Positions 1 through 64,000 of a stretch of DNA of 64,000 nucleotides are shown in pieces. The notes beneath the pieces were generated by a model that was given only the letters and a program-made list of their open reading frames with translations, did not search any database and was not told the origin of the DNA. Every line of letters begins with the position of its first letter. Position 1 is the stretch's first letter. Both the position numbers and the translations under genes were made by a program. The stretch is from Anaerocolumna cellulosilytica. GTDB taxonomy: Bacteria > Bacillota > Clostridia > Lachnospirales > Lachnospiraceae. The DNA lies in assembly GCF_014218335.1 (NCBI RefSeq), contig NZ_AP023367.1, positions 139,001 to 203,000 of the forward strand, in the 5' to 3' direction.

Positions 1-1162
1 AGCTAATATAACCACAGGCTCCGCAATTAAGCTCATCCTCTAGTTTGGTTTTACCTATTTTTCTAAGAATATGCTTAATTTCATCACTGGTAGGCAAAGG
101 GTCTTTGGGAGAACGGTCGACAAATACTTTATGAAAAGAGATATCTTTGGCTCTCTCATAAAAGTTTTTTTCTGTAATTGGTTTTTTGGGTATAGCTTCC
201 TCCATATCAAGCTTCACTTTAAAGCGGGAGATGGCTGCCCGGTCAACGGCAGGCCCTTTGATACAACCCCCGTTACAGAGGTCTGCTTCTATGAAGCAGC
301 CTGATACTTCACCCCGTTCCATGCTTTCAAACAATTCAATGCAGTTTTTAATTCCATGGACGTAGAACTTTCGATATCCGTCAGCAGCACCATCTTTTTT
401 GGTGGCAACAACAGAGGACAACACGCCGCTGCTGATTGGATATAGTCGGTTTACCATGGGATTTGGGTTCATGGGAGGGGTATCCTTAAGAGCTAGTATA
501 TCAATATTCTCCTCCAAAAGCCATTGCTTAACTTCGGAAAAATTAATAACAGCGTCTATGTAGCCTACGGTTCTCGGGTCACTTTCAGCCTCCCGTTTTT
601 TTGAAATACAAGGACCTAAGAATACAATTTTGACACCGTGCCCGAATTCTTTCCGAATTAATTTACCATGGGCAATCATGGGAGAGTCTACCGGAGCCAT
701 ATATCTTGTCAGCGAAGGATAATAGATTTCAATTAAGTCATTTACACTGGGGCAGCAGGTGGTTATTATATTCTCCATCTTCCCCTCCGTCAGCAGTCTA
801 TTATATTCTCTTGTGACATAGGCTGCACCCTCAGCCGTTTCCCGTACCATGGTAAAGCCCAGCTTCAATAAAGCAGTAATAACCTGCCCGGGTGTATTGT
901 ACTTAAGTACGCCAAGATAAGCAGGAGCAATGGAAATGATAGTCGGAAGGTTATCCTTTAAATATCCTTTTACCTTATCCAAATCACTGATAAAGGATTT
1001 GGCATTTTGGGGACAGGCTTCCAGACAATGACCACAGAGAATGCATTTATCATTCATTATCTGTGCCTGTTCATTTTTAACCATGATAGCTTTTACATCA
1101 CAGGTACGCACGCATTTATAACAGTTCTTGCATTTTGCTTCTTTAAAGCCGATTACATTCAT
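1..1162 (-). CDS. [FeFe]-hydrogenase-like protein, sensory (HydS) type, partial
   Basis: The first 387 codons are present; the 3' end lies outside the window. Seen: a ferredoxin-like N-terminus with two 4Fe-4S motifs (Cys 11/14/17/21 and 40/43/46/50), then the hydrogenase core with the three H-cluster loops TTCCPS (134-139), GPCISKK (183-189) and LCNGGC (295-300), so all four cluster cysteines and the proton-relay Cys are kept. The Met of the catalytic-type MPC loop is Gly here. Near the visible end comes LNCGACGY, which in this family starts a further Fe-S domain, often followed by PAS. Known: these features mark the non-bifurcating, putative H2-sensing groups rather than high-turnover enzymes. 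The ATG overlaps the upstream stop (ATGA), so it is translationally coupled to the [2Fe-2S] gene. Confidence 0.85.
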   Translation of the reverse strand, partial: MNVIGFKEAKCKNCYKCVRTCDVKAIMVKNEQAQIMNDKCILCGHCLEACPQNAKSFISDLDKVKGYLKDNLPTIISIAPAYLGVLKYNTPGQVITALLKLGFTMVRETAEGAAYVTREYNRLLTEGKMENIITTCCPSVNDLIEIYYPSLTRYMAPVDSPMIAHGKLIRKEFGHGVKIVFLGPCISKKREAESDPRTVGYIDAVINFSEVKQWLLEENIDILALKDTPPMNPNPMVNRLYPISSGVLSSVVATKKDGAADGYRKFYVHGIKNCIELFESMERGEVSGCFIEADLCNGGCIKGPAVDRAAISRFKVKLDMEEAIPKKPITEKNFYERAKDISFHKVFVDRSPKDPLPTSDEIKHILRKIGKTKLEDELNCGACGYIS

Positions 1163-1404
1163 TCTGTAAGCCTCCCAAGGACTTCCGTCTCAAAAAAGGT
1201 ATCTACCTCTGCCGGAGTTAAAGAAAATAATTGGTTCTCAACTTTAACACAGACACCCTTTACGCATTCCCCCATGCAAAAAGAGCCGGTAAGATTTACC
1301 TTATCTCCAAATTGATTCTGTGATATCAGGCTTTCCAGCTTATGTACGATTTCCCTGGAACCCTTTAGATGACAGGAACTTCCAATACATATTGTTATAA
1401 CCAT
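1159..1404 (-). CDS. (2Fe-2S) thioredoxin-like ferredoxin
   Basis: An 81-residue protein with the four-cysteine pattern of thioredoxin-like [2Fe-2S] domains (NuoE C-terminal type): Cys6, Cys11, Cys43 and Cys47, with an extra Cys52. It probably passes electrons to or from the hydrogenase-like protein encoded next, whose ATG overlaps this stop by the ATGA arrangement. A good AGGAGG site lies 8-9 bases before the ATG at 1404. In related Clostridia this small protein commonly sits beside HydS-type hydrogenases with PAS, anti-sigma or PP2C genes; those would lie beyond the window edge. Family assignment is firm, the precise partner is inferred. Confidence 0.85.
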   Translation of the reverse strand: MVITICIGSSCHLKGSREIVHKLESLISQNQFGDKVNLTGSFCMGECVKGVCVKVENQLFSLTPAEVDTFFETEVLGRLTE

Positions 1405-1786
1405 ACCTTTATCCTCCTAATAAAACCCCAAAAGATTGTTTTAAATTTAACAAAGTCTATCATTATTCTAGCACTTAATAAGAGGACTGTCAAAGGGAAA
1501 ATACTTAAGAAACAGTATGAAAATACTAGTATTTTACTCACTTTTTGTGTGGTTTAGTATAAGGCTTCTTTGGAATCTTTCGAGAAAACGAAGAGGTCAC
1601 CCTGATGTCAAAACATCCTGTCTGGTAAGATATAAATACGGAGGATTACATAATCTATAAAAGGAAATTCGAATCCTTGCTAATAATGACAGAGACTGGA
1701 TATTTTTTGGTTGTAATCGTTTTAGGTTGTGCTATAATAGGAAAAGATATATGTAAAATAAGATGAAATAACAAAGGAGCAGGTTT
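1405..1786. other. intergenic region between the hydrogenase pair and asnS
   Basis: No gene is seen on either strand. The right half carries the asnS promoter (1711-1738). I looked for a T-box leader before asnS and found neither the conserved T-box bulge nor a terminator/antiterminator pair. One small GATGT/ACATC hairpin near 1604-1617 has no T-tract. Confidence 0.5.
1711..1738 (+). promoter_or_regulatory. sigma-A type promoter of asnS
   Basis: TTGTAA (1711-1716), 16-base spacer, TATAAT (1733-1738). The start of transcription would be near 1745, giving a leader of only about 40 bases, too short for a T-box. Confidence 0.6.
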
Positions 1787-3178
1787 ATGGAACTCATTAC
1801 CATTCGGGAATTGTATCGTAATAAAGAACAATACATCGGAAAGACTGTTAAAGTCGGAGGCTGGGTAAGAAGTATAAGAGACTCTAAGGCTTTTGGTTTT
1901 ATTGTACTTCATGATGGTACCTATTTTGAAACCTTACAGATTGTATATCATGATAAAATGGACAACTTTGCTGAAATATCCAAGTTAAATGTAGGGTCAG
2001 CAATCATCATAGAGGGAGAGCTGGTTGCAACTCCTAATGCACAGCAGCCTTTTGAAATTCAGGCAGCAGCAATAGAGATAGAAGGTGCTTCTACAGCAGA
2101 GTATCCCTTACAGAAGAAAAGGCATAGTCTTGAATTCTTAAGAACAATAAACCATTTAAGACCGAGAACCAACACCTTTCAGGCGGTTTTTAGAGTGCGA
2201 TCCATGATTGCGTATGCTATTCATAAGTATTTTCAGGACAGGGATTTTGTCTATGTGCATACTCCAATCATTACGGGAAGTGATGCAGAAGGAGCAGGAG
2301 AAATGTTCCGTGTTACCACTCTTGATATGGATAAACTGCCAATGACAAAAGAAGGGCAAGTTGATTTTAGTGAAGATTTCTTCGGAAAAGAAACCAATCT
2401 GACAGTAAGTGGTCAGTTAAATGGTGAAACCTATGCGATGGCTTTCCGCAATATTTATACGTTTGGACCAACGTTCCGTGCAGAAAATTCCAATACCACC
2501 CGCCATGCAGCAGAATTTTGGATGATTGAGCCGGAGATTGCTTTTGCCGACTTACAAGATGATATGGCACTGGCTGAAGGAATGATTAAATTCATAATCC
2601 GTTATGTACTTGAGAATGCACCGGAAGAAATGAAATTCTTTAATTCTTTTGTTGACAAAGGCTTGCTTGAACGACTGGAACATGTTATGAATGCTGAATT
2701 CGGACATGTTACCTATACAGAAGCAATTGAAATCCTAGAGAAAAACAATGATAAATTCGAATATAAAGTAAAATGGGGCAGTGACCTTCAAACCGAGCAT
2801 GAAAGATACTTAACAGAAGAAATCTTTAAAAAGCCTGTATTTGTAACAGATTATCCAAAAGATATTAAGGCTTTTTATATGAAGCTGAACGAGGATAATA
2901 AAACCGTTGCCGCAATGGACTTATTAGTACCTGGAATCGGCGAAATCATCGGCGGAAGCCAAAGAGAGGACAATTATGAAAAATTAGTTGCCCGCATGAA
3001 GGAAATGGGACTAAAAGAAGAGGATTATGATTTCTATCTTGACCTAAGAAAATATGGCTCTGCAAGACATGCCGGCTTTGGCTTAGGCTTTGAACGCTGT
3101 GTGATGTATCTGACCGGAATGGGCAATATCAGAGATGTTATTCCTTTCCCTCGTACCGTGAATAACTGTGAACTATAA
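1787..3178 (+). CDS. asnS: asparaginyl-tRNA synthetase
   Basis: A 463-residue cytosolic enzyme that charges tRNA-Asn with asparagine using ATP. Seen: an N-terminal OB-fold anticodon-binding domain (about 1-110, with [17 protein letters not shown]), then the class II catalytic core with motif 2 ([21 protein letters not shown] region near 230-250) and motif 3 ([13 protein letters not shown] near 440). AsnRS rather than AspRS is indicated by the overall length and by the absence of the AspRS insertion domain. The ATG has an AAAGGAG site 8 bases upstream and a promoter directly before it. It is a single-gene unit closed by a long hairpin at 3234-3298. Confidence 0.96.
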
Positions 3179-3233
3179 TGACTACTACACTATTTTAATA
3201 CTAACAATAAACTTGTAATACTCGACAAAATAG

Positions 3234-3298
3234 ATTGCCAGTTTTGTATGCATAAAACGAACGAAGTTTATACGTTTTATGCATACAAAGCTGGCAAT
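3234..3298. terminator. long inverted repeat after asnS, probable terminator
   Basis: Arms 3234-3259 and 3273-3298 pair over 26 bp with a single G-U type mismatch, around a 13-base loop. It lies 55 bases after the asnS stop. The following bases are TTTATGTTT, a weak T-tract. The stem is much longer than the 8-12 bp of the other terminators in this window. Confidence 0.65.
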
Positions 3299-3469
3299 TT
3301 ATGTTTAACCATCCCTTTTGTATCAGTTAAGCATCACGCATTAAGGGCATAGGATAAATTGAAGTGATTTAAAAAAAAATGAACCATTCTTTAGCCCATG
3401 ACAATATATAGATGAAGGGCTATGATAGAAAAAAAGCCTCTATAAATCAGAAAGGAGGATTCTGGTGAA

Positions 3470-4003
3470 TTGGACATTTCAGAGTTAAACGATATTGTGT
3501 TACTTCATGGTAATGCTATCTATGGGTTTTGCTACAATCTTACAAAGAATAAGATTGATGCAGATGACCTTTATCAGGAATCATTTCTAAAAGCAACAGA
3601 GCTGTGTTATAAAATTGATAAAGATAAGAATACAAAAAGCTTTATTATATCCCTTGCGGTAGGAATATGGAAGAACCAAAGGCGTAAATATGCCTGGAGG
3701 CAAAGGATAGTACAAATGGATGAATTTAATGACGATTTAAATAACAGCTCTTTGTTAAAGGATGATTTAACCCCGGAAGAGATAGCAATAGCCAATGAAC
3801 GTGACAAGCTGATCCAAGGGGCAGCAAATGCCTTAAAAGACAAATATAAAATACCGCTATACATGTATTATACTGCTGAATTGTCTGTTGGAGATATTGC
3901 ACAAGCATTAAAAATCCCTCAGGGAACAGTTAAGAGCAGACTTCATAAGGCTCGACAGATTATTAAAGATTGTATGGAGGCGAACGAATATGAAAAATTC
4001 TGA
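3470..4003 (+). CDS. ECF-type RNA polymerase sigma factor
   Basis: A 177-residue sigma-70 family protein. Seen: region 2 at about 8-75 (HGNAIYGFCYNLTKNK, then DADDLYQESFLKA, the core-binding and -10 reading helices) and region 4 at about 115-170 with the helix-turn-helix LSVGDIAQALKIPQGTVKSR. The start is TTG at 3470, 11 bases after an AAAGGAGG site; no ATG fits. It overlaps the next gene by 14 bases, so the two are translationally coupled, as expected for a sigma/anti-sigma pair. A possible ECF-type -35 (TGAACCATT, 3380-3388) lies about 90 bases upstream and would allow autoregulation, but no clear -10 partner is seen. Confidence 0.88.
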   Translation: MDISELNDIVLLHGNAIYGFCYNLTKNKIDADDLYQESFLKATELCYKIDKDKNTKSFIISLAVGIWKNQRRKYAWRQRIVQMDEFNDDLNNSSLLKDDLTPEEIAIANERDKLIQGAANALKDKYKIPLYMYYTAELSVGDIAQALKIPQGTVKSRLHKARQIIKDCMEANEYEKF

Positions 4004-4817
4004 ACATATGGATCAATTGTTAAAGCAAGCCCTTTCTCCAGCAGTTGAGCCGAGTGACTTTTTAAACAATAGCATATTGAATAAAATGAAGGAGAAAGAA
4101 TCGATGAAAAAATCTGGAAGTAAGAAAGTTCTTGTCTTTTTAACGGCTGCCGCGCTAACACTTATGATGACGGCAACTGCTTTTGCAGCCTGGAAGTTTT
4201 TAAGTCCAAAAGAGGTTGCATTAAACCTTGGGGATCAGACACTTGCGGAGGCCTTTGACAGTGAGGATGCAATTAACTTAAATGAAACCGTTGTTTCAGG
4301 AGGGTATGAAATAACTCTTCTTGGAATTGTATTGGGGAAAGGGTTAAGTGATTTTCAAAGTGAGTCAAATAATATTTTACCCGAGCGTACCTATGCGGTA
4401 GTTTCTATTGCCAGGGAAGACGGGACTCCAATACCTGATTCTTACGATGCTGAATCCATTAAAACAAGAACTGACTTTTTTATATCCCCACTTATTAAAG
4501 GTCAAGAACCATGGTTATATAATATTATAACTATGAATGGAGGCTATAATGAGTTTGTAATCGAAGGCAGATTATACCGTTTGATAGAATGTGATACAGT
4601 TGAACTTTTTGCTGACAGGGGTCTATATTTATGTGTCAGCACCGGTTCCTTCTATGACTCAGAGGCATTTAACTATGATGAACAGACGGGCGAAATCACA
4701 CTAAATACTAGTTATAGTGGGGCTAATGCACTTTTCAGCCTGCCCTTAGATGTAACGAAAGCAAATTATGAAGAAGGGCAGAAATATTTAGATAGTTTAT
4801 ATCAAGAAGAAAATTAG
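3990..4817 (+). CDS. single-pass membrane anti-sigma-like protein
   Basis: 275 residues: a short cytoplasmic N-terminus (1-46) that includes a SPAVEPSDFLNNSILNKM helix region, one membrane span at about 47-68, then an outside domain of about 200 residues rich in beta-type sequence. This is the layout of anti-sigma or sigma-linked DUF4179-like proteins: the inside part would hold the sigma factor coded just upstream and the outside part would sense the signal. No zinc-binding HxxxCxxC motif is seen, so it is not a ZAS-type anti-sigma factor. Function is inferred from context and topology. Confidence 0.7.
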   Translation: MKNSEHMDQLLKQALSPAVEPSDFLNNSILNKMKEKESMKKSGSKKVLVFLTAAALTLMMTATAFAAWKFLSPKEVALNLGDQTLAEAFDSEDAINLNETVVSGGYEITLLGIVLGKGLSDFQSESNNILPERTYAVVSIAREDGTPIPDSYDAESIKTRTDFFISPLIKGQEPWLYNIITMNGGYNEFVIEGRLYRLIECDTVELFADRGLYLCVSTGSFYDSEAFNYDEQTGEITLNTSYSGANALFSLPLDVTKANYEEGQKYLDSLYQEEN

Positions 4818-4850
4818 GTAGATAAGGTTAACAAGCAGTATTAAAAGTTT

Positions 4851-4888
4851 GGCAGTAGTACTTAAGGATATTCTTAAGTACTGCTGCC
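4851..4888 (+). terminator. terminator of the sigma/anti-sigma operon
   Basis: 16-bp stem (4851-4866 with 4873-4888, one G-U pair), 6-base loop, followed by TGCTTTGTATAT. It starts 34 bases after the stop and lies between two convergent operons. Confidence 0.7.
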
Positions 4889-4968
4889 TGCTTTGTATAT
4901 AATATTTTCATAGGTATTGTAGGAGAGGTCTAATATCTGGTAATAGATATAGATATATTTAACTTCTG

Positions 4969-6147
4969 TTATTCATTCCTTAATGCGTCAATAGGATTTA
5001 GCTTAGCCGCCTTTCTTGCAGGAAGATATCCGAATAATATTCCGATACCTGCGGAGATTCCAAAGGAAAGCAATACTACATTTGGTGAAGGTGTGGCATT
5101 GAGCTTTATCAAGTTACCTGCGGATATAGCTCCTGCACCGCCGAGAAGGATTCCAAGCAGTCCGCCTATACTACTGGTAGCAGCAGCTTCCAACACAAAC
5201 TGTCTCATAATATCTTTATGCTTTGCACCAAGGGATTTTCGTATACCGATTTCTCTTGTTCTTTCAGAAACAGATACCAGCATTATATTCATGATACCAA
5301 TACCGGCTACCAGCAGGGAAATGCCGGCTATACCTGCAATTACGGTGGTAAGTATACCCATTTGCACGTTAATCTCTGTTAACATGTCTACGTAGTTAGA
5401 TACTTTGTATAATTTGGAATCCCGATATGTTTTAAACAAAAAGTCCTGTAGATTTGTCGTTTCTAGTGTTACAAGATTACTGTCTTTTACAAAAAAGGTG
5501 TAACTGCTGACACTAGAGATACCATTTAACCGCATAGCAGTGGTATAAGGGATATAAAACGCATTATCTTCTGACCATTCAGAACCGTCAGAGGATTGAA
5601 CTAATATGCCGCTAATAACGAATTCCTCACCATTTAGCCGAATTGTATCGCCAATTTGGGCATTGCCGTTAAATAGCTTATTGTTTATGTAAGCACCTAT
5701 AATGCAGACTTTATTTTTAATGGATATGTCTGAATAAGTTATGTTATGTCCTAACTGCAACTCCTTTTTCATGATACTGATATAGCTTTCATCAATACCT
5801 GTTATAGTGACATAGTCTACCTTGTTGGATTTCTTATTTAAGCTTCCGTCTGTTGATACATTAGGAGAAGCACCTAATAAGTTATCTGAATGTTCCTTGG
5901 CATATTGATACATGTCATCTTCTGTAAACATTAGATTTCCATTCCTGCCTTTTAGGGAAACGGTTATATTATTAATACCCATGCTAGAATAGGACTCTAC
6001 CATTTGATTCGAGAAGCCCTGCATAACGCTGACTAACATAATAACAGAAGCAACACCGATAATCATACCCAGCATGGTTAAGAACGACCGCATACGGTTT
6101 CCAACTATGTTATTCCATACGACTTTAAGCGTTTGCCTTAATTTCAT
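4969..6147 (-). CDS. MacB/FtsX-type ABC transporter permease
   Basis: 392 residues. An N-terminal membrane span (about 20-42, with FLTMLGMIIGVASVIMLVSV), a large outside MacB-like domain (about 45-265), then three C-terminal membrane spans in an FtsX domain; the SERTREIGIRKSLGAKHKDIMRQF segment is the family's coupling region. It works with the ATPase coded just upstream and the adaptor before it to export or remove a substrate, possibly a peptide or lipid-like compound, from the outer face of the membrane. The start at 6147 is chosen for an AAGGAG site 8 bases upstream; it overlaps the ATPase gene by 23 bases. An in-frame extension to 6219 has no ribosome site. Confidence 0.9.
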   Translation of the reverse strand: MKLRQTLKVVWNNIVGNRMRSFLTMLGMIIGVASVIMLVSVMQGFSNQMVESYSSMGINNITVSLKGRNGNLMFTEDDMYQYAKEHSDNLLGASPNVSTDGSLNKKSNKVDYVTITGIDESYISIMKKELQLGHNITYSDISIKNKVCIIGAYINNKLFNGNAQIGDTIRLNGEEFVISGILVQSSDGSEWSEDNAFYIPYTTAMRLNGISSVSSYTFFVKDSNLVTLETTNLQDFLFKTYRDSKLYKVSNYVDMLTEINVQMGILTTVIAGIAGISLLVAGIGIMNIMLVSVSERTREIGIRKSLGAKHKDIMRQFVLEAAATSSIGGLLGILLGGAGAISAGNLIKLNATPSPNVVLLSFGISAGIGILFGYLPARKAAKLNPIDALRNE

Positions 6148-6847
6148 TCTTATACTCCTTTGCGTCTCCGTCGAAAATAACCACACCATCGGAAATTTTA
6201 ATAACTCGCTCTGCTTCAACAGCGATTGAATTATCGTGCGTAATTAAAACAATGGTATTACCTTCTAGATGCAGTTTTTTTAATAGGTCAAGTACTTCTC
6301 TGCTGGTTTTACTGTCTAATGCACCGGTCGGCTCATCGGCCAAAATAAGAGAAGGTCTGCCTACTAATGCTCTGGCAATGGAGGCCCTTTGCTGCTGACC
6401 GCCGGAGAGTTGAGAAGGAAGGTTTCGATATTTGTCGTCAAGACCTACCTTTTCAAGAGCTTCCATACAACGCTTTTTACGTTCTCTGTCACCGACTCTG
6501 GCATACATTAGGGGAAGCCCTACATTATCTAACACGGATTGTTTTGGTAATAGATTATACTGTTGAAAAATAAAACCTATCATTTTATTTCGGATTTCTG
6601 CAAGATCGTCATCCTTTAATTTACTAACATCGTTACCATCTAGTATATACTGACCGCTAGTGGGAGTATCAAGAGCTCCGATAATGTTCATGATTGTAGA
6701 TTTTCCACTGCCGGATTTTCCGACAATGGCCACCATCTCACCTTTATATATGGTCATGTTAACTCCATTATTAGCGGTTATCTCCGTATCACCGATGTGA
6801 TATATTTTATAGATATCTTTTAATTCAATCAAGACTTCCTTTTCCAT
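6125..6847 (-). CDS. MacB/LolD-type ABC transporter ATPase
   Basis: 240 residues with Walker A GKSGSGKS (43-50), Q-loop FQQYN, signature LSGGQQQR, Walker B LILADEPTGALD and the switch His in LITHD. This is the standard nucleotide-binding subunit that drives MacB-type permeases by a mechanical cycle. A GAAGGAG site precedes the ATG. It lies 25 bases after the adaptor gene and overlaps the permease gene, so one transcript is expected. Confidence 0.95.
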   Translation of the reverse strand: MEKEVLIELKDIYKIYHIGDTEITANNGVNMTIYKGEMVAIVGKSGSGKSTIMNIIGALDTPTSGQYILDGNDVSKLKDDDLAEIRNKMIGFIFQQYNLLPKQSVLDNVGLPLMYARVGDRERKKRCMEALEKVGLDDKYRNLPSQLSGGQQQRASIARALVGRPSLILADEPTGALDSKTSREVLDLLKKLHLEGNTIVLITHDNSIAVEAERVIKISDGVVIFDGDAKEYKNEIKANA

Positions 6848-6872
6848 AAGATACCTGCTCCTTCTTGTCTAT

Positions 6873-8438
6873 TTAATATTGGTCAAAATAACCAGATACA
6901 CTGTTATCAAACGGAATATAAACGATATCTCCTTCGCTTAGTCCTGACTTGATTTCAACATTGGTTCCGTCATTAATACCAATTGTTACGGAAACAGGTT
7001 TGTAGCCTTTTGGAATAGATGGATCTTGCTCCTCAATTACCTCATCTGTCTTTATGTAAACGATATCACCTTTTTGTAAGGCAGAGCTTGGAATGGTTAA
7101 TACATTATTGGCTTCCTGCATAAGAATTTTTCCATTTACATTCATTCCTGGTAACAGATTACCAAATTCAACAACCTTTATAACAACAGGATAAGAAGTA
7201 ACACCATTGTTCGTGTTTCCCTTTAAACTAATTCGGTCAATAACACCGTCAAAGGTAGTGTCCGCAACGGCTTCTGTTGTAATGGTTACCTTCTGACCGA
7301 CCTTAACACTGCTGATTTGCAGTTCATCTATGTTCATCTGAAAAGTCAGATAAGACATATCATAGATAGTTGCCATAGAGCCGGCAGCAGCGTCAGCAGC
7401 AGGGTCAACGGTATCTCCCTGTTTTTTATTTTTAATAATAACGGTACCTGATATGGGAGATTCGATAGTATATTGATCCATTTGGTTTTCCTGAGATTTT
7501 AAGGAAAGTTCGGCTTCTTCAATTCCTATCTCAGCGTTACTGATTTGCTTTTCTAGGTCTTTGGAGGAAAGTGCAAAAATCAGGCTGCCTTTTTCTAAAT
7601 ACTGTCCTTCCTTCACAGACAGACTTTCAATCGTTCCTTCGGATTCAGCAATTAAGGTTGTTTCAACTGCTGCGCGAAAAGCACCAGTACTGCTGCTTTT
7701 AATACCTGAAATGGTTGCATCTGCAATATCACCGGACTGAAGTCCACCAGGATTTTTTACAGAAATGGTTACTTTTTTTGTTAAAATACCACCTTCCATA
7801 ACCTCTTCCATACTGCTTACGTTAGTTACCGTTCCTTTTACATCTTCACCTATAGCTGCTAAAGATACAGAGGCTTTCTTACCAACCCAGTCTTTTTTCA
7901 CTTCTTCGGATGGAAATAACACGTCAAGATATAAGGTAGTATTATCATAAAGGTCTGCAATGGTCTTACCGGCAGTTACAGTCTCCCCTTCTTTTACATA
8001 CAGTTTTTTTATGTAACCATTTTCCTTGGAATATTGTTTTAATTTATCTCTTTTTTCCACAACATCATCATAAGAAGACTTTGCTCTTTTTACACTTAAC
8101 TGGGAAGACTTTATACTATTCTCAATATCCTTTGTACTTATCTGAAAGAGAAGTCCTCCTTTTGCTACATTGTCACCTTCTTCGAAGGGAGCTTCTAGTA
8201 TGGTTCCTTTAACCAGGGATTTTACTTCGTATTGGTCAGCCGGACTAAGAGTTCCGGTGCCTGATATAAAGGTCTGTACATTACCAGTTATAGCCTGGGT
8301 TGACATGACTTCTGTTGCTACTTGTGCAGGAGTACTTTTATTTAAGAAAGAGTAGCCTATAAAAACTATTACACCCGCTATTACTATCCATTTTATTGCT
8401 TTTTTGCCATTAATTTTTTTGAAATTAATCTTCTTCAT
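6873..8438 (-). CDS. periplasmic-adaptor-like (HlyD/MacA type) membrane fusion protein
   Basis: 521 residues: an N-terminal anchor (about 16-31), lipoyl/barrel-sandwich halves around residues 60-105 and 260-350, coiled segments (near 110-140 and 290-330) and C-terminal beta-barrel domains. The barrel-sandwich half-motif is seen more than once (for example LVKGTILEAPFEEGDNVAKG and GTIESLSVKEGQYLEKG), and the length exceeds the usual 350-420 for this family, suggesting a duplicated lipoyl/hairpin region. In a single-membrane bacterium such adaptors extend the exporter into the wall space. The gene starts 18 bases after the SLH-protein gene and 25 bases before the ATPase gene. Confidence 0.88.
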   Translation of the reverse strand: MKKINFKKINGKKAIKWIVIAGVIVFIGYSFLNKSTPAQVATEVMSTQAITGNVQTFISGTGTLSPADQYEVKSLVKGTILEAPFEEGDNVAKGGLLFQISTKDIENSIKSSQLSVKRAKSSYDDVVEKRDKLKQYSKENGYIKKLYVKEGETVTAGKTIADLYDNTTLYLDVLFPSEEVKKDWVGKKASVSLAAIGEDVKGTVTNVSSMEEVMEGGILTKKVTISVKNPGGLQSGDIADATISGIKSSSTGAFRAAVETTLIAESEGTIESLSVKEGQYLEKGSLIFALSSKDLEKQISNAEIGIEEAELSLKSQENQMDQYTIESPISGTVIIKNKKQGDTVDPAADAAAGSMATIYDMSYLTFQMNIDELQISSVKVGQKVTITTEAVADTTFDGVIDRISLKGNTNNGVTSYPVVIKVVEFGNLLPGMNVNGKILMQEANNVLTIPSSALQKGDIVYIKTDEVIEEQDPSIPKGYKPVSVTIGINDGTNVEIKSGLSEGDIVYIPFDNSVSGYFDQY

Positions 8439-8456
8439 ATTCTGCCTAGTCCTTTC

Positions 8457-11048
8457 CTAATTCGATACTACGATTACGCGAATCGGCCCTTGTGACTTTT
8501 CTAAAAATCCGTTAACAAGGACACTGTTAAAATCTTTTATTTGGTCAAGTGAACCGGCATAATATTTTCCATCTTTACTAAAGTATACCTCTACATTATC
8601 TGAAATTCTATACACGGAACCGCCTGCATTGGCTTGCTTTCCGCTAATGTAAGAAATTCGCACTTCGGTTAATGACTGAATATCTTTTACTTCATTATTT
8701 TCAATTAGTACGCTTTTAGCACCAGTACCTAGATTTAACTGCAAGTTATTCGTTATCAAAGTGGTTTCATTACCATCTATGATAAAGGTAAGCTGTGCAC
8801 TGCTGTCATATTCACTGTAAGTTACATTCTTAAGGATTCCAAACTTGTAACCGGAATTAGCAATGTTATAAAGAATAACATCGGTTACTTCTCCGGCTGC
8901 ATTTGTCTTGTAATAAGATGTAGCACCATCCGCCCAGGATATTTCTTTTAAATCAGCAGGAGTTAATGAAGAATAGCTTTCACCTTTCACAGCAAGAATT
9001 CGTGCATTTGATGCTAAGGTTCTGCTTATAACATCACTTATAGTGTAGGAAGCCTGTAATTTCTTTATTGCAGTCTGACCGTAATTAAAGTTTATTTCAA
9101 CAAGAGATCCCTTTTCAATGTTAGTGTCGGTGCAAGGGAAATCTCTAAGAATTCCTTCGGTATCAACGATGTTAATTACCCTTTTAACGCTGCTAACGTT
9201 GTTTAAATCCTGTATTACTTTATCCTGAATACTAAGTACATAGCCGGTAATAGTTACTGGCATCTGCTCTACAGATAAGATATCTGCCACATTACCATCA
9301 TAGCCAAAGAGAACAACAACATTGTCACCAGTGCTTAATCTATTGTCACGTAATCTCTTGCCCCAGGAATTCTCCAAAAGGTTATCAGAGTTAGTGGTAT
9401 TATAGGTATTCAGAGCGGGCTGCTTTAAGGAATACGTTTTACCGGCAACTACAATTTCATCCGGTGCTATTACGGAAGGGCTAATGGTATTTAATACACC
9501 ATATACTTTTTTATCATAAACCCATATATTTTTTAATGCGTTAGAGTAATAAACGAGGTCATAGCTTTCAATAGTATTGCTTGAGATTTTTCCACCGTTC
9601 TTAAAGATGGTATAATCGGCTAGGGAGGAAGTTAATTTTTGCTCCCAGTTACCTTTTGCAACAATTCCAGTTAAAGGTAATATGTCTGCAACTTTATTCT
9701 CCCAGCCAAATAAAAGTACTACCGGCATGCCAGTTTGGATAGATTCTTTCTTTATCAATGCTTTTAGGTTTTTTGGATTGTCCACGGAGTAGGATTTTCC
9801 TGCTACTGTCAGCTCCTGAGGTTCTGTTTGATTATAAGTAATAGCATCCAGAGAACCAAAGGTAGTCTTATTATATACCCAGGCAGTTTTTAAAGATTTG
9901 CTGTAATAAAGGATATCTCCGGTTGCAATAGTAGCACTGCTGGATTTTTCATCATTTTTATAAACGGTATAATCGCTTAAATCAGAGCCAAGCTTTGTCT
10001 TCCAGTCACTGTAAGCACTTATCATTTCAATGGGATAGAGGTAGGAAACCTTGTCGTCTCTTCCAATGAGAACAGCAACAAGAGAGCCTTTTTTAATAGA
10101 AGAACTGTTAAGTGTCTTTTTCATGGTTTTCGGAGTTTCTACCGTATAAGTGGTACCTGCGATGGTTATCTCCTGAGGTTCACTTTGGGAATAAGATATA
10201 TTTTCAACAACGCCATACGCAGCGCCATTATATACCCATATCGTTTTTAAAGCTTCAGAGTAGTAAACAATATCGGTATTTTGAAAGCTTTTTGAAGTTG
10301 TTTTTTTGTTATTTTTATAAATTGTATAGGTGGAAAGCTTGGAGGACAGTTTCTTTTGCCAGCTCTCTTTACCAAGATAAGGGCCTTCCAGTTTTTTGTT
10401 TAAGAGACTATCAGCATCGATTTTGTCCTTGGCAGTTAGTTCATAACCTAATGCCTTCGCATATACATCACCGGATTTTTGCTTCGCATTCAGAAGATTA
10501 TAAAATAAATTCTGACAGTCTGTCAGAGTCAGGGTGTCGGATTCTTTTTTAGAAATGTTTAGACTAAGACCGAGTTCCTTATACTTTTCGTATCTTCCGG
10601 TAGAGGAATTGCTGAAATCCTCATTGGTATATCCAAGAATTCCAAGAGTTCCGTAAATTGCTTCTTTGAGTGTAACCGCTTTTGTGGGTTTAAACATCCC
10701 ACCAAGATATCCTCTCATATAGCTTTTTGATACAGCTATTTGTATATAAGAAGCTTTAGAATTGGTGGTTTTTACATCTTTAAACAATTTGCGGGTTGCC
10801 GTGTTTTTTGCATCACCGGCATAAGGGGAAGCCTGCACTAACATTTGGGCAAATTCTTCTCTGGTTACTGTCTTTTTCTTTGATATTACGTTACCGTTTT
10901 TATCAACGGTAATACCGGCAAGGGCAGTAACCTCGCCTGCATTTTGCTTTACAGCCGCTTTTGCATTAATACCTGAGGACAAAGTTAGTACTAATACTAG
11001 GAAGAGACTTGTAAAGATAAGGGGATTGTAACGTTTATGTCTGTTCAA
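8457..11048 (-). CDS. secreted S-layer-homology protein with three repeat units
   Basis: 863 residues. Signal peptide at about 1-32. Residues 55-215 look like SLH repeats (TREEFAQMLVQ, ASYIQIAVSKSYMRGYLGGMFKPTKAVTLKEA, then a third, weaker unit), which would tie the protein to wall polysaccharide. Three tandem units of about 115 residues follow (from about 230, 349 and 467), each with YTxxKN, then a YYSxALKxxWVY core and an AGxxYxV segment. The start is TTG, with GGAGG 9 bases upstream. It is the first gene of the MacAB-type operon, so the exporter may serve or be tuned by this surface protein; that link is inferred. Confidence 0.82.
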   Translation of the reverse strand: MNRHKRYNPLIFTSLFLVLVLTLSSGINAKAAVKQNAGEVTALAGITVDKNGNVISKKKTVTREEFAQMLVQASPYAGDAKNTATRKLFKDVKTTNSKASYIQIAVSKSYMRGYLGGMFKPTKAVTLKEAIYGTLGILGYTNEDFSNSSTGRYEKYKELGLSLNISKKESDTLTLTDCQNLFYNLLNAKQKSGDVYAKALGYELTAKDKIDADSLLNKKLEGPYLGKESWQKKLSSKLSTYTIYKNNKKTTSKSFQNTDIVYYSEALKTIWVYNGAAYGVVENISYSQSEPQEITIAGTTYTVETPKTMKKTLNSSSIKKGSLVAVLIGRDDKVSYLYPIEMISAYSDWKTKLGSDLSDYTVYKNDEKSSSATIATGDILYYSKSLKTAWVYNKTTFGSLDAITYNQTEPQELTVAGKSYSVDNPKNLKALIKKESIQTGMPVVLLFGWENKVADILPLTGIVAKGNWEQKLTSSLADYTIFKNGGKISSNTIESYDLVYYSNALKNIWVYDKKVYGVLNTISPSVIAPDEIVVAGKTYSLKQPALNTYNTTNSDNLLENSWGKRLRDNRLSTGDNVVVLFGYDGNVADILSVEQMPVTITGYVLSIQDKVIQDLNNVSSVKRVINIVDTEGILRDFPCTDTNIEKGSLVEINFNYGQTAIKKLQASYTISDVISRTLASNARILAVKGESYSSLTPADLKEISWADGATSYYKTNAAGEVTDVILYNIANSGYKFGILKNVTYSEYDSSAQLTFIIDGNETTLITNNLQLNLGTGAKSVLIENNEVKDIQSLTEVRISYISGKQANAGGSVYRISDNVEVYFSKDGKYYAGSLDQIKDFNSVLVNGFLEKSQGPIRVIVVSN

Positions 11049-11455
11049 TTCTAATTTCCTCCATTTATGTAATTATTTAGGGTTATGTAATGTTACCATT
11101 CATACATTAAAAAATAAATGGGTTTTTTATTAACTTTTTCTAAAGATAGATGATAATTTGATTAAAAAATCTCTAAAAGTGTGCTGAAAAAAAATCTTTG
11201 AAGGTATTTTGGGCTTGTGCGGAAGGAGTTTTAAAGAGCCAGGAACCTAATGTTTACAGGGCTTATAGAAAACACTGCCGGAGTTATCTAGCGGTAACAA
11301 CCGGCAGTGAACTTAAGTAAAGAGTTATAAGTATATGTTAAGTTATTAGAACTTTATTAATTTTTCTTAAGTCAGGTTGAAAATCAAAAGACGTTTTTTC
11401 AACATCTTGATTTTTTGTGTACAATACAACAGCACTAAAGCACACAGAGGTGAGT
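11049..11455. other. intergenic region before the SLH/export operon
   Basis: No gene seen. It holds the inverted repeat at 11273-11309 and an A+T-rich dyad around 11381-11413. The start of the export operon transcript must lie in its left part; I could not pick a promoter with confidence. Confidence 0.4.
11273..11309 (-). terminator. inverted repeat, probable queT terminator
   Basis: CACTGCCGG (11273-11281) pairs with CCGGCAGTG (11301-11309); an inner GTTA/TAAC pair extends the stem. Read on the minus strand it is followed by TTTTCT, which fits termination of the leftward queT transcript about 150 bases after its stop. Confidence 0.5.
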
Positions 11456-11941
11456 TTAATAGGAGGCATTAAAAAGCACATGCTTATACTTTTGGAGGGT
11501 AAATAATAACAATAATCCCAGAAGTCCGCAGGATATCACCTCACCGAAACCTACCGTTAACATTAAGAAGGGAATTGTAAAGGGCAGTCCGTAGGCATAC
11601 CGAAGTATCCAGGGAATGATTAGGATATTGGCTATAATCGGAGGAAGCGGCACCAGATATTTTTGTCTTCGGAGCAGATAGGAAAAGACGGCACCGATTA
11701 GAGTCGCCAGGGAGCCGAATATTATATCTATGATATTTGCTCCGCCAAGCAGATTGCCAAGTAGGCAGCCGATGGTTACACCAGGTATGGCAGCGGGTGT
11801 GAAATAGGGTAGTATGGTTAAGGCTTCTGCAATTCTAACCTGTATCTCACCGAAACCAATGGGTTTAAAAACCAGAACCAATACCACATAGATTGCTGCA
11901 ATTATAGCAGCTTGGGTAATTAACCTTGTTTTCATTTTCAT
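11456..11941 (-). CDS. queT: QueT-family queuosine-precursor transporter
   Basis: A 161-residue, very hydrophobic protein with about five or six membrane spans, matching the QueT (COG4708) family, the substrate-binding S-component of ECF transporters that takes up a queuine/preQ1-type precursor. Seen: KTRLITQAAIIAAIYVVLVL at the start and the conserved GEIQVRIAEALTILPYFTP and PGVTIGCLLGNLLGG segments. It must share the general ECF energising module, which is not in this window. The start at 11941 has an AAAGGAG site 9 bases upstream; an in-frame extension to 11992 would run into the structured leader and is rejected. Confidence 0.9.
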   Translation of the reverse strand: MKMKTRLITQAAIIAAIYVVLVLVFKPIGFGEIQVRIAEALTILPYFTPAAIPGVTIGCLLGNLLGGANIIDIIFGSLATLIGAVFSYLLRRQKYLVPLPPIIANILIIPWILRYAYGLPFTIPFLMLTVGFGEVISCGLLGLLLLFTLQKYKHVLFNASY

Positions 11942-12072
11942 TATGAAATTCTCCTTTAGTTTTGTTTTACGTGTGGAAGGTCGCGAACACACGATTTATA
12001 AAACAAAAGAGAAGAGTTTTATGTCTCTCTTTTGTTTGCCCATAAAGACCTTGTTTTTAGGGCATTTGTAAC
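11942..12072 (-). promoter_or_regulatory. structured queT leader, candidate preQ1-type riboswitch
   Basis: About 130 bases of untranslated leader. On the minus strand three hairpins follow each other: A (12037-12064, GCCC/GGGC stem with a long loop), B (12001-12037, 12-bp stem ending in a T-rich arm, terminator-like), and C (11970-11993, CGTGTG/CACACG). The loop of A contains AAGGTC (plus-strand 12047-12052) and the loop of C contains GACCTT (11977-11982), perfectly complementary over 6 bases, so a loop-loop pseudoknot is possible across hairpin B. Known: queT genes in Firmicutes are often controlled by preQ1 riboswitches. I could not match the sequence to the class I or II consensus that I know. 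Confidence 0.55.
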
Positions 12073-12078
12073 TGTTTT

Positions 12079-12106
12079 AGTATAGCATGAAAATGAGGGT
12101 TGTCAA
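12079..12106 (-). promoter_or_regulatory. strong sigma-A promoter of queT
   Basis: On the minus strand: perfect -35 TTGACA (12106-12101), 16-base spacer, -10 TATACT (12084-12079). It sets transcription start near 12072. Confidence 0.8.
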
Positions 12107-12196
12107 GTGATGACTCAATGTGGTTTTGTAGATTTAAAGCATACAATGAATTAGGGTTACCAAGTTGTGATGCAACAAATTATTTTTCAATACCTC

Positions 12197-12224
12197 TTGA
12201 CACATATACTATGTAATGTATAGC
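12197..12224 (+). promoter_or_regulatory. possible promoter of the LysM/GH18 gene
   Basis: TTGACA at 12197-12202, 16-base spacer, TATAGC at 12219-12224. The -10 is imperfect, and a spore-protein gene could equally use a sporulation sigma factor. Confidence 0.35.
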
Positions 12225-12373
12225 ATAAGTCTAAATTTCTGAGTATAGGATAATCGTTTTTTCGTGCCAGTTATGAATAAAAAAACAGAGGCGAAGGAAA
12301 GACAGAAGTATAACAACTTCTGCAAGAGTGGTCATATTATATTAATAAGATAAGAAGCGATTTGAGGATAAGA

Positions 12374-13663
12374 ATGAATATTCACATAGTCCAATTTGGT
12401 GATACAATCTACACCATAGCTGACCGATACGGTGTATCTCCAGAAAGAATAATAGTTGAAAATGATATCATGCATCCGGATAACCTAACAATGGGTGAGG
12501 CACTTATAATTATCAGACCAAATCAAACCTATATTGTACAAGAAGGAGATAGCTTAGAAAGTATTGCAATAACGCAAGGAGTGGATGTAATGGAACTTCT
12601 CCGGAATAATCCGAATGTATCAAACAGGGAGTTGTATATCGGAGAAGAAGTAGTGTTAAGCTATATTGACAGTCGAACGGTATCAATTAAAACCAATGGA
12701 TTTGCCTATCCTTTTATTGACAGGGCAACACTTCTAAAAACTTTGCCGTATCTAACCTATCTGACCATTTATTCCTATCAAATTGCACCAGATGGGACCC
12801 TGATTGATATGGATGATTCGGAAATTGTTCAAATCGCTAAGGAGTACGGTGTAGCTCCAATTATGTTTATAACTGCGCCCCATGAAGGGGATAACGTAGA
12901 TATGGATGTGGCGCATATCTTAATTACGAATATAGAAATACAAAATAAATTTTATTCTGATATCCTGACCATTCTCAGGGATAAAGGTTATTATGGCATA
13001 AATATTGATACGCCGTATATACAGCCAGAGGATAGGCAGCCTTACGTGGATTTTATAGCAAATATAACCGAGTGTCTAAATGGTGAGGGCTATCCTGTAA
13101 CTGTTAGTATAGCACCAAGTACTTTTGAAGTGTCAACAGGAATTATATATAATGGAGTAGATTATACAGGTCTAAGCCAGGCAGCAAATGATATATTGTA
13201 CCGTTTAACGTATGCCTTTCGATACCCTCAGATTCTACCTATAAGTACCCTGCCTTTTGATGCAGTTATGCAGACTGTAGCTAAAGCTATGGAACTGATT
13301 CCACCGAATAAATGTATGCTGGATATCTCGGTTATCGGGTATCTATGGGAGTTTCCCTATTTTGCAGCAATCATTTATGTTAACTTCTTAAATTATAATG
13401 CAGCAATAGAATTGGCTAATAATACAAGCTCCATCATCCAATTCAATGAACCTTCCCGTTCTTCTTATTTTCAGTATACTGAAAATAAACATGAATATAT
13501 GGCATGGTTTAAAGACAGCAGAGTTATATATCCCATGTTAGAATATATGCGAGGTTATGGGTTACAGGGGATTTCCATATGGAATATAATGTCCTTTATA
13601 ACAAGTATATGGCTGATGATACAAACACAATATGAGATAGAAAAAATCGAATTGTCATTGTGA
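12374..13663 (+). CDS. LysM / GH18-fold protein, YaaH/SleL-like, catalytic Glu missing
   Basis: 429 residues. Two LysM peptidoglycan-binding modules (about 3-48 and 51-97), then a GH18 TIM barrel (about 105-429). In Bacillus YaaH/SleL this layout gives a spore-cortex N-acetylglucosaminidase. Here the strand-4 motif reads GINIDTPYI: Asp212 is kept but the acid Glu of the canonical DxE (expected at 214) is Pro. The protein may therefore bind glycan without cutting it, or use another residue. The ATG at 12374 has GAGGA 6 bases upstream; the TTG four codons earlier overlaps that site and is not favoured. Monocistronic. Confidence 0.85.
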   Translation: MNIHIVQFGDTIYTIADRYGVSPERIIVENDIMHPDNLTMGEALIIIRPNQTYIVQEGDSLESIAITQGVDVMELLRNNPNVSNRELYIGEEVVLSYIDSRTVSIKTNGFAYPFIDRATLLKTLPYLTYLTIYSYQIAPDGTLIDMDDSEIVQIAKEYGVAPIMFITAPHEGDNVDMDVAHILITNIEIQNKFYSDILTILRDKGYYGINIDTPYIQPEDRQPYVDFIANITECLNGEGYPVTVSIAPSTFEVSTGIIYNGVDYTGLSQAANDILYRLTYAFRYPQILPISTLPFDAVMQTVAKAMELIPPNKCMLDISVIGYLWEFPYFAAIIYVNFLNYNAAIELANNTSSIIQFNEPSRSSYFQYTENKHEYMAWFKDSRVIYPMLEYMRGYGLQGISIWNIMSFITSIWLMIQTQYEIEKIELSL

Positions 13664-13836
13664 AGTACATTCGTCATGTGTCAAGAGCTCTTTTTACCAA
13701 ATCTATAATAAAAAAGTAAGTGAAAAGATATGGAATTATTAGTAAATATATGCCATAATATAACATAAAATTCTGCTTTACATGAAGGGAGTACATGAGA
13801 GTATGAAATTTCTACTATTATAAGGGGAGGATATGG

Positions 13837-14583
13837 ATGCTTACTATTGCTATTTGTGATAATAACACAAAAGATTCTAAAAAAATAGAAGCAATTGTAA
13901 AAGGTTATATGGATACGAAATGTATGTCTTATCGAATGTATTGTTATAATTCAGGGGAAGAATTGCTGGCATTTCGTATAAAATTTGATTTGGTATTTTT
14001 GGATATTGCAATGGATGGTATAAATGGGATTCAAGCTGGCAGGAAGCTGCGGGAAATGAATAGAAATGTAAAAATAGTTTATACCACCAGCTATCAACAG
14101 TATTGTATACAAGCAGTAAATAAGGTACATGCCTTTGCTTATTTAGAAAAACCGGTTACAAAGGAAAAAGCAGAATATCAGCTGAATGAAATTATACAAT
14201 ACATCAAAGAAGAAAAAGAAAAAATGAAAACAATAAACTTTGAAGTTGTAGAAATTACAGAAGAGGGCAAACTAGAAACTAGAATTAAGAACTTCGAAGT
14301 AAACGATATCTACTATTTTGAATATTTAAACCGTAAAATAAAAATTAGATTGGAACAAGAGGAATATTTCTTCGTGTATAGTATGAAAGAATTGGCCCAA
14401 AAGATGAAGTTATATGATTTTACCGTCTGTCATCAATGTTATTTGGTAAATCTAAGACATGTCAAAAAAATTAAAGGTTATGAGGTTTTTCTTGACGGTA
14501 GTAATGAAGTACTTCCTGTTTCCCAAAAAAAATCAGCTGAATTCCGAAAAAAATTAAACCAGTTCATACATAGCAGTCTATAG
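13837..14583 (+). CDS. LytTR-family response regulator (AgrA-like)
   Basis: 248 residues. Receiver domain at about 1-120 with the phospho-acceptor Asp in VFLDIAMDG (about residue 54) and the conserved Lys in YLEKPV; LytTR DNA-binding domain at about 140-245 (YYFEYLNRKIKI, then FTVCHQCYLVNLRHVKKI). Its kinase is coded 8 bases downstream. Together with the small autoinducer gene at 16427 this makes an AgrA-type peptide-responsive regulator the most likely role; LytTR regulators bind direct-repeat sites, which could lie before the autoinducer gene. A GGGGAGG site sits 7 bases before the ATG. Confidence 0.93.
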   Translation: MLTIAICDNNTKDSKKIEAIVKGYMDTKCMSYRMYCYNSGEELLAFRIKFDLVFLDIAMDGINGIQAGRKLREMNRNVKIVYTTSYQQYCIQAVNKVHAFAYLEKPVTKEKAEYQLNEIIQYIKEEKEKMKTINFEVVEITEEGKLETRIKNFEVNDIYYFEYLNRKIKIRLEQEEYFFVYSMKELAQKMKLYDFTVCHQCYLVNLRHVKKIKGYEVFLDGSNEVLPVSQKKSAEFRKKLNQFIHSSL

Positions 14584-14591
14584 GAGAAAAG

Positions 14592-15902
14592 ATGGAGAAT
14601 CATATTATATTTTTATTTGGTATTATCATATCATGTTTGGTTAATTGTATGATATTATTTCAATTTATAGAAGAAAGAAATGAAAGAATATATGAAAGCC
14701 GTTTCTTATATTTTCTGGCTAAAGTGGTACTATGTTTTCTAATCGGGTGCATTACAGCGATGAAGCATCCAATTATTAATATAGCAAGTTGGATACTATT
14801 GTTTGGTATTATAAATTTTTTGCTATATGAGAATCCTAACAAAAAAAATATATACCGGGTCTTGGAAGTTCCGGCATTGATTTTTATATTGACCATATGT
14901 GAAACGGTTGGCGTTATTATACTGGAATTTATTTTATGGAGATTTGATATACATAATATACAACCCAATATGATTGAAAGTATGGAAATTACTTTTTCTA
15001 AATTAGTTGTTTTGATATTTTATTATCTGGTAATTTCAAAGCTTTGGCGGGAAGATTCTGTGGGAAGATTTACAAAAACGGAAATTTGGGTTGAGGTTAT
15101 CATAATCTTATTCAGTATTGTCAATCTGGCTGTGATTATCTCCGTTATTCGTGAAATAAACAGCCAGACGGAACGTATCCTTTTATTAATTAATATGGGC
15201 TTTATCTTATTTGCAGATTTATACTTTCTGTATTTTGCCAGATTTGCAGCAATGTACAACCAACTTAAGGTTAAGCTGAGACTTTTGGAACAGCAGTCCC
15301 TGCTGCAGTACGAATATTATGCAGAGCAGGAAGAAAAATATAATGAATCTGTTAAAATTCTTCACGATGTCAATAAACATTTAAAGATGATTGAGAATAT
15401 GTATCAGGCGAAGGAAGGTAAAATCGCTATCACTTACACACAGGAAATCAGTAATATGCTGTTACCTCTGGCAATGGAAGAATATACAAATAATCCGCTG
15501 TTAAATGTTTTATTAAATGATAAAAAGAAAATTGCTAGTTATCGTAATATTGCATTTAATTTACAAATAGGCATGGTTGACCTTAGTTTTATGGAGCCAA
15601 TGGAAGTTACCACCATATTCGGAAATTTACTGGATAATGCAATAGAAGCATGTGATATGGTTATCATAAACAAATACATTGATATGAAACTGGATGGATA
15701 TCAAGATTTTATTGTTACTAATATTAGTAACAGTTCCATGCCAATTGAGAAATGGCATCATGGAAAACCAGTATCAAGGAAAGGAAAAGACCACGGAATA
15801 GGTCTGCTTAACGTAGAAAATATAGTCAGAAAGTACAATGGAAGTATGGTTTTAGAGGAAGAAAACCAAAAATTCAGTTGTAAAATAATCTTTAATAGAT
15901 AA
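14592..15902 (+). CDS. GHKL sensor histidine kinase (AgrC-like)
   Basis: 436 residues. The first about 215 residues form five to six membrane spans, the usual peptide-binding part of AgrC-type kinases, followed by a coiled linker (about 220-250). The phospho-accepting His lies in KILHDVNKHLKMI (about 258). The ATP-binding domain has N-box NLLDNAIEAC and G-box DHGIGLLNVENIV. It starts 8 bases after the response-regulator stop with an AGGAG site, so the two are one operon. An AgrD-type peptide gene follows about 520 bases downstream, making it the likely ligand source. Confidence 0.92.
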   Translation: MENHIIFLFGIIISCLVNCMILFQFIEERNERIYESRFLYFLAKVVLCFLIGCITAMKHPIINIASWILLFGIINFLLYENPNKKNIYRVLEVPALIFILTICETVGVIILEFILWRFDIHNIQPNMIESMEITFSKLVVLIFYYLVISKLWREDSVGRFTKTEIWVEVIIILFSIVNLAVIISVIREINSQTERILLLINMGFILFADLYFLYFARFAAMYNQLKVKLRLLEQQSLLQYEYYAEQEEKYNESVKILHDVNKHLKMIENMYQAKEGKIAITYTQEISNMLLPLAMEEYTNNPLLNVLLNDKKKIASYRNIAFNLQIGMVDLSFMEPMEVTTIFGNLLDNAIEACDMVIINKYIDMKLDGYQDFIVTNISNSSMPIEKWHHGKPVSRKGKDHGIGLLNVENIVRKYNGSMVLEEENQKFSCKIIFNR

Positions 15903-16426
15903 AAGGTTTTTAAAATATTATTTATAAGTTAATGCCAAGGTGTAGAATATATAAAGCTCTATGGTTTTTTCGTCATACACTGTCTGAAAGCTGTTAGCGG
16001 TACAGTTAACCGGTAATAGTCTTAAGGCAGTAATGCAGGAGAACCATGGGGCTATTTTTATTTTGCTTCATTAAATCAGACCCCCTTCCTAAGTAAATTG
16101 TGATCTGTAAGAAGAATGAAAAACTTATATTCTCTGTTAGTTATACATAAAAACTGTAAGTTATACGACTTATATTGAAATTAAGATAAAGAAGTGGCAA
16201 AATACGGCTGTAAAATATATGAAATAGCTGGGAAGTATAAATGAATACAGAAAGGGGAGAGGCATGAGAAAAGTGTTTGTGATGTCTATAAGCGCATTTA
16301 AGCGGCATCATATCGAAAGTTGAAAGAAAATATTTATAAGAAAGGATTGCCACAATTAGATTCTTTTGACTTATTTTTGGTGGCAGTATCAATTCTGTAT
16401 ACAGAGGTGATACATAATAGGTGTAA
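15903..16426 (+). other. non-coding or decayed stretch between agrC-like and agrD-like genes
   Basis: No intact gene of useful length is seen. In the place where agrB usually stands there are only short frames: a 19-codon frame at 16264 with a ribosome site (MRKVFVMSISAFKRHHIES) and an open stretch ending at 16432 without a start. I could not recognise AgrB membrane segments or its catalytic His/Cys in any frame. It probably carries the promoter of the peptide gene. Confidence 0.45.
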
Positions 16427-16576
16427 ATGATGAAAAAAGACTTAGAAAGGTTATCCCTGAAACTGATGTCCAAAGCAATCTTAAAGTCAACCGTAAAGGA
16501 AGCGAATACCTGTTGCTTTTTTATTGGCTACCAGCCGGAATTGCCTAAGGCAGTAAAAAAATTGAGGAAATTTTAG
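16427..16576 (+). CDS. agrD: AgrD-type cyclic autoinducer peptide precursor
   Basis: A 49-residue peptide (48 if the second ATG at 16430 is used) with the three parts of AgrD: an amphipathic N-terminal helix (residues 4-20, LERLSLKLMSKAILK), a core ANTCCFFIG (26-34), and a charged C-terminal tail beginning YQPELPK (35-41). The tail matches the HQPKVPK-like follower of clostridial AgrD proteins, which places the cleavage after Gly34 and suggests a five-residue thiolactone ring from Cys30 to Gly34 (or six from Cys29). Lies downstream of an AgrA/AgrC-like pair. AGGTG precedes the ATG. The AgrB protease needed to cyclise it is not in the window. Assignment rests on pattern only. Confidence 0.78.
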   Translation: MMKKDLERLSLKLMSKAILKSTVKEANTCCFFIGYQPELPKAVKKLRKF

Positions 16577-16719
16577 CTTCACGGAAAGGGTATTATGAGG
16601 TGTATTGGGGAAATGCATAGATACAACTATTAATCCATCAGCTATCAACGCATTTGTTATAGATTCAATAAGTTTTGTTGACAACTGACCCACTATTCAA
16701 AGGAAAGGAAGAATGTCAT

Positions 16720-17904
16720 ATGAAAAAAGTAGCTTTGGTTAACCCCTTAAGAACAGCAATAGGTTCCTTCAACGGAACGCTTTCATCTTTAAGTGCTCCT
16801 GAGCTGGGAGCAACGGTTATGAAAGCGTGTTTGAATCAAAGTAATTTAGAGGGTTCTTTCATTGAAGAGGTGTATATGGGTAATGTTCTGCAGGCAGGTA
16901 TTGGACAGAATCCTGCCAGACAGGCTGCATTAAAGGCAGGTATACCAATGGAAGTACCAGCATCAACCATTAATACGGTATGTGGTTCAGGTCTTCATGC
17001 GGTTGCGCTCGCTTACAACTCCGTTGTAGCGGAACAGAGCAGCCTCGTATTGGCAGGAGGCATGGAGTGTATGTCCAATGCACCTTACCTTTTAAGGAAT
17101 GCCAGAAACGGCTATCGGCTTGGCAATGGAGAAGTAATTGACAGCCTGGTTAGTGATGGACTCACCTGTCCTATTAATAATTACCATATGGGTATCACCG
17201 CAGAAAACGTTGCAGAAAAATATAATATATCAAGACCTGAGCAGGATGCATTTTCATATGAAAGCCATAGGAAAGCAGCAGAAGCAAAAAGTAAGAAACT
17301 ATTTGAAGGGCAGATTGTTCCCGTAACAATAAAAAAGAAAAAGGAAGAAATTGTTTTCTTTGAGGATGAACACGTAAAAGCAGATACCTCAATAGAAAAA
17401 CTCTCAGGTTTACGAACGGTATTTAAGACAGATGGAACGGTGACTGCCGGTAATGCATCACCCATAAGTGACGGTGCGGCAGGTATGTTTGTAGTATCAG
17501 AGGACAAATACAGGGAGCTTGGTTTAAAACCGTCAGCTTATATATTGGGCTATACCCTTGTTGCGGTTGACCCTGCATACATGGGTATTGGACCGGTCAA
17601 GGCGGTTTCTGCACTTCTCAAAAAACAAGGGTTATCGGTTGAGGATATCGACCTGTTTGAATTAAACGAAGCATTCGCAGCGCAAGCTCTGGCAGTATCC
17701 AAAGAACTTGGGGTTGATAAAGCGAAAATGAATGTCAACGGAGGAGCAATTGCAATCGGACATCCAGTGGGTGCAAGCGGTGCCAGGATATTGGTTACTC
17801 TGGTGCATGAAATGATACGAAGCTCCGCCCGCTATGGAGTGGCATCCCTTTGCATCGGAGGTGGTATGGGAATAGCCATGCTAGTTGAAAATGCAATGAT
17901 TTAA
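16720..17904 (+). CDS. thlA: acetyl-CoA C-acetyltransferase (thiolase)
   Basis: 394 residues. Condenses two acetyl-CoA to acetoacetyl-CoA. Seen: the acyl-accepting Cys88 in NTVCGSGLHAV, the His of GGAIAIGHPVGASGA and the second catalytic Cys in SLCIGGGMGIA, plus the FELNEAFAAQ motif. It opens a cluster with acetoacetate decarboxylase and CoA-transferase, so it feeds acetone formation rather than only butyrate. The start at 16720 has a GGAAG site 9 bases upstream; the upstream in-frame extension lacks one. A 143-base gap to the next gene leaves room for a second promoter. Confidence 0.95.
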   Translation: MKKVALVNPLRTAIGSFNGTLSSLSAPELGATVMKACLNQSNLEGSFIEEVYMGNVLQAGIGQNPARQAALKAGIPMEVPASTINTVCGSGLHAVALAYNSVVAEQSSLVLAGGMECMSNAPYLLRNARNGYRLGNGEVIDSLVSDGLTCPINNYHMGITAENVAEKYNISRPEQDAFSYESHRKAAEAKSKKLFEGQIVPVTIKKKKEEIVFFEDEHVKADTSIEKLSGLRTVFKTDGTVTAGNASPISDGAAGMFVVSEDKYRELGLKPSAYILGYTLVAVDPAYMGIGPVKAVSALLKKQGLSVEDIDLFELNEAFAAQALAVSKELGVDKAKMNVNGGAIAIGHPVGASGARILVTLVHEMIRSSARYGVASLCIGGGMGIAMLVENAMI

Positions 17905-18047
17905 AAGTAACCGTCCGTATCATGAATGCGCAGTTTATAAAACTCTAAAGGTAATTGAGAAGCCGTCTTTGCATATGACGGTATTGGTAAAACCATTACA
18001 TTGTTTCGAGATTATCCATTAAGATTTATATAGAAAGGAAGAAGTGT

Positions 18048-18788
18048 ATGAATCAGGATGAAGTTCTATCCCTGCAATCTATGCCGGCAGCCAGTCCCAG
18101 TTATGGACGTCCGCCATGCCGTTTTATCAACAGGGAATATTTTACAATCAGCTATAAATCAGATCAGGAAGCCATTAGACAGGCTGTGCCGGAACCCCTA
18201 AAGCCCGACGGAAGTAATATTGTTTTATACGAGTGGATTAAGATGCCAGATTCTTCGGGGTTTGGAAGCTATGAGGAAAGCGGAATTGTAATTCCCTGTA
18301 CTTATGAAGGGGAACCCTGTAATTTTACAGCCCAGATGTATCTGAATAATGGTCCTGCCATTTTGGGAGGTCGTGAAATCTGGGGATTTCCTAAAAAATG
18401 GGGAAAACCAAGCCTCAGGGTGGAAGAGACGGAAACATTAACAGGTACCTTATACTACAATAACATATTGGTAGCTTTGGGGACAATGCCTTATAAGTAT
18501 AACATCCTGGATGAACAGGCTATTGCTAAAACCATATCCAAAACCCAGGTCAATCTAAAGTTAATTCCAGATGTGGAGGGACGGCCTAAAATTGCCCAGC
18601 TAGCAGCGTATAATCTGGAGAATGTAATGGTAAAAGGCTCCTGGTCAGGGCCTGCCAGATTAAGCCTGACATCCCATGTTAATGCACCTGTAGCAGATTT
18701 GCCGGTAAAAAACTGTGTGGAAGGGAAGCACTTTATTGTGGATTTAACATTACCTTATGCAAGGGTTTTGTATGATTATTTAAAGTAA
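18048..18788 (+). CDS. adc: acetoacetate decarboxylase
   Basis: 246 residues, close to the 244 of the solventogenic clostridial enzyme. Converts acetoacetate to acetone and CO2 through a Schiff base. The catalytic lysine pair is visible as Lys116-Lys117 in REIWGFPKKWGKP, the hallmark of the family (Lys115-Lys116 in Clostridium acetobutylicum). It precedes the CoA-transferase genes by 18 bases, a different gene order from the ctfA-ctfB-adc order known from C. beijerinckii. Confidence 0.95.
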   Translation: MNQDEVLSLQSMPAASPSYGRPPCRFINREYFTISYKSDQEAIRQAVPEPLKPDGSNIVLYEWIKMPDSSGFGSYEESGIVIPCTYEGEPCNFTAQMYLNNGPAILGGREIWGFPKKWGKPSLRVEETETLTGTLYYNNILVALGTMPYKYNILDEQAIAKTISKTQVNLKLIPDVEGRPKIAQLAAYNLENVMVKGSWSGPARLSLTSHVNAPVADLPVKNCVEGKHFIVDLTLPYARVLYDYLK

Positions 18789-18806
18789 TCCAAAGGAGGC
18801 TAAGAA

Positions 18807-19463
18807 ATGATAAATAAATTAATGACAGCCAGAGAAGCAGTTAGAAAGGTAAAGGACGGAGATACACTTATGGTTGGAGGGTTTCTTGCAGGAGGCCATC
18901 CCCAAAATCTGGTATCCGCGCTTGTTGATACCAGTTCTGCAGGTAATTTAAGCATTGTCTCCAACGACACAGGGACACAAGAATTATCTATTTATGAGCT
19001 AATAAAAAGCGGCAGAGTAAAACAGATATATGCCTCCTATATTGGTTCAAATCCCGAGACAGGACGGCTTCTTATGACGGGTGAAGCATCGGTTCAGCTC
19101 TTTCCGCAGGGAACCCTTGCAGAGAAAATTCGAGCAGGCGGAGCTGGTCTTGGAGGTGTATTAACGCCAGTTGGTATCGGAACCGTTGTAGAAGAGGGAA
19201 AGAGAAAAATAGATATCGATGGAAGAGAGTATTTGCTAGAAATGCCCTTAAAAGCAAATGTAGCATTTATTAAGGCTCATAAGGCCGATGAAACAGGTAA
19301 TCTGGTTATAAACGGTTCTGCACGTAACTTTAACATTGTAATGGCAACAGCCGCGGATTACGTAATTGCAGAAGTGGAAAATTACGTTAAGGCAGGAGAA
19401 ATCGACCCAAATTATGTTAATGTTCCCGGTATATTTGTAGATGCTATTGTAAAGGTGGGATAA
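18807..19463 (+). CDS. ctfA: acetoacetyl-CoA:acyl CoA-transferase, subunit A
   Basis: 218 residues of the family I CoA-transferase alpha subunit (atoD/ctfA/scoA): DGDTLMVGGFLAGGHP near the start is the glycine-rich CoA-binding loop, and GGVLTPVGIGTVVEEGK is typical. With subunit B it moves CoA from acetoacetyl-CoA to acetate or butyrate, releasing acetoacetate for the decarboxylase. AAAGGAGG lies before the ATG. The B subunit gene starts 4 bases after the stop. Confidence 0.93.
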   Translation: MINKLMTAREAVRKVKDGDTLMVGGFLAGGHPQNLVSALVDTSSAGNLSIVSNDTGTQELSIYELIKSGRVKQIYASYIGSNPETGRLLMTGEASVQLFPQGTLAEKIRAGGAGLGGVLTPVGIGTVVEEGKRKIDIDGREYLLEMPLKANVAFIKAHKADETGNLVINGSARNFNIVMATAADYVIAEVENYVKAGEIDPNYVNVPGIFVDAIVKVG

Positions 19464-19467
19464 ATGT

Positions 19468-20124
19468 ATGAATAATAGAGAATTTATTGCAAAAAGGATT
19501 GCAAAGGAACTGAAAGACGGTGATGTTGTAAACCTAGGAATCGGAATGCCTACCATGGTTGCAAATTACATACCAGAAGATGTACAAATTATGCTTCAGG
19601 CTGAAAACGGTATTCTTGGTGTGGGACCCAAACCGGCTTTAGGAGAAGAAAGACTTGATTGCATTGATGCAGGCGGAAACTACGTTACAACCGTAAAAGG
19701 TGCTAGTTTTTTTGACAGCTCCTTCTCCTTTTGTATCATCCGTGGAGGGCATGTGGATATTACTGTATTAGGTGCCTTGGAGGTCGATGAGGAGGGTAAT
19801 GTGGCAAACTGGATGATTCCAGGTAAAAAGGTTCCGGGTATGGGAGGTGCTATGGACTTAGTTGTGGGAGCAAAAAAAGTCATATTAGCAATGGAACATG
19901 TGAACAAAGACGGTTCTCCGAAGATATTAAAAAAATGTAAATTGCCCCTGACAGCCATACATGTGGCTAAGACCATCGTTACAGATATGGCAGTTTTCGA
20001 TGTGATTTTGGGAGAGGGTCTGGTATTAAAGGAGATTGCCCCAGGTCTGTCCGTAGAAGAAGTACAAAGGGTAACAGAGGCAGAATTTGTTGTTTCACCG
20101 GAATTGAAAATCATTGTAGTATAG
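19468..20124 (+). CDS. ctfB: acetoacetyl-CoA:acyl CoA-transferase, subunit B
   Basis: 218 residues of the family I beta subunit (atoA/ctfB/scoB). The catalytic glutamate that forms the CoA thioester is Glu46 in AENGILGVGP; GMGGAMDLVVGAKK is the second family motif. It forms the heteromeric enzyme with the product of the gene before it. It is the last gene of the cluster: a bidirectional terminator lies at 20315-20343 before the convergent dehydrogenase. Confidence 0.94.
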   Translation: MNNREFIAKRIAKELKDGDVVNLGIGMPTMVANYIPEDVQIMLQAENGILGVGPKPALGEERLDCIDAGGNYVTTVKGASFFDSSFSFCIIRGGHVDITVLGALEVDEEGNVANWMIPGKKVPGMGGAMDLVVGAKKVILAMEHVNKDGSPKILKKCKLPLTAIHVAKTIVTDMAVFDVILGEGLVLKEIAPGLSVEEVQRVTEAEFVVSPELKIIVV

Positions 20125-20314
20125 TATTTGTTATAGTTAAAATGTATTACGGCTTTGCAGGTTTATAATGTCTAGATTTCTAGTAATTTTGCTGGCTTCA
20201 TTACATAAGATAACGGCTGTTAATTACTGCTAGATGAATTAATACCGTAGATGAAGTTTTTTATGCTTGCACAAAGAAAGAAGATGTAATATCAGAAAGA
20301 TAAAGATAGATATA

Positions 20315-20343
20315 GGGTATCTCATAATCCATTTGAGATACCC
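20315..20343. terminator. bidirectional terminator between ctfB and the dehydrogenase gene
   Basis: GGGTATCTCA (20315-20324) pairs perfectly with TGAGATACCC (20334-20343), 9-base loop, between two convergent genes. The flanking T-tracts are weak on both sides. Confidence 0.65.
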
Positions 20344-20360
20344 TAATCTTGTAAGTACGA

Positions 20361-21422
20361 TTACCAGTTTATCACTACAACCGGCTTTATCAAATCTGCT
20401 GGCTTATTCTTCATTAATAGAAGTGCTTCTTCAATCTTATCAAAGCCTTCAAAGCGGTGGGTCACTAATTTGCCTGCATCAAGCCGACCGGTTGTGATAA
20501 GAGATGCAAGCTTTTCCATTCGCAATCTGCCGCCTGGCATAAGCCCACCAGCTATAACCTTGTGTCCCATACCGCAGCCCCATTCGTTTCGTGGTATCTT
20601 TATGTAATCTCCGTCACCCAGATAATTTACATTGCCGATTTTTCCACCTGGTTTTAAAATGGAAATTGCTTGTGCAAAAGTATCAACATCTCCTCCGGCA
20701 ATGATAACCCGATCAACACCGGTGCCTCCCGTTTTCTTCATAATTTGTTCTACAATATCACCTTCACGATAATTAATTAAATCCGTAGCGCCATATTCTT
20801 TGGCGAGCTGTATGCAGTTCGGGCGGGAGCCTACCGCATATATATGAGATGCTCCTCGGAGGGCAGAAGCAGCAACGGACATAAGTCCAACTGGACCAAT
20901 ACCAATGACCGCTACACTATCGCCGAATTGAATATCTGCAAGCTCTGCACCATGGAAGCCTGTCGGTACCATGTCAGAAAGCATACAGGCAGCAACCGGA
21001 TCCATGCCTTCCGGTAATAAAGCAAGATTACCATCTGCATCATTTACATGGAATAACTCACCGAATACTCCATCTTTAAAATTTGAGAACTTCCATCCTC
21101 CAAGCATCCCTCCGGAATGCATCTGATAACCATTCTGAGCTTCAACGGAATTCCAGTCAGGTGTAATTGCAGGGATAATAACCTTATCACCAGGCTTAAA
21201 AGACTTTACAAGGGCTCCCACCTCAACCACCTCGGCAACAGCTTCGTGGCCTAATATCATATCATGACGTTCACCGATAGCACCTTCCCAAACGGTATGA
21301 ATATCAGAGGTACAGGGGGCAAGAACGATAGGGCGGCAGATTGCGTTAAGGGGACCACAAACCGGTGTTTCCTTTTCAATCCAACCTGTTTTACCAATAG
21401 CTAACATGGCATAACCTTTCAT
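20361..21422 (-). CDS. adh: NADP-dependent secondary alcohol (isopropanol) dehydrogenase
   Basis: 353 residues, about the length of the Thermoanaerobacter brockii and Clostridium beijerinckii enzymes, to which the sequence is closely similar as I recall them. Zinc ligands Cys37, His59 and Asp150 are in register, with Glu60 beside them. The Rossmann fold reads GIGPVG (about 175-180), and Ser199, Arg200 and Tyr218, the residues that select NADPH in that family, are all present. It would reduce acetone to 2-propanol. It is convergent to thl-adc-ctfAB, so it has its own promoter upstream of 21422. That upstream DNA contains a 10-bp inverted repeat (21516-21525 with 21538-21547). Confidence 0.94.
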   Translation of the reverse strand: MKGYAMLAIGKTGWIEKETPVCGPLNAICRPIVLAPCTSDIHTVWEGAIGERHDMILGHEAVAEVVEVGALVKSFKPGDKVIIPAITPDWNSVEAQNGYQMHSGGMLGGWKFSNFKDGVFGELFHVNDADGNLALLPEGMDPVAACMLSDMVPTGFHGAELADIQFGDSVAVIGIGPVGLMSVAASALRGASHIYAVGSRPNCIQLAKEYGATDLINYREGDIVEQIMKKTGGTGVDRVIIAGGDVDTFAQAISILKPGGKIGNVNYLGDGDYIKIPRNEWGCGMGHKVIAGGLMPGGRLRMEKLASLITTGRLDAGKLVTHRFEGFDKIEEALLLMKNKPADLIKPVVVINW

Positions 21423-21751
21423 AGATACAACTCCTTTTCCATTTTAATAGAATGTTTGTTATATAATTAACAATCTTGCAACTATTATACATCATTATCT
21501 TTTTAAAATCAATTCATAAAACATATTTAATTATAATTATGTTTTATAGATAAATAATAAAATTTCGTTTGATATGAAAACAATGATAATGATGTTTTCA
21601 TTGTTTTTGGATTTATTTTTACATGGTTTTTAGGAGCGGAAGCGTATCGTTATTTTAACAGTAAATATAACAAGCTTTTTAAAATTCAAAAGCCAGCATT
21701 TGCTGGCCTCCTTTGGTGGTTTCATAATTCTTTTATCCGGCATTTGCTGTA
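21423..21751 (-). promoter_or_regulatory. control region before the alcohol dehydrogenase
   Basis: No gene seen. Strongly A+T rich. ATAAAACATA (21516-21525) and TATGTTTTAT (21538-21547) form a dyad about 95 bases before the dehydrogenase start, a candidate regulator site. The terminator of the GntR gene (21692-21707) is at its right end. Confidence 0.4.
21692..21707 (-). terminator. terminator of the GntR regulator gene
   Basis: GCCAGCA / TGCTGGC, 7 bp with a 2-base loop; on the minus strand followed by TTTTGAATTTT. Lies 45 bases after the GntR stop. Confidence 0.7.
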
Positions 21752-22471
21752 CTATTTGCAGCGTCCGTTCATGGAAATAATCAGTTCATACTGATTTCCA
21801 ATGATACTGACATCATCAACACAGATTGGTTTCTTGTCTTTATAGCAAATACGGCGTATGCATAAAAGTGCCGTGCCAGGCTGTACAGAAAGCATTTCGG
21901 ATTCAGCAAAATCCGCTGATTTTGCATATATTTTATCAGAAGCGGAATGAATCTCAAGCTGATATTGTTCCTCTAAAAACTGATATAAGCCGGAGAATTT
22001 ATTCGTAAACTTTTCTATATCCGGAACTAGTTGGGCAGATATATAATTTTTCATAATGGCAACAGGTTTACCATCTGCAAGCTGAATCCTTTGTATACGT
22101 ACAATCATATCTTCATGCTTTATTCCAAGTTCATTACTAAGTTCTTCGCTTGCAGGAATACTATCTATATACATACTTTTGGTTCGAACATCAAAGCCGC
22201 GCCGTCTTAAGGATTCCGTAACAGAAGTTACTTTGTTCATATCCTGTTTTGTTCTATAATCCAGAACCATTGTTCCTCTTCCCTGCTTAATCTCAACTAA
22301 GCCTTCTTCTTTAAGCAGTTCCATGGCTTTTCTTACAGTTGTACGGCTTACCTTAAAAAGCTTTTCAAGTTCAGGTTCAGTAGGTAAAAATGCAGAGACA
22401 GGATATTTCCCTTCCTGAATTGCCTTTTTTAAAGAATTGTGTACGAGTTTGTAAGCTGGAGTCTTACTCAT
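21752..22471 (-). CDS. GntR/HutC-family transcriptional regulator
   Basis: 239 residues from Met at 22471. N-terminal winged helix (about 1-70: LPTEPELEKLFKVSRTTVRKAMELL) and a C-terminal UTRA ligand-binding domain (about 90-235). Regulators of this class answer to sugars, amino acids or metabolites and usually act on a neighbouring gene; the nearest candidate is the alcohol dehydrogenase next to it on the same strand. The start is uncertain: an in-frame ATG at 22528 would give 258 residues, and neither has a strong ribosome site. Two perfect A+T palindromes at 22537-22576 directly upstream may be its own operator. Confidence 0.85.
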   Translation of the reverse strand: MSKTPAYKLVHNSLKKAIQEGKYPVSAFLPTEPELEKLFKVSRTTVRKAMELLKEEGLVEIKQGRGTMVLDYRTKQDMNKVTSVTESLRRRGFDVRTKSMYIDSIPASEELSNELGIKHEDMIVRIQRIQLADGKPVAIMKNYISAQLVPDIEKFTNKFSGLYQFLEEQYQLEIHSASDKIYAKSADFAESEMLSVQPGTALLCIRRICYKDKKPICVDDVSIIGNQYELIISMNGRCK

Positions 22472-22536
22472 ATTGAAATAGTTAAGAAACCCGAAGATGA
22501 TTGTGTTTCTTAACTTCTCCCTTCTCATTTGGTAGT

Positions 22537-22576
22537 TTATAATTAATTATAATTTATAAAAATCATAATTAATTAT
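22537..22576. promoter_or_regulatory. paired palindromes upstream of the GntR gene
   Basis: ATAATTAATTAT occurs twice (22539-22550 and 22565-22576); the first copy extends to a 16-bp perfect palindrome (22537-22552). Their centres are 26 bp apart. Position just before a repressor-type gene suggests an autoregulatory operator, but simple A+T sequence makes chance occurrence easier. Confidence 0.4.
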
Positions 22577-22916
22577 AGCATATATTTATTATTATCTAAA
22601 GCATTCTTAGATAATAATCAGGACAAATGCATGAATGAACATTTGTAATCAATAAATGGATTGACGGTATATTCTATCACTCATCAATTTCAAAGAAAGG
22701 ACTCATATGTCACTAAGAACAAGAAATAGTGCAATGGTAAGTCATACAGTCATTGTATTCATAAGATATATCATTTTGGAACTTTTAATGATAGAATTAT
22801 TTAAAGAAAATCGTACAACCCCAAGCCACAACCCCACTGCAATACAATATCTGTACATAAAATGTAAGGCGGAAAAAACATAACTAAAGTAGAATGTAAT
22901 GGAAAGGAAGATGAGG
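22577..22916. other. intergenic region between divergent regulators
   Basis: No gene recognised. There is a short start-like site with ribosome signal near 22707 (AAAGGACTCATATGTCAC) but the frame closes within about 20 codons. Nothing else stands out. Confidence 0.35.
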
Positions 22917-23837
22917 ATGAATGCATTAAATCAAACACAGCAAGTGATTGAATTACTTGAAAAGGATTTATTTCATATCGAATATGAAAAAGTATCCAAG
23001 TTGACAGGAATACCATTGGGAGTGTATCAGCGTATCTTTGGTTATATTTGTGAAATTTCCATTTCAGAATATGTACGAAGAAGAAAGTTGACAGTCTCAG
23101 CCGAAATGCTTCTTGCAGGAAGTGCTAATGTAACAGAAATCGCTTTTACCTGCGGTTATGAGAGCAGTACATCTTATACCAGAGCATTTAAAGAACAGTT
23201 CCATGTACCTCCGATTCACTTAACTGCCAAAATATTAAAAGAAAATGGATTCAAACCTCTAATCCTTACTGACAATGACACTTATTATGTTTTGAAAGGA
23301 AAACGGATTATGGCAGAATTGGTAAAGATTGCGTATGAGAACACAGAAGATATGCTTCTCATCGGAGTAAGTAACAAAGAATACGGCGTAAAGGGCAGAG
23401 AACTTTGGGATGTATATTTTGGTCAGCACTTTGATGACAAGCTGACCAGACTGAAAGAGTATCAGGTTGGTATGGAAGATTGTATTGGTTTGGGGTACTC
23501 CGCTGATTTTCCATCCAATAAGGAGCTTGGAGAAACTTATATAGTTGGAAAGTTTTTTAAGGCTGATACACCAGTTCCGGAAGGAATGACCGGAAGAATC
23601 ATTCGGGGAGGAACCATTGTAAAGGCGCAGATTGGTGCTGAGAACTTTGAAGATATACTTAATAATGCATATCTTCTTATCGCAGATATGGTACCAAAGA
23701 ATGGTTATGCACTTGATTATGAAGATTTTTACTGGATTGAGTTTTATACCGTCAGCAGATATTGTACGGCGGTTGAGAATGGAGCCAAGCAGATTATTTG
23801 TGACTGGATTATGCCTTGTAAAAAACAAGAAGTATAG
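22917..23837 (+). CDS. AraC-family regulator with GyrI-like effector domain
   Basis: About 306 residues. The AraC helix-turn-helix pair comes first (about 1-105: ISEYVRRRKLTVSAEMLLAGSANVTEIAFTCGYESSTSYTRAFKEQF), followed by a GyrI-like/SOUL-fold small-molecule-binding domain (about 130-300). This N-terminal-DNA-binding layout is that of Rob- or BltR-like regulators, commonly linked to drug or stress response. The start at 22917 fits an AAGGAAG site 6 bases upstream; in-frame ATGs at 22899 and 22911 are less well placed. No obvious target gene sits beside it. Confidence 0.85.
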   Translation: MNALNQTQQVIELLEKDLFHIEYEKVSKLTGIPLGVYQRIFGYICEISISEYVRRRKLTVSAEMLLAGSANVTEIAFTCGYESSTSYTRAFKEQFHVPPIHLTAKILKENGFKPLILTDNDTYYVLKGKRIMAELVKIAYENTEDMLLIGVSNKEYGVKGRELWDVYFGQHFDDKLTRLKEYQVGMEDCIGLGYSADFPSNKELGETYIVGKFFKADTPVPEGMTGRIIRGGTIVKAQIGAENFEDILNNAYLLIADMVPKNGYALDYEDFYWIEFYTVSRYCTAVENGAKQIICDWIMPCKKQEV

Positions 23838-23842
23838 ACTGG

Positions 23843-23893
23843 AACAATGGCAGCTGTCAGAATCCCAAACGGATTAATACAGCTGTCATTGTT
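23843..23893 (+). terminator. terminator of the AraC/GyrI-type gene
   Basis: 15-bp stem (23843-23857 with 23879-23893, one G-U pair), 21-base loop, then TTATT. Begins 6 bases after the stop. Confidence 0.75.
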
Positions 23894-23952
23894 TTATTAA
23901 AAAGTAATTTATGTAAGGTCTTAAACAGTGAATTAAAGTACTGTACGTATGT

Positions 23953-26091
23953 TTATTCTAAATAAATTCTGGTGAATTGACACTGTTCTGCACTACTTGA
24001 TACTGTTTCATCATACCAGTAGTATTCTTCTGCATACCCTGAATTGTCTATCCATAGAATGGAGCCGTTATCATACAGCGGTTGCGTATAACAGGAAAAA
24101 TAAGTGTCATATTCTTTTTTGGTAAGTACGCTTCCGTTGGAATCAATTAGTATAAGTCCTGTGCTGTAGGCATCTTCTTTTTGTATCTGGTAAATAAGTG
24201 CAAACTTATCGGCAGTGATTTTCACCATACGCAGAGTATTGGCACTGATTTTCCCGCCTTCTTTATAGTCAGTAAGCCAGATTAACTTTGAAGAATTCCC
24301 GTCTTTTGTTACAAGAGAAACATATACATTTTGAACTTTATAAGGAGTGATATTATTATCCGTAATGGTATCATGAGGAATGGATACACCTGCAACCAGA
24401 TTATGATAGGTACCGATTTCAAAGCCATTCACCTTTGTCCCGGTTTCATTATCTCCCGTACTTCCCTTAATAGTCATTAAATCAAGTTCGTTGGTGGCAG
24501 GTCGGTTCCTATAATTGTCGCTCCAGCCATTTACGGAAAAGTTATAATGTGTCTGCATAACAACAGAGCGAGGATATGCATCTCCGTGATCTACATACAC
24601 CAGATTTCCGCTATCCATCTTTACAAACTGATTAAAGGAGTGGCTGACATGATTATAGGGAAATAAAGCACCTACGTAAAATTGTGTCATGCTGGTAGAA
24701 TCTATGATAAAGGTAATATTTGACTGGTGATTCAACCCGTCATCGGAGGTATACCTTTCCCGGTCAGCATGTACAATTAAGACGGTTCCATCCATTGTCA
24801 TTCTGGCGAAGCCTACATCATAAGGGATTACGGTATTGCTTTCTTTTCCGGTGATGTTGCATCTTCCAAGCTCCTTAAAATCTTTATCCATTTTTATAAT
24901 TGAATACACAATTTTTGAATTGTTTTGTTCTTTATTCTTTTGACCTACGGCGGCATAATAATTGCCGTCTTCGCCCTGATGAAGACCACCCCATTCTGTA
25001 TAAGGCAAGGCGATTGTCTTCTTGCTGATATAGTTTAGGTTCTTATCATATAGATTCAGTTCCAGCTTTTGACTGGTTTCATCAGCAACCCGGGTGAATA
25101 CGCCGATTTGGTCATTTGAAAGCTTAAATACAAAGGTTTTGTCAGAACCGCCGTATCGTCCCCAAGAACCATAGTTACCCACTCCAATCGGTTGGTAAAA
25201 CTTATCTGCGTACAGTGTTTCCATCTGTAATGCTTTAGAATCACTGGTTACTGTAAGCTTACAGGATTTTGATTTACCGTTTGGTGCAGTTACAGTTACA
25301 GTAGTACTTCCGCTTTTTATGGCAGATATCTGACCTCGCGCATCAATCGATGCGATTGCTTTATCTTCCACGGAATACTTAAAGGTGGTTTCTTTATCAT
25401 ACCAGTAATCTTCCGTTTCATCCATAGCACCTTTTATAATGATATGTCCGCCGGGAAAGGTTGATAAGGAAGTAATCTTACTGGAATTGCTTTCAATGTG
25501 AAAGCTCCCTAATGCTTCTTTAACGGTGACTTCCAGCCTGTATTCCTTCTTGGTATCCTTTTGATAGGCTACTATGGTTGCTGTTCCTTCCTCAACGGCC
25601 TTAAATTTATTCTTAGAAACTTGTTTGACTACCGTATCCCAAGTGTTTTCTACACTCCAGGATAAGGATTGATAGGTGGCATTAGCCGGGGTAATATTGG
25701 CTGTTACTGTAAAAGTATCGCCTACTTCGAGTAGATTTGCATCAGGTACCAGTTTGACCTTCTTTGCAGGTTGGTATACAGTAACCTTGCAGGTAGCAGA
25801 AGTCTTGCCACTGGTTACTTTAATATTCACAGTACCGGTGCTTTTTGCAGTAACCAGCCCGTTCTTTACGGTAGCAATCTTTTTATTTTCTGTACTCCAT
25901 TTTACAGGGGAATCAGTAAAGGAAGCTTTCAATTGAAGAGTTCCCCCTAACTTTAACATTACATCGGTCTTATTAAGGGTGATTCCCTTAACAGATGCTT
26001 GTGCAGATAATAGGGGTGTAAGTACCATTGTAAAAACAAGTAAAACCAGTAATAACTTTTGTACTTTCTTGAATGTGTGTTGTTTGTCCAT
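23953..26091 (-). CDS. secreted protein with N-terminal Ig-like (Big2) domains
   Basis: 712 residues. Signal peptide at about 1-32 (LLLVLLVFTMVLTPLLSAQAS). Two clear bacterial Ig-like group 2 domains (about 34-105 and 108-191) and a third (about 195-285), shown by the GxxTVTVT-type ends such as SGSTTVTVTAPNGKSKSCKLTV. The remaining about 425 residues look like a beta-propeller or similar repeated beta structure (FVFKLSNDQIGVFTRV, GNYYAAVGQ, GTVLIVHADRER). No catalytic motif recognised. Probably an exported surface or adhesion-type protein. AAGGAG lies 8 bases before the ATG. Monocistronic. Confidence 0.78.
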   Translation of the reverse strand: MDKQHTFKKVQKLLLVLLVFTMVLTPLLSAQASVKGITLNKTDVMLKLGGTLQLKASFTDSPVKWSTENKKIATVKNGLVTAKSTGTVNIKVTSGKTSATCKVTVYQPAKKVKLVPDANLLEVGDTFTVTANITPANATYQSLSWSVENTWDTVVKQVSKNKFKAVEEGTATIVAYQKDTKKEYRLEVTVKEALGSFHIESNSSKITSLSTFPGGHIIIKGAMDETEDYWYDKETTFKYSVEDKAIASIDARGQISAIKSGSTTVTVTAPNGKSKSCKLTVTSDSKALQMETLYADKFYQPIGVGNYGSWGRYGGSDKTFVFKLSNDQIGVFTRVADETSQKLELNLYDKNLNYISKKTIALPYTEWGGLHQGEDGNYYAAVGQKNKEQNNSKIVYSIIKMDKDFKELGRCNITGKESNTVIPYDVGFARMTMDGTVLIVHADRERYTSDDGLNHQSNITFIIDSTSMTQFYVGALFPYNHVSHSFNQFVKMDSGNLVYVDHGDAYPRSVVMQTHYNFSVNGWSDNYRNRPATNELDLMTIKGSTGDNETGTKVNGFEIGTYHNLVAGVSIPHDTITDNNITPYKVQNVYVSLVTKDGNSSKLIWLTDYKEGGKISANTLRMVKITADKFALIYQIQKEDAYSTGLILIDSNGSVLTKKEYDTYFSCYTQPLYDNGSILWIDNSGYAEEYYWYDETVSSSAEQCQFTRIYLE

Positions 26092-26430
26092 TCTCTTATC
26101 TCCTTGTACTATTTATACGCTTGCATTGCTGCTACCATTTATTTTAAATCAATTCGCCGCTAATTACCATTACTTTTATAGCTTTTTACTAAATATTTCA
26201 TAGTATGAATTGGATACTTTACATAATAATTATGCTTGAAAGCTGAGAAAAGAGGGTTTTAAATAAATTTGTAAATATTTGTTGACATCTATGAATATCT
26301 GTGATATTATACTATAGTAATCATATTAAATTTTGAGTTGGCCGATATTACAAGTCATTATCTAAATGAGTTGTATGCACGCCAGCTTTTTTATTTTGAA
26401 TGATACAAATATTAAAATGGAGGTACTATT
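26092..26430 (+). promoter_or_regulatory. cold-shock gene control region and long leader
   Basis: No gene seen. It contains the csp promoter (26282-26310) and then an untranslated leader of about 115 bases with a T-run after CACGCCAGC near 26380. Long leaders of cold-shock genes are known to fold differently at low temperature; I infer the same may hold here. Confidence 0.45.
26282..26310 (+). promoter_or_regulatory. sigma-A promoter of the cold-shock gene
   Basis: Perfect TTGACA (26282-26287), 17-base spacer, TATTAT (26305-26310). Confidence 0.8.
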
Positions 26431-26640
26431 ATGAACAATGGTATAGTAAAATGGTTTAATTCACAAAAAGGATTCGGATTTATCTCTAATGATAATGGCG
26501 GAGAAGATGTATTCGTACATTTTTCTGCTATCGAATCAAATGGTTTTAAAAGCCTTGAAGAAGGTCAGAGAGTAACTTTTGACATTGAGAAAGATTCTAA
26601 AACCAATAAGATTAAAGCTGCTAACGTAAGAGTAGCCTAA
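26431..26640 (+). CDS. csp: cold-shock domain protein
   Basis: 69 residues, the normal size of a CspA-family single-strand RNA/DNA chaperone. RNP1 is KGFGFI and RNP2 is VFVHF; the start [14 protein letters not shown] is typical. It is monocistronic, with its own strong promoter, a GGAGG site 9 bases before the ATG and a strong terminator 80 bases after the stop. Confidence 0.97.
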
Positions 26641-26721
26641 ATCGGTAGTAAAACAAATTAATAGATGTACTAATTATTTTATCCATTCGAATATTTGTAT
26701 CATTTTATAATTAGGGTTTTG

Positions 26722-26745
26722 CAGGGCAGAGTATTATCTGCCCTG
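26722..26745 (+). terminator. strong terminator of the cold-shock gene
   Basis: CAGGGCAGA / TCTGCCCTG, 9 bp, 6-base loop, followed by a run of about nine T. Confidence 0.9.
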
Positions 26746-26851
26746 ATTTTTTTTGCCTGTTTGTGACTGAATTCATTTCCGGAACTAGAGGGCTGTTCAA
26801 GTCCCATTGATAAACTACCCGACTCATAACTAGCATAAATATTCAACCAGA

Positions 26852-29206
26852 TTACTTTCTAAAATCGGTCGGGTTCATTCCAACCAGCTTTAAGAAATTT
26901 CGTCGGAATGATCTGGAATTGGTAAATCCGGTTTTTTCAGCAATTTCGTCAATGGTAGAAGTAGTCTCCTGGAGTAATTTTTTTGCATGGGTAATGCGAA
27001 TTAAGTTAATATATACTAACAGTCCTTCGGAGGTCGCATCTTTAAAAAGGCGTGACATGTATTTCGGATTCAATCCAATGGCTTCAGAGATAGAGGAGAT
27101 ATTCATGTTAGGGTCGCTGTAGTGTTCCTCGACATAAGCTTTAATCTTTGCTATAAAGCCATAGTCTTCTGAAAGAGTATTCTCTGCATCCGTTGTATCA
27201 TCCAGTTCTGCACAAAGCAGTTTTAGTACTAAGGTAAACTCTTTGTGAGCCTGACTCATGGACGTACTGTGGGCAAGGTGCTGTAAGTGTGTTTCTAAAT
27301 GCCCGGAAGGTGTCTTTTTGGTACTTCCGTCTTCCGTATAGGAGTAATAATTACCGGTATTTTTAAAGGTCAATAATAGTTCACTGGTAATAGATAATAT
27401 ATAATATTTCAGCATTAAGAATGGTTCATTGGTGGATTCGAGTTCCTCAAACAGACGCTGTATATGAGCGGTTGTTTTGTCTATATCTTTTTTTGTGAGA
27501 GAGATGATTAAGTCTTTCCTGTGATTTTGCAGCCTTTCAGCGAAAGAAAAATCCATAGTTTCTAGAGTCTGTGTAAATATAACCCCGTATTGCTCCACTA
27601 CATAACGGTATTCAAAGGCATCTAAGATTTCATTATAATAATCGGAAGCATTCTCAAAATTCTCAAATAAGTTTCCGACTGTAATGGATAAATTAATCTG
27701 AAACTTATCACGGAAGAATTCGTAAACCTGCTGGAACTTAGAGATGCAGTCTGTTTCCCATGAGAGGATGGAGTCCTCTTTATTCTCAAAGGAAAAGATA
27801 TAAACAAAGAAAATCTCATCTGTAACTTTCTCAAAGGTATACGTCCTGCCAAAGATTTCATTCATAACATTATCCACGGAAAATTCCAGCAGGTCAAAAT
27901 GCATTGCCGATATTTCTTTATCATTTTGATTCAGATGAAAGGAGGCAAAGGAGAAGAGTTTATTATCCTGCTCCCATTCTAAGTATTCACTGACGTCGGA
28001 ATCACTTAAGTGAAACCTGCGTCCCTTTAATCTGGAGAGTAGGAATATTTCTTTTGCATAATTTTTTTGAGACTGTATCTTTGTCTTCATGGTTCTGTTT
28101 TCTTCGTATAATGTATTGTAATACTTCTCAATCAGCTCAAATTCATTATGATTTGGCTTCTTTAAATCAGAGGGGACAATTTCCACTAATTTGCCGATAG
28201 GTCTGTAATTACGGATTTGTAAGTATATAATAGAACTTATTCCAAGTAACAAGGTCACCAATATTGTTAATATGGAGGCATTCCTAAGGTGAATGGTTTC
28301 CTTTAAAAATAAAGAGTTTGGTGTATAAATAGCATAATACCAGTCCGTAACGGATGATTGTTCATAAGAACATACATAATCTGCACCGTCTATTCGTACA
28401 AGAGTGTACCCGCTATTGGTATCTGGGGGTATAAAGCCGTCTTCTGGAATATCATAAATCTTAAGGTCTTTACCATAACTTGTTAACACTTCACCGTCCT
28501 TGCTTAACAGACGGATGGTACTGCCCTCATTGTCCTTTAGCAATTCGTTTAAAAAAGTACATGGAACAGAGGTAAAAACATTAAATTGATTTTTCGCTTG
28601 ATAAATAAATGGACTTGATATTGAAAATACAATAGAATCAATTCCATAATTCGTATAACTATATTGTGAGTCGATAAAAAAACTGTTTTTAACCTGTTCT
28701 TTTAAAAGTTCTTTCCATGTATCATAGGTTATATTACGACTGGATTTGGTCGTAGTAGCAATGGTATTATATAAAAAGAAAGAGTTATTAGCCGTTTCAG
28801 GAGTTACAATAAAATCCCGGTTTGGAAAATAAATAAAGATATCAATATTTCTATTTAACTGCTTGTAATTTTTTAAGAATTGCTGGCAATCCTGCATTCT
28901 GTTTAAAAATTCATTTTCATTCCGAGCATTTAGGACTCTGTTGGAGAACGTGGTATTCATAATAATATTTTGAGAAACATCCAAGATAGATTGCAGCTGA
29001 ATATCAATACTGTTTCTTAAGCCAGCCAATGTAACCCGATTGGCTTCATCAATTTTTTTTGTTAGCAGCTCCTTTGTATAAAAGAAGTTAGCAATAATAC
29101 AAGCCATTGGCAGTAATAAAATAAAACAACCTGAAAGGATCCATTTTACCAGAACCTTATTACCGGTATGGAACCGTTGCTTTTTAAACCCATTTTCACT
29201 TTGCAT
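26852..29206 (-). CDS. membrane-bound AraC-family sensor regulator (YtdP/YesS-like)
   Basis: 784 residues. First membrane span at about 18-40, an outside dCache-like sensor (about 45-295), second span at about 300-322, a linker, and a C-terminal AraC helix-turn-helix pair (about 680-784: NISSISEAIGLNPKYMSRLFKDAT and STIDEIAEKTGFTNSRSFRRNFLKLVGMNPTDFRK). Known: Bacillus YtdP and YesS have this design and lie next to pectin/rhamnogalacturonan uptake genes. It is divergent from the solute-binding-protein gene and probably switches on that operon when its sugar arrives outside. The ATG at 29206 has GGAAGG 8 bases upstream; a GTG three codons earlier overlaps that site. Confidence 0.92.
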   Translation of the reverse strand: MQSENGFKKQRFHTGNKVLVKWILSGCFILLLPMACIIANFFYTKELLTKKIDEANRVTLAGLRNSIDIQLQSILDVSQNIIMNTTFSNRVLNARNENEFLNRMQDCQQFLKNYKQLNRNIDIFIYFPNRDFIVTPETANNSFFLYNTIATTTKSSRNITYDTWKELLKEQVKNSFFIDSQYSYTNYGIDSIVFSISSPFIYQAKNQFNVFTSVPCTFLNELLKDNEGSTIRLLSKDGEVLTSYGKDLKIYDIPEDGFIPPDTNSGYTLVRIDGADYVCSYEQSSVTDWYYAIYTPNSLFLKETIHLRNASILTILVTLLLGISSIIYLQIRNYRPIGKLVEIVPSDLKKPNHNEFELIEKYYNTLYEENRTMKTKIQSQKNYAKEIFLLSRLKGRRFHLSDSDVSEYLEWEQDNKLFSFASFHLNQNDKEISAMHFDLLEFSVDNVMNEIFGRTYTFEKVTDEIFFVYIFSFENKEDSILSWETDCISKFQQVYEFFRDKFQINLSITVGNLFENFENASDYYNEILDAFEYRYVVEQYGVIFTQTLETMDFSFAERLQNHRKDLIISLTKKDIDKTTAHIQRLFEELESTNEPFLMLKYYILSITSELLLTFKNTGNYYSYTEDGSTKKTPSGHLETHLQHLAHSTSMSQAHKEFTLVLKLLCAELDDTTDAENTLSEDYGFIAKIKAYVEEHYSDPNMNISSISEAIGLNPKYMSRLFKDATSEGLLVYINLIRITHAKKLLQETTSTIDEIAEKTGFTNSRSFRRNFLKLVGMNPTDFRK

Positions 29207-29270
29207 AGTCGTCACCTTCCAAATCCTTTCCCCAGTGGAATTATAGCATTATACACTTTAAAAGGGCAAG

Positions 29271-29339
29271 GACAAAAAGGTAGAATAGAGGACAAAAGGG
29301 GCAAAAATGCAAGGTTGTCCCCCATTCTGCCCTTTTGTC
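29271..29339. promoter_or_regulatory. triple repeat, candidate AraC-regulator operator
   Basis: GACAAAAAGG (29271-29280), GACAAAAGGG (29291-29300, exactly 20 bp on) and the inverted copy CCCTTTTGTC (29330-29339) lie between the divergent sensor regulator and the import operon. The first copy overlaps a -35-like TTGTCC that stands 16 bases before a minus-strand TATAAT (29253-29248), so binding would also affect the regulator gene itself. Confidence 0.5.
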
Positions 29340-29448
29340 ACTGGTAAGAAGGAAGAATTTAAAGTATCCTTAGGGTGTCAATCTTGTTACGGGTTTCCTC
29401 CTGTTACGAGGTAGAGAAGGTGAAGACAACAAAATATAGGAGGTAATT

Positions 29449-31047
29449 ATGAGAAAAAGTAATTTCTTAAAAAGAGGTGCTGCTTTATTATTAGCAGGTA
29501 TCCTTGCCACTTCTTTCGTGGGATGTGGAGCAAAAAAGGAGACACCAGAAGACAAAACGAACACCACTACAGAAGAGGAAAGTGCAGTAACGCTTACCTT
29601 TGGTATGACAACAGCAAGTGCCTGGAAAGAACGTTATGAATCCTTTACAGACCTTCCTCTTGGTAAAGAGCTGCAAAAGCAAACCGGTGTTAACTTAGAA
29701 ATGACCCACGTAGAAGACAAAACGGCTATGAATTTATTATTAGCAACGGGAGAATATCCTGACATCATCAGTTACAACTGGCAGCTTAACTATACCGGCG
29801 GTGAAGGAAAAGCCATTGAAGATGGCGTTATCTATGGTATGAGTGAAGAATTTGTAAAAGAAAATGCTCCGGACTATTGGAGAGTACTTAATGAAAACCC
29901 TGAATTATTAAAGCAGGTTAAAACGCCAAGCGGAGATATCTTTGGATTTGCATTTATCTTAGGAGATGAAATCTTAAAAGGTGGTTACGGTTTGATTATT
30001 CGTGATGACTGGTGTGAGGAATTAGGCATTGAGCTGCCTGAGACCGCAGATGAATACTATGAAATGTTAAAAGCTTTTAAAGAGAAAAAAGGTGTAGAAA
30101 TTCCTCTTAGTGTCAGCAGTGCCAATTTAGGAACTATGTTAGACAGAGGTATTATCACTTCTCCTTTTAATTTGGTAACAAGAGAGCTTTACTTAATGGA
30201 TGGAAAAGTACAAGCAGGATTTTATCAACAGGAATATAAAGATGCATTAGCATGGTTAAATAAGCTTTATACGGAAGGATTGCTAGATCCGAACTTTATT
30301 ACAATAGATGAACCAACAGTAACCTCCAATATGCTGACTGGTAAGGCAGGAGCATCTGTGGGTTCTGTAGGAAGTGTTTTAGGTAACTGGTTAAGTACGA
30401 ATAAGGACGTAGCAGATTATAGCCTTGCTGGTTTAAAAAACTTAGTAGCACAAAAAGGTGACAGAGCAATGTATGGTCACTACAATACAGACGTTGTAGG
30501 CGGAACTACAGTTATAACAACCGAATGTGAAGACAAGGAAGCAGCAGCAAAATTCTTGAATTATGGTTATTCAGAAGAAGGTCATATGCTTTATAACTTT
30601 GGTATTGAAGGTGTAAGCTACGAAATGATTGACGGTAAACCAATCTATACAGATTTAGTAATGAATAACCCAGACGGCTTAACTTCTCAGCAGGCACTTT
30701 CAGAATATCAGCTTGCTTATGGAAACGGACCATTTGTACAGGATAAGGATTACTTATTACAATACTATAGTACACAAGAACAAATTGATGCATTAAATAG
30801 ATTAACAGATAATGATGCAAAAAATTATAAACTACCTAGAATTACAATTTCTTCTGATTTAGTAAGCGAATACAGCAGTTTAACAAGTGATATTAAAACA
30901 TACCAGGATGAAATGACTATGAAGTTTATTACAGGTGTGGAATCTCTTAATAACTATGACAAATACCTTGAAACCTTAAAAAACATGGGTGTTGAAAGAT
31001 TAATTGAAATTGTACAAGGAGCAGTAGACGAATACAATTCCAGATAG
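29449..31047 (+). CDS. extracellular sugar-binding lipoprotein of an ABC importer (LplA/YtcQ-like)
   Basis: 532 residues. Lipoprotein signal with lipobox ending at Cys26 (SFVGCGAKK). The rest is a long family 1-type solute-binding protein (about 500 residues, as in LplA and YtcQ, longer than maltose-binding types). It would capture pectin or rhamnogalacturonan oligosaccharides outside and hand them to the two permeases coded downstream. AGGAGG lies 5 bases before the ATG. A terminator hairpin follows directly, which would give more binding protein than permease. Confidence 0.93.
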   Translation: MRKSNFLKRGAALLLAGILATSFVGCGAKKETPEDKTNTTTEEESAVTLTFGMTTASAWKERYESFTDLPLGKELQKQTGVNLEMTHVEDKTAMNLLLATGEYPDIISYNWQLNYTGGEGKAIEDGVIYGMSEEFVKENAPDYWRVLNENPELLKQVKTPSGDIFGFAFILGDEILKGGYGLIIRDDWCEELGIELPETADEYYEMLKAFKEKKGVEIPLSVSSANLGTMLDRGIITSPFNLVTRELYLMDGKVQAGFYQQEYKDALAWLNKLYTEGLLDPNFITIDEPTVTSNMLTGKAGASVGSVGSVLGNWLSTNKDVADYSLAGLKNLVAQKGDRAMYGHYNTDVVGGTTVITTECEDKEAAAKFLNYGYSEEGHMLYNFGIEGVSYEMIDGKPIYTDLVMNNPDGLTSQQALSEYQLAYGNGPFVQDKDYLLQYYSTQEQIDALNRLTDNDAKNYKLPRITISSDLVSEYSSLTSDIKTYQDEMTMKFITGVESLNNYDKYLETLKNMGVERLIEIVQGAVDEYNSR

Positions 31048-31059
31048 TAGTTACAATCC

Positions 31060-31099
31060 ATTCTCTATGCCGAAAACCGGCAGGTTAGGCATAGAGAAT
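31060..31099 (+). terminator. intra-operon terminator after the binding-protein gene
   Basis: 12-bp perfect stem (31060-31071 with 31088-31099), 16-base loop, TTTTT after it. It stands 13 bases after the stop and before the permease genes, so it probably acts as a partial terminator or a 3' stabiliser. Confidence 0.8.
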
Positions 31100-31264
31100 T
31101 TTTAAAGTAAATTGGGGAGCATCACAAGCAAGCTAGTGGTATGCATGGGTGTAGTTTGAAAAAACATTTCAACCTTTTATTCAAACAGTAAGAAACATAA
31201 TAATCAACATATTGAAAACGTGGGAAAGCAGCTGAACTTGGCTTTTTACACAGATTGGAGTTCT

Positions 31265-32224
31265 ATGAAGAAATCAAAAAAGGCAGCCGGATGCAATGTA
31301 TCATTTGGTATACGTCTTAAAAAAGATTTAAAAAAGAATTATGCAGCATATCTGATTTTTCTTCCGGTTTTGATTTACTATATAATCTTTGCCTATAAAC
31401 CAATGTACGGCTTGATTATTGCTTTTAAGAATTATACCCCGGCAAAAGGAATTATGGAGAGTGCGTGGGCTGATAATTACGGGTTGGGACATTTTATTAA
31501 GTTTTTTAATTCCTATTATTTTTTAAGATTATTAAAAAATACTCTAACCATCAGCTTATCCACCTTGTTAGTTACTTTTCCGGCTCCCATTATTCTAGCT
31601 CTGTTACTGAACGAAGTGCGGGCTAAAAAGTTCAAAAAAACGGTACAGACCCTTTCTTATATGCCTCACTTTATCTCGACCGTGGTTATCTGTAGTATGA
31701 TTCATCTGTTCGTAGGAGGTAATGGATTTATTACCAATGCGTTATCTGCTTTGGGACTTGCTGAGGGAGGTATCTCCTTATTATCTCATGAAAAAATGTT
31801 CGTTCCTACTTATGTAATCTCTGAACTTTGGCAAACCATCGGATGGAGTGCAATTATATATATATCAGCCTTAGCCGGCATCGATCAGGAATTATATGAA
31901 GCAGCACGTATTGACGGGGCGAACCGTTGGAAACAAACGTTACACATAACCATTCCTAGTATTATGGTAACTATTATTATGATGTTCATCTTAAAAATAG
32001 GTACTGTAATGAGCCTTGGACATGAAAAAATCATTCTTTTGTATAATCCCGGTATCTATAATACGGCAGATGTTATATCATCTTATGTCTATAGAAAAGG
32101 TCTGCTGGAATCAAACTGGAGCTTTAGTACAGCAGTGGGCTTCTTTAACTCTGTTATCAATCTAACTCTTGTTATTGTATCCAATAAGATATGTAAGAAG
32201 AAAACAGATATGGGATTATGGTAA
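31265..32224 (+). CDS. ABC sugar importer permease, LplB/YteP type
   Basis: 319 residues with about six membrane spans and the EAA loop EAARIDGANRWKQTLHITIPS that contacts the ATPase. It resembles LplB/YteP of the oligogalacturonide-type importers. The ATG at 31265 gives the usual family length; a GTG at 31220 is in frame but has no ribosome site. Works with the next gene product; no ATPase gene is present in the locus. Confidence 0.92.
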   Translation: MKKSKKAAGCNVSFGIRLKKDLKKNYAAYLIFLPVLIYYIIFAYKPMYGLIIAFKNYTPAKGIMESAWADNYGLGHFIKFFNSYYFLRLLKNTLTISLSTLLVTFPAPIILALLLNEVRAKKFKKTVQTLSYMPHFISTVVICSMIHLFVGGNGFITNALSALGLAEGGISLLSHEKMFVPTYVISELWQTIGWSAIIYISALAGIDQELYEAARIDGANRWKQTLHITIPSIMVTIIMMFILKIGTVMSLGHEKIILLYNPGIYNTADVISSYVYRKGLLESNWSFSTAVGFFNSVINLTLVIVSNKICKKKTDMGLW

Positions 32225-32243
32225 GGCGAAGGAGGAATAGTAC

Positions 32244-33125
32244 ATGAAAGATAAGAGTATAGCTTATAAAATCTTTACAGTATGTAACACCATTGTATTA
32301 ACATTAATTGCACTGGCATGCCTTTATCCGTTTTTCTATGTTGTTGTTGCATCAATTAGCGATCCGAATGAATTAATCAAACATAACGGATTATTATTTA
32401 GACCTTTAAATGATATTACATTTGCCGGTTACAAAATGGTTTTTAATAATAAGCTGGTTTTGTCCGGATATAAAAATACAATGATTATTTTAGTAGTGGG
32501 CTTAGTATTTAACTTGATTCTAACCACTATGGGAGCTTATGTTCTTTCGTTAAAGGAACTGATGCTTCGTAAACCGTTAACCATTCTGGTTATTATAACG
32601 ATGTATTTCAGCGGCGGTATGGTTCCTGCTTATTTGAACATCCGAAGTCTTGGGTTAATGGACAGCCTATGGTCATTAATTATACCAGGAGCAATCTCTA
32701 CCAGTAATTTGATTATCATGCGAAGTGCCTTTATGTCAGTTCCTGAATCTCTGTCAGAAGCGGCCAAGATGGATGGAGCTTCTCATGGAAAAATACTTAT
32801 TAAAGTTATGCTTCCTTTAGTAAAAGCTACACTGGCTGTTATGGTACTGTACTATGGTGTTTCCCATTGGAATGCCTGGTTTAACTCATCCATTTACTTA
32901 CGTACTAGTTCCAAATATCCATTACAGCTTGTATTGCGTAATATCCTGATAGAGAGCCAGACTACAGATATGATGTCGGATATAGGTGCGGCAGAGTCAC
33001 CTCAGGTATTGCAGTTACTTAAGTATTCATTAATTGTAGTAAGCAGTTTGCCGATTATGGCGATTTACCCATTCCTTCAAAAATTCTTTCAGAAGGGCGT
33101 AATGATGGGGGCAGTGAAAGGTTAA
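32244..33125 (+). CDS. ABC sugar importer permease, LplC/YtcP type
   Basis: 293 residues, about six membrane spans, EAA loop EAAKMDGASHGKILIKVMLP. Second half of the import channel. AAGGAGG precedes the ATG, 19 bases after the first permease gene. The next gene starts 4 bases after its stop, which places the intracellular glycosidase in the same transcript. Confidence 0.93.
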   Translation: MKDKSIAYKIFTVCNTIVLTLIALACLYPFFYVVVASISDPNELIKHNGLLFRPLNDITFAGYKMVFNNKLVLSGYKNTMIILVVGLVFNLILTTMGAYVLSLKELMLRKPLTILVIITMYFSGGMVPAYLNIRSLGLMDSLWSLIIPGAISTSNLIIMRSAFMSVPESLSEAAKMDGASHGKILIKVMLPLVKATLAVMVLYYGVSHWNAWFNSSIYLRTSSKYPLQLVLRNILIESQTTDMMSDIGAAESPQVLQLLKYSLIVVSSLPIMAIYPFLQKFFQKGVMMGAVKG

Positions 33126-33129
33126 GAAG

Positions 33130-35184
33130 ATGGCGATTCAAAGATATGAACTTATAAGCAGACACAATCCGATACTAAATAAAATCGATACCCAGTCTCC
33201 GCTCACAGTAGGAAACGGTGAATTGGGCTTTACAGCAGATATAACAGGTATGCAGACACTATATGATACCTATAGGGAACTTCCCCTATGTACCATGTCT
33301 CAATGGGGATGGCATACAAAGCCGGTATCAAAAGACCGTTATGCATATACCCTTGATGATTTGGTTATGACAGAATACGATTGCCTAGGGGAAAAAGTGT
33401 ATTATCCGAAAAAGAGAATGCCGGGCAATGAAGAAGTATATGATTGGCTTCGTTTTAATCCACATCGTTTAAATTTGGCTCGTATCGGTTTATTATATGA
33501 AGGAAAAGAGATTAAAGAGACGAGTATCGGAGGAATTCGTCAGGAATTGCAGTTGTATAGCGGTATATTAGATAGCCGTTTTACTCTTTCAGGCATTTCC
33601 TGTCAGGTACGAACTGTCTGTGATGCGGTGAAAGACAGCCTTGCATTTGAGGTAGGAGGAGCTGCTTTATCACAAGGGAACATAAGTATACAGCTTAAGT
33701 TTCCATATGGTTCACCCAATATTACTGCCTCAGATTGGGAGGAAAAACAGGCTCACCACATAGAAACTGTTCTAAAAGATACAAATAGATTACAAGTAAA
33801 ACATGTATTAGATAAGGACGAATATTACGTTGCGGTTGCTGTAACCGGTAATGCGAAGATAGAAATAAAAGACTGGGAAGTAGTGATTACGCCCGGTAAT
33901 TCGAAAGAACAAGCCTTCTCCTTTGCCGTATCCTTCGGACAAAAAGTTATAACGAATTATCCAAAACCGGCAGATATCTTTGCAGGCAGTACAAACTGGT
34001 GGAAGGAGTACTGGGAGGAAGGCGGAATTGTTCAGCTGAATAAGAGCCGTGATAAAAGAGCGGTAGAGCTTGAAAGGAGAATTATTCTATCAAAATACTT
34101 AATGGCTGTAAATTCTGCCGGTTCCAGACCACCTCAGGAAACAGGGCTTACCTGTAACAGCTGGTATGGAAAGATGCATCTGGAAATGTATCTGTGGCAT
34201 TGTGCATGGCTTCCGTTATGGAACCATACCAAGCTTCTGGAACGCAGTTTAGATTGGTATCTTGACCATCTAAAAGAGGCAAGAGAGAACGCAGCAAGAA
34301 ACGGCTATAAAGGAGCACGTTGGCCTAAGATGATAGCATCCGAAGGAATTGACTGCCCATCCGGTATTGCACCTCTGTTAGTCTGGCAGCAGCCTCATAT
34401 TATCTATATGTTAGAGCTTGCATATCAAAATAAGGTATCCGAAGACTTCTTAAAGAAGTACTGGATACTCATTGAGGAAACAGCGGAATTCATGGTGGAT
34501 TTTGTAAGCTATAATGAGACTAGTGGATATTACGATATTCCGTCACCGGTTATACCGGTACAAGAGTGTCATAAGCCGGAAGAGACAAAAAATCCTGCTT
34601 TTGAATTAGAATACTGGCATGTCACCTTAAAGATTGCAATTGACTGGGCAGAGCGGTTAGGGATACCAGTAAATGAAAGATGGAGAGAAGTAGGAGAGAA
34701 TATGGCTCCCATGCCGGTAAAAGACGGACTTTATCTGGCACATGAGTTATGCCCGGATACCTTCTCACGCTTTAACATTGACCACCCATTAATGACCGGT
34801 TCATACGGACTGATAAAGGGCAGAGTGGATTCAGAGATTATGCGAACTACCCTGCATAAGATACTAGAGTGCTGGGAGTACAAGAGCTTGTGGGGGTGGG
34901 ATTTTGCCATGATGGCAATGACAGCCGTTCGCTTAGGTGACCCGGAAACAGTGATTGATATTCTCTTAAAGGATACCTTAAAAAATCGCTATGTAGCCAG
35001 CGGAAACAACTGGCAGGAGTCCAGAGAGGACTTGCCTTTATATCTGCCCGGTAACGGAGCACTTTTACTGGCAGTGCCGATTATGACGGCAGGCTACAAA
35101 GGATGTACCACAGAAACACCCGGATTTCCAAAGAATGGAGAATGGGAAGTGGAATACGAAGGCATAGAGCCATTTTTTGAATAG
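33130..35184 (+). CDS. large glycoside-hydrolase-like protein (six-hairpin type)
   Basis: 684 residues, no signal peptide, so intracellular. N-terminal beta-rich part (about 1-290), then an alpha-helical barrel part with NSWYGKMHLEMYLWHCAWLPLW (about 350) and WKEYWEEGG before it. The two-part layout and the HLEMxxWH motif recall the GH65/GH95-like clan with an (alpha/alpha)6 barrel; the Glu of HLEM is a candidate catalytic acid. Position between an oligosaccharide importer and a GH105 gene suggests it splits a sugar from imported pectic fragments. Exact family and substrate are not known to me. Confidence 0.7.
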   Translation: MAIQRYELISRHNPILNKIDTQSPLTVGNGELGFTADITGMQTLYDTYRELPLCTMSQWGWHTKPVSKDRYAYTLDDLVMTEYDCLGEKVYYPKKRMPGNEEVYDWLRFNPHRLNLARIGLLYEGKEIKETSIGGIRQELQLYSGILDSRFTLSGISCQVRTVCDAVKDSLAFEVGGAALSQGNISIQLKFPYGSPNITASDWEEKQAHHIETVLKDTNRLQVKHVLDKDEYYVAVAVTGNAKIEIKDWEVVITPGNSKEQAFSFAVSFGQKVITNYPKPADIFAGSTNWWKEYWEEGGIVQLNKSRDKRAVELERRIILSKYLMAVNSAGSRPPQETGLTCNSWYGKMHLEMYLWHCAWLPLWNHTKLLERSLDWYLDHLKEARENAARNGYKGARWPKMIASEGIDCPSGIAPLLVWQQPHIIYMLELAYQNKVSEDFLKKYWILIEETAEFMVDFVSYNETSGYYDIPSPVIPVQECHKPEETKNPAFELEYWHVTLKIAIDWAERLGIPVNERWREVGENMAPMPVKDGLYLAHELCPDTFSRFNIDHPLMTGSYGLIKGRVDSEIMRTTLHKILECWEYKSLWGWDFAMMAMTAVRLGDPETVIDILLKDTLKNRYVASGNNWQESREDLPLYLPGNGALLLAVPIMTAGYKGCTTETPGFPKNGEWEVEYEGIEPFFE

Positions 35185-35202
35185 GAAGGTTAGTAAACGA
35201 AT

Positions 35203-36285
35203 ATGAAGATGACGGCATTAGAATACGGAAAATGTGCTTGTGACACGTTAATGAAAAAATTTGAAGCACCTGTGCTTCCTCCGGTAGGAAGATTCCATTA
35301 CCACCAAGGTGTGTTTTTATCCGGTATGCAAAAGATTTATGAGATTTGCAAGGATGAAAAGTACTTAACTTATTGTAAGGATTGGGTAGATTCCATTATT
35401 AATGAAGAGGGAGAAATAAACACCTTTGATCAAGGTCAATTAGATGATATCCAACCGGGTGTATTATTGTTCTTGTTATATGAAAAATACGGTGAAGAAC
35501 GATATAAAAAGGCTCTTGATACGCTACTTCCTCTTATCCTTAATTTTCCAAAAAATGTTGAGGGAGGGCTTTGGCACAAGGAACAGAATAAAGAGCAGAT
35601 GTGGCTGGACGGTCTTTATATGGCAGGGCCAATCAGTGCCCAGTACGGAGCCACATTCGGACACAAAGAATATTATGACTTATGTATATTCCAAGCACTT
35701 TTAATGGAGAAGAAAACAAAGGATACAAAGACGGGACTTTGGTATCATGCCTGGGACAGCATAAAGGAAAGACCATGGGCAGATCCTGAAACAGGACGCT
35801 CCTCCGAATTCTGGGGTCGTTCCATCGGATGGGTTCCTGTTGCACTGCTGGAGGAACTGGAACATATTCCAGCAGATTATAAAGACAGTAAGGAGCTGGT
35901 ACGTATGACCTTAGAATTATTAGAAGCGGTTGTGAAGTATCAGGACAAGGAAAGTGGTCTGTGGTATCAGGTGGTTGACAAGGGCGGAATGGAAGGCAAC
36001 TGGCTGGAATCTTCTTGTACCTGTCTCTTTGTAGCAGCCATTTGTAAGGCAGTTCGTATGGGATTGCTTGATAAGAATTACTTAACCTATGCTAAAAAAG
36101 GGTATGAAGGTGTTATTAACCGGATTCGATTTGATGAACAAGGCATTATTATTGACAATATATGCGTTGGAACTGGAGTTGGGGATTACAAACATTACTG
36201 TGACCGTCCAACCAGTGAAAATGATTTACATGGAGCCGGAGCATTTATTATTATGTGTGCGGAAGTAAGCGGGATAATTGACTAA
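35203..36285 (+). CDS. GH105 unsaturated rhamnogalacturonyl hydrolase (YteR/YesR-like)
   Basis: 360 residues, no signal peptide. The general acid/base Asp is Asp136 in QMWLDGLYMAGP, the signature of GH88/GH105; the (alpha/alpha)6 barrel spans the whole length. It removes the unsaturated uronic acid left at fragment ends by pectate or rhamnogalacturonan lyases. Lies 18 bases after the glycosidase-like gene. A second GH105 gene is at 41668; the two differ enough to have separate substrates. Confidence 0.93.
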   Translation: MKMTALEYGKCACDTLMKKFEAPVLPPVGRFHYHQGVFLSGMQKIYEICKDEKYLTYCKDWVDSIINEEGEINTFDQGQLDDIQPGVLLFLLYEKYGEERYKKALDTLLPLILNFPKNVEGGLWHKEQNKEQMWLDGLYMAGPISAQYGATFGHKEYYDLCIFQALLMEKKTKDTKTGLWYHAWDSIKERPWADPETGRSSEFWGRSIGWVPVALLEELEHIPADYKDSKELVRMTLELLEAVVKYQDKESGLWYQVVDKGGMEGNWLESSCTCLFVAAICKAVRMGLLDKNYLTYAKKGYEGVINRIRFDEQGIIIDNICVGTGVGDYKHYCDRPTSENDLHGAGAFIIMCAEVSGIID

Positions 36286-36633
36286 TACTGACGTAGTTAC
36301 ATGCCGGAACTTAGGTCTGCATGGTTAGTCTACGTGCCAATCGGACAGCACAAGCGGATTGCGATTGATAGATAATTCGTGTGATGGTGATAAGTAGGAA
36401 TCAGCATTGATACGATTTATTTATAGAGAATTGGAATAGAAAAGGGAAGCAGGTTGAGAGAAGATGTTCTCTCAACCTGTAAAACGTATTTTTACCGGAA
36501 TAAGGGTCTAGAGATATAAAAGTAATTGAGAAACGCTTCCATCGTAAATTAGTCGTTTTGCAATCACCGAAAGTAACCTATTACAGAGAGGAGAAGTGTG
36601 AAGAAAAACGTCTTCACGCTAGGAGAAGAAATT
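36286..36633 (+). other. intergenic region inside the pectin locus
   Basis: No gene seen. It contains the hairpin at 36450-36479 that ends the import operon; the rest presumably carries the promoter of the next two genes, which I could not define. Confidence 0.4.
36450..36479 (+). terminator. terminator of the import/GH105 operon
   Basis: CAGGTTGAGAG (36450-36460) pairs perfectly with CTCTCAACCTG (36469-36479), 8-base loop. The T-run comes 10 bases later, so efficiency is uncertain. Confidence 0.55.
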
Positions 36634-37206
36634 ATGGACAAAAAAGAGTTGCAGAACATAGCCCAGGTCTTACTGGCATATGAAGAGTCAAAAGATACAA
36701 GTAAATGCAAAACCATAAAGGACCGGGAAGCCGAACTTTTAAAGTATCCTGTAACGCATGACAGTGAGGCTTTACTGGCACAGCCCTATCATATAATGAT
36801 GGATACAGAATACAGAAGAAAAGCAGGTTATTTTAAAATCGTACAACTATTTAAAAAGTCCGGTTGTCTTCCGGACGGTCATACACTACTTACCTTAGCA
36901 CTTACCATAGAAGAAATGTCAAGGATGATTTATGAATCCTTTTGGGAACTGAAGGACTTATTCAGAAGCCTTTTGAAAGAATATGAAAAGAATCAAAAAG
37001 AGCCGGATATTCTGGGTGCTTTAGCGATACTGAAAGCTTGCAGGCTCTCCCTTGTGCTCCCTGAGCATTATATGGCTATAGGACTTAGATACATGGGAGA
37101 TGAGGAGGAAACATTCGGTTTCACGCCATCTCTTACAAAGGGCTTAAGAAAAGCCTGCAAGAAGGAATATAATACCTTATGTGAATTATGGGGAGGATTG
37201 CTATGA
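36634..37206 (+). CDS. unknown helical protein coupled to the GH28 gene
   Basis: 190 residues from ATG 36634 (GGAG 8 bases upstream); a GTG at 36598 would add 12 residues. No signal peptide, membrane span or known motif. The sequence looks all-helical (LLTLALTIEEMSRMIYESFWELKDLF; GALAILKACRLSLVL). The stop overlaps the GH28 start (ATGA), so the two are made together. It may be an accessory or helper for pectin breakdown; I do not recognise the family. Confidence 0.65.
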   Translation: MDKKELQNIAQVLLAYEESKDTSKCKTIKDREAELLKYPVTHDSEALLAQPYHIMMDTEYRRKAGYFKIVQLFKKSGCLPDGHTLLTLALTIEEMSRMIYESFWELKDLFRSLLKEYEKNQKEPDILGALAILKACRLSLVLPEHYMAIGLRYMGDEEETFGFTPSLTKGLRKACKKEYNTLCELWGGLL

Positions 37207-38747
37207 ACCTTAAAATACTAAATTTATTAGCAAGAAGTATAACCGTAGAACTAGAGGGAGACACCCCTTATGAGAGGGAGCAGTATGAAGTCTGGATAAA
37301 TGGAACCTGTGTTAAGACAGATACTAAAATGGTTTTACTTCTACGAGACTTAAAGCCTGCCACAAAGTATGAATTAGCCTTAAAACAGGATGGTCAGTCG
37401 ATTGCAGAAACTACATTTGTAACAGAGGAGGAGTCTTATACCTTAAATGTAAGACAATTTCGAGCAAAAGGAGACGGAATCACGGATGATACCCAGGCCT
37501 TACAGGCTGCAATCCTATGTTGTCCTCCTAAGGGACGTGTTTTTATACCGAAAGGAACTTATAAATTCAGGAATTTATTCTTAAAAAGCAATATCGTTCT
37601 GGAACTTGGTAAGGGGGCAGTTCTTTCAGCATATTCCGAACGTGATAAATTCCCTGTCCTGCCCGGAACCATTGAAAGCTATGATGGAGAGTCAGAATAC
37701 AATCTGGGAAGCTGGGAAGGGAATCCCTTAGATTCCATGGCAAGTATTCTAACCGGAATTGATTTGGAACATGTGGTGATATGCGGGGAAGGAACGATAG
37801 ACGGAGGCGGTAACTTTGATGTGTGGTGGGTAGCCGGAGTGAATCAGAATCCGCCTTACCGCCCGAGAATGATGTTTTTCAACCGCTGCAAGGATATTAT
37901 TATAGAAGGTATTACGATTCAGAATTCCCCTTCCTGGAACCTTCATCCATACTTTTCCGAAGACATTAAGATATATGGAATTACCTTGTTGAGTCCGGAT
38001 TCTTCCCACAATACCGATGGAATCGATCCGGAATCCTGTACCAATGTAGATATTGCAGGTGTTCATTTCAGTGTAGGAGACGATTGCATTGCTATTAAAT
38101 CCGGAAAGATATATATGGGAAGAAAACACAAGAAACCATGCCGTAATATAAACATTCGTCATTGTTTCATGGAAAGAGGTCATGGAGCAGTTACAATCGG
38201 CAGTGAGATTGCTGGGGGCGTAAAAGACGTTTTAGTAAGCTGTTGTAAGTTCTACCATACAGACAGAGGATTACGAATTAAGACAAGAAGGGGAAGAGGA
38301 AAAGATTCCATTATAGATGGTATTGTTTTTGACCGTATTGTCATGGACGAAGTAAAATCTCCCTTTGTTGTAAACTGCTTCTATTTCTGTGATCCCGATG
38401 GTAGGACAGAGTATGTAGGAACCCAGGAAAAACTACCGGTTGATGAAAGAACACCGAGTGTGAAATCGCTTCATTTTAAGAACATTGTCTGCAAAAATGC
38501 GCACCATACCGGAGTATGTATCTATGGCTTGCCGGAACAAAAGATAGAATCCATAGTAATGGAGAATATTGATATATCCTATTCATCTGAGGCAACGAAA
38601 GGAATTGCAGCTATGATGCTTGCCTGCGAACCCACCAGCAGATTAGGTATCTTTGCAAGGAATGTAAAGTCATTGGTATTAGAAAATGTAAACCTCCACA
38701 ATGCAGTGAAAGAGTATGATATAAAAGAGGTAGCTAGAGTGAATTAG
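37203..38747 (+). CDS. GH28 polygalacturonase with N-terminal Fn3-like domain
   Basis: 514 residues. N-terminal Fn3-like domain (about 1-78), then the GH28 right-handed beta-helix. Catalytic set visible: NTDGID (270-275), GDD (292-294), the His of GHG (326-328) and RIKT downstream. No signal peptide, so it acts inside on imported oligogalacturonides, probably as an exo-enzyme. The ATG at 37203 has GGGAGG 6 bases upstream and overlaps the previous stop; a GTG-type start 15 bases earlier is not favoured. Confidence 0.94.
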   Translation: MNLKILNLLARSITVELEGDTPYEREQYEVWINGTCVKTDTKMVLLLRDLKPATKYELALKQDGQSIAETTFVTEEESYTLNVRQFRAKGDGITDDTQALQAAILCCPPKGRVFIPKGTYKFRNLFLKSNIVLELGKGAVLSAYSERDKFPVLPGTIESYDGESEYNLGSWEGNPLDSMASILTGIDLEHVVICGEGTIDGGGNFDVWWVAGVNQNPPYRPRMMFFNRCKDIIIEGITIQNSPSWNLHPYFSEDIKIYGITLLSPDSSHNTDGIDPESCTNVDIAGVHFSVGDDCIAIKSGKIYMGRKHKKPCRNINIRHCFMERGHGAVTIGSEIAGGVKDVLVSCCKFYHTDRGLRIKTRRGRGKDSIIDGIVFDRIVMDEVKSPFVVNCFYFCDPDGRTEYVGTQEKLPVDERTPSVKSLHFKNIVCKNAHHTGVCIYGLPEQKIESIVMENIDISYSSEATKGIAAMMLACEPTSRLGIFARNVKSLVLENVNLHNAVKEYDIKEVARVN

Positions 38748-38799
38748 AAAAGATAATTCACACCCTGATTTATAGCAGTGCCACATCTGCAAGCAGATA

Positions 38800-38825
38800 C
38801 GGCATGCGAACAAAGCCGCATGCCG
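38800..38825. terminator. shared terminator of convergent GH28 and GH4 genes
   Basis: CGGCATGCG (38800-38808) pairs with CGCATGCCG (38817-38825), 8-base loop, in the 98-base gap between the two convergent genes. No strong T-tract. Confidence 0.5.
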
Positions 38826-38845
38826 GAGTGTTAGAACATTGAGAA

Positions 38846-40258
38846 TTATTTTAATAATTCTTTCTGCCAGAGTTCCGGCAGATAATGTAAGGTATTTTGA
38901 ATCATTTCCTTTAATAATACCTTGCCTTCTCCTTCGGTACATTTACCTTTTACAAGAGGGTCATTCATAAATGCTTCTAAAGCGAATGTAAAATCACAGC
39001 TTAAGGCAGCTTGTAAAATGGTTTCATGATTCTCTACATGAGGTTGAATCAGGGATAAGATATTAGTAGGGATTGGTCCGGCGATTACCGGTTTAATGGA
39101 ATCCCTTTCAAAAAGAGCATTAATTTCTACTACTGCTGTACGGGGCAGATTCGTAATCTGTCCGTTGGTATTTGGGATATTTACATTGCTGACAAGACGT
39201 GTCAGACCGCAAAGGGCTTTGATTAATAATACACCTTCTTCTCCCGAAGGTTTTAATTCAATTTCCTCCTCCCCATTTACCAGTCGCTTGCTTTTTAAAA
39301 GACGGTTTTTTAAGTCTTTTTTTCTGTATGCCACTGTAGTAAGACCGAACTTCCAGCTGTTAATGGTATCCGGATCATTTAAATATTCTGTACCCGGCAT
39401 AAATTCAGCCAGATGGCGGTCTCCGGCAGCAGCAATCAGACCAAAGCGTTTAAACAAATCAAACTTAACACGTTGAGCACTGGAGAAGGAAGAATTCATC
39501 CAATTTTTATCTCCTTTTTCCATGCCCTGTTCATGATGGGAATTGACATAATCCTTATAAATAGGGAATAAGTCAATTCCCTTATAGGAAGCACTATCAA
39601 ACCACGTAAAATGATTGATTCCAAGTACATTTACAAAGACCTCATTCCGATCGATGCCTGTCAAGCCAAATCGTTCCTGAGCGATGTCCCTTAAAATTTT
39701 CTGCGTACCAAATACTTCATGACAACACCCAAAGGCTTTAATTTCCGGAAAGGCATGATATAAGGTCTTAACACACAGGGACATAGGATTGGTATAATTG
39801 ATAACCCAGGCATCCGGAGAATACACTTTAATAGCTTCTGCAATTTCTACAAACATAGGAATGGTGCGAAGTGCCCGGACTAATCCGCCTGGTCCTGCGG
39901 TATCGCCCACTGATTGAAAGATATTATATTTTTCAGGTGCATGCACATCGGATTCCATCTCCTGAAAAGTTCCGGGTAAGATGGAGATAATTACAAAATC
40001 AGCTCCGGTCAATGCCTCTTTTATGGTAGGAACGGCTTTGTACTCCCAGTTGCCGATACTTTCAGGTCTTTCATTTAAACGGTTTCCGATGATTTCATTC
40101 TGCTTAGCTGCATCTAAATCAAGGTCATAAAGAGCAACGGTTCCGGATAAATCGGGTTCCAGTGCAAAGTCGGCCATTAAACGCCATGCCCAACCTCTGG
40201 AACCGCCCCCGATATAGGCAATTTTACAATTTGTTATTTTGGAATTGCTGTAAATCAT
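38846..40258 (-). CDS. lplD: GH4 alpha-galacturonidase (LplD-like)
   Basis: 470 residues of family GH4, which uses NAD and a divalent metal. Seen: dinucleotide loop YIGGGSRGWAW (15-25), metal-binding Cys in FGCCHEVFG and His in GINHFTWF, and NYTNPMSLC. LplD of Bacillus subtilis, an alpha-galacturonidase, is coded with lplABC, the same kind of importer as here. It would free galacturonic acid from short oligogalacturonides. AGGAGG lies 6 bases before the ATG. It is divergent from the next AraC regulator. Confidence 0.88.
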   Translation of the reverse strand: MIYSNSKITNCKIAYIGGGSRGWAWRLMADFALEPDLSGTVALYDLDLDAAKQNEIIGNRLNERPESIGNWEYKAVPTIKEALTGADFVIISILPGTFQEMESDVHAPEKYNIFQSVGDTAGPGGLVRALRTIPMFVEIAEAIKVYSPDAWVINYTNPMSLCVKTLYHAFPEIKAFGCCHEVFGTQKILRDIAQERFGLTGIDRNEVFVNVLGINHFTWFDSASYKGIDLFPIYKDYVNSHHEQGMEKGDKNWMNSSFSSAQRVKFDLFKRFGLIAAAGDRHLAEFMPGTEYLNDPDTINSWKFGLTTVAYRKKDLKNRLLKSKRLVNGEEEIELKPSGEEGVLLIKALCGLTRLVSNVNIPNTNGQITNLPRTAVVEINALFERDSIKPVIAGPIPTNILSLIQPHVENHETILQAALSCDFTFALEAFMNDPLVKGKCTEGEGKVLLKEMIQNTLHYLPELWQKELLK

Positions 40259-40573
40259 AAGTTGTCCTCCTGTAATTGAACTATAGAATGTGTGGGAGTC
40301 TTGTAACGCCCCCTTTAAGAGTGTATGTTCTTACTTAAGTATACAAAAAAATAATTGGAAAATATCAAAAAAACGAACACGAATACATTAAAACTAGAAA
40401 AATCGGATACATTTTAAGATTTGTTGGAGGATGTACAAGTAAGCATGAGATAGGTCTGTTAGATAGAGTTTGAATTGGATCCTCTCTTTCATTTTGGGAA
40501 GTTATGTTTAAAGCAGACATGTAATGGAGTAGATTTAAAACCTGTGGTACCATTAGCAGGTATTAGAAAGGAT
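40259..40573. promoter_or_regulatory. divergent control region of the GH4 and AraC genes
   Basis: No gene seen. On the minus strand TTGATA and GTATAC, about 18 bases apart near 40340-40370, could be the GH4 promoter. No repeat clear enough to call an operator. Confidence 0.35.
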
Positions 40574-41449
40574 ATGAATAGCCGTATGGAGCAATTAATA
40601 TTTCGTGAGCGGATGGACGGTTTAATGATAGATTGTATCTATAGGGATTCAGAGTATTCTATGGCAGCTAAGCATATGCATAGTGAATACGAAATATATG
40701 TACTCTTAGAAGGAGAACAGTATTACTTTATAGAAGAGAAAACCTGTCATGTGACTGCCGGAACCATAATGTTGATTGGAAAAGAGAAAATTCATTGGAC
40801 GGGAAAAGCAGGATGTAGCAGGCAGAAGCGAATACTGGTAGAAATAAAGGAAGAGTGGCTGGATTCTTTTTTAAAGAAAAACGGATTCTGGAGCTTGCAG
40901 CAGTTGTTTCATACCTATCAGATGCTTACTCCAAAAGAATGGGAATTTAAAGAAATATGTAGATTGTTACTAGAAGTAAAAGAAGAAATCACAGAAAAAA
41001 AGCTTGGCTATGAGATAATTGTTAAAATGAAGATTTCACAAGCGCTTCTTGTAATCTTGCGTTATGGTATGGACAGCCACAAAGAGAGAAGAATAGAAGA
41101 AAAATCCACTGAAAAATATCACATTGTGCAAAGGGCTGTGAAATATATCCAAAACCATTGTGAAGAAAAGTTATTGATTCAGGAGGTAGCGGATGCCTTA
41201 TTTATCAGCAGGTGTTACTTAAGCCGCATATTTAAAGAATATACTGGTGTAACCGTCAACGAGTATATTGTAATTCAAAGAGTACAAAAAGGTAAAAAAC
41301 TGTTGCAGCAGGAAGAATATAGTATTACCAAAATATCTGAACTTGCTGGTTTTGAAAGTATCACGTATTTTGGTAAGGTATTTAAACAGTACACCGGTAA
41401 GACACCTAGAATGTATCGTAGTCAGTTTCGAACGAAAGGTTATAATTAG
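40574..41449 (+). CDS. AraC-family regulator with cupin sensor domain
   Basis: About 291 residues. An N-terminal cupin-like sugar-binding domain (about 10-140, with HSEYEIYVLLEGEQYYF and a HVTAGTIMLIGKEKIHW beta segment) and a C-terminal AraC helix-turn-helix pair (about 185-285: LIQEVADALFISRCYLSRIFKEYTG and SITKISELAGFESITYFGKVFK). It lies between the GH4 and the second GH105 gene and probably controls them in response to a uronic acid or unsaturated fragment. The start is uncertain: ATGs at 40574 and 40586 share a weak AAAGG site, and a TTG at 40475 would add 33 residues. Confidence 0.85.
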   Translation: MNSRMEQLIFRERMDGLMIDCIYRDSEYSMAAKHMHSEYEIYVLLEGEQYYFIEEKTCHVTAGTIMLIGKEKIHWTGKAGCSRQKRILVEIKEEWLDSFLKKNGFWSLQQLFHTYQMLTPKEWEFKEICRLLLEVKEEITEKKLGYEIIVKMKISQALLVILRYGMDSHKERRIEEKSTEKYHIVQRAVKYIQNHCEEKLLIQEVADALFISRCYLSRIFKEYTGVTVNEYIVIQRVQKGKKLLQQEEYSITKISELAGFESITYFGKVFKQYTGKTPRMYRSQFRTKGYN

Positions 41450-41614
41450 ATATTCAAAAAACTATTTATATTGTAATGAAAGTAGGTAACTTGCAGGCTG
41501 GGAAATTTCGTTCTAATATAACAGCCCAATGACATGGAATATCTAACATATTTCTCTAGGCTCTCTCGTTCATTTCTTTAAGCAAATACCTGATACATTT
41601 TTGAAAAAGGGCTT

Positions 41615-41643
41615 TTGACACCCACATCCTAATAAGTTATAAT
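41615..41643 (+). promoter_or_regulatory. consensus sigma-A promoter of the second GH105 gene
   Basis: TTGACA (41615-41620), 17-base spacer, TATAAT (41638-41643): both hexamers are perfect. It shows that this GH105 gene is transcribed on its own. Confidence 0.9.
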
Positions 41644-41667
41644 AATACGAAAGAAAGGAAAAGTGTG

Positions 41668-42801
41668 ATGAAATACAATAAAATATTAAACGACTATATA
41701 AAACAGCTATTAGAAGAAAGTACCCCTGAGGCACCGGTATGGAACAGAGAACAGTTCATACACAACAATGGAGCAAACTGGAATTATGTGAATGGTATAA
41801 CTATGCGCGCCCTTTTAAATCTATACAGTAACACAGGTGAGGAAACCTACTTAAACTTTGTGGATGGATTCATGGATTATTTTGTAGATGTGGATGGGAG
41901 CATAAAGACATACGAGCTTTCTGATTATAATATAGACCATTTATGCGGAGGGCCGGTACTGCTTACTCTTTATGAAATAACCGGAAAAGAAAAATATATA
42001 AAAGCATCAAAAGAGCTTCGTCAACAGCTTAATACACACCCAAGGACGAAAGAAGGGAACTTCTGGCACAAAAAAGTATATCCCAATCAAGTATGGTTAG
42101 ATGGGTTATATATGGGACAGCCCTTCTATATGGAATATGAAGAGAAATACAATCAGGCTGCCGGCTGTGCTGACAGCTTCAGTCAATTTATCAATGTTGG
42201 GCGTCTTATGAAAGATACAGTGACGGGGCTGTATTATCATGGATACGATGAATCCAGAGAAAGCTTCTGGTGTGATAAATCAACGGGACTATCGAAAGGA
42301 TTCTGGTTAAGAGCTTTAGGCTGGTTTGTAATGGCACTTGTGGATACAATGGAAGTTATGCCTAAGACAATGGAAGCAGAAAAAGAAGAACTTATGATTT
42401 TGTATCAAGACCTAATAGAGACACTGTTAAGATATCAGGATACGAACAGCAGTATGTGGTATCAGGTAATTGACCAGGGCGGACGAGAAGGCAATTATCT
42501 GGAAACAAGCGGAAGTGCCATTATCTCTTATGCCATCTTAAAAAGTGTAAGGCTTTCCTATCTGAAACCGTCCTATCGTGAAATTGGAGAACGGGTCTTT
42601 TACGGAATCTGTGACAAGTATTTATCAGAGGAGAATGGCAAGTTGCAGCTTGGAGGTATCTGCTTGGTGGCCGGACTTGGCGGAAACGGCACAAGAAGAG
42701 ACGGAAGCTATGCGTATTATATCAGCGAGCCAGTAGTAGAGAATGACGGAAAAGGTGTGGCACCGCTGCTGCTGGCATATTCAGAGATATTAAGAGGTTA
42801 G
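41668..42801 (+). CDS. second GH105 unsaturated uronyl hydrolase
   Basis: 377 residues, no signal peptide. The catalytic Asp is Asp145 in QVWLDGLYMGQP. Compared with the product of 35203 it keeps the barrel and the GLWYQVVDxGGxEGN-like segment (MWYQVIDQGGREGNYLE) but differs strongly in the first 90 residues, so the two likely act on different fragments (for example galacturonan and rhamnogalacturonan ends). ATG 41668 is 8 bases after AAAGGAA; the two overlapping GTGs before it are less likely. Confidence 0.92.
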   Translation: MKYNKILNDYIKQLLEESTPEAPVWNREQFIHNNGANWNYVNGITMRALLNLYSNTGEETYLNFVDGFMDYFVDVDGSIKTYELSDYNIDHLCGGPVLLTLYEITGKEKYIKASKELRQQLNTHPRTKEGNFWHKKVYPNQVWLDGLYMGQPFYMEYEEKYNQAAGCADSFSQFINVGRLMKDTVTGLYYHGYDESRESFWCDKSTGLSKGFWLRALGWFVMALVDTMEVMPKTMEAEKEELMILYQDLIETLLRYQDTNSSMWYQVIDQGGREGNYLETSGSAIISYAILKSVRLSYLKPSYREIGERVFYGICDKYLSEENGKLQLGGICLVAGLGGNGTRRDGSYAYYISEPVVENDGKGVAPLLLAYSEILRG

Positions 42802-42867
42802 ATTGATGCTTTCTTAAGAAGGCAGAATTGCCTTTATCAAAGCCTTTTTATACTGTATTTATTATAA

Positions 42868-42900
42868 AGCCCATGGGTAGGATAGTAAACCGCATGGGCT
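42868..42900 (-). terminator. terminator between GH105 and the small Cys/Lys-rich gene
   Basis: AGCCCATG (42868-42875) pairs with CATGGGCT (42893-42900), with three more pairs inside. On the minus strand it is followed by TTATAATAAAT. Lies 40 bases after the minus-strand stop at 42941. A smaller AAGGCA/TGCCTT hairpin at 42819-42834 may serve the plus-strand gene. Confidence 0.45.
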
Positions 42901-42940
42901 AAGTTATATAAAATCTAATCACATATAAATAATCAAAAAA

Positions 42941-43159
42941 TTAATATTTTTTACATTTATCACAATAGATATTTATAGTGACACAATTTTTGTCATCTTT
43001 GTCGTATTCTTTTTTGTAACCATCTTTACAATAATCATCTGATTTATATTCCTTTTTTTTATCATCGCAAAAGATATTTACAATAACACAACTTTCGTCA
43101 AAATCGTATCTACGTTCTTTCTTTTCTTTTTGGTAATTATTATTTTCATAATTATACAT
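42941..43159 (-). CDS. small Lys/Asp/Cys-rich protein with an internal repeat
   Basis: 72 residues, very hydrophilic, no signal peptide. A motif of the form C-V-x-(I/V)-N-I-(F/Y)-C-D occurs twice (SCVIVNIFCDD near 23-33 and NCVTINIYCDK near 58-68), joined by a Lys/Asp/Tyr-rich stretch. A good AGGAGG site 11 bases before the ATG supports real translation. Small Cys- and Tyr-rich proteins with repeats occur among spore-coat and metal-binding proteins; I cannot assign a family. Confidence 0.6.
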   Translation of the reverse strand: MYNYENNNYQKEKKERRYDFDESCVIVNIFCDDKKKEYKSDDYCKDGYKKEYDKDDKNCVTINIYCDKCKKY

Positions 43160-43234
43160 AGTATTAAGAATCCTCCTTTTTTAGAATTCTCTATATTTTA
43201 TGCATAATTCGACATAATGTTACAATTGTTTTGT

Positions 43235-44593
43235 TTATGATAATTTTTTCTTTTCTAGTTGTTCGCGAATATATGTATTGTTTAACCAGAAGCATTGTTT
43301 AGGCATAAATCTACCATCCGGAAGTTCCAAAACATCTCTAGAGTCACGTGCATGAGGGCGAACATGTGCTACACGATTTTCACTTGCTTTTGGCAGATTA
43401 TTAAATGTTCTGCTTCCAACTTTTTTAAGTTTTACGCCTTCTTTTATAATTGCTACGGTACGTTTCCAAACAGATTCAACTTCTTGTAAGTCACCTTCAG
43501 GCATATTCCAGAAGATAAGATTATCAAAAACTAATTCTTTATTTGTGTTAAAGCGGAAAATAACGAACAAAAACTTTGTTTGTTCAAGCATTGTCTTGAA
43601 CTCACTATATTCCCAGTCTTCTGTAATAATCTTTTTGAAATGAAAAATAGGAAATGACATACTTTCTGTAATTGATCCATCAAAATTAACACGAATTGTT
43701 TTTGGAAGAATATTGGCTTTCTGGAATTCTTCCGTGGCAGCTAAGTGACCATTAACGCCTAGCATACGAGCTAAAAGCAATTCATTTACGTTTTTAGCAT
43801 TTGTTTTGAGTTTGAAGTCGTTAAGCAGCTGAGATTGCGTTTTGTTAAAGTACGGACGAATTTTATGAATGACATATTCTTCAAAAGATTGTTTTTTAAG
43901 TACCTCTGGATTCTTTATAATATGTTCATCTATTTTATCACCAAATATATAGCTATTAAGAATATAAGTCATATAAGATTGCTTTAGTGAAAAGGCTCTT
44001 TGTTTAGCGGGTAATTCTGAAAATGGCTGCTTACGAACCGATGCAGCAGAAGCACCTTTTGTACAAGCACCAAGGTAGAGTGTATCTCCCTCTGATAATT
44101 CATGTGCTTTTCCAGCTTTAATTTTAGTGACGATGGTTGCCCAGTCTTTTTCAATTATAAGCAAGTCCTCGGTCGGGAAGCTGAATAGTGTAGCTGCGTC
44201 TATAGTGAAGTTCCCTTTAGAGACCCCTTCCTTGTGTTCATATGACAGCAAAAGCATTGTATTACACTTCTTCCAAAAGCTGCTAGTAAAAAATGTATGT
44301 TTATATTCTTCCATATAGTTAATAATATTACAAACTAAACGCTCTTTTGCTCGTATCTCTTTCTTTTTATATACATAAGGAGTAACCTTCAGCTCAACGC
44401 CAGCTTCTGCAAAGTCGGGATTAGATTCGCTATTAATTTTGTACCCAAACCAAGATTCCTCTAAGACACTGCCAATTGCGCCTTTACCAGTTTTTAAGCG
44501 ATTTGTTTTATCAATCTGATGTAGCGGAATCCCAATAACTTCTCTACCACGTTCCAGAATTTCTTCTTTTGTTTTATATACCCGATCTCCCAT
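43235..44593 (-). CDS. Sau3AI-type restriction endonuclease (GATC)
   Basis: 452 residues, close to the length of Sau3AI and similar over the whole sequence as I recall it (for example GKAHELSEGDTLYLGACTKGASAAS and KQRAFSLKQSYMTYIL). The MutH/Sau3AI nuclease motif is seen as Asp60, Glu67 and Lys69 in PDFAEAGVELK. A second, catalytically dead MutH-like half follows, as known for Sau3AI. Expected to cut unmethylated GATC. Divergent from its methyltransferase gene. Confidence 0.93.
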   Translation of the reverse strand: MGDRVYKTKEEILERGREVIGIPLHQIDKTNRLKTGKGAIGSVLEESWFGYKINSESNPDFAEAGVELKVTPYVYKKKEIRAKERLVCNIINYMEEYKHTFFTSSFWKKCNTMLLLSYEHKEGVSKGNFTIDAATLFSFPTEDLLIIEKDWATIVTKIKAGKAHELSEGDTLYLGACTKGASAASVRKQPFSELPAKQRAFSLKQSYMTYILNSYIFGDKIDEHIIKNPEVLKKQSFEEYVIHKIRPYFNKTQSQLLNDFKLKTNAKNVNELLLARMLGVNGHLAATEEFQKANILPKTIRVNFDGSITESMSFPIFHFKKIITEDWEYSEFKTMLEQTKFLFVIFRFNTNKELVFDNLIFWNMPEGDLQEVESVWKRTVAIIKEGVKLKKVGSRTFNNLPKASENRVAHVRPHARDSRDVLELPDGRFMPKQCFWLNNTYIREQLEKKKLS

Positions 44594-44622
44594 GATTACA
44601 CCTCTAAAAATACAACTTACTA

Positions 44623-44651
44623 TTGATCTTTGAAAATAAATATGTTAAAAT
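44623..44651 (+). promoter_or_regulatory. putative promoter of the methyltransferase gene
   Basis: TTGATC (44623-44628), 17-base spacer, TAAAAT (44646-44651). The -35 hexamer itself contains a GATC site (44625-44628), the expected target of the encoded enzymes. Confidence 0.5.
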
Positions 44652-44680
44652 AGTTCTTATCTATTTAATTAATAATTTTA

Positions 44681-44709
44681 ATTATAGCATAGGCTAGGTG
44701 ATTCAGCAA
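44681..44709 (-). promoter_or_regulatory. putative promoter of the endonuclease gene
   Basis: Minus strand: TTGCTG (44709-44704), 17-base spacer, TATAAT (44686-44681). Its transcript would run left across the methyltransferase promoter before reaching the endonuclease start at 44593. Confidence 0.55.
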
Positions 44710-44744
44710 TCAATTCCATAGCCTTGAGTATAGGAGGCATTTTT

Positions 44745-45941
44745 ATGGAAAAAAAAGTTTGCGAGTTATTTGCTGGTGTTGGAGGTTTTCGACTCGGACT
44801 AGAACGATCTTCCCCTGATTGGAATACGGTATGGTTTTCACAATGGGAGCCAAACAAATCAAAGCAGTGGGCGCACCAATGCTATGTTTCACATTGGGGA
44901 GACATTAACGAGTATACAGGTATAGATATATCCCTCGTTCCCAAAGAATCCATACCAAATCATAATCTTTTAGTAGGAGGTTTTCCTTGCCAGGATTATT
45001 CTGTAGCAAGACCCTTACCTGGCAGCAACGGACTCGAAGGAAAAAAAGGTGTGCTTTGGTGGCAAATACGAGATGTATTAATTGAAAAGAAAAGCCCCTT
45101 TGTCCTCTTGGAAAATGTAGATCGTTTGCTAAAATCGCCTGCTTCTCAGCGCGGAAGAGATTTTGGAGTGATGTTGGCATGCCTCGCTGACTTAGGATAC
45201 TCCGTCGAATGGAGAGTCATCAATGCTGCAGAGTATGGTGCGGGTCAACGTAGGCGTCGTATCTTTATCTTTGCATATCAAAATAACACCAATTATGCAA
45301 AGCGAATCATGGATGAACCTATCAATCTTATTACAAGCTCGGGTTTCTTTGCAACCACATTCCCAGTCGAATCAAATCTGGATATGAACACGGTAGCTTT
45401 GGATTATGGAAATCTTCCGGAACTCTCTGCTACATTTTCGTTTAATTTTGATAGTGCTGGTTATATGAGAGACGGAGTAGTGTACACAAGTCGTGTTACA
45501 CCTGTTTATGAAGAACCTATGCCACTAAGAAATCTGTTAGAACGAGATGTGGCTGATAAGTATTACCTTCGTGATAGATTAGATAAGTGGACATATCTCA
45601 AAGGTCCCAAAAAATTGAAACGAACCAGTAAAGATGGGTACGAATATGTTTTTTCAGAAGGTGGGATTGCTTTCCCAGACCCAATTGACTTACCAGCACG
45701 AACAATGTTAACATCAGAGTCTTCGGTAAATAGAAGTACGCATGTGATTTGTGATCCCCAAACAAAGGAACTTCGCTTGATTACTCCGATTGAAGCAGAA
45801 AGAATCCAGGGTTTTGAAGATAACTGGACAAATACGGGCATGCCAGAAAAGTTCCGCTATTTTACTATGGGTAATGCTTTGGTTGTTCCAATGGTTACGC
45901 GTATGGGAAGAACTCTGAAACAAATATTTGATAACGAATGA
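44745..45941 (+). CDS. DNA (cytosine-5) methyltransferase, M.Sau3AI-like
   Basis: 398 residues. C5-methyltransferase motifs in order: FAGVGGFRLGLE (I), GGFPCQDYSVAR with the catalytic Cys (IV), LLENVDRLLKSP (VI), AGQRRRRIFIF (VIII) and MGNALVVP (X). High similarity as recalled to M.Sau3AI, including the SEGGIAFPDPIDLPARTMLTSE region that should hold the target-recognition domain. It would protect GATC sites by methylating the C. The ATG at 44745 has AGGAGG 8 bases upstream; the TTG at 44724 is before that site. Confidence 0.94.
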   Translation: MEKKVCELFAGVGGFRLGLERSSPDWNTVWFSQWEPNKSKQWAHQCYVSHWGDINEYTGIDISLVPKESIPNHNLLVGGFPCQDYSVARPLPGSNGLEGKKGVLWWQIRDVLIEKKSPFVLLENVDRLLKSPASQRGRDFGVMLACLADLGYSVEWRVINAAEYGAGQRRRRIFIFAYQNNTNYAKRIMDEPINLITSSGFFATTFPVESNLDMNTVALDYGNLPELSATFSFNFDSAGYMRDGVVYTSRVTPVYEEPMPLRNLLERDVADKYYLRDRLDKWTYLKGPKKLKRTSKDGYEYVFSEGGIAFPDPIDLPARTMLTSESSVNRSTHVICDPQTKELRLITPIEAERIQGFEDNWTNTGMPEKFRYFTMGNALVVPMVTRMGRTLKQIFDNE

Positions 45942-45978
45942 CAGAACAGCAGGACGAAAATCCTGTTGTTTTGTCATT
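45937..45978 (+). terminator. terminator overlapping the methyltransferase stop
   Basis: 18-bp stem (45937-45954 with 45961-45978, two G-U pairs) with a 6-base CGAAAA loop; the 5' arm includes the stop codon. The 3' arm itself is T-rich. Confidence 0.8.
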
Positions 45979-46209
45979 TATGGAACAATTTATGCAGAAA
46001 TAAAATAAGTCCAGGAGCATACTTTACTCTGGAATTTGCCTTTCTTTTGCCTGACTTGAGGAATTTGTGGAACGAATAAGGCAAAAGGTTGTTTCTAATC
46101 AAATAAATTGCATATTCTTAAAATTGTAAAATTTATCTAATTATTATTGAAGTTTACATAAAATGGATATAAAATTATGTTTAAAATAATTTAAAGAGAG
46201 GGTATATAT

Positions 46210-46620
46210 ATGAAGAAATTATTATCACTTGTCATTATTGTATCATTGTTCTTTACCAGCATCCCAGTTAACGCTTCAGTAGTGAACGATAACAAGAATT
46301 ATCAGATTACAAAAGATACTGACGATTGCAAAATTGTTACTAGTAAAACAGCAGACAGTACATTCGTTTTTACTCATGATAAAAAAACAAATGAAATAAC
46401 TTTCTCAGTTTATTCAAATACGAATGATGAACTGATTAGTAGCCAAACCGTAGATATTGACGATTTTGCATTATATGAGACTGAATCTGGAAAATCAGTA
46501 TTAGCAGCAAATACATACCAGAATACCTTTTCAAATTCTGTAGGCCTAGGTTTTCAACTTGATTCTCAATGTAATATAGCAGCGGCAAATTATTGGGATA
46601 CATTCTACCATAAGCACTAA
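46210..46620 (+). CDS. small secreted protein of unknown function, bacteriocin-like
   Basis: 136 residues. Signal peptide at about 1-22 (LLSLVIIVSLFFTSIPVNAS). The mature part (about 114 residues) starts with beta-type segments (STFVFTHDKKTNEITFSVYS) and ends with a Gly/Asn/aromatic-rich tail (NSVGLGFQLDSQ to WDTFYHKH) with only two Cys. A three-span membrane protein gene follows after a hairpin. Secreted protein plus small membrane protein is the layout of bacteriocin and immunity pairs; I infer this only from layout and do not recognise the family. AGAGAGG lies before the ATG. Confidence 0.6.
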   Translation: MKKLLSLVIIVSLFFTSIPVNASVVNDNKNYQITKDTDDCKIVTSKTADSTFVFTHDKKTNEITFSVYSNTNDELISSQTVDIDDFALYETESGKSVLAANTYQNTFSNSVGLGFQLDSQCNIAAANYWDTFYHKH

Positions 46621-46628
46621 TTGTTTTC

Positions 46629-46655
46629 CCCCTGCCATGGATATAATGGCAGGGG
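46629..46655 (+). terminator. hairpin between the secreted and the membrane protein genes
   Basis: CCCCTGCCAT (46629-46638) pairs perfectly with ATGGCAGGGG (46646-46655), 7-base loop. The next bases (AGATTATTT) are a poor T-tract; it would act as a partial terminator that lowers expression of the second gene. Confidence 0.6.
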
Positions 46656-46680
46656 AGATTATTTGAAGGAGAGTAATAAA

Positions 46681-46971
46681 ATGCCATCTAAGGTTAAGAC
46701 TTCTATTATGCTAATATTATATTGTATATCACTTGCTATTATAGCGATATTATTCATAAGTGTCAAAACAGCTTCTAGTCTCTTTGTCAAAAGCTATTCT
46801 TATGTCTTTCTATTTTTATTTGCATCTGTATTCCTTTCATTGGTATCATTTCTAAAAGGTTTATGGTCGAAAGAAAAAAATAAAAATATTAATAAAATTT
46901 TGAATATAATGTCTATATTACTATCTTGTATTGGATTGGTTATTACTATAATAAATTTGATAAGTGTCTAA
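46681..46971 (+). CDS. small three-span membrane protein, possible immunity protein
   Basis: 96 residues with three membrane spans (about 9-29, 40-60 and 71-94). AAGGAG 9 bases before the ATG at 46681; an upstream in-frame extension to 46621 would cross the hairpin and is rejected. Function unknown; position after a secreted-protein gene suggests self-protection or a linked membrane role. Confidence 0.6.
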   Translation: MPSKVKTSIMLILYCISLAIIAILFISVKTASSLFVKSYSYVFLFLFASVFLSLVSFLKGLWSKEKNKNINKILNIMSILLSCIGLVITIINLISV

Positions 46972-47316
46972 AACCAGTTGTATCTATGCGATGCAAGGGC
47001 ATCCATATGACACAATTATGAAGTCCGCCCGCAGATAAATCTTCCGGCTGCATATTTCACCTTTAAATAGCATTAATATCTGTTGGACAAAATCAGTTTG
47101 CTATTTAACATATAAGATCTTCATTGACGAATTAGCATTTATTGTTAATTACAAACCTCGCCTCATTTTTATAAAGATTATATATACCGGCCATATACAT
47201 TATTGACTCAGTTTTGGGCTTAAAATATATTTTATGTTATTTGAATTCCAATCATAAAAACCATGGCTGGTATGATACATCTCCTTTAAGTTAAAAACCC
47301 CCTTTTAGAATATTTG
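46972..47316. other. intergenic region, no clear gene
   Basis: No supported gene. A 35-codon minus-strand frame with a ribosome site (start near 47062, AAGGTGAAATATG) runs back over the end of the membrane-protein gene; I see no evidence that it is used. Confidence 0.3.
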
Positions 47317-47599
47317 TTACAAGTTTATTACCATTATAGCAGAGGAACAAAAACAGCAGGTTGGATGTCTTCTTGATATTAAATATGTTAAACGATTCTT
47401 CACTCTAGATGAGATTGGGAACCCACCAAGAGAATTAACCAAAATCGTGAAATGTGCAAAATACTTTTCCTATTGGGAATTTGATAATAAAGAGAATTAT
47501 GGAAAAGCAATTGATCGGTTCTTTAAAGCATATGGAAAAGAAGTACAAAAGCTATTGATTATGCCTTTTGATATAAATTGTGGTAATTCTGTATATTAA
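47317..47599 (+). pseudogene. 3' fragment of an unknown gene
   Basis: An open frame of about 94 codons with protein-like composition (for example GNPPRELTKIVKCAKYFSYW and AIDRFFKAYGKEVQKLLIMP), running from a TAG to a natural TAA, but with no ATG, GTG or TTG start with a ribosome site at its beginning. It looks like the C-terminal remnant of a larger soluble protein that lost its 5' part. Family not recognised. Confidence 0.4.
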
Positions 47600-47765
47600 A
47601 GTTGCTTTTGCTAGTATAAGATATTAATTTATTGTAGCAGTAAAATCTGGTTCACAGTGTATTTTGCGAGCCAGATTTACGAATGAGATTATTATTTTTG
47701 GTGTATACTTTCTTATAATGTGATTGTGTCAGATTACTGATTTCAGAATAATATTACTACTTACA

Positions 47766-47773
47766 TTGGAATC
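47766..47773 (+). repeat. target-site duplication, left copy
   Basis: TTGGAATC directly before the left end of the insertion sequence; identical to 49261-49268. Confidence 0.9.
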
Positions 47774-49260
47774 GAGACTGTGAAATAAAGTCTGTAAAAT
47801 AAGTATTTCGATTAGGCTTTCTATGATAAAATAAATATATTATAGGAGGCCTTTAATTATGGCAAAAAAACGTGAACCGGTCAGAATGACCGAAGGAAAG
47901 AAAAACATCATCGCTGCTCTTTTACAGGAATACGACATCCAGTCTGCTGAAGATATCCAGGATGCACTTAAAGACCTGTTGGGTGGCACAATCAAGGAAA
48001 TGCTTGAAGTAGAAATGGACGATCATCTGGGCTATGTTCCATATGAAAGATCCGAAAACCAGAACTCTCGAAACGGTTATAAACAAAAGCAGATCAGAAG
48101 TAAATACGGCGAAGCAACAATTAATGTCCCTCAGGACCGAGAAAGTTCTTTTGAACCTAAGGTAGTTAAGAAAAGGCAGAAAGATATATCGGCGATCGAT
48201 GACAAGATTATATCCATGTATGCCAAAGGAATGACAACACGTCAGATTTCTGAAACTATCGAGGATATCTACGGATTCGAAGTCAGCGAAGGCATGGTAT
48301 CAGACATAACCGACAAACTTCTCCCGGAGATTGAACAGTGGCAGAACCGTCCTCTCTCAAGCATTTATCCTATCGTATTCATCGATGCAGTACATTTCTC
48401 AGTAAGGGACAACAGCATCATCAAGAAGCTGGCTGCATACATAATCCTTGGTATAAATGAAGAAGGCAGAAAAGAGGTATTATCGATACAGGTAGGTGCC
48501 AATGAGAGCAGTAAATACTGGCTCAGTATCCTTAACGAGCTTAAAAACCGAGGTGTACAGGATATACTCATTCTTTGCGCAGACGGGCTGACTGGCATCA
48601 AGGAATCCATAGCAGTGGCCTTCCCCAACACGGAATACCAACGCTGCATCGTACATCAGGTGAGAAATACCTTGAAATACGTAGCTGACAAGGACAAGAA
48701 GGAATTCGCAACTGACCTGAAGAAAATTTACCATGCAGCTTCAGAAGAAGCCGGACTTACCCGACTGGATGAAGTTTGCACCAAATGGGATGACCGCTAT
48801 CCGAATGCAATGAAAAGCTGGCATAAGAACTGGGATGTAATCAGTCCTATTTTCAAGTTCTCTGCCGAAGTCAGGAAGGTCATTTATACTACAAATGCAA
48901 TCGAAAGTCTAAATAGTACATACCGTAAACTCAACCGTCAGAGGAGCGTCTTCCCGAGCGACACATCACTTCTGAAAGCCCTTTACCTAGCTACATTTGA
49001 GGCAACAAAGAAATGGACCATGTCTCTCAGAAATTGGGGTAAGGTATATGGTGAACTTTCTATCATGTACGAGGGAAGGCTCCCGATTTAATCTGAGAAT
49101 GAAATGAGCACGTCAGGAATCTCTGGTATACAGAGTTTTCTTGACATGCTCTTTGTTATTGTTTATAGTGTATCCAAGGATTGGACTGTACAGAAACAGC
49201 CTCATGATCCTTAATCTAATTATCATAGAAAGTCATTTACAGACTTTTCTTCACACACTC
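47774..49260 (+). mobile_element. complete IS256-family insertion sequence, 1487 bp
   Basis: Ends are imperfect inverted repeats beginning GAG: left 47774-47798 and right 49260-49236 match at 21 of 25 positions, sharing AAAGTCTGTAAA. A second, inner inverted repeat of 13 bp (47817-47829 and 49220-49232, CTTTCTATGATAA) is also present. It is flanked by an 8-bp direct repeat, the size expected for IS256-type transposition, and carries one intact transposase gene. The sequence is visibly richer in G+C than its surroundings. It appears whole and probably still mobile. Confidence 0.95.
47859..49091 (+). CDS. IS256-family transposase
   Basis: 410 residues, normal for the family. The DDE catalytic triad is Asp176 (FIDAVHFS), Asp242 (LCADGLTGI) and Glu349 (NAIESLNS), with the Cys/His region CIVHQVRNTLKYV between. 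Other hallmarks: GYKQKQIRSKYGEATINVPQDR and GMTTRQISETIEDIYG. AGGAGG before the ATG. Catalyses copy-out type movement of the element that carries it. Confidence 0.97.
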   Translation: MAKKREPVRMTEGKKNIIAALLQEYDIQSAEDIQDALKDLLGGTIKEMLEVEMDDHLGYVPYERSENQNSRNGYKQKQIRSKYGEATINVPQDRESSFEPKVVKKRQKDISAIDDKIISMYAKGMTTRQISETIEDIYGFEVSEGMVSDITDKLLPEIEQWQNRPLSSIYPIVFIDAVHFSVRDNSIIKKLAAYIILGINEEGRKEVLSIQVGANESSKYWLSILNELKNRGVQDILILCADGLTGIKESIAVAFPNTEYQRCIVHQVRNTLKYVADKDKKEFATDLKKIYHAASEEAGLTRLDEVCTKWDDRYPNAMKSWHKNWDVISPIFKFSAEVRKVIYTTNAIESLNSTYRKLNRQRSVFPSDTSLLKALYLATFEATKKWTMSLRNWGKVYGELSIMYEGRLPI

Positions 49261-49268
49261 TTGGAATC
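49261..49268 (+). repeat. target-site duplication, right copy
   Basis: TTGGAATC immediately after the right end of the insertion sequence. Its last two bases form part of the stop codon of the minus-strand gene at 49267-49584, which the insertion left intact. Confidence 0.9.
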
Positions 49269-49584
49269 AAATATAGTCATAAACGTAACTCTTGAGTAGC
49301 TCAACCAATTCTCTGTCCATAAAATCATAATCATCGTTGATATAAAGACAAACTACCTTTTTATCTACAATTACATCGGAATATATATCCTTTATTCTTC
49401 TGAAATGCTTTTTTTCCATACAAAATATGATTTCAGCCCATCCAAGAAGCCCACCCGTAACCTTAGTCCGAGAATTCGATTCTGTTCCTGCTGACCGTGC
49501 TTCGTGCCCATTATACCCATCGAATATTTTTTCGGCTGTCAAGCTACGTCGTTTATTTTGACTACACAAAAAAAGTAACTTCAT
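49267..49584 (-). CDS. low-molecular-weight tyrosine phosphatase-like protein
   Basis: 105 residues. N-terminal phosphate-binding loop C(X)5R with Cys7 and Arg13 (LCSQNKRRSLTAEK), as in arsenate-reductase and LMW phosphatase folds; a later INDDYDFMD segment could supply the Asp. Shorter than standard LMW phosphatases (about 150), matching a small bacterial subfamily often found in accessory DNA. The insertion sequence lies immediately after its stop codon without breaking it. Substrate unknown. Confidence 0.7.
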   Translation of the reverse strand: MKLLFLCSQNKRRSLTAEKIFDGYNGHEARSAGTESNSRTKVTGGLLGWAEIIFCMEKKHFRRIKDIYSDVIVDKKVVCLYINDDYDFMDRELVELLKSYVYDYI

Positions 49585-49745
49585 TTTTTCTACCTTCTAT
49601 CTTAATTTTCAACTTTAGTCCTGCAAACTGGAATTGGTCTGTAAATTTAAAATTTGTATTTACATAATCACTCCTTTACAGACTTCTCAATACATTTCTG
49701 GTATATCTGGCCAATTACAAAATCCTTTATCTTCATTACAATATT

Positions 49746-50000
49746 TCATTGCTCTCGCCAATACACTCCCATGAGATATTTCACCTGTGAGTAACAGATT
49801 CTCCGTAACCTTACACCAATATGGTCACATCTTCTTTCTTGCGTGTCACACATATATAATAGAATTTCATCAATATACTTTCGAAGTCTTTCAATGCGAT
49901 TTTCCAAGTCTTCAGTATGTCCATTATTAAAATACTTTTGTATATTTTCAAAATAGTTATCAATGTTTCCTCCACCCACTAAAATAATTTTAGATAGCAT
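49746..50000 (-). CDS. small hypothetical protein, possibly frameshifted
   Basis: 84 residues, mostly charged helix (ENRIERLRKYIDEILLYMC). A weak GAAAG site precedes the ATG. After the stop, the next frame over stays open for 22 more codons from a position just before the stop (MKYCNEDKGFCNWPDIPEMY, ending near 49690), so a single-base change may have split a longer gene. No family recognised. Confidence 0.4.
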   Translation of the reverse strand: MLSKIILVGGGNIDNYFENIQKYFNNGHTEDLENRIERLRKYIDEILLYMCDTQERRCDHIGVRLRRICYSQVKYLMGVYWREQ

Positions 50001-50123
50001 CTTTCAATTCCATGGTACATTGTTTAGAGCTGTAAGGCTCTAGTGGATGAAATATTTTAGGAAAGTGGTCTTGAGCAATATAAGAAATTTAGAATTCCTA
50101 AAAATATTAAACAGTACCTTTAA

Positions 50124-50459
50124 CTATATAATAGAAATTATCTTTAAAATCTTTAACTTCTTTTCATCATCACAGCCTTTTAAAGTTCTGAGTATTTCAT
50201 TATCCAGTGCCAAAGAAGAATTATTATATTGCTCTGATAAAAGATAATCAATACTAGTGTTAAGAGCATTTGCTATAGCAAGTAAAATATTTAATGAAAC
50301 TTTGGTATGATTGTTCTCAATATTGGATATATGAGAGATATTGCATCCTACATAATCTGCAATATTTTCTTGAGTTAAATTTTTACTTAAACGGACTTCT
50401 TTTATTCGATGACCTAATTTTTTATAGTCGATATTATTTTTCTCGAATGAGTTATTCAA
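50124..50459 (-). CDS. XRE-family regulator, tandem copy 1
   Basis: 111 residues from a TTG start at 50459, chosen because GAGAGGGG lies 7 bases upstream; the in-frame ATG at 50531 has none. Helix-turn-helix at about 15-70 (NLTQENIADYVGCNISHISNIENNHTK), then a short C-terminal tail. It is a close paralogue of the gene at 50629-50973, about 170 bases away on the same strand. Single-domain XRE proteins of this size act as repressors of nearby accessory genes. Confidence 0.8.
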   Translation of the reverse strand: MNNSFEKNNIDYKKLGHRIKEVRLSKNLTQENIADYVGCNISHISNIENNHTKVSLNILLAIANALNTSIDYLLSEQYNNSSLALDNEILRTLKGCDDEKKLKILKIISII

Positions 50460-50584
50460 AGTTAATCCCCTCTCAAATTTGTCTATATAAATATGTATAT
50501 ATACTGATTCTAAATATACTAAGTGAGACATGGAATAATCTGTATAAGTTAATAATACTTATATAGGCAAAAGGGAGATAGGCA

Positions 50585-50619
50585 GCAAACCTTATAGAAC
50601 TGTAATCCATAAGGCTTGC
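50585..50619 (-). terminator. hairpin between the two XRE genes
   Basis: 11-bp stem (50585-50595 with 50609-50619; one pair is G-U only when read on the minus strand), 13-base loop. It would end the leftward transcript of the second XRE gene. Confidence 0.5.
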
Positions 50620-50628
50620 CTTCTTTAA

Positions 50629-50973
50629 TTAAAGAATTGAGATAATTTTCAAGATACTTAACTTCTTTTCATTATCAAAGTCTTTTAATGCTTTTATTAT
50701 AGCATTATCTAGTGCTAAAGAAGAATTATCATATTGCTCATATAAAAGATAATCGATACTTGTATTTAGAGCATTAGCAATTGCTAATAAAACATTTAGA
50801 GAGACTTTAGTATGGTTATTCTCAATATTAGAAATATGTGAAACGTTACATCCTACATAATCTGCAATATTTTCTTGAGTTAAATTTTTATTTAAACGTG
50901 CTTTTTTTATACGAAATCCTAACTTTTCGTAGTTAATAATATGTTTATTATTGTCGTTTTTCAACAAGAACAC
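50629..50973 (-). CDS. XRE-family regulator, tandem copy 2
   Basis: 114 residues. Helix-turn-helix NLTQENIADYVGCNVSHISNIE is nearly identical to copy 1, and so is the following VSLNVLLAIANALNTSIDYLL; the ends differ more. Start ATG with AGAGGTG nearby. Divergent from the DUF6809-like gene, whose promoter it may control. Confidence 0.82.
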   Translation of the reverse strand: MFLLKNDNNKHIINYEKLGFRIKKARLNKNLTQENIADYVGCNVSHISNIENNHTKVSLNVLLAIANALNTSIDYLLYEQYDNSSLALDNAIIKALKDFDNEKKLSILKIISIL

Positions 50974-51169
50974 CTCTTTTATTTGTCTGTGTAAATATAT
51001 TTATATTCTAATTGTAAAGGTAATCGGTTTGTGTTAGAATAATCTATACAAGTAAAAAGTATACACACAGGCAAAAATAAATAGCAGATTTTAAATATGT
51101 CTAGTTTATCGCAGACAACAAGGTAACAAATGTATGAAAATAATTTATAAAAAATGTGGGAGTGAGAGT

Positions 51170-51436
51170 ATGAAATCATTGATTAAAACAATTTATTATG
51201 GAACTTTAAATCCTGATGATAAAGTCTTGAAAGAGGATGAAGAATATCAGAAATTGAGTGAGCAAATTCTGATTATAATGGAAAAGTTAAAAAAAGAGTC
51301 TAGTAATGAAAATTTTAAGAGCATTACAGAGTTAATGGAAATAACGATAGAATCAAATTCATTAGAATCTGAAAATGCCTTTTTGCATGGATTTAGATAT
51401 GGGGCACTTATAATGATGGAAATTTTATCAGATTAA
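51170..51436 (+). CDS. DUF6809-like small protein
   Basis: 88 residues from ATG 51170 (GGGAG about 8 bases before). Starts MKSLIKTIYYGTLNPDDKV and ends with HGFRYGALIMMEIL, the pattern of small DUF6809-type proteins common in clostridial mobile DNA, often beside XRE regulators as here. No known function. An in-frame ATG 12 codons earlier has no ribosome site. Confidence 0.6.
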   Translation: MKSLIKTIYYGTLNPDDKVLKEDEEYQKLSEQILIIMEKLKKESSNENFKSITELMEITIESNSLESENAFLHGFRYGALIMMEILSD

Positions 51437-51558
51437 GTAAACGTTATTTTATGAAGTTATACAAAAGATGAATTATATGTAATTAATAATTTCCTTGAGG
51501 ATTTACTAAATAAGTTACAAATAAGAAGATATTCAATGAATGCCTGCTATAAAAAAAA

Positions 51559-51586
51559 CTGCTGTCTAGAAAGTGAAAGACAGCAG
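51559..51586. terminator. bidirectional terminator
   Basis: CTGCTGTC (51559-51566) pairs with GACAGCAG (51579-51586); CTTTTTGT follows on the plus strand and a run of eight T on the minus strand. Placed between two convergent genes. Confidence 0.85.
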
Positions 51587-51634
51587 CTTTTTGTGGATAT
51601 TATTTTTTGTAAAGTACTATTTTGACTAAATCAG

Positions 51635-52375
51635 TTATTTATCATTTGAGAATTTTTGCTCCTTCATAGTAGGATAAACTTCCGGATAATATACATACTG
51701 GTAGATGCCGGAGGTTAGTTTGCTCCAGTTACCCTCCTGCTCCCTGCCGATTTCTTTTAAATAGCCTTTCATCTCTGTATCATATTGCTCGATAGCTTTT
51801 TCTAAGCCTTCTGTATGGTAGGATTCCTCGTGTTTAAAGGTTTCAAAAGGAAGTCTTGGTTTCTTATGAGAATTATCTTTTGGATATCCTACGGCAAGAC
51901 CCACAGCCGGATACACATATTCAGGAAGATTTAACAGCTTAATTAATTCTCCGGGGTTTTTTCGCACACCACCGATGGGAACGATACCAAGACCCAGGGA
52001 TTCGGCAGAGATGATGGCAGCTGCCATTGCTAAGCCAGAATCAAAGGTTCCAACCATAGTGCCTTCCACACTCTCATGGATTACTTGTGTTAATCCGTTT
52101 TTCTTGGCCGCCAGATGCGTTTTATAAAAATCCAGAACATAGATTAGAAATACCGGGGCATCTTCAACCCATTGCTGACCACCTGCCAGATGGGCAATTT
52201 TAGCTTTGGTTTCTTTATCTCTTATTACAATGACTGAGGTTTGCTGTCCGTTAATAGAACTTGGCATAGCTTGAGATGACTTTAATATTTCATCAATGAT
52301 TTCATTATCAATATCTTTATCAAGAAAACTACGTATAGACCTATGATTTTGAATTAATTGTATCGTTTCGTTCAT
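51635..52375 (-). CDS. NfsA-like flavin nitroreductase
   Basis: 246 residues. The nitroreductase fold is shown by the FMN-binding start NHRSIRSFLDK, SSQAMPSSINGQQTSVIVI, and the GLGIVPIGGVRKNP segment typical of the NfsA/FRP group of NAD(P)H:flavin or nitro-compound reductases. It reduces nitro compounds or free flavin using FMN. It looks like an ordinary chromosomal gene that borders the phage-derived module. The ribosome site is weak. Confidence 0.9.
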   Translation of the reverse strand: MNETIQLIQNHRSIRSFLDKDIDNEIIDEILKSSQAMPSSINGQQTSVIVIRDKETKAKIAHLAGGQQWVEDAPVFLIYVLDFYKTHLAAKKNGLTQVIHESVEGTMVGTFDSGLAMAAAIISAESLGLGIVPIGGVRKNPGELIKLLNLPEYVYPAVGLAVGYPKDNSHKKPRLPFETFKHEESYHTEGLEKAIEQYDTEMKGYLKEIGREQEGNWSKLTSGIYQYVYYPEVYPTMKEQKFSNDK

Positions 52376-52616
52376 ACTTCATACCTATTACATACCGCTG
52401 GCACTGTCTGCGGTACAGCCACAAATAAAAGCGGTTGAAAGTATCTCTAAGTGGCATTCCCTTCTTTTTTATTTTCTTTCAACCTATCGACAGGATTCTA
52501 AAGATTGCATTTAATTAAATTGAGTACAATTTATAATAATTGTATTAGATTCCCCTTAATTTGTCAATAGTATTATGCCCATTTTTAAAGATAGTTTATG
52601 TTTTTCGTATGATTTC

Positions 52617-53078
52617 CTAGTCCAGCTTTTTTAAAACACCAAGACATGGTGTAAAATAAATGATATATTTCTGAAAGGATACATACGTACCGTATTTATT
52701 CTCATAAGCGGTAAGTGCTTCTTTTAAATATTCTTCTGTTACTTCAAGATACTCAGCCATGGAGTAAAGGCTTGTACAACCGGCTTCGTAACTGTCAACA
52801 ATTCCTTTTAGACCTACTTGTATATCGTATGCAACCAGACGGGCTCTGTATTCCTGCTTTCGGTTGGCGTCAATATTTTGATCCAGTATATTTCCAACAG
52901 AGGTTAAGTGATGACCGATTTCTTCTGCCAGTACACAGCCTTTCTCCACGTTGGTTAAATTCTTATCGATAGCGATACAGCCGTCTACATATAACCCTTT
53001 TAACCCATTAACCTGGTATAAATCCATTTCTTTTACAAACAGATAGTCATGCTGCTTCTGTAAGTCTTCGTATGTCAT
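52617..53078 (-). CDS. ImmA/IrrE-type metallopeptidase
   Basis: 153 residues. Zinc motif EEIGHH (52-57), the form common in phage-linked ImmA proteins. Known: ImmA cuts or inactivates the partner repressor (ImmR) after DNA damage or a peptide signal, turning on the element. Its gene follows the repressor gene by 14 bases, and an AGGGGAG site precedes the ATG, so both are made together and would form the release switch for the tail operon. Confidence 0.88.
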   Translation of the reverse strand: MTYEDLQKQHDYLFVKEMDLYQVNGLKGLYVDGCIAIDKNLTNVEKGCVLAEEIGHHLTSVGNILDQNIDANRKQEYRARLVAYDIQVGLKGIVDSYEAGCTSLYSMAEYLEVTEEYLKEALTAYENKYGTYVSFQKYIIYFTPCLGVLKKLD

Positions 53079-53092
53079 TTACATCTCCCCTT

Positions 53093-53425
53093 TTAATGCT
53101 CTTTTTTATTATTTCTGGCAGCAAGCAAAAGCTGTTTGTATTCTTCGATTTTAGAGAGCTCTTCCGGCGTCCAGTTCTCATTCTCCTCTTTATGCGCAGC
53201 AATGGTAGATATAGAATTAGTTTCCTCCCAGCCCATTAAATAAGAAGGAGAACAATCAAATATTTCTGCAAGTCTAGCAATGGTATCATGCTTAATATTT
53301 TTTATTTCCCCACTTTCATACCGCTGCATGGTTGCCTCTTTTACACCTAGCCGGCTTGCTACTTCGGCTAAGGTCAAATCTAGGGCAAGCCTTCTTTCTT
53401 TAATTCGATCTTGTAATACTGACAT
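53093..53425 (-). CDS. XRE-family phage-type repressor
   Basis: 110 residues. Helix-turn-helix at about 15-60 (LTLAEVASRLGVKEATMQRYESGEIKNIKHDTIARLAEIF), then a short linker and tail that lacks a LexA-type self-cleavage domain; inactivation is thus left to the ImmA-type protein coded next. It is divergent from the tail operon and probably binds the CTTACG-type operators between them, blocking the rightward promoter and tuning its own. Confidence 0.9.
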   Translation of the reverse strand: MSVLQDRIKERRLALDLTLAEVASRLGVKEATMQRYESGEIKNIKHDTIARLAEIFDCSPSYLMGWEETNSISTIAAHKEENENWTPEELSKIEEYKQLLLAARNNKKEH

Positions 53426-53582
53426 AACAAAACTCCCGTAAATTATTTAGGTAATGAGGTACCTATACCTTTCGTAATAAGTAATATTTTAGAAAAATAT
53501 ATGAATACAGGTTTTAAACTGTGTATGTTTCGTAATAAATCTGTAGAATTCAATCTATCTTATGAATGAGGAAACTACTATA

Positions 53583-53611
53583 ATTATAGCATATTCTTAC
53601 GTAAAATGCAA
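53583..53611 (-). promoter_or_regulatory. repressor promoter
   Basis: Minus strand: TTGCAT (53611-53606), 17-base spacer, TATAAT (53588-53583). The spacer contains an operator half-site (53596-53604), allowing autoregulation. Confidence 0.65.
53596..53604. promoter_or_regulatory. operator-like half-site in the repressor promoter
   Basis: CTTACGTAA, matching the left arm of the 17-bp operators to its right. Confidence 0.5.
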
Positions 53612-53634
53612 TCCAATAGAAAATAAATTAAAAA

Positions 53635-53651
53635 CTTACGTAATACGTATT
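53635..53651. promoter_or_regulatory. operator O1
   Basis: CTTACGTAATACGTATT; matches the CTTACG-n5-CGTAAG palindrome except at the last two positions. Overlaps the -35 of the rightward promoter. Confidence 0.65.
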
Positions 53652-53678
53652 GACATTCCAATAGGAGTATGTTATTAT
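53650..53678 (+). promoter_or_regulatory. rightward promoter of the tail operon
   Basis: TTGACA (53650-53655), 17-base spacer, TATTAT (53673-53678). It is enclosed by operators on both sides. Confidence 0.75.
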
Positions 53679-53681
53679 AAT

Positions 53682-53698
53682 CTTACGCAATACGTAAG
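53682..53698. promoter_or_regulatory. operator O2
   Basis: CTTACGCAATACGTAAG, a 17-bp near-perfect palindrome covering the expected start of transcription. Confidence 0.75.
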
Positions 53699-53771
53699 AC
53701 AACGCTGTGAGGGGAGTTGTGAAAATAAAATGGTAAGTTCTTATGGGTCAACTTATTTTTTTACTCTTAAA

Positions 53772-53788
53772 CTTACGTATTGCGTAAG
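53772..53788. promoter_or_regulatory. operator O3
   Basis: CTTACGTATTGCGTAAG, the same 17-bp palindrome 90 bp beyond O2 inside the leader; a repressor bound at both could loop the DNA. Confidence 0.7.
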
Positions 53789-54069
53789 AAGTGAAATTTA
53801 TTACGCCGTATATATAGGATGGTTTGGTTTTGGTTGATGCACAAAAGAGGCATCGGGGATAACAGTCACAAAAGTTATGGGGTGGGCACCAGACTGTTGA
53901 GAACTAGCATCCGGTCATCAAGAGTATTTCCTGTTTTGCGACCAATGAAAGGGGAAGTACAGGGTGTTTACATAAATGATATCGTCATTTTGGTATTTTG
54001 GACGTTAACTAGAAAGACAACTACCATGGACTAAACCATGTAAAATAATGTGTTTGAAAGTGAGGAGTT

Positions 54070-54519
54070 ATGAAAATAGAACAATTCTTAAAGTTAGGAC
54101 TAAGCGATGAGCAAGCTAAAAAAGTTATGGAGCTGTGCAAAGAAGATAAAAGAAATTTCATACCCAAGTCCAGATTCGATACGTTAAATGAAAAAAAGAA
54201 AAAACTTGAGATGCAGGTCATGGTTCATAAGACGCAATTGGATGAAATGCTAGTAGCAAATGAACAAAACAAAAGGCTACATGAGCAGGCAGGCCAGATA
54301 TGGGAACATTTTATTTCTTTTAATAGGAAGCAGGAGGAGCTGCTCCGGGAGTTTTTAATTTTGTCAGCAATTTTTAATAAACTTTCCGGTGTAGTGTCTG
54401 TAGAATTCGTTATGGACAAGATTGATAGGTCTAAGCTAACACTTACAACCCAGGGGGAGATTCTGGGACTTGATAAACAGCTGATGGACATACAAACAGA
54501 ATATCCACATTACTTTTAA
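54070..54519 (+). CDS. phage GP20/scaffold-like coiled-coil protein
   Basis: 149 residues. The start MKIEQFLKLGLSDEQAKKVM and the following NFIPKSRFDTLNEKKKKLE resemble the N-terminus of phage GP20-type minor structural/scaffold proteins; a coiled coil follows (about 40-90). In phages this protein normally stands before the major capsid gene, which is absent here. It may be a relic or have a new job in tail assembly. GAGGAG precedes the ATG. It is the first gene after the switch. Confidence 0.6.
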   Translation: MKIEQFLKLGLSDEQAKKVMELCKEDKRNFIPKSRFDTLNEKKKKLEMQVMVHKTQLDEMLVANEQNKRLHEQAGQIWEHFISFNRKQEELLREFLILSAIFNKLSGVVSVEFVMDKIDRSKLTLTTQGEILGLDKQLMDIQTEYPHYF

Positions 54520-54574
54520 GGCTACAGTCAATAACTGTTTTTACAATGATCTAGTTACCAGAAAGAGGTGTTGT

Positions 54575-54976
54575 ATGCTTGAAATTCAAAACATGTTAAA
54601 ACAAAAACTGGCAGAGCTTTTTCCGGGGGTAACTATTTATGAAGAAGACTTACCGGAGAATCATCAGAAGCCGTCCTTTCACCTTCAGACAACTGCAAGG
54701 CAGATAAGCAGAGGTCTTGGAGACAGGGAAAATCAGGATTATTCCTTTGATATCAGCTATTACAGCAATGTCACGGGAGGAATCAAAAAAGACTGCCTTG
54801 AGGTTGGCACAGTACTATTGCAGGAACTTGGACTGTCTGGCGGATTAAACCTTAGAAATAAAAAGGCAGAAACAATAGAAGATGTACTGCATTATACCTT
54901 TAATATCCGTTTTGTACTACAAAGACAGGAAACGGCTGGGAAAATGCAAAATCAGCAAATAAACACAGTGATTTAA
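54575..54976 (+). CDS. tail terminator/completion protein, XkdJ-like
   Basis: 133 residues. Its size, the EEDLPENHQKPSFHLQ segment and position directly before the sheath gene fit the DUF6838/XkdJ-like tail terminator of contractile phages, which caps the tail tube. AGAGGTG before the ATG; 11 bases to the sheath gene. Confidence 0.7.
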   Translation: MLEIQNMLKQKLAELFPGVTIYEEDLPENHQKPSFHLQTTARQISRGLGDRENQDYSFDISYYSNVTGGIKKDCLEVGTVLLQELGLSGGLNLRNKKAETIEDVLHYTFNIRFVLQRQETAGKMQNQQINTVI

Positions 54977-54987
54977 GGAGGATACTT

Positions 54988-56031
54988 ATGGCAGGAACAT
55001 GGAACAATCAAAATAAAATTTTACCAGGTGCATACATAAACTTTTTAACCAACGCTCCCTTAACAATAACACCGGGGGATAGAGGCGTTGTACTATTATT
55101 ACAGGAATTAAGTGCAGGTACAGCAGGTGAAATTTATACCATTACAGCTAAAGAAAATGATTATCCGGAAGGGGTTACAACCACAGATACCTTCCTTGCG
55201 GGAGAAGCTCTAAAGGGAGCAAAAACGGTTAAGGTATATAATCTTGGCAAAGACCATGAGAGCGGCGCAGTTACTGCTGCTTTAGAGGCTGTCAGAACGG
55301 AAGATTTTAATGTATTAGTCTATCCCTACGATGGTGAGGGTTATGAAGCAGCAAAAGCAGCCATTGCCGCGTGGGTAAAAGCTATGATTGATGACGAGGG
55401 AAAGGGAATGCAGGCGGTTTTAGCTAATTACAAGGCGGATTCCCAGTACATCATTAGCGTATCCCAGGGCGTAAAACTGGCAGACGGTAAAGTACTGACT
55501 CCGGCACAGACCTCTGTTTGGGCAGCAGGTATCACGGCAGGTGCAAAGGTAAGTGAATCCAATACCGGAAGAAATTATACCGGTGCGATTGATGTTGTAC
55601 CTCGCATGACAAAAACGGAAATGGAAGCAGCCGTAACAAGCGGTAAATTTATCTTAAAAGTGGATACGGCACAAAACGTTACCGTTGTATATGATATTAA
55701 TTCCTTAACAACATTAACGGAAGCGGCAGGGAAACCATTTACCAAAAACCGTGTGATTCGAATCTTGAATGGTATTAATAATGACATTACAGAAATCTTT
55801 GAGGCAAATTACGTTGGTAAGATGAATAATACCGAGGATGGAAGGTCTGCTCTTCGTGCAAATCTTATTGACTATTTTAAAACTTTGCAGGGAATGTCAG
55901 CAATTAAAAATTTTGTACCGGAGGATGTAAAAATAGCAGAAGGAAAAGATTCCGATGCGGTAGTGATTGATTGTCATATCCAACCGGTAGACAGCATTGA
56001 AAAAATGTATATTACAGTAAGCTTATCATAA
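54988..56031 (+). CDS. xkdK: contractile tail sheath protein
   Basis: 347 residues, close in size and sequence style to PBSX XkdK: start GTWNNQNKILPGAYINF, the ITPGDRGVVLL segment, and the C-terminal ENYVGKMNNTEDGRSALRANLIDYFKTLQ-like region that links subunits. It forms the sheath that shortens to drive the tube. Good AAGGAGG site. Its presence proves that the particle is of the contractile (myovirus/R-type) kind. Confidence 0.92.
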   Translation: MAGTWNNQNKILPGAYINFLTNAPLTITPGDRGVVLLLQELSAGTAGEIYTITAKENDYPEGVTTTDTFLAGEALKGAKTVKVYNLGKDHESGAVTAALEAVRTEDFNVLVYPYDGEGYEAAKAAIAAWVKAMIDDEGKGMQAVLANYKADSQYIISVSQGVKLADGKVLTPAQTSVWAAGITAGAKVSESNTGRNYTGAIDVVPRMTKTEMEAAVTSGKFILKVDTAQNVTVVYDINSLTTLTEAAGKPFTKNRVIRILNGINNDITEIFEANYVGKMNNTEDGRSALRANLIDYFKTLQGMSAIKNFVPEDVKIAEGKDSDAVVIDCHIQPVDSIEKMYITVSLS

Positions 56032-56048
56032 GGAAGGAGACTTAAGAT

Positions 56049-56534
56049 ATGATAGATAATTATGTAAGGTTAGCGGATACTTTATCTGCAAAAGAGGGCA
56101 CAGCCTTTATTGTAATCCATGGAGAAAACAGGGTGTTGTTTGAGGTATCCAGCTTAAAAGCACAAATTGATTTAACGGTACAAGCCCGCAGAATGTTAGG
56201 ACACCGTATGACACAGCATAAAGTTGTTGGGGCAGAGGGAACCGGAAGCATGACTATGTATTTTATGAATTCTGAAATGTTAAAGGCAGCCAGAGAGTAT
56301 CTGGATGGCGGCAAATTCAGTCAGATAACCATTCGTGCGTATAATGAAGACCCACAATCTACGGTTGGAAAGCAGGAGGTTAAATTAAACAATGTCATAT
56401 TAAAGACGATTCCTGTTATCAATTTAGATGACCAGTCTGATGATCCGATTACCGTAGATACGGACTTTACCTTTGACAGTATGGAAGAAATGAGTACGTT
56501 CCATCTGCCTGAACATGTTCCCACAGAAAAGTAG
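56049..56534 (+). CDS. xkdM: tail tube protein
   Basis: 161 residues, the normal length of XkdM-like tube proteins (FVIHGENRVLFEVSSLKAQ; MTMYFMNSEM). Polymerises as the inner tube. Lies 17 bases after the sheath gene with an AAGGAAGGAG site. A hairpin at 56651-56673 follows, after which the chaperone gene begins, so sheath and tube would be made in excess. Confidence 0.9.
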   Translation: MIDNYVRLADTLSAKEGTAFIVIHGENRVLFEVSSLKAQIDLTVQARRMLGHRMTQHKVVGAEGTGSMTMYFMNSEMLKAAREYLDGGKFSQITIRAYNEDPQSTVGKQEVKLNNVILKTIPVINLDDQSDDPITVDTDFTFDSMEEMSTFHLPEHVPTEK

Positions 56535-56650
56535 GGACGCGCACCTGCGTTATTAGAAAAACAAGTTAGGTAATTGCGATACAGTCTTTGAATTGCAATC
56601 TTATTATGTGACGGAAGGAACGGGAATCACCCAAATGGAATGATTTTGGC

Positions 56651-56673
56651 AAGTCACCTTTATTTGGTGATTT
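56651..56673 (+). terminator. possible partial terminator after the tube gene
   Basis: AAGTCACC (56651-56658) pairs with GGTGATTT (56666-56673; one wobble), 7-base loop, then a pyrimidine-rich TTCCCTCTTCCTCTC. It lies in the only sizeable gap (211 bases) of the tail operon. Confidence 0.45.
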
Positions 56674-56745
56674 CCCTCTTCCTCTCTTAAAAGATAACGT
56701 TTCGCAATTTTCCTAAACACTTATTAGCCGAGAGGAGACATATAT

Positions 56746-57147
56746 ATGAGTTCATTAAAAGCGTTTTTAAATCCTGTACAGGTTGAAAATAAAGAGGTTG
56801 TAGTATCCAGTCGTTTTATGGAGGATGGAAAAGTCATTCCTTTTACAATCCGCCCGATTACGCAAAAAGAAAATGAGCAGTTGATTAAACGCTATACCAA
56901 AAAAGATAAAAAAGGCAATGAAACCTTTAACCGAACAGAGTATGTTCAGGCACTTACTGCAAGTGCAGTGGTATTCCCCAATTTACACGATGCAAAGCTT
57001 CAGGAAAAATATGGTCTTGGTGAAACAGAAACCTTGAAAAATATGCTGCTGGTGGGAGAGTATGCTACGCTAGCCCAAGAGGTCCAGTCCTTAAGTGGTC
57101 TTGACACTAATATCAATGAGGATATTGAAGAAGCAAAAAACGAATAA
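56746..57147 (+). CDS. xkdN: tail assembly chaperone, short product (XkdN-like)
   Basis: 133 residues of the XkdN-type chaperone (FTIRPITQKENEQLIKRYTKKDKKG; LVGEYATLAQEVQSLSG near the end). It wraps the tape measure protein during tail assembly. The last codons contain the slippery heptamer A AAA AAC, and a second frame continues directly after (57141-57326), the arrangement known from lambda G/GT and related chaperones. Confidence 0.85.
   Translation: MSSLKAFLNPVQVENKEVVVSSRFMEDGKVIPFTIRPITQKENEQLIKRYTKKDKKGNETFNRTEYVQALTASAVVFPNLHDAKLQEKYGLGETETLKNMLLVGEYATLAQEVQSLSGLDTNINEDIEEAKNE
57135..57141 (+). other. -1 programmed frameshift site
   Basis: A-AAA-AAC in the zero frame, four codons including the stop from the end of the short chaperone. 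Slipping back by one joins Lys-Asn to Arg-Ile-Lys in the next frame. Confidence 0.75.
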
Positions 57148-57326
57148 AGCAAGGTGATGTTGAGTTTAATTTGGCACACTTTGCTTTGCAAAAACTCCGT
57201 ATCCTTCCCTCCGTACTGGATGAAATGACACAAAAGGAAAAAGCCTTTGTATACGCCAGCATAGCAGTACGGGTGGAGGAGGAGAAAAAACAGGCACAAA
57301 GAATAAAGTCGAAAGGAGGTAGGTGA
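57141..57326 (+). CDS. frameshift extension of the tail assembly chaperone (T-like domain)
   Basis: 61 codons in the -1 frame (RIKQGDVEFNLAHFALQKLR to QRIKSKGGR), with no start codon of its own near the beginning. Together with the short product, a -1 shift at 57135-57141 gives a protein of about 193 residues. The charged helical extension is what binds the tape measure protein in better-known phages. The stop lies just before the tape measure ATG at 57329. Confidence 0.75.
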   Translation, partial: RIKQGDVEFNLAHFALQKLRILPSVLDEMTQKEKAFVYASIAVRVEEEKKQAQRIKSKGGR

Positions 57327-57328
57327 GA

Positions 57329-59500
57329 ATGGCAAATATAAACGCAATGATAGTTACCATTAATATGTATAATAGTTCCTTAGACAAAATGATGCTTAAA
57401 ACTGAAAAAGTTATTAATAAACTTGCTGAATCCGGACAAAAAATCGGAATGGCTGCGGAGAAAATATTAAAAGCTGGTTCAGCCATTGACAAAGCTTCTA
57501 CCAAAATGATTAAGGCAAGTCAGGCATCAGAAATGTTTGTGGCAAAAATGCTTGAATTGAATAAAGCAGCAGAAGCTGCTGCCGGTGGTATTAATGAAGT
57601 AGAAAAGAAGCTAGATGAAACTAGTAGTTCTGCTAAAGCAGCTGATGATAAACTAGCTAAATTTAATAATAAAGTAAATGATACTGAAAAGAAAACAAAA
57701 AAAGCAAAAGTCAATTTAGATGGTATGTTTAAATCATTAAAGAAAGTGATAAGCATCGAAAATGGAATGAAGATATACGATGATTATACAAAGGTTAGTA
57801 CAAAACTTAATCAAGTAAATGATGGAAACCAAAAACCGGGTGAATTACAGGATAAAGTATTTGCAGCAGCAGGACGTTCTAGAAGCTCTTTTGCTGATAT
57901 GTCTGATTTTATTACGAAGTTAGAAAATGGAACAGATGTATTTGGATCAAATGACGAAACAATAGCATTTACAGAATTAGTACAAAGGTCATTTGTAGCA
58001 AGTGGTACAACATCAAAAGACAGCAAAACTTCTATTGATAGTTTGATAGAAAAGATGTCTACAGGGGGTATGAAAGGGGATGATTTGAATAAATTGTCTC
58101 AGACAGCTCCATTAATAATGCAGGCGGTTTCACAGTATACCGGAGTATCTGGAGCAGATTTAAAAAAACTAGCTGATGAGGGTCAAATTACCGCTGACGT
58201 AATGAAAAATGCTATTTTTTCTATGAGTGGTGATATTAACACTGCATTTGCAGAAGCACCAATGACTTTTTCAGACATATTTACAAGAATAAAGGATGGA
58301 GGGTTACAAGCATTTACAAGCATTATTGAAAAAGTCCAAGAGTTTATCAGCAATCCTCAATTTCAACAGTTTGTAAATGCATTAATTGTTGGTTTTGATA
58401 TTCTTGCAAACGTGATAGGGACAGTAATTGATGGAGTTATCAATGGATGGAGCATAATAGGACCTATTCTTGCAACAATTGGTGCAACGTACCTTGTTAG
58501 TATAATTACGGGTTTGTGGGCAACAATTCCGCCATTAATCGGCCAGGCGTTAGCATGGATTAGTGCTTCTCTGCCTATTCTGCTTATTATTGGTTTAATT
58601 GTGGCTGTTATTAGTATTGTAGATGCCTTAGGAATATCCTGGGAATCTGTATTTAAGTTTATGGGTGGTGTGATAGGAGAATTTATAGCAAATGTTCAAA
58701 ATGTTTTCATTTATATTTGGAATTTTATAGCGGAATTTATCAATTTTTTTGGCAATGCCTTTCGCAACACAATTATTGAAGTGAAAATGTTATTTAATGA
58801 CTTGGCAATATCAGCATTAGGAGCAATAGAAAATTTGCTTCAAAGTATACAAGATTTGATTAATAAAATTCCTGGAGTGACAATTGATATTACGAGTGGG
58901 ATAAGTAATTTCAAAGATAAATTTATAAGAAATAATGCAGATTTGGAAGCCAGTCTAGGAGAAAAAGAATATGCAAAAGTTCTGGATTTGGTGGATACAG
59001 AAGAGGCAAAGAAAAAGGGTGAAAATACTGCATTGGGATTATACAACGGCATGGAGAGTGGAATTAACTCTTTAGCGGACATGTTAGGTGGAAATGGAGA
59101 AAATAATAGCGACCCTTTCCATGAGTATACGAAATATACACCACCTTCAATGGATGGTAAAGAAAATCCTTTAGACCCATCAGGCACTGGATTGGCAATA
59201 CCGATAGAAGGAACAGGGAACCCGATAGCAATCGAGGGTGGTGGAGGCATCCCTATTCCGGTAAAAGGCAGCGGTACAGGCGGAACTGTTGAAGTTGAGA
59301 TGCCGGACGAAGACCTTGACTACCTGCGGGAAATAGCAGAAAGAGATTATATAGCCAACATTGCCAGTAATTCACTTGCTCCAAACATCAGTGTTCAATT
59401 CGGTGATGTCCATGAGACGGCAGATGCAGATAAAGTAGCAGGTAGAATAAAGCAGATTCTTCAAGAAGAAATCGCTATGGTAAGTGAGGGGGTATATTAA
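57329..59500 (+). CDS. tail tape measure protein
   Basis: 723 residues. A long helical/coiled N-terminal part (about 1-130), a tape-measure core (about 150-330: RSRSSFADMSDFITKL; TGVSGADLKKLADEGQITADVMKNAIF), hydrophobic spans (about 345-460) and a Gly/Pro-rich end. Its length sets the tail length; about 720 residues predicts a tail near 110 nm by the usual 0.15 nm per residue. The ATG at 57329 is 9 bases after AAAGGAGG. Confidence 0.9.
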   Translation: MANINAMIVTINMYNSSLDKMMLKTEKVINKLAESGQKIGMAAEKILKAGSAIDKASTKMIKASQASEMFVAKMLELNKAAEAAAGGINEVEKKLDETSSSAKAADDKLAKFNNKVNDTEKKTKKAKVNLDGMFKSLKKVISIENGMKIYDDYTKVSTKLNQVNDGNQKPGELQDKVFAAAGRSRSSFADMSDFITKLENGTDVFGSNDETIAFTELVQRSFVASGTTSKDSKTSIDSLIEKMSTGGMKGDDLNKLSQTAPLIMQAVSQYTGVSGADLKKLADEGQITADVMKNAIFSMSGDINTAFAEAPMTFSDIFTRIKDGGLQAFTSIIEKVQEFISNPQFQQFVNALIVGFDILANVIGTVIDGVINGWSIIGPILATIGATYLVSIITGLWATIPPLIGQALAWISASLPILLIIGLIVAVISIVDALGISWESVFKFMGGVIGEFIANVQNVFIYIWNFIAEFINFFGNAFRNTIIEVKMLFNDLAISALGAIENLLQSIQDLINKIPGVTIDITSGISNFKDKFIRNNADLEASLGEKEYAKVLDLVDTEEAKKKGENTALGLYNGMESGINSLADMLGGNGENNSDPFHEYTKYTPPSMDGKENPLDPSGTGLAIPIEGTGNPIAIEGGGGIPIPVKGSGTGGTVEVEMPDEDLDYLREIAERDYIANIASNSLAPNISVQFGDVHETADADKVAGRIKQILQEEIAMVSEGVY

Positions 59501-60207
59501 TGTACGCAGTATTTTTTGATTACAATAACACCACATACCGTCTTCCTGTCAATCCCGAGGAAATTAAGATAACCAGCTCCCAGTCAGTAGAAAAGTATAC
59601 AGTACTGGGATTGGGGCAGATTGTAATACCTTCCGGTATGGAGCTTAAGGAATATAGTTTTGAATGTGAAATTCCAAAGGAAGATTACAGTTATGTAGAA
59701 ATTGTGAAAGATTATACCACTGCTAAAGTCTACAAGGAAGAAGCAGAAAATTTCAATCCCGCGGAAAAATATCTTAAGGAATTCCAGAAATGGAGACAGG
59801 AATTGGCTCCGATACGTTTTATTGCAGGGCGGGGAGCAAGCAAAGAAGAAATGTATGAAGATAGTATTAACACACTGGTCTTAATTCAGGATATAACCAT
59901 AACAGAAAAAGCCGGCGAAGAAGGAGACAAGTACGTTTCCTTTCAGTTAATTGAATATCAGGAATTTAACAAAAGGGCTGCCAAGGAGATAGAACCGGGA
60001 ACCGGAGAGAAAAAAGCAAAGAAAGAAGATGCAAAAAACCCAAAGAGCAAAGGAACCTATGTAGTTCAATCAGGTGACAGCTTATGGGCCATCGCAAAAA
60101 AGCAATATGGGGATGGTACAAAGTATACAAAGATATACAATGCGAATAAGGATAAAATAAAAAATCCTTCTCTTATCTATCCCGGTCAGAAGTTGGTGAT
60201 TCCATGA
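59500..60207 (+). CDS. xkdP: LysM-containing tail protein, XkdP-like
   Basis: 235 residues with a C-terminal LysM domain (about 187-235: YVVQSGDSLWAIAKKQYGDGTKYTKIYNANKD). In PBSX and similar elements this protein forms part of the hub region between tube and baseplate. TAATG overlap with the tape measure stop. Confidence 0.88.
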   Translation: MYAVFFDYNNTTYRLPVNPEEIKITSSQSVEKYTVLGLGQIVIPSGMELKEYSFECEIPKEDYSYVEIVKDYTTAKVYKEEAENFNPAEKYLKEFQKWRQELAPIRFIAGRGASKEEMYEDSINTLVLIQDITITEKAGEEGDKYVSFQLIEYQEFNKRAAKEIEPGTGEKKAKKEDAKNPKSKGTYVVQSGDSLWAIAKKQYGDGTKYTKIYNANKDKIKNPSLIYPGQKLVIP

Positions 60208-61145
60208 TAGAATTTTTAGTATCAACAGGTGGGAAGATTTATGAAATTAATGATTTGATAACAAAGGTTACCTATCAGGATACCTTTAATAATGGCTGTA
60301 GTAAGCTGGAATTCACCTATATTAGTAAGAATCTAACGATACAAAATGGAAGTGTAATTCGTTTTAAATATGATAATACGAATATTTTTTATGGGTATGT
60401 ATTTAAAATCAGTAGGGGCAAAGGAACAGAAATAAATGTAACGGCCTATGACCAGCTTAGATATTGTAAAGCAAAGGATACACTGGTATTAAAAGGGGAT
60501 ACGGTCACTACCATAACAAATAAAATGTGTAACTACTTTAAACTGAACAAAGGTACCATCGTAGATACAAGGTATGTATTAGAAACCAGTGTGCAAGAGG
60601 ATAAGACCTGGCTTGATATTATATACGGTTCTATCAGCGATACCTTGATGAACCAAAAGAAATGGTATCTCCTCCGAGATGAATTCGGGAGTATCGCCCT
60701 TCGGGAAACCAGTGATTTAAAGCTTGACATGATATTAGGTGATGAGAGTTATTGCTATGATTATCAATATGATAAATCCATTGATAATGACTTTTACAAC
60801 TTTATTAAGCTGGCTGCCATTGATAAAGAGGCAAAGACCTTGGAAGTTACGGTAGCTCAGGATGAGACATCTGTGAAGAACTTTGGTGTATTGCAATATT
60901 ATAAAAGTATAGATAAGAAATATAGTACTGCACAAGCTAAATCAATGGCGGATAACTTATTAAGCCTATATAACAAGGAAGCGGAAACCATTAGCCTTGA
61001 CTGTCTGGGAGATACCAGAATCCGGGCAGGCAGCAGTTTCCACGGACAGATTGAAGACATTAAGCTTAACAGACGGCTGGTTGTAAAAAGTGTAACTCAT
61101 AAATTTCTTCCAATTCACACCATGAGTCTGGAGGTAATGACATGA
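60204..61145 (+). CDS. xkdQ: baseplate hub protein, XkdQ-like (late control D type)
   Basis: 313 residues. IRFKYDNTNIFYGYVFKI and the DTLMNQKKWYLLRDEFGSIALRE region fit the XkdQ/gpD hub family that carries the spike. ATGA-type overlap with the gene before and a 4-base overlap with the gene after. Confidence 0.85.
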   Translation: MIEFLVSTGGKIYEINDLITKVTYQDTFNNGCSKLEFTYISKNLTIQNGSVIRFKYDNTNIFYGYVFKISRGKGTEINVTAYDQLRYCKAKDTLVLKGDTVTTITNKMCNYFKLNKGTIVDTRYVLETSVQEDKTWLDIIYGSISDTLMNQKKWYLLRDEFGSIALRETSDLKLDMILGDESYCYDYQYDKSIDNDFYNFIKLAAIDKEAKTLEVTVAQDETSVKNFGVLQYYKSIDKKYSTAQAKSMADNLLSLYNKEAETISLDCLGDTRIRAGSSFHGQIEDIKLNRRLVVKSVTHKFLPIHTMSLEVMT

Positions 61146-61372
61146 TACAGGAAATCAAGCGAATTGTAGAAAATTATTTAAGCAATGCCAAGTTGTGCAG
61201 CATTATCCCCGGTACAGTGACAAAGGATGGAATCCGTATTAGTGAGAAGCTTGTGATACCGGAAGAGTTGGTTTTTGGTAATATGAAAAAGAACCTCATA
61301 ATAGGGGATTCGGTAAGATTATTGCGCAATCATGGCGGTCAGCAATATTTTATTTTGGAGGTGATAGAATGA
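61142..61372 (+). CDS. baseplate-linked small protein, XkdR-like (DUF2577)
   Basis: 76 residues, somewhat shorter than most DUF2577 proteins; pattern RISEKLVIPEELVFGN and LIIGDSVRLLRNHGGQQYFILE. Probably an OB-like spike or hub part. Overlaps both neighbours by 4 bases. Confidence 0.78.
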   Translation: MIQEIKRIVENYLSNAKLCSIIPGTVTKDGIRISEKLVIPEELVFGNMKKNLIIGDSVRLLRNHGGQQYFILEVIE

Positions 61373-61764
61373 TACCGGTTAGCAGTATACCTGAGACCTT
61401 AGTCATATCAGAAGGGATAAAGACAAATAGAACCTATCAGTTGTTTCCGAATAAAATACAGGGCTATGTGGACAATGCAGAAGCACTAAAGCAGGCCATC
61501 TATAAGATGTTATTTACTGAAAAATATCAATACCCAATCTACAGTTTCGATTATGGTATTACTTTTGAGGACTTAATAGGAAAGGACACAGCCTATGTAA
61601 CCATAGAATTAAAACGCAGAATTATGGAGTGTCTGTTAGAAGATGAGAGGGTGCTTAGTGTTGAGAATTTTCGTTTTGAATTAAACGGTGATGAGATACG
61701 GTGTACCTTTGAGGTAAAAAGTATTTATGGTAATTTTACCATTGAAAAGGAGGTGGACGGTTAA
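61369..61764 (+). CDS. baseplate wedge protein, XkdS-like (DUF2634/gp25 type)
   Basis: 131 residues with YKMLFTEKYQYPIYSFDYG and a C-terminal gp25-like segment (RRIMECLLEDERVLSVENFRF), which is the lysozyme-like fold that starts sheath polymerisation at the baseplate. Overlaps both neighbours by 4 and 1 bases. Confidence 0.85.
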   Translation: MIPVSSIPETLVISEGIKTNRTYQLFPNKIQGYVDNAEALKQAIYKMLFTEKYQYPIYSFDYGITFEDLIGKDTAYVTIELKRRIMECLLEDERVLSVENFRFELNGDEIRCTFEVKSIYGNFTIEKEVDG

Positions 61765-62789
61765 TGTTTGAGGCAATGACGTATGAAGCTATATTAGCAG
61801 ACATGCTAAAACGGGTTACAACGGATGTAGATAAAAGGGAAGGAAGTATTCTATACGATGCACTTGCCCCTTGTGCCTACGAGTTGGCACAGACCTATTT
61901 TAATTTAAGCAGCTTTCTGGATTTGGTATCTGGGGATACTGCGGTTGGTGAATACTTAGACCGTGTAGTTGCTGACTATGGGATAAGCAGAAAGCAAGCA
62001 ACAAAGGCAGTTCGTAAAGTAGTTACAACCGATGACATAAGCCTGGGAACCAGATGGGGGCTGGAGGGAAGTGTTTATCAGATAACAGCTCAGTTGGGAG
62101 AAAATATCTATCAGGCAGAGTGTGAGCAGACCGGAGAGCTTGGAAACCGTTACAGTGGGAGCTTACTAAGTCTTGATAATATAAAAGGTGTTACTGCCAC
62201 CTTGGGAGATATCATTACTGCCGGAGAGGAAGTTGAAACAGACAATAACCTTAGAGCAAGATTTTACGCACAAGTCCAGTCTCCCAGTACCAGCGGTAAC
62301 GCAGATAACTATAAAAAATGGGCGTTGGAAGTTCCAGGGGTAGGGGATGCCAAGGTATATCCGCTATGGAATGGAAATGGAACGGTAAAAGTCATGGTGG
62401 TGGACAGTAACATGTCTATTGATACAGGACTTGAAAAACCGGTAGCTGACTATATAGAAACCGTCAGGCCCATAGGAGCAACCGTTACAGTAACCAGCCC
62501 TGGGAGTAAAGAGATTTCAATTTCTGCTAAGATAACCCTTGATGGAACTAAATTATTACAGGAAGTCATAGAAAGCTTTTACAGTACATTTGCAGACTAT
62601 CTTAAGAATACTATCTTTTCATCTTACGTAGTAAGTTATGCCAAAGTGGGTAGTCTTTTGTTGGCTACGGAAGGAATTTCTGATTATACAGATCTATTCC
62701 TAAATGGCGACACAAGTAATGTCCCAATTGCAGAAACTGAAATGCCTATGGTTGGCAACCTTGAACTTGTGGAGGTGGTCTCTGAATGA
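61764..62789 (+). CDS. xkdT: baseplate J protein
   Basis: 341 residues of the gpJ/XkdT family: KREGSILYDALAPCAYELAQTY near the start, GEYLDRVVADYGISRKQAT, and the PSTSGNADNYKKWALEVPGVGDAKVYPLW core. It builds the wedges of the contractile baseplate. Confidence 0.93.
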   Translation: MFEAMTYEAILADMLKRVTTDVDKREGSILYDALAPCAYELAQTYFNLSSFLDLVSGDTAVGEYLDRVVADYGISRKQATKAVRKVVTTDDISLGTRWGLEGSVYQITAQLGENIYQAECEQTGELGNRYSGSLLSLDNIKGVTATLGDIITAGEEVETDNNLRARFYAQVQSPSTSGNADNYKKWALEVPGVGDAKVYPLWNGNGTVKVMVVDSNMSIDTGLEKPVADYIETVRPIGATVTVTSPGSKEISISAKITLDGTKLLQEVIESFYSTFADYLKNTIFSSYVVSYAKVGSLLLATEGISDYTDLFLNGDTSNVPIAETEMPMVGNLELVEVVSE

Positions 62790-63313
62790 ATCTGATGCAG
62801 CATTTACCAGATTATTATGTAAACAATCAAACTATGGAGACTTTACAAGGATTGTTAAGTGTTCATATCAATAAACTTGCAGAAGACTTTAACAACACCT
62901 TAAATCAGTGTTTTGTCAATACCGCTACAGAACTTTTAAGTCGTTACGAGAAAATCTATGGACTAACGGTTGACGTAACAAAAAACCATGAATTCCGAAG
63001 AGAGCGAATCAGAGCCAAAATCAGAGGTACCGGTACCGTGACAAAGCAGATGATTGCGCAGGTTGCCAGATCTTACTCCAACGGTGAGGTCGAAGTGATT
63101 GAAAATAACGAAGAAAGCAGTTTTCTAGTTAGATTTGTGGGAACAAAGGGGATTCCTGCAAATATAACTGACTTAAGACTTACCATAGAAGAAATCAAAC
63201 CCGCACACTTGCGATTCGAGTTTGAGTATACCTATAACACCTGGAAGGATGTAGGGCGTATGACTTGGGGTGAGGCGACCGAACTTACTTGGGGAGAGAT
63301 TAGAGAGAGGTGA
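62786..63313 (+). CDS. xkdU: baseplate/tail protein, XkdU-like (DUF2313, gpI type)
   Basis: 175 residues; starts LMQHLPDYYVNNQTMETLQ and includes RRERIRAKIRGTGTVTKQMI, the YmfQ/XkdU pattern. In known tails this part links the baseplate to the fibres. Overlaps xkdT by 4 bases. Confidence 0.88.
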   Translation: MNLMQHLPDYYVNNQTMETLQGLLSVHINKLAEDFNNTLNQCFVNTATELLSRYEKIYGLTVDVTKNHEFRRERIRAKIRGTGTVTKQMIAQVARSYSNGEVEVIENNEESSFLVRFVGTKGIPANITDLRLTIEEIKPAHLRFEFEYTYNTWKDVGRMTWGEATELTWGEIRER

Positions 63314-63317
63314 TAGA

Positions 63318-63896
63318 ATGGCAGAATATACAAAGAATTATAATCTGAAGAAGCAGCAGGATAGTGATTATATCAGTATAGAGGGGCTTAATAATAACTT
63401 TGATGTGATTGATGAGGAACTGAATAAATTAGAGGAAGCTGGTGTGAAAGCAGTAGATGGTAAAGGTTTATCTTCTAATGATTTTACAGATGCAGAAAAA
63501 AGCAAATTAGCAGGTGTTGCGGTAAATGCCAACAATTATGTTCATCCAGCGAATCACTCACCGACAGTAATTGCTCAGGATGCAAATAATCGATTTGTGA
63601 CAGATGCAGAGAAGGCAGCATGGAATGGAAAACAAAATGCTCTTGGTTACACACCGGTTCGCCAAGGTACGGGATTTGGGCAATATCCTAATTTGGTATC
63701 AATTGGATGGTCGGGTTCAAGATTAAAAGCAACGGTAGATAGTACTGATTTAGGAAATATTGCCTTTGGTGACATTCCCACAACCCTTCCTGCTAATGGA
63801 GGGAATTCTGATTCTGTGGATGGTGTACATATACAGGTTCAAACTTCGATACCTGCTTCGCTAGGAAATAATGTATTATGCATTGTTTACGAATAG
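63318..63896 (+). CDS. tail fibre-type protein
   Basis: 192 residues from ATG 63318 (AGAGGTGA 8 bases upstream; the in-frame extension to 63270 overlaps xkdU). N-terminal part KNYNLKKQQDSDYISIEGLNNNFDVID is typical of XkdV-type fibre attachment domains; the middle has ADAEKxxWNGKQ-like fibre repeats (NRFVTDAEKAAWNGKQ). It likely binds the target cell surface. Short for a fibre, so the receptor-binding part may lie on a further gene. Confidence 0.75.
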   Translation: MAEYTKNYNLKKQQDSDYISIEGLNNNFDVIDEELNKLEEAGVKAVDGKGLSSNDFTDAEKSKLAGVAVNANNYVHPANHSPTVIAQDANNRFVTDAEKAAWNGKQNALGYTPVRQGTGFGQYPNLVSIGWSGSRLKATVDSTDLGNIAFGDIPTTLPANGGNSDSVDGVHIQVQTSIPASLGNNVLCIVYE

Positions 63897-63905
63897 GAGG
63901 TAGCA

Positions 63906-64000
63906 ATGGCAAAAGGAATGTACTTCGGAGTTAACGGACAGGCAAGGCGTGTTAAAAAGATTTATTATGGGGTTAATGGTGTACCAAGGAAAGTGAAAGA
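63906..64000 (+). CDS. start of a further tail-module gene, partial
   Basis: 31 codons are seen before the window ends. GGAGG precedes the ATG. The sequence shows an imperfect repeat (YFGVNGQARRVKKI, YYGVNGVPRKVK) that resembles short repeat units found in phage tail and surface proteins. No more can be said. Confidence 0.6.
   Translation, partial: MAKGMYFGVNGQARRVKKIYYGVNGVPRKVK

Follow-up and report, generated by a model that had tools for sequence, protein, structure and literature searches.

The 64,000-nucleotide stretch of Anaerocolumna cellulosilytica DNA analyzed here (the window) almost certainly, judging from gene content and comparison with relatives, contains an Agr-type cassette that encloses an acetone operon and that has lost its agrB gene. 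The genes are arranged in the order regulator, kinase, agrD, and thl-adc-ctfA-ctfB. That this cassette controls the acetone operon is very likely, and, given the cassette, the loss, and acetone control, processing of the AgrD peptide in trans is somewhat favored over its absence. The whole chain (cassette and loss, acetone control, and processing in trans) was assigned a probability of roughly 0.45; shortened by the trans-processing step, the chain is likely. The features of the locus are listed below.

13837 to 14583, plus strand: AgrA-like response regulator, receiver and LytTR domains (Pfam PF00072 and PF04397, above cut-off)
14592 to 15902, plus strand: AgrC-like GHKL sensor kinase (Pfam PF14501, HATPase_c_5, above cut-off)
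16134 to 16166, plus strand: tandem direct repeat CTGTTAGTTATAC / CTGTAAGTTATAC, putative site of the LytTR regulator (conservation, single genome match)
16175 to 16203, plus strand: TTGAAA-17-CAAAAT, a promoter-like site in which TG precedes the second hexamer (promoter scan)
16316 to 16427, plus strand: structured RNA leader of agrD (match to model R1, covariation)
16427 to 16576, plus strand: agrD, 49 codons (TIGR04223, alignment with relatives)
16720 to 17904, plus strand: thl, acetyl-CoA acetyltransferase (Pfam Thiolase_N and Thiolase_C)
18048 to 18788, plus strand: adc, acetoacetate decarboxylase (NCBIfam NF002614, Pfam ADC)
18807 to 19463, plus strand: ctfA, CoA transferase subunit (Pfam CoA_trans)
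19468 to 20124, plus strand: ctfB, CoA transferase subunit (Pfam CoA_trans)
20125 to 20360, plus strand: position of agrB in relatives, empty here, with a hairpin at 20315-20343 (no remnant found)
20361 to 21422, minus strand: secondary alcohol (isopropanol) dehydrogenase, convergent neighbor (PDB sequence matches)

The initial annotation had read the 49-codon frame at 16427-16576 as an AgrD precursor and the genes at 13837-14583 and 14592-15902 as an Agr-type LytTR regulator and kinase with no agrB alongside, and profile searches agreed with it on each count, coordinates included. Its description of an AgrA/AgrC-AgrD set without agrB holds as an observation, but the set is not a free-standing pair: it belongs to a cassette enclosing the acetone operon, from the end of which agrB appears to have been lost lineage-specifically. 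The acetone operon, the agrB position after ctfB, the repeat at 16134-16166, and the RNA leader at 16316-16427 had been missed. Profile searches found the clostridial acetone pathway set (thl, adc, ctfA, and ctfB) complete in the window. The convergent dehydrogenase is matched by 18 PDB sequences (E values of 1e-174 to 1e-153), which are named as NADP-dependent alcohol, secondary-alcohol, or isopropanol dehydrogenases.

The agrD product matches NCBIfam TIGR04223 (1.7e-13; 50.3 bits against a cut-off of 19) and ranks first among the four AgrD matches that exceed the cut-off across the genome (3.2e-12). It has the AgrD hallmarks of a ring cysteine and a PxxP tail (CFFIG-YQPELPK). A chance frame was ruled out by this match and by conservation of the frame in relatives, a check that the initial annotation had proposed. 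The same annotation had left the start of the ring open between Cys29 and Cys30; the alignment settles it at Cys30, because position 30 alone is conserved (Cys in 13/13 acetone-locus relatives), while position 29 is Ser in 12 of the 13 and Ala in the other, which excludes Cys29 as the ring residue. The predicted ring, CFFIG, thus spans Cys30 to Gly34 and is followed by the tail YQPELPK. This ring is found in 12 of the 13 relatives (Lachnotalea has CFFLG), in records named Clostridium, Lacrimispora, Hungatella, and Anaerosacchariphilus as well as in the window, and a common predicted ring across four genus names predicts talk between species. Directly before the ring, the window AgrD carries S28T and S29C, where relatives have Ser in 13/13 and 12/13 cases, respectively; two more differences (K to E and D to A) are at variable positions.

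Orthologues of the kinase were found in 17 related loci (52 to 78% identity), and a regulator orthologue adjoins the kinase in 16 of these; the L067 stretch begins at the kinase. By eye, the window kinase retains the H, N, and G motifs in alignment A1. All 13 acetone loci with sufficient contig carry the regulator, the kinase, thl-adc-ctfA-ctfB, and then agrB (the regulator lies beyond the fetched stretch in one and thl is absent in one), with agrD before thl/adc or directly before agrB and with agrB adjoining ctfB or, where agrD lies downstream, following agrD; for G007 this order was read in detail. In a kinase tree, a 100/100 clade unites the window, two truncated loci, and all 13 loci that carry agrB; a second tree run beside it comprised the window and 10 of the 13 acetone loci, without L073, L074, and L076. 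The kinase tree places the window among agrB carriers and thus shows that agrB was lost in its lineage, with agrD, kinase, and regulator kept intact.

The genome encodes three AgrBs above the PF04647 cut-off, all elsewhere, as a homologue search suggested in the initial annotation brought out; the profile found none in the window, and the space between kinase and agrD contains no agrB. The 236 bases downstream of ctfB lack the agrB that G007 carries at that position. Neither tblastn with the G007 protein nor local alignment against shuffled sequences gave a match above chance at 20125-20360, so a hidden or degraded agrB 3' of ctfB was ruled out. The hairpin at 20315-20343 was seen by eye and by folding, and the terminator scan lists none there. 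An assembly gap was excluded, as the genome is a single contig. Relocation within the genome was excluded by an AgrB tree of 49 rows (33 genus loci, the 13 acetone-locus AgrBs, and the genome's own 3; 35 genus loci were supplied, and L051 and L056 yielded no AgrB row), in which the acetone-locus AgrBs form one clade (100/100) that holds none of the three. That clade joins, at 98/95, the clade containing the AgrB at C1:3660535-3661065, the nearest paralogue of the acetone-locus AgrBs in this genome.

The direct repeat CTGTTAGTTATAC / CTGTAAGTTATAC lies 3' of the window kinase and recurs at this place in 17/17 related loci (a strict motif identifies 15; a looser match adds L073 and L079). It has a 20-bp period, with 9-bp repeats 11 bp apart, and in the window ends 8 bp before TTGAAA, a hexamer that also follows the repeat in 16 of the 17 loci and is absent from L075. 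In the available text of PMC6193735, LytTR sites are described as direct repeats ∼11 to 13 bp apart and ∼10 bp upstream of the −35 element; the spacing and placement of the window repeat fit this description, suggesting a putative binding site. At two or fewer mismatches, the repeat has one match in the 5.43-Mb genome, and the reversed control has 0. The promoter-like site at 16175-16203 is weak when taken alone, because six such sites occur in the stretch against 3.8 expected. An acetone-type promoter box common to the other agr sets of the genome was ruled out, since the box is absent there; a 20-bp repeat does occur at the C1:3660008 set, but it is a different one (L005:6210-, 29/48 matches). 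Since the repeat is conserved in all related loci and is single in the genome, the system very likely controls acetone/isopropanol formation.

Staphylococcal Agr includes an AgrD peptide, a GHKL kinase, a LytTR regulator, and a direct-repeat promoter. In the circuit proposed for the window, the CFFIG peptide, closed as a thiolactone from Cys30, would bind the kinase; the kinase would phosphorylate the LytTR regulator; and the regulator would bind the repeat of 20-bp period at 16134-16166 and turn on agrD-thl-adc-ctfAB. Acetone would be made at high cell density, and then isopropanol via the neighboring dehydrogenase. Peptide signaling integrated into the acetone operon itself offers a concrete single-promoter hypothesis for solvent switching in Lachnospiraceae.

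With agrB gone from the locus, the peptide either is matured by another genomic copy or stays unfinished. Most likely, one of the three remote AgrBs would mature it in trans, with C1:3660535-3661065 as the first candidate. Processing in trans is favored because the C1:3660535 set includes the kinase that, within this genome, is closest to the window kinase (31% identity); it is disfavored because the AgrB of this set is 30 to 42% identical to the acetone-locus AgrBs and its AgrD has a different ring, CVFFG. By eye, the window AgrD shows no convergence on the AgrDs of the other agr sets.

Alternatively, the species could make no mature signal of its own, its kinase and regulator sensing CFFIG from neighbors such as the Lacrimispora/Anaerosacchariphilus relatives. 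The loss of the cognate agrB, the sharing of the ring by relatives, and an intact, unrelaxed kinase and regulator are consistent with such a listener. Its agrD would be useless, however, yet frame, ring, and tail are retained with dN/dS values of 0.06 to 0.12, and three AgrBs remain elsewhere in the genome; we regard this explanation as unlikely. The dN/dS analysis covered 4 of the 17 related loci plus the window: against L064 and L065, respectively, dN/dS was 0.115 and 0.058 for agrD, 0.088 and 0.150 for the kinase, and 0.193 and 0.191 for the regulator, and the L064-L065 pair itself gave 0.189, 0.133, and 0.190. No relaxed selection on the three window genes is visible in these ratios, which is weak evidence because dS is near saturation and the loss of agrB is undated.

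Less probable still is recent decay, in which agrB was lost lately, agrD no longer serves any function, and the kinase and regulator are next to go. The S28T and S29C changes, at nearly constant positions, could mean early decay, and the promoter is now set apart from agrD by the insertion of an RNA leader. Against this, the reading frames of agrD, kinase, and regulator contain no stop or frameshift, dN/dS is close to the low values of the L064-L065 pair, and the site holds no agrB remnant, so the loss was not a fresh small lesion. Processing by an enzyme other than AgrB, be it a different membrane protease or some unrelated cyclase, is very improbable, as nothing beyond the absence of the cognate AgrB speaks for it and the retained PxxP tail (YQPELP) is of the kind suggested, in the available part of PMC8748961, to be recognized by AgrB. 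The window species amounts to a natural agrB deletion in which trans processing, eavesdropping, and decay are distinguishable.

The cassette resembles agrBDCA of Staphylococcus and Clostridium in its AgrD family peptide, GHKL kinase, LytTR regulator, and direct-repeat promoter; it differs in starting with regulator and kinase, in enclosing the acetone operon, and in agrB, which ends the cassette in relatives and is absent here. The accessible text of PMC8748961 describes in C. autoethanogenum an agrD2-agrC2 pair that likewise lacks agrB and for which processing by AgrB1 is proposed; there the trans step is itself inferred, deleting either agrD singly gave no clear phenotype, and return of agrD2 did not restore the double mutant. 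That operon lacks a regulator gene, and the same text does not mention acetone genes. Unlike in C. autoethanogenum, the loss can be placed in the window lineage, since the corresponding operon of relatives still includes agrB. Clo1313_2818 of C. thermocellum, as covered in the accessible portion of PMC5322536, is an agrD outside any agr operon whose mature cyclic pentapeptide was detected; it shares cleavage before Tyr and a five-residue ring with the window AgrD, but its ring is a Ser lactone, and its cognate kinase, regulator, and AgrB were not identified. Clostridium sol operons of types I and II share adc, ctfA, and ctfB, whereas the window has the order thl-adc-ctfA-ctfB without adhE or ald and has flanking agr genes, which the available text of PMC5343299 does not describe for sol operons. 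Likewise, the portions available of the solvent papers PMC5343299, PMC11063209, and PMC10538166 do not mention agr genes flanking acetone genes, and no prior report was found in the literature searched, which mostly excluded subscription papers and is not proof of absence.

The leader of agrD matches model R1 with 94.7 bits (16316-16454); the genome contains 141 copies of the R1 RNA, this one included. It comprises a helix (16317-16328/16361-16372), a crossing helix (approximately 16348-16353/16380-16385), and a hairpin (16387-16412); the RNA shows covariation and is probably pseudoknotted. The motif was applied to 40 leader loci, 39 of them fetched copies and one the window copy; it fit 25 and did not fit the other 15, and alignment A2 holds 23 of the 25, with outliers L145 and L146 excluded. 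A known riboswitch or Rfam family was ruled out for 16316-16427, as none reaches its gathering score (at the window copy, the best sub-threshold match scores 27.8 bits, to a miRNA family with a gathering score of 70), and a literature search on the leader gave nothing relevant among the 8 of 608 papers listed. It is a tentative and rather doubtful extension that the acetone cassette, devoid of its own maturase, relies on a paralogous Agr system to mature its peptide, which would connect two circuits, while agrD translation is under an undescribed genus-specific pseudoknotted leader that also precedes ∼140 other genes. In the 61 genomes searched, the RNA is nearly confined to the source genus, and it may represent an unnamed regulatory RNA class on more than 100 genes of one genome.

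The initial annotation had described an AgrD-type gene beside an AgrA/AgrC-like pair without agrB, and this observation is real and better than was then put. The regulator, kinase and 49-codon peptide gene lie where they had been placed, profile matches agree with an Agr-type pair and identify the peptide gene as a true AgrD, and the window AgrD was the top of four matches above cut-off in a six-frame TIGR04223 scan of the genome, the fourth being barely over. The features are as follows.

13837-14583, plus strand: response regulator, receiver and LytTR domains
14592-15902, plus strand: sensor kinase, GHKL ATPase domain
16316-16427: leader of agrD (covariance model, 94.7 bits)
16427-16576, plus strand: agrD (TIGR04223 match, 1.7e-13, 50.3 bits; curated cut-off, 19)
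16720-17904: thl, directly downstream of agrD
18048-18788: adc, acetone operon
18807-19463: ctfA, acetone operon
19468-20124: ctfB, last gene of the acetone operon
past ctfB, opposite strand: secondary alcohol dehydrogenase, isopropanol type
52351-52486, minus strand: second strong leader copy in the window (covariance model, 89.7 bits)

The genes thl-adc-ctfA-ctfB serve acetone formation. Searching with an alignment of four kinases returned 17 related loci, whose genes were mapped by BLAST and an AgrD profile. By record name, these include Clostridium sp. Marseille-P2415, sp. 12(A), sp. E02 and [Clostridium] aerotolerans; five Lacrimispora (two amygdalina, two xylanisolvens and one defluvii); Lachnotalea glycerini and Anaerosacchariphilus polymeriproducens; and six MAGs (two Clostridiales, two labelled Paenibacillaceae, one Hungatella and one Anaerocolumna). 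Kinase and acetone genes occur together in 15 of the 17, and the regulator is present in 14 of these 15 (locus L067 starts at the kinase; in L074 the regulator is clipped by the contig end). After exclusion of L069 and L072, whose contigs end ahead of the agrB place, agrB followed ctfB in all 13 loci that reach it. There, agrD lies between ctfB and agrB in nine and ahead of thl or adc in four (L064, L065, L075 and L078); L078 has no thl, and thl and adc are split over two frames in L076. Genome G007, of the same genus as the window and sharing a contig with L065, has the window's gene order, with agrB 32 bases past ctfB. Several Lachnospiraceae thus have an Agr cassette arranged around the acetone operon. 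Taken singly, acetone operons, Agr systems and orphan agrDs are known; no report of their interlocking was found in the literature searched.

Acetone genes are lacking in two of the related loci. L079 is a short contig on which no agrD occurs; in L077 (G001:C106), the regulator-kinase pair precedes three further genes, their proteins probably secreted as judged by eye, and then agrD, and the contig ends with no agrB seen. The comparison was extended to eight kinase loci at a greater distance (33-45%). The order was regulator, kinase, agrD, two genes, agrB in L104 and regulator, kinase, inserted frame, agrD, agrB, further genes in L103; the other six had neither agrB nor agrD within the stretch fetched. 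These layouts hint, on thin evidence, that agr cassettes may more widely enclose cargo that can be exchanged; of such cargo, the acetone operon has been sampled best.

The reported lack of agrB beside the window genes was confirmed, as a PF04647 profile search of the genome found none within the 64-kb window. The proposed search for homologues elsewhere returned three in the 5.43-Mb single-contig genome (C1:39253, C1:2341363 and C1:3660535), all outside the window (C1:139001-203000) and each with its own AgrD nearby. No AgrB was detected by tblastn in the 236-base gap between ctfB and the dehydrogenase gene, and when the gap was compared with the equivalent region in four relatives, similarity was no higher than in shuffles. 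In an AgrB tree of 49 rows (ten long branches flagged, none in the acetone-locus clade), the 13 acetone-locus AgrBs form a single clade (100/100) that contains none of the three genomic AgrBs. The window kinase falls within a 100/100 clade with the 13 agrB carriers and two truncated loci; that tree has long outgroup branches and places the window at the level of this clade. These comparisons show that agrB was lost in the window lineage.

The C1:3660535 AgrB belongs to a clade joining the acetone-locus AgrBs at 98/95, among paralogues of the window kinase the one from its set stands closest, and the AgrD tails of that set and the window are alike (GYQQKLPQSVKNLKKF beside GYQPELPKAVKKLRKF). Within the genus, genomes G000 and G001 have this AgrB type and no agrB seen beside the regulator-kinase pair, whereas in G007, with its own agrB at the pair, none of this type was seen, a pattern that is weak because G007 is 78% and G001 63% complete. 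A published parallel for an AgrD without its own agrB, itself inferred, comes from C. autoethanogenum (PMC8748961). Together, these observations lead us to favor processing in trans, in which the window AgrD would be matured by an AgrB encoded elsewhere in the genome, over a mute listener, our second choice.

Pairwise dN/dS of the window against L064/L065 was 0.115/0.058 for agrD, 0.088/0.150 for the kinase and 0.193/0.191 for the regulator, and 0.189, 0.133 and 0.190, respectively, between L064 and L065, which both carry agrB; with dS close to saturation, a short agrD and a loss that is undatable, these values say only that no relaxation of selection is visible. Against its absence count Thr28 and Cys29 of the window AgrD, where relatives have Ser (13/13 at 28, 12/13 at 29).

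The core of the acetone-locus AgrDs is N-S-S-C-F-F-I-G-Y-Q-P in 12 of 13 and N-S-A-C-F-F-L-G-Y-Q-P in one, compared with N-T-C-C-F-F-I-G-Y-Q-P in the window. Both Cys29 and Cys30 are present, as first described; the choice of ring residue had been left open, and this alignment makes Cys30 the ring residue, with Tyr35 after the predicted ring. In C. thermocellum, a five-residue ring and cleavage ahead of a Tyr have been reported (PMC5322536).

Downstream of the kinase, the window and all 17 loci carry a tandem repeat, CTGTAAGTTATAC, of 20-bp period (21 in L066 and L068), found by a strict motif in 15 loci and by a looser match in L073 and L079. TTGAAA comes after it in 16 of 17 (exception, L075). 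The pattern has a single match in the window genome at ≤2 mismatches, and a reversed control had none. For LytTR regulators of another operon kind, the repeats are as a rule spaced by 11-13 bp and lie some 10 bp ahead of the -35 (PMC6193735); we infer that the window regulator binds at this repeat, its putative site. Within 15880-16750, no terminator-like site was found, and six promoter-like sites were not above shuffles (mean, 3.8; sd, 2.1). In L077 the repeat occurs twice, ahead of the cargo and ahead of agrD.

Between the promoter region and the start of agrD, each a block shared with G007, the window has 204 bases versus 20 in G007, and part of this insert is repeated across the genome (40 matches, including its own). 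The copies examined end near a start codon and share a third hairpin plus helix A (GTTGAAAGAA/TTCTTTCAAC) and helix B (TGCCAC/GTGGCA), which crosses helix A and would make a pseudoknot if formed; the RNA is probably pseudoknotted. Across 23 copies, pairing held in 91.1% of cells versus 82.5% in shuffles, and the covariation score was 0.294 versus 0.138 in shuffles (0/500 reach it) and 0.067-0.095 when slid. Two-sided changes affected 12 pairs, every one in helix A or the hairpin; helix B hardly varies between copies and, having none, is not proven by covariation. A covariance model built without helix B found 141 genomic copies at E ≤0.01 among 150 candidates scored (L159-L188 are examples). 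With at most 54 scored per genome, matches occurred in 15/15 genomes of the genus versus 1/46 others, two members having three and four copies. An ATG that begins a frame of 45 codons or more lies near the 3' end of 30/30 best copies, window agrD included, versus 201/1035 random stretches. Judged by eye, the proteins encoded downstream are diverse. No Rfam family corresponds to the leader. On the 17 related loci the model reached only E 0.017, with nothing at agrD, so of the loci compared only the window has this leader ahead of agrD; that it controls translation is our guess. In genome G010, tandem copies stand about 106 nt apart (2364702-2365153).

The other agr loci showed further features. 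The sister set at C1:3654000-3668000 is complete (regulator, kinase, agrB and agrD), with a different 20-bp repeat ahead of its agrD, a same-strand HD-domain protein next and genes resembling, by eye, pta and ackA. In two other genus members, in-frame stops interrupt an AgrD match (G006:C1:189053-189175) and an AgrB match (G002:C37:90389-90889). Beside an AgrB, an AgrD-like frame (C1:39826-39936) scoring just at cut-off has a core, TASQYGIYQATEP, without Cys; a Ser lactone, as in C. thermocellum, is a possible product.
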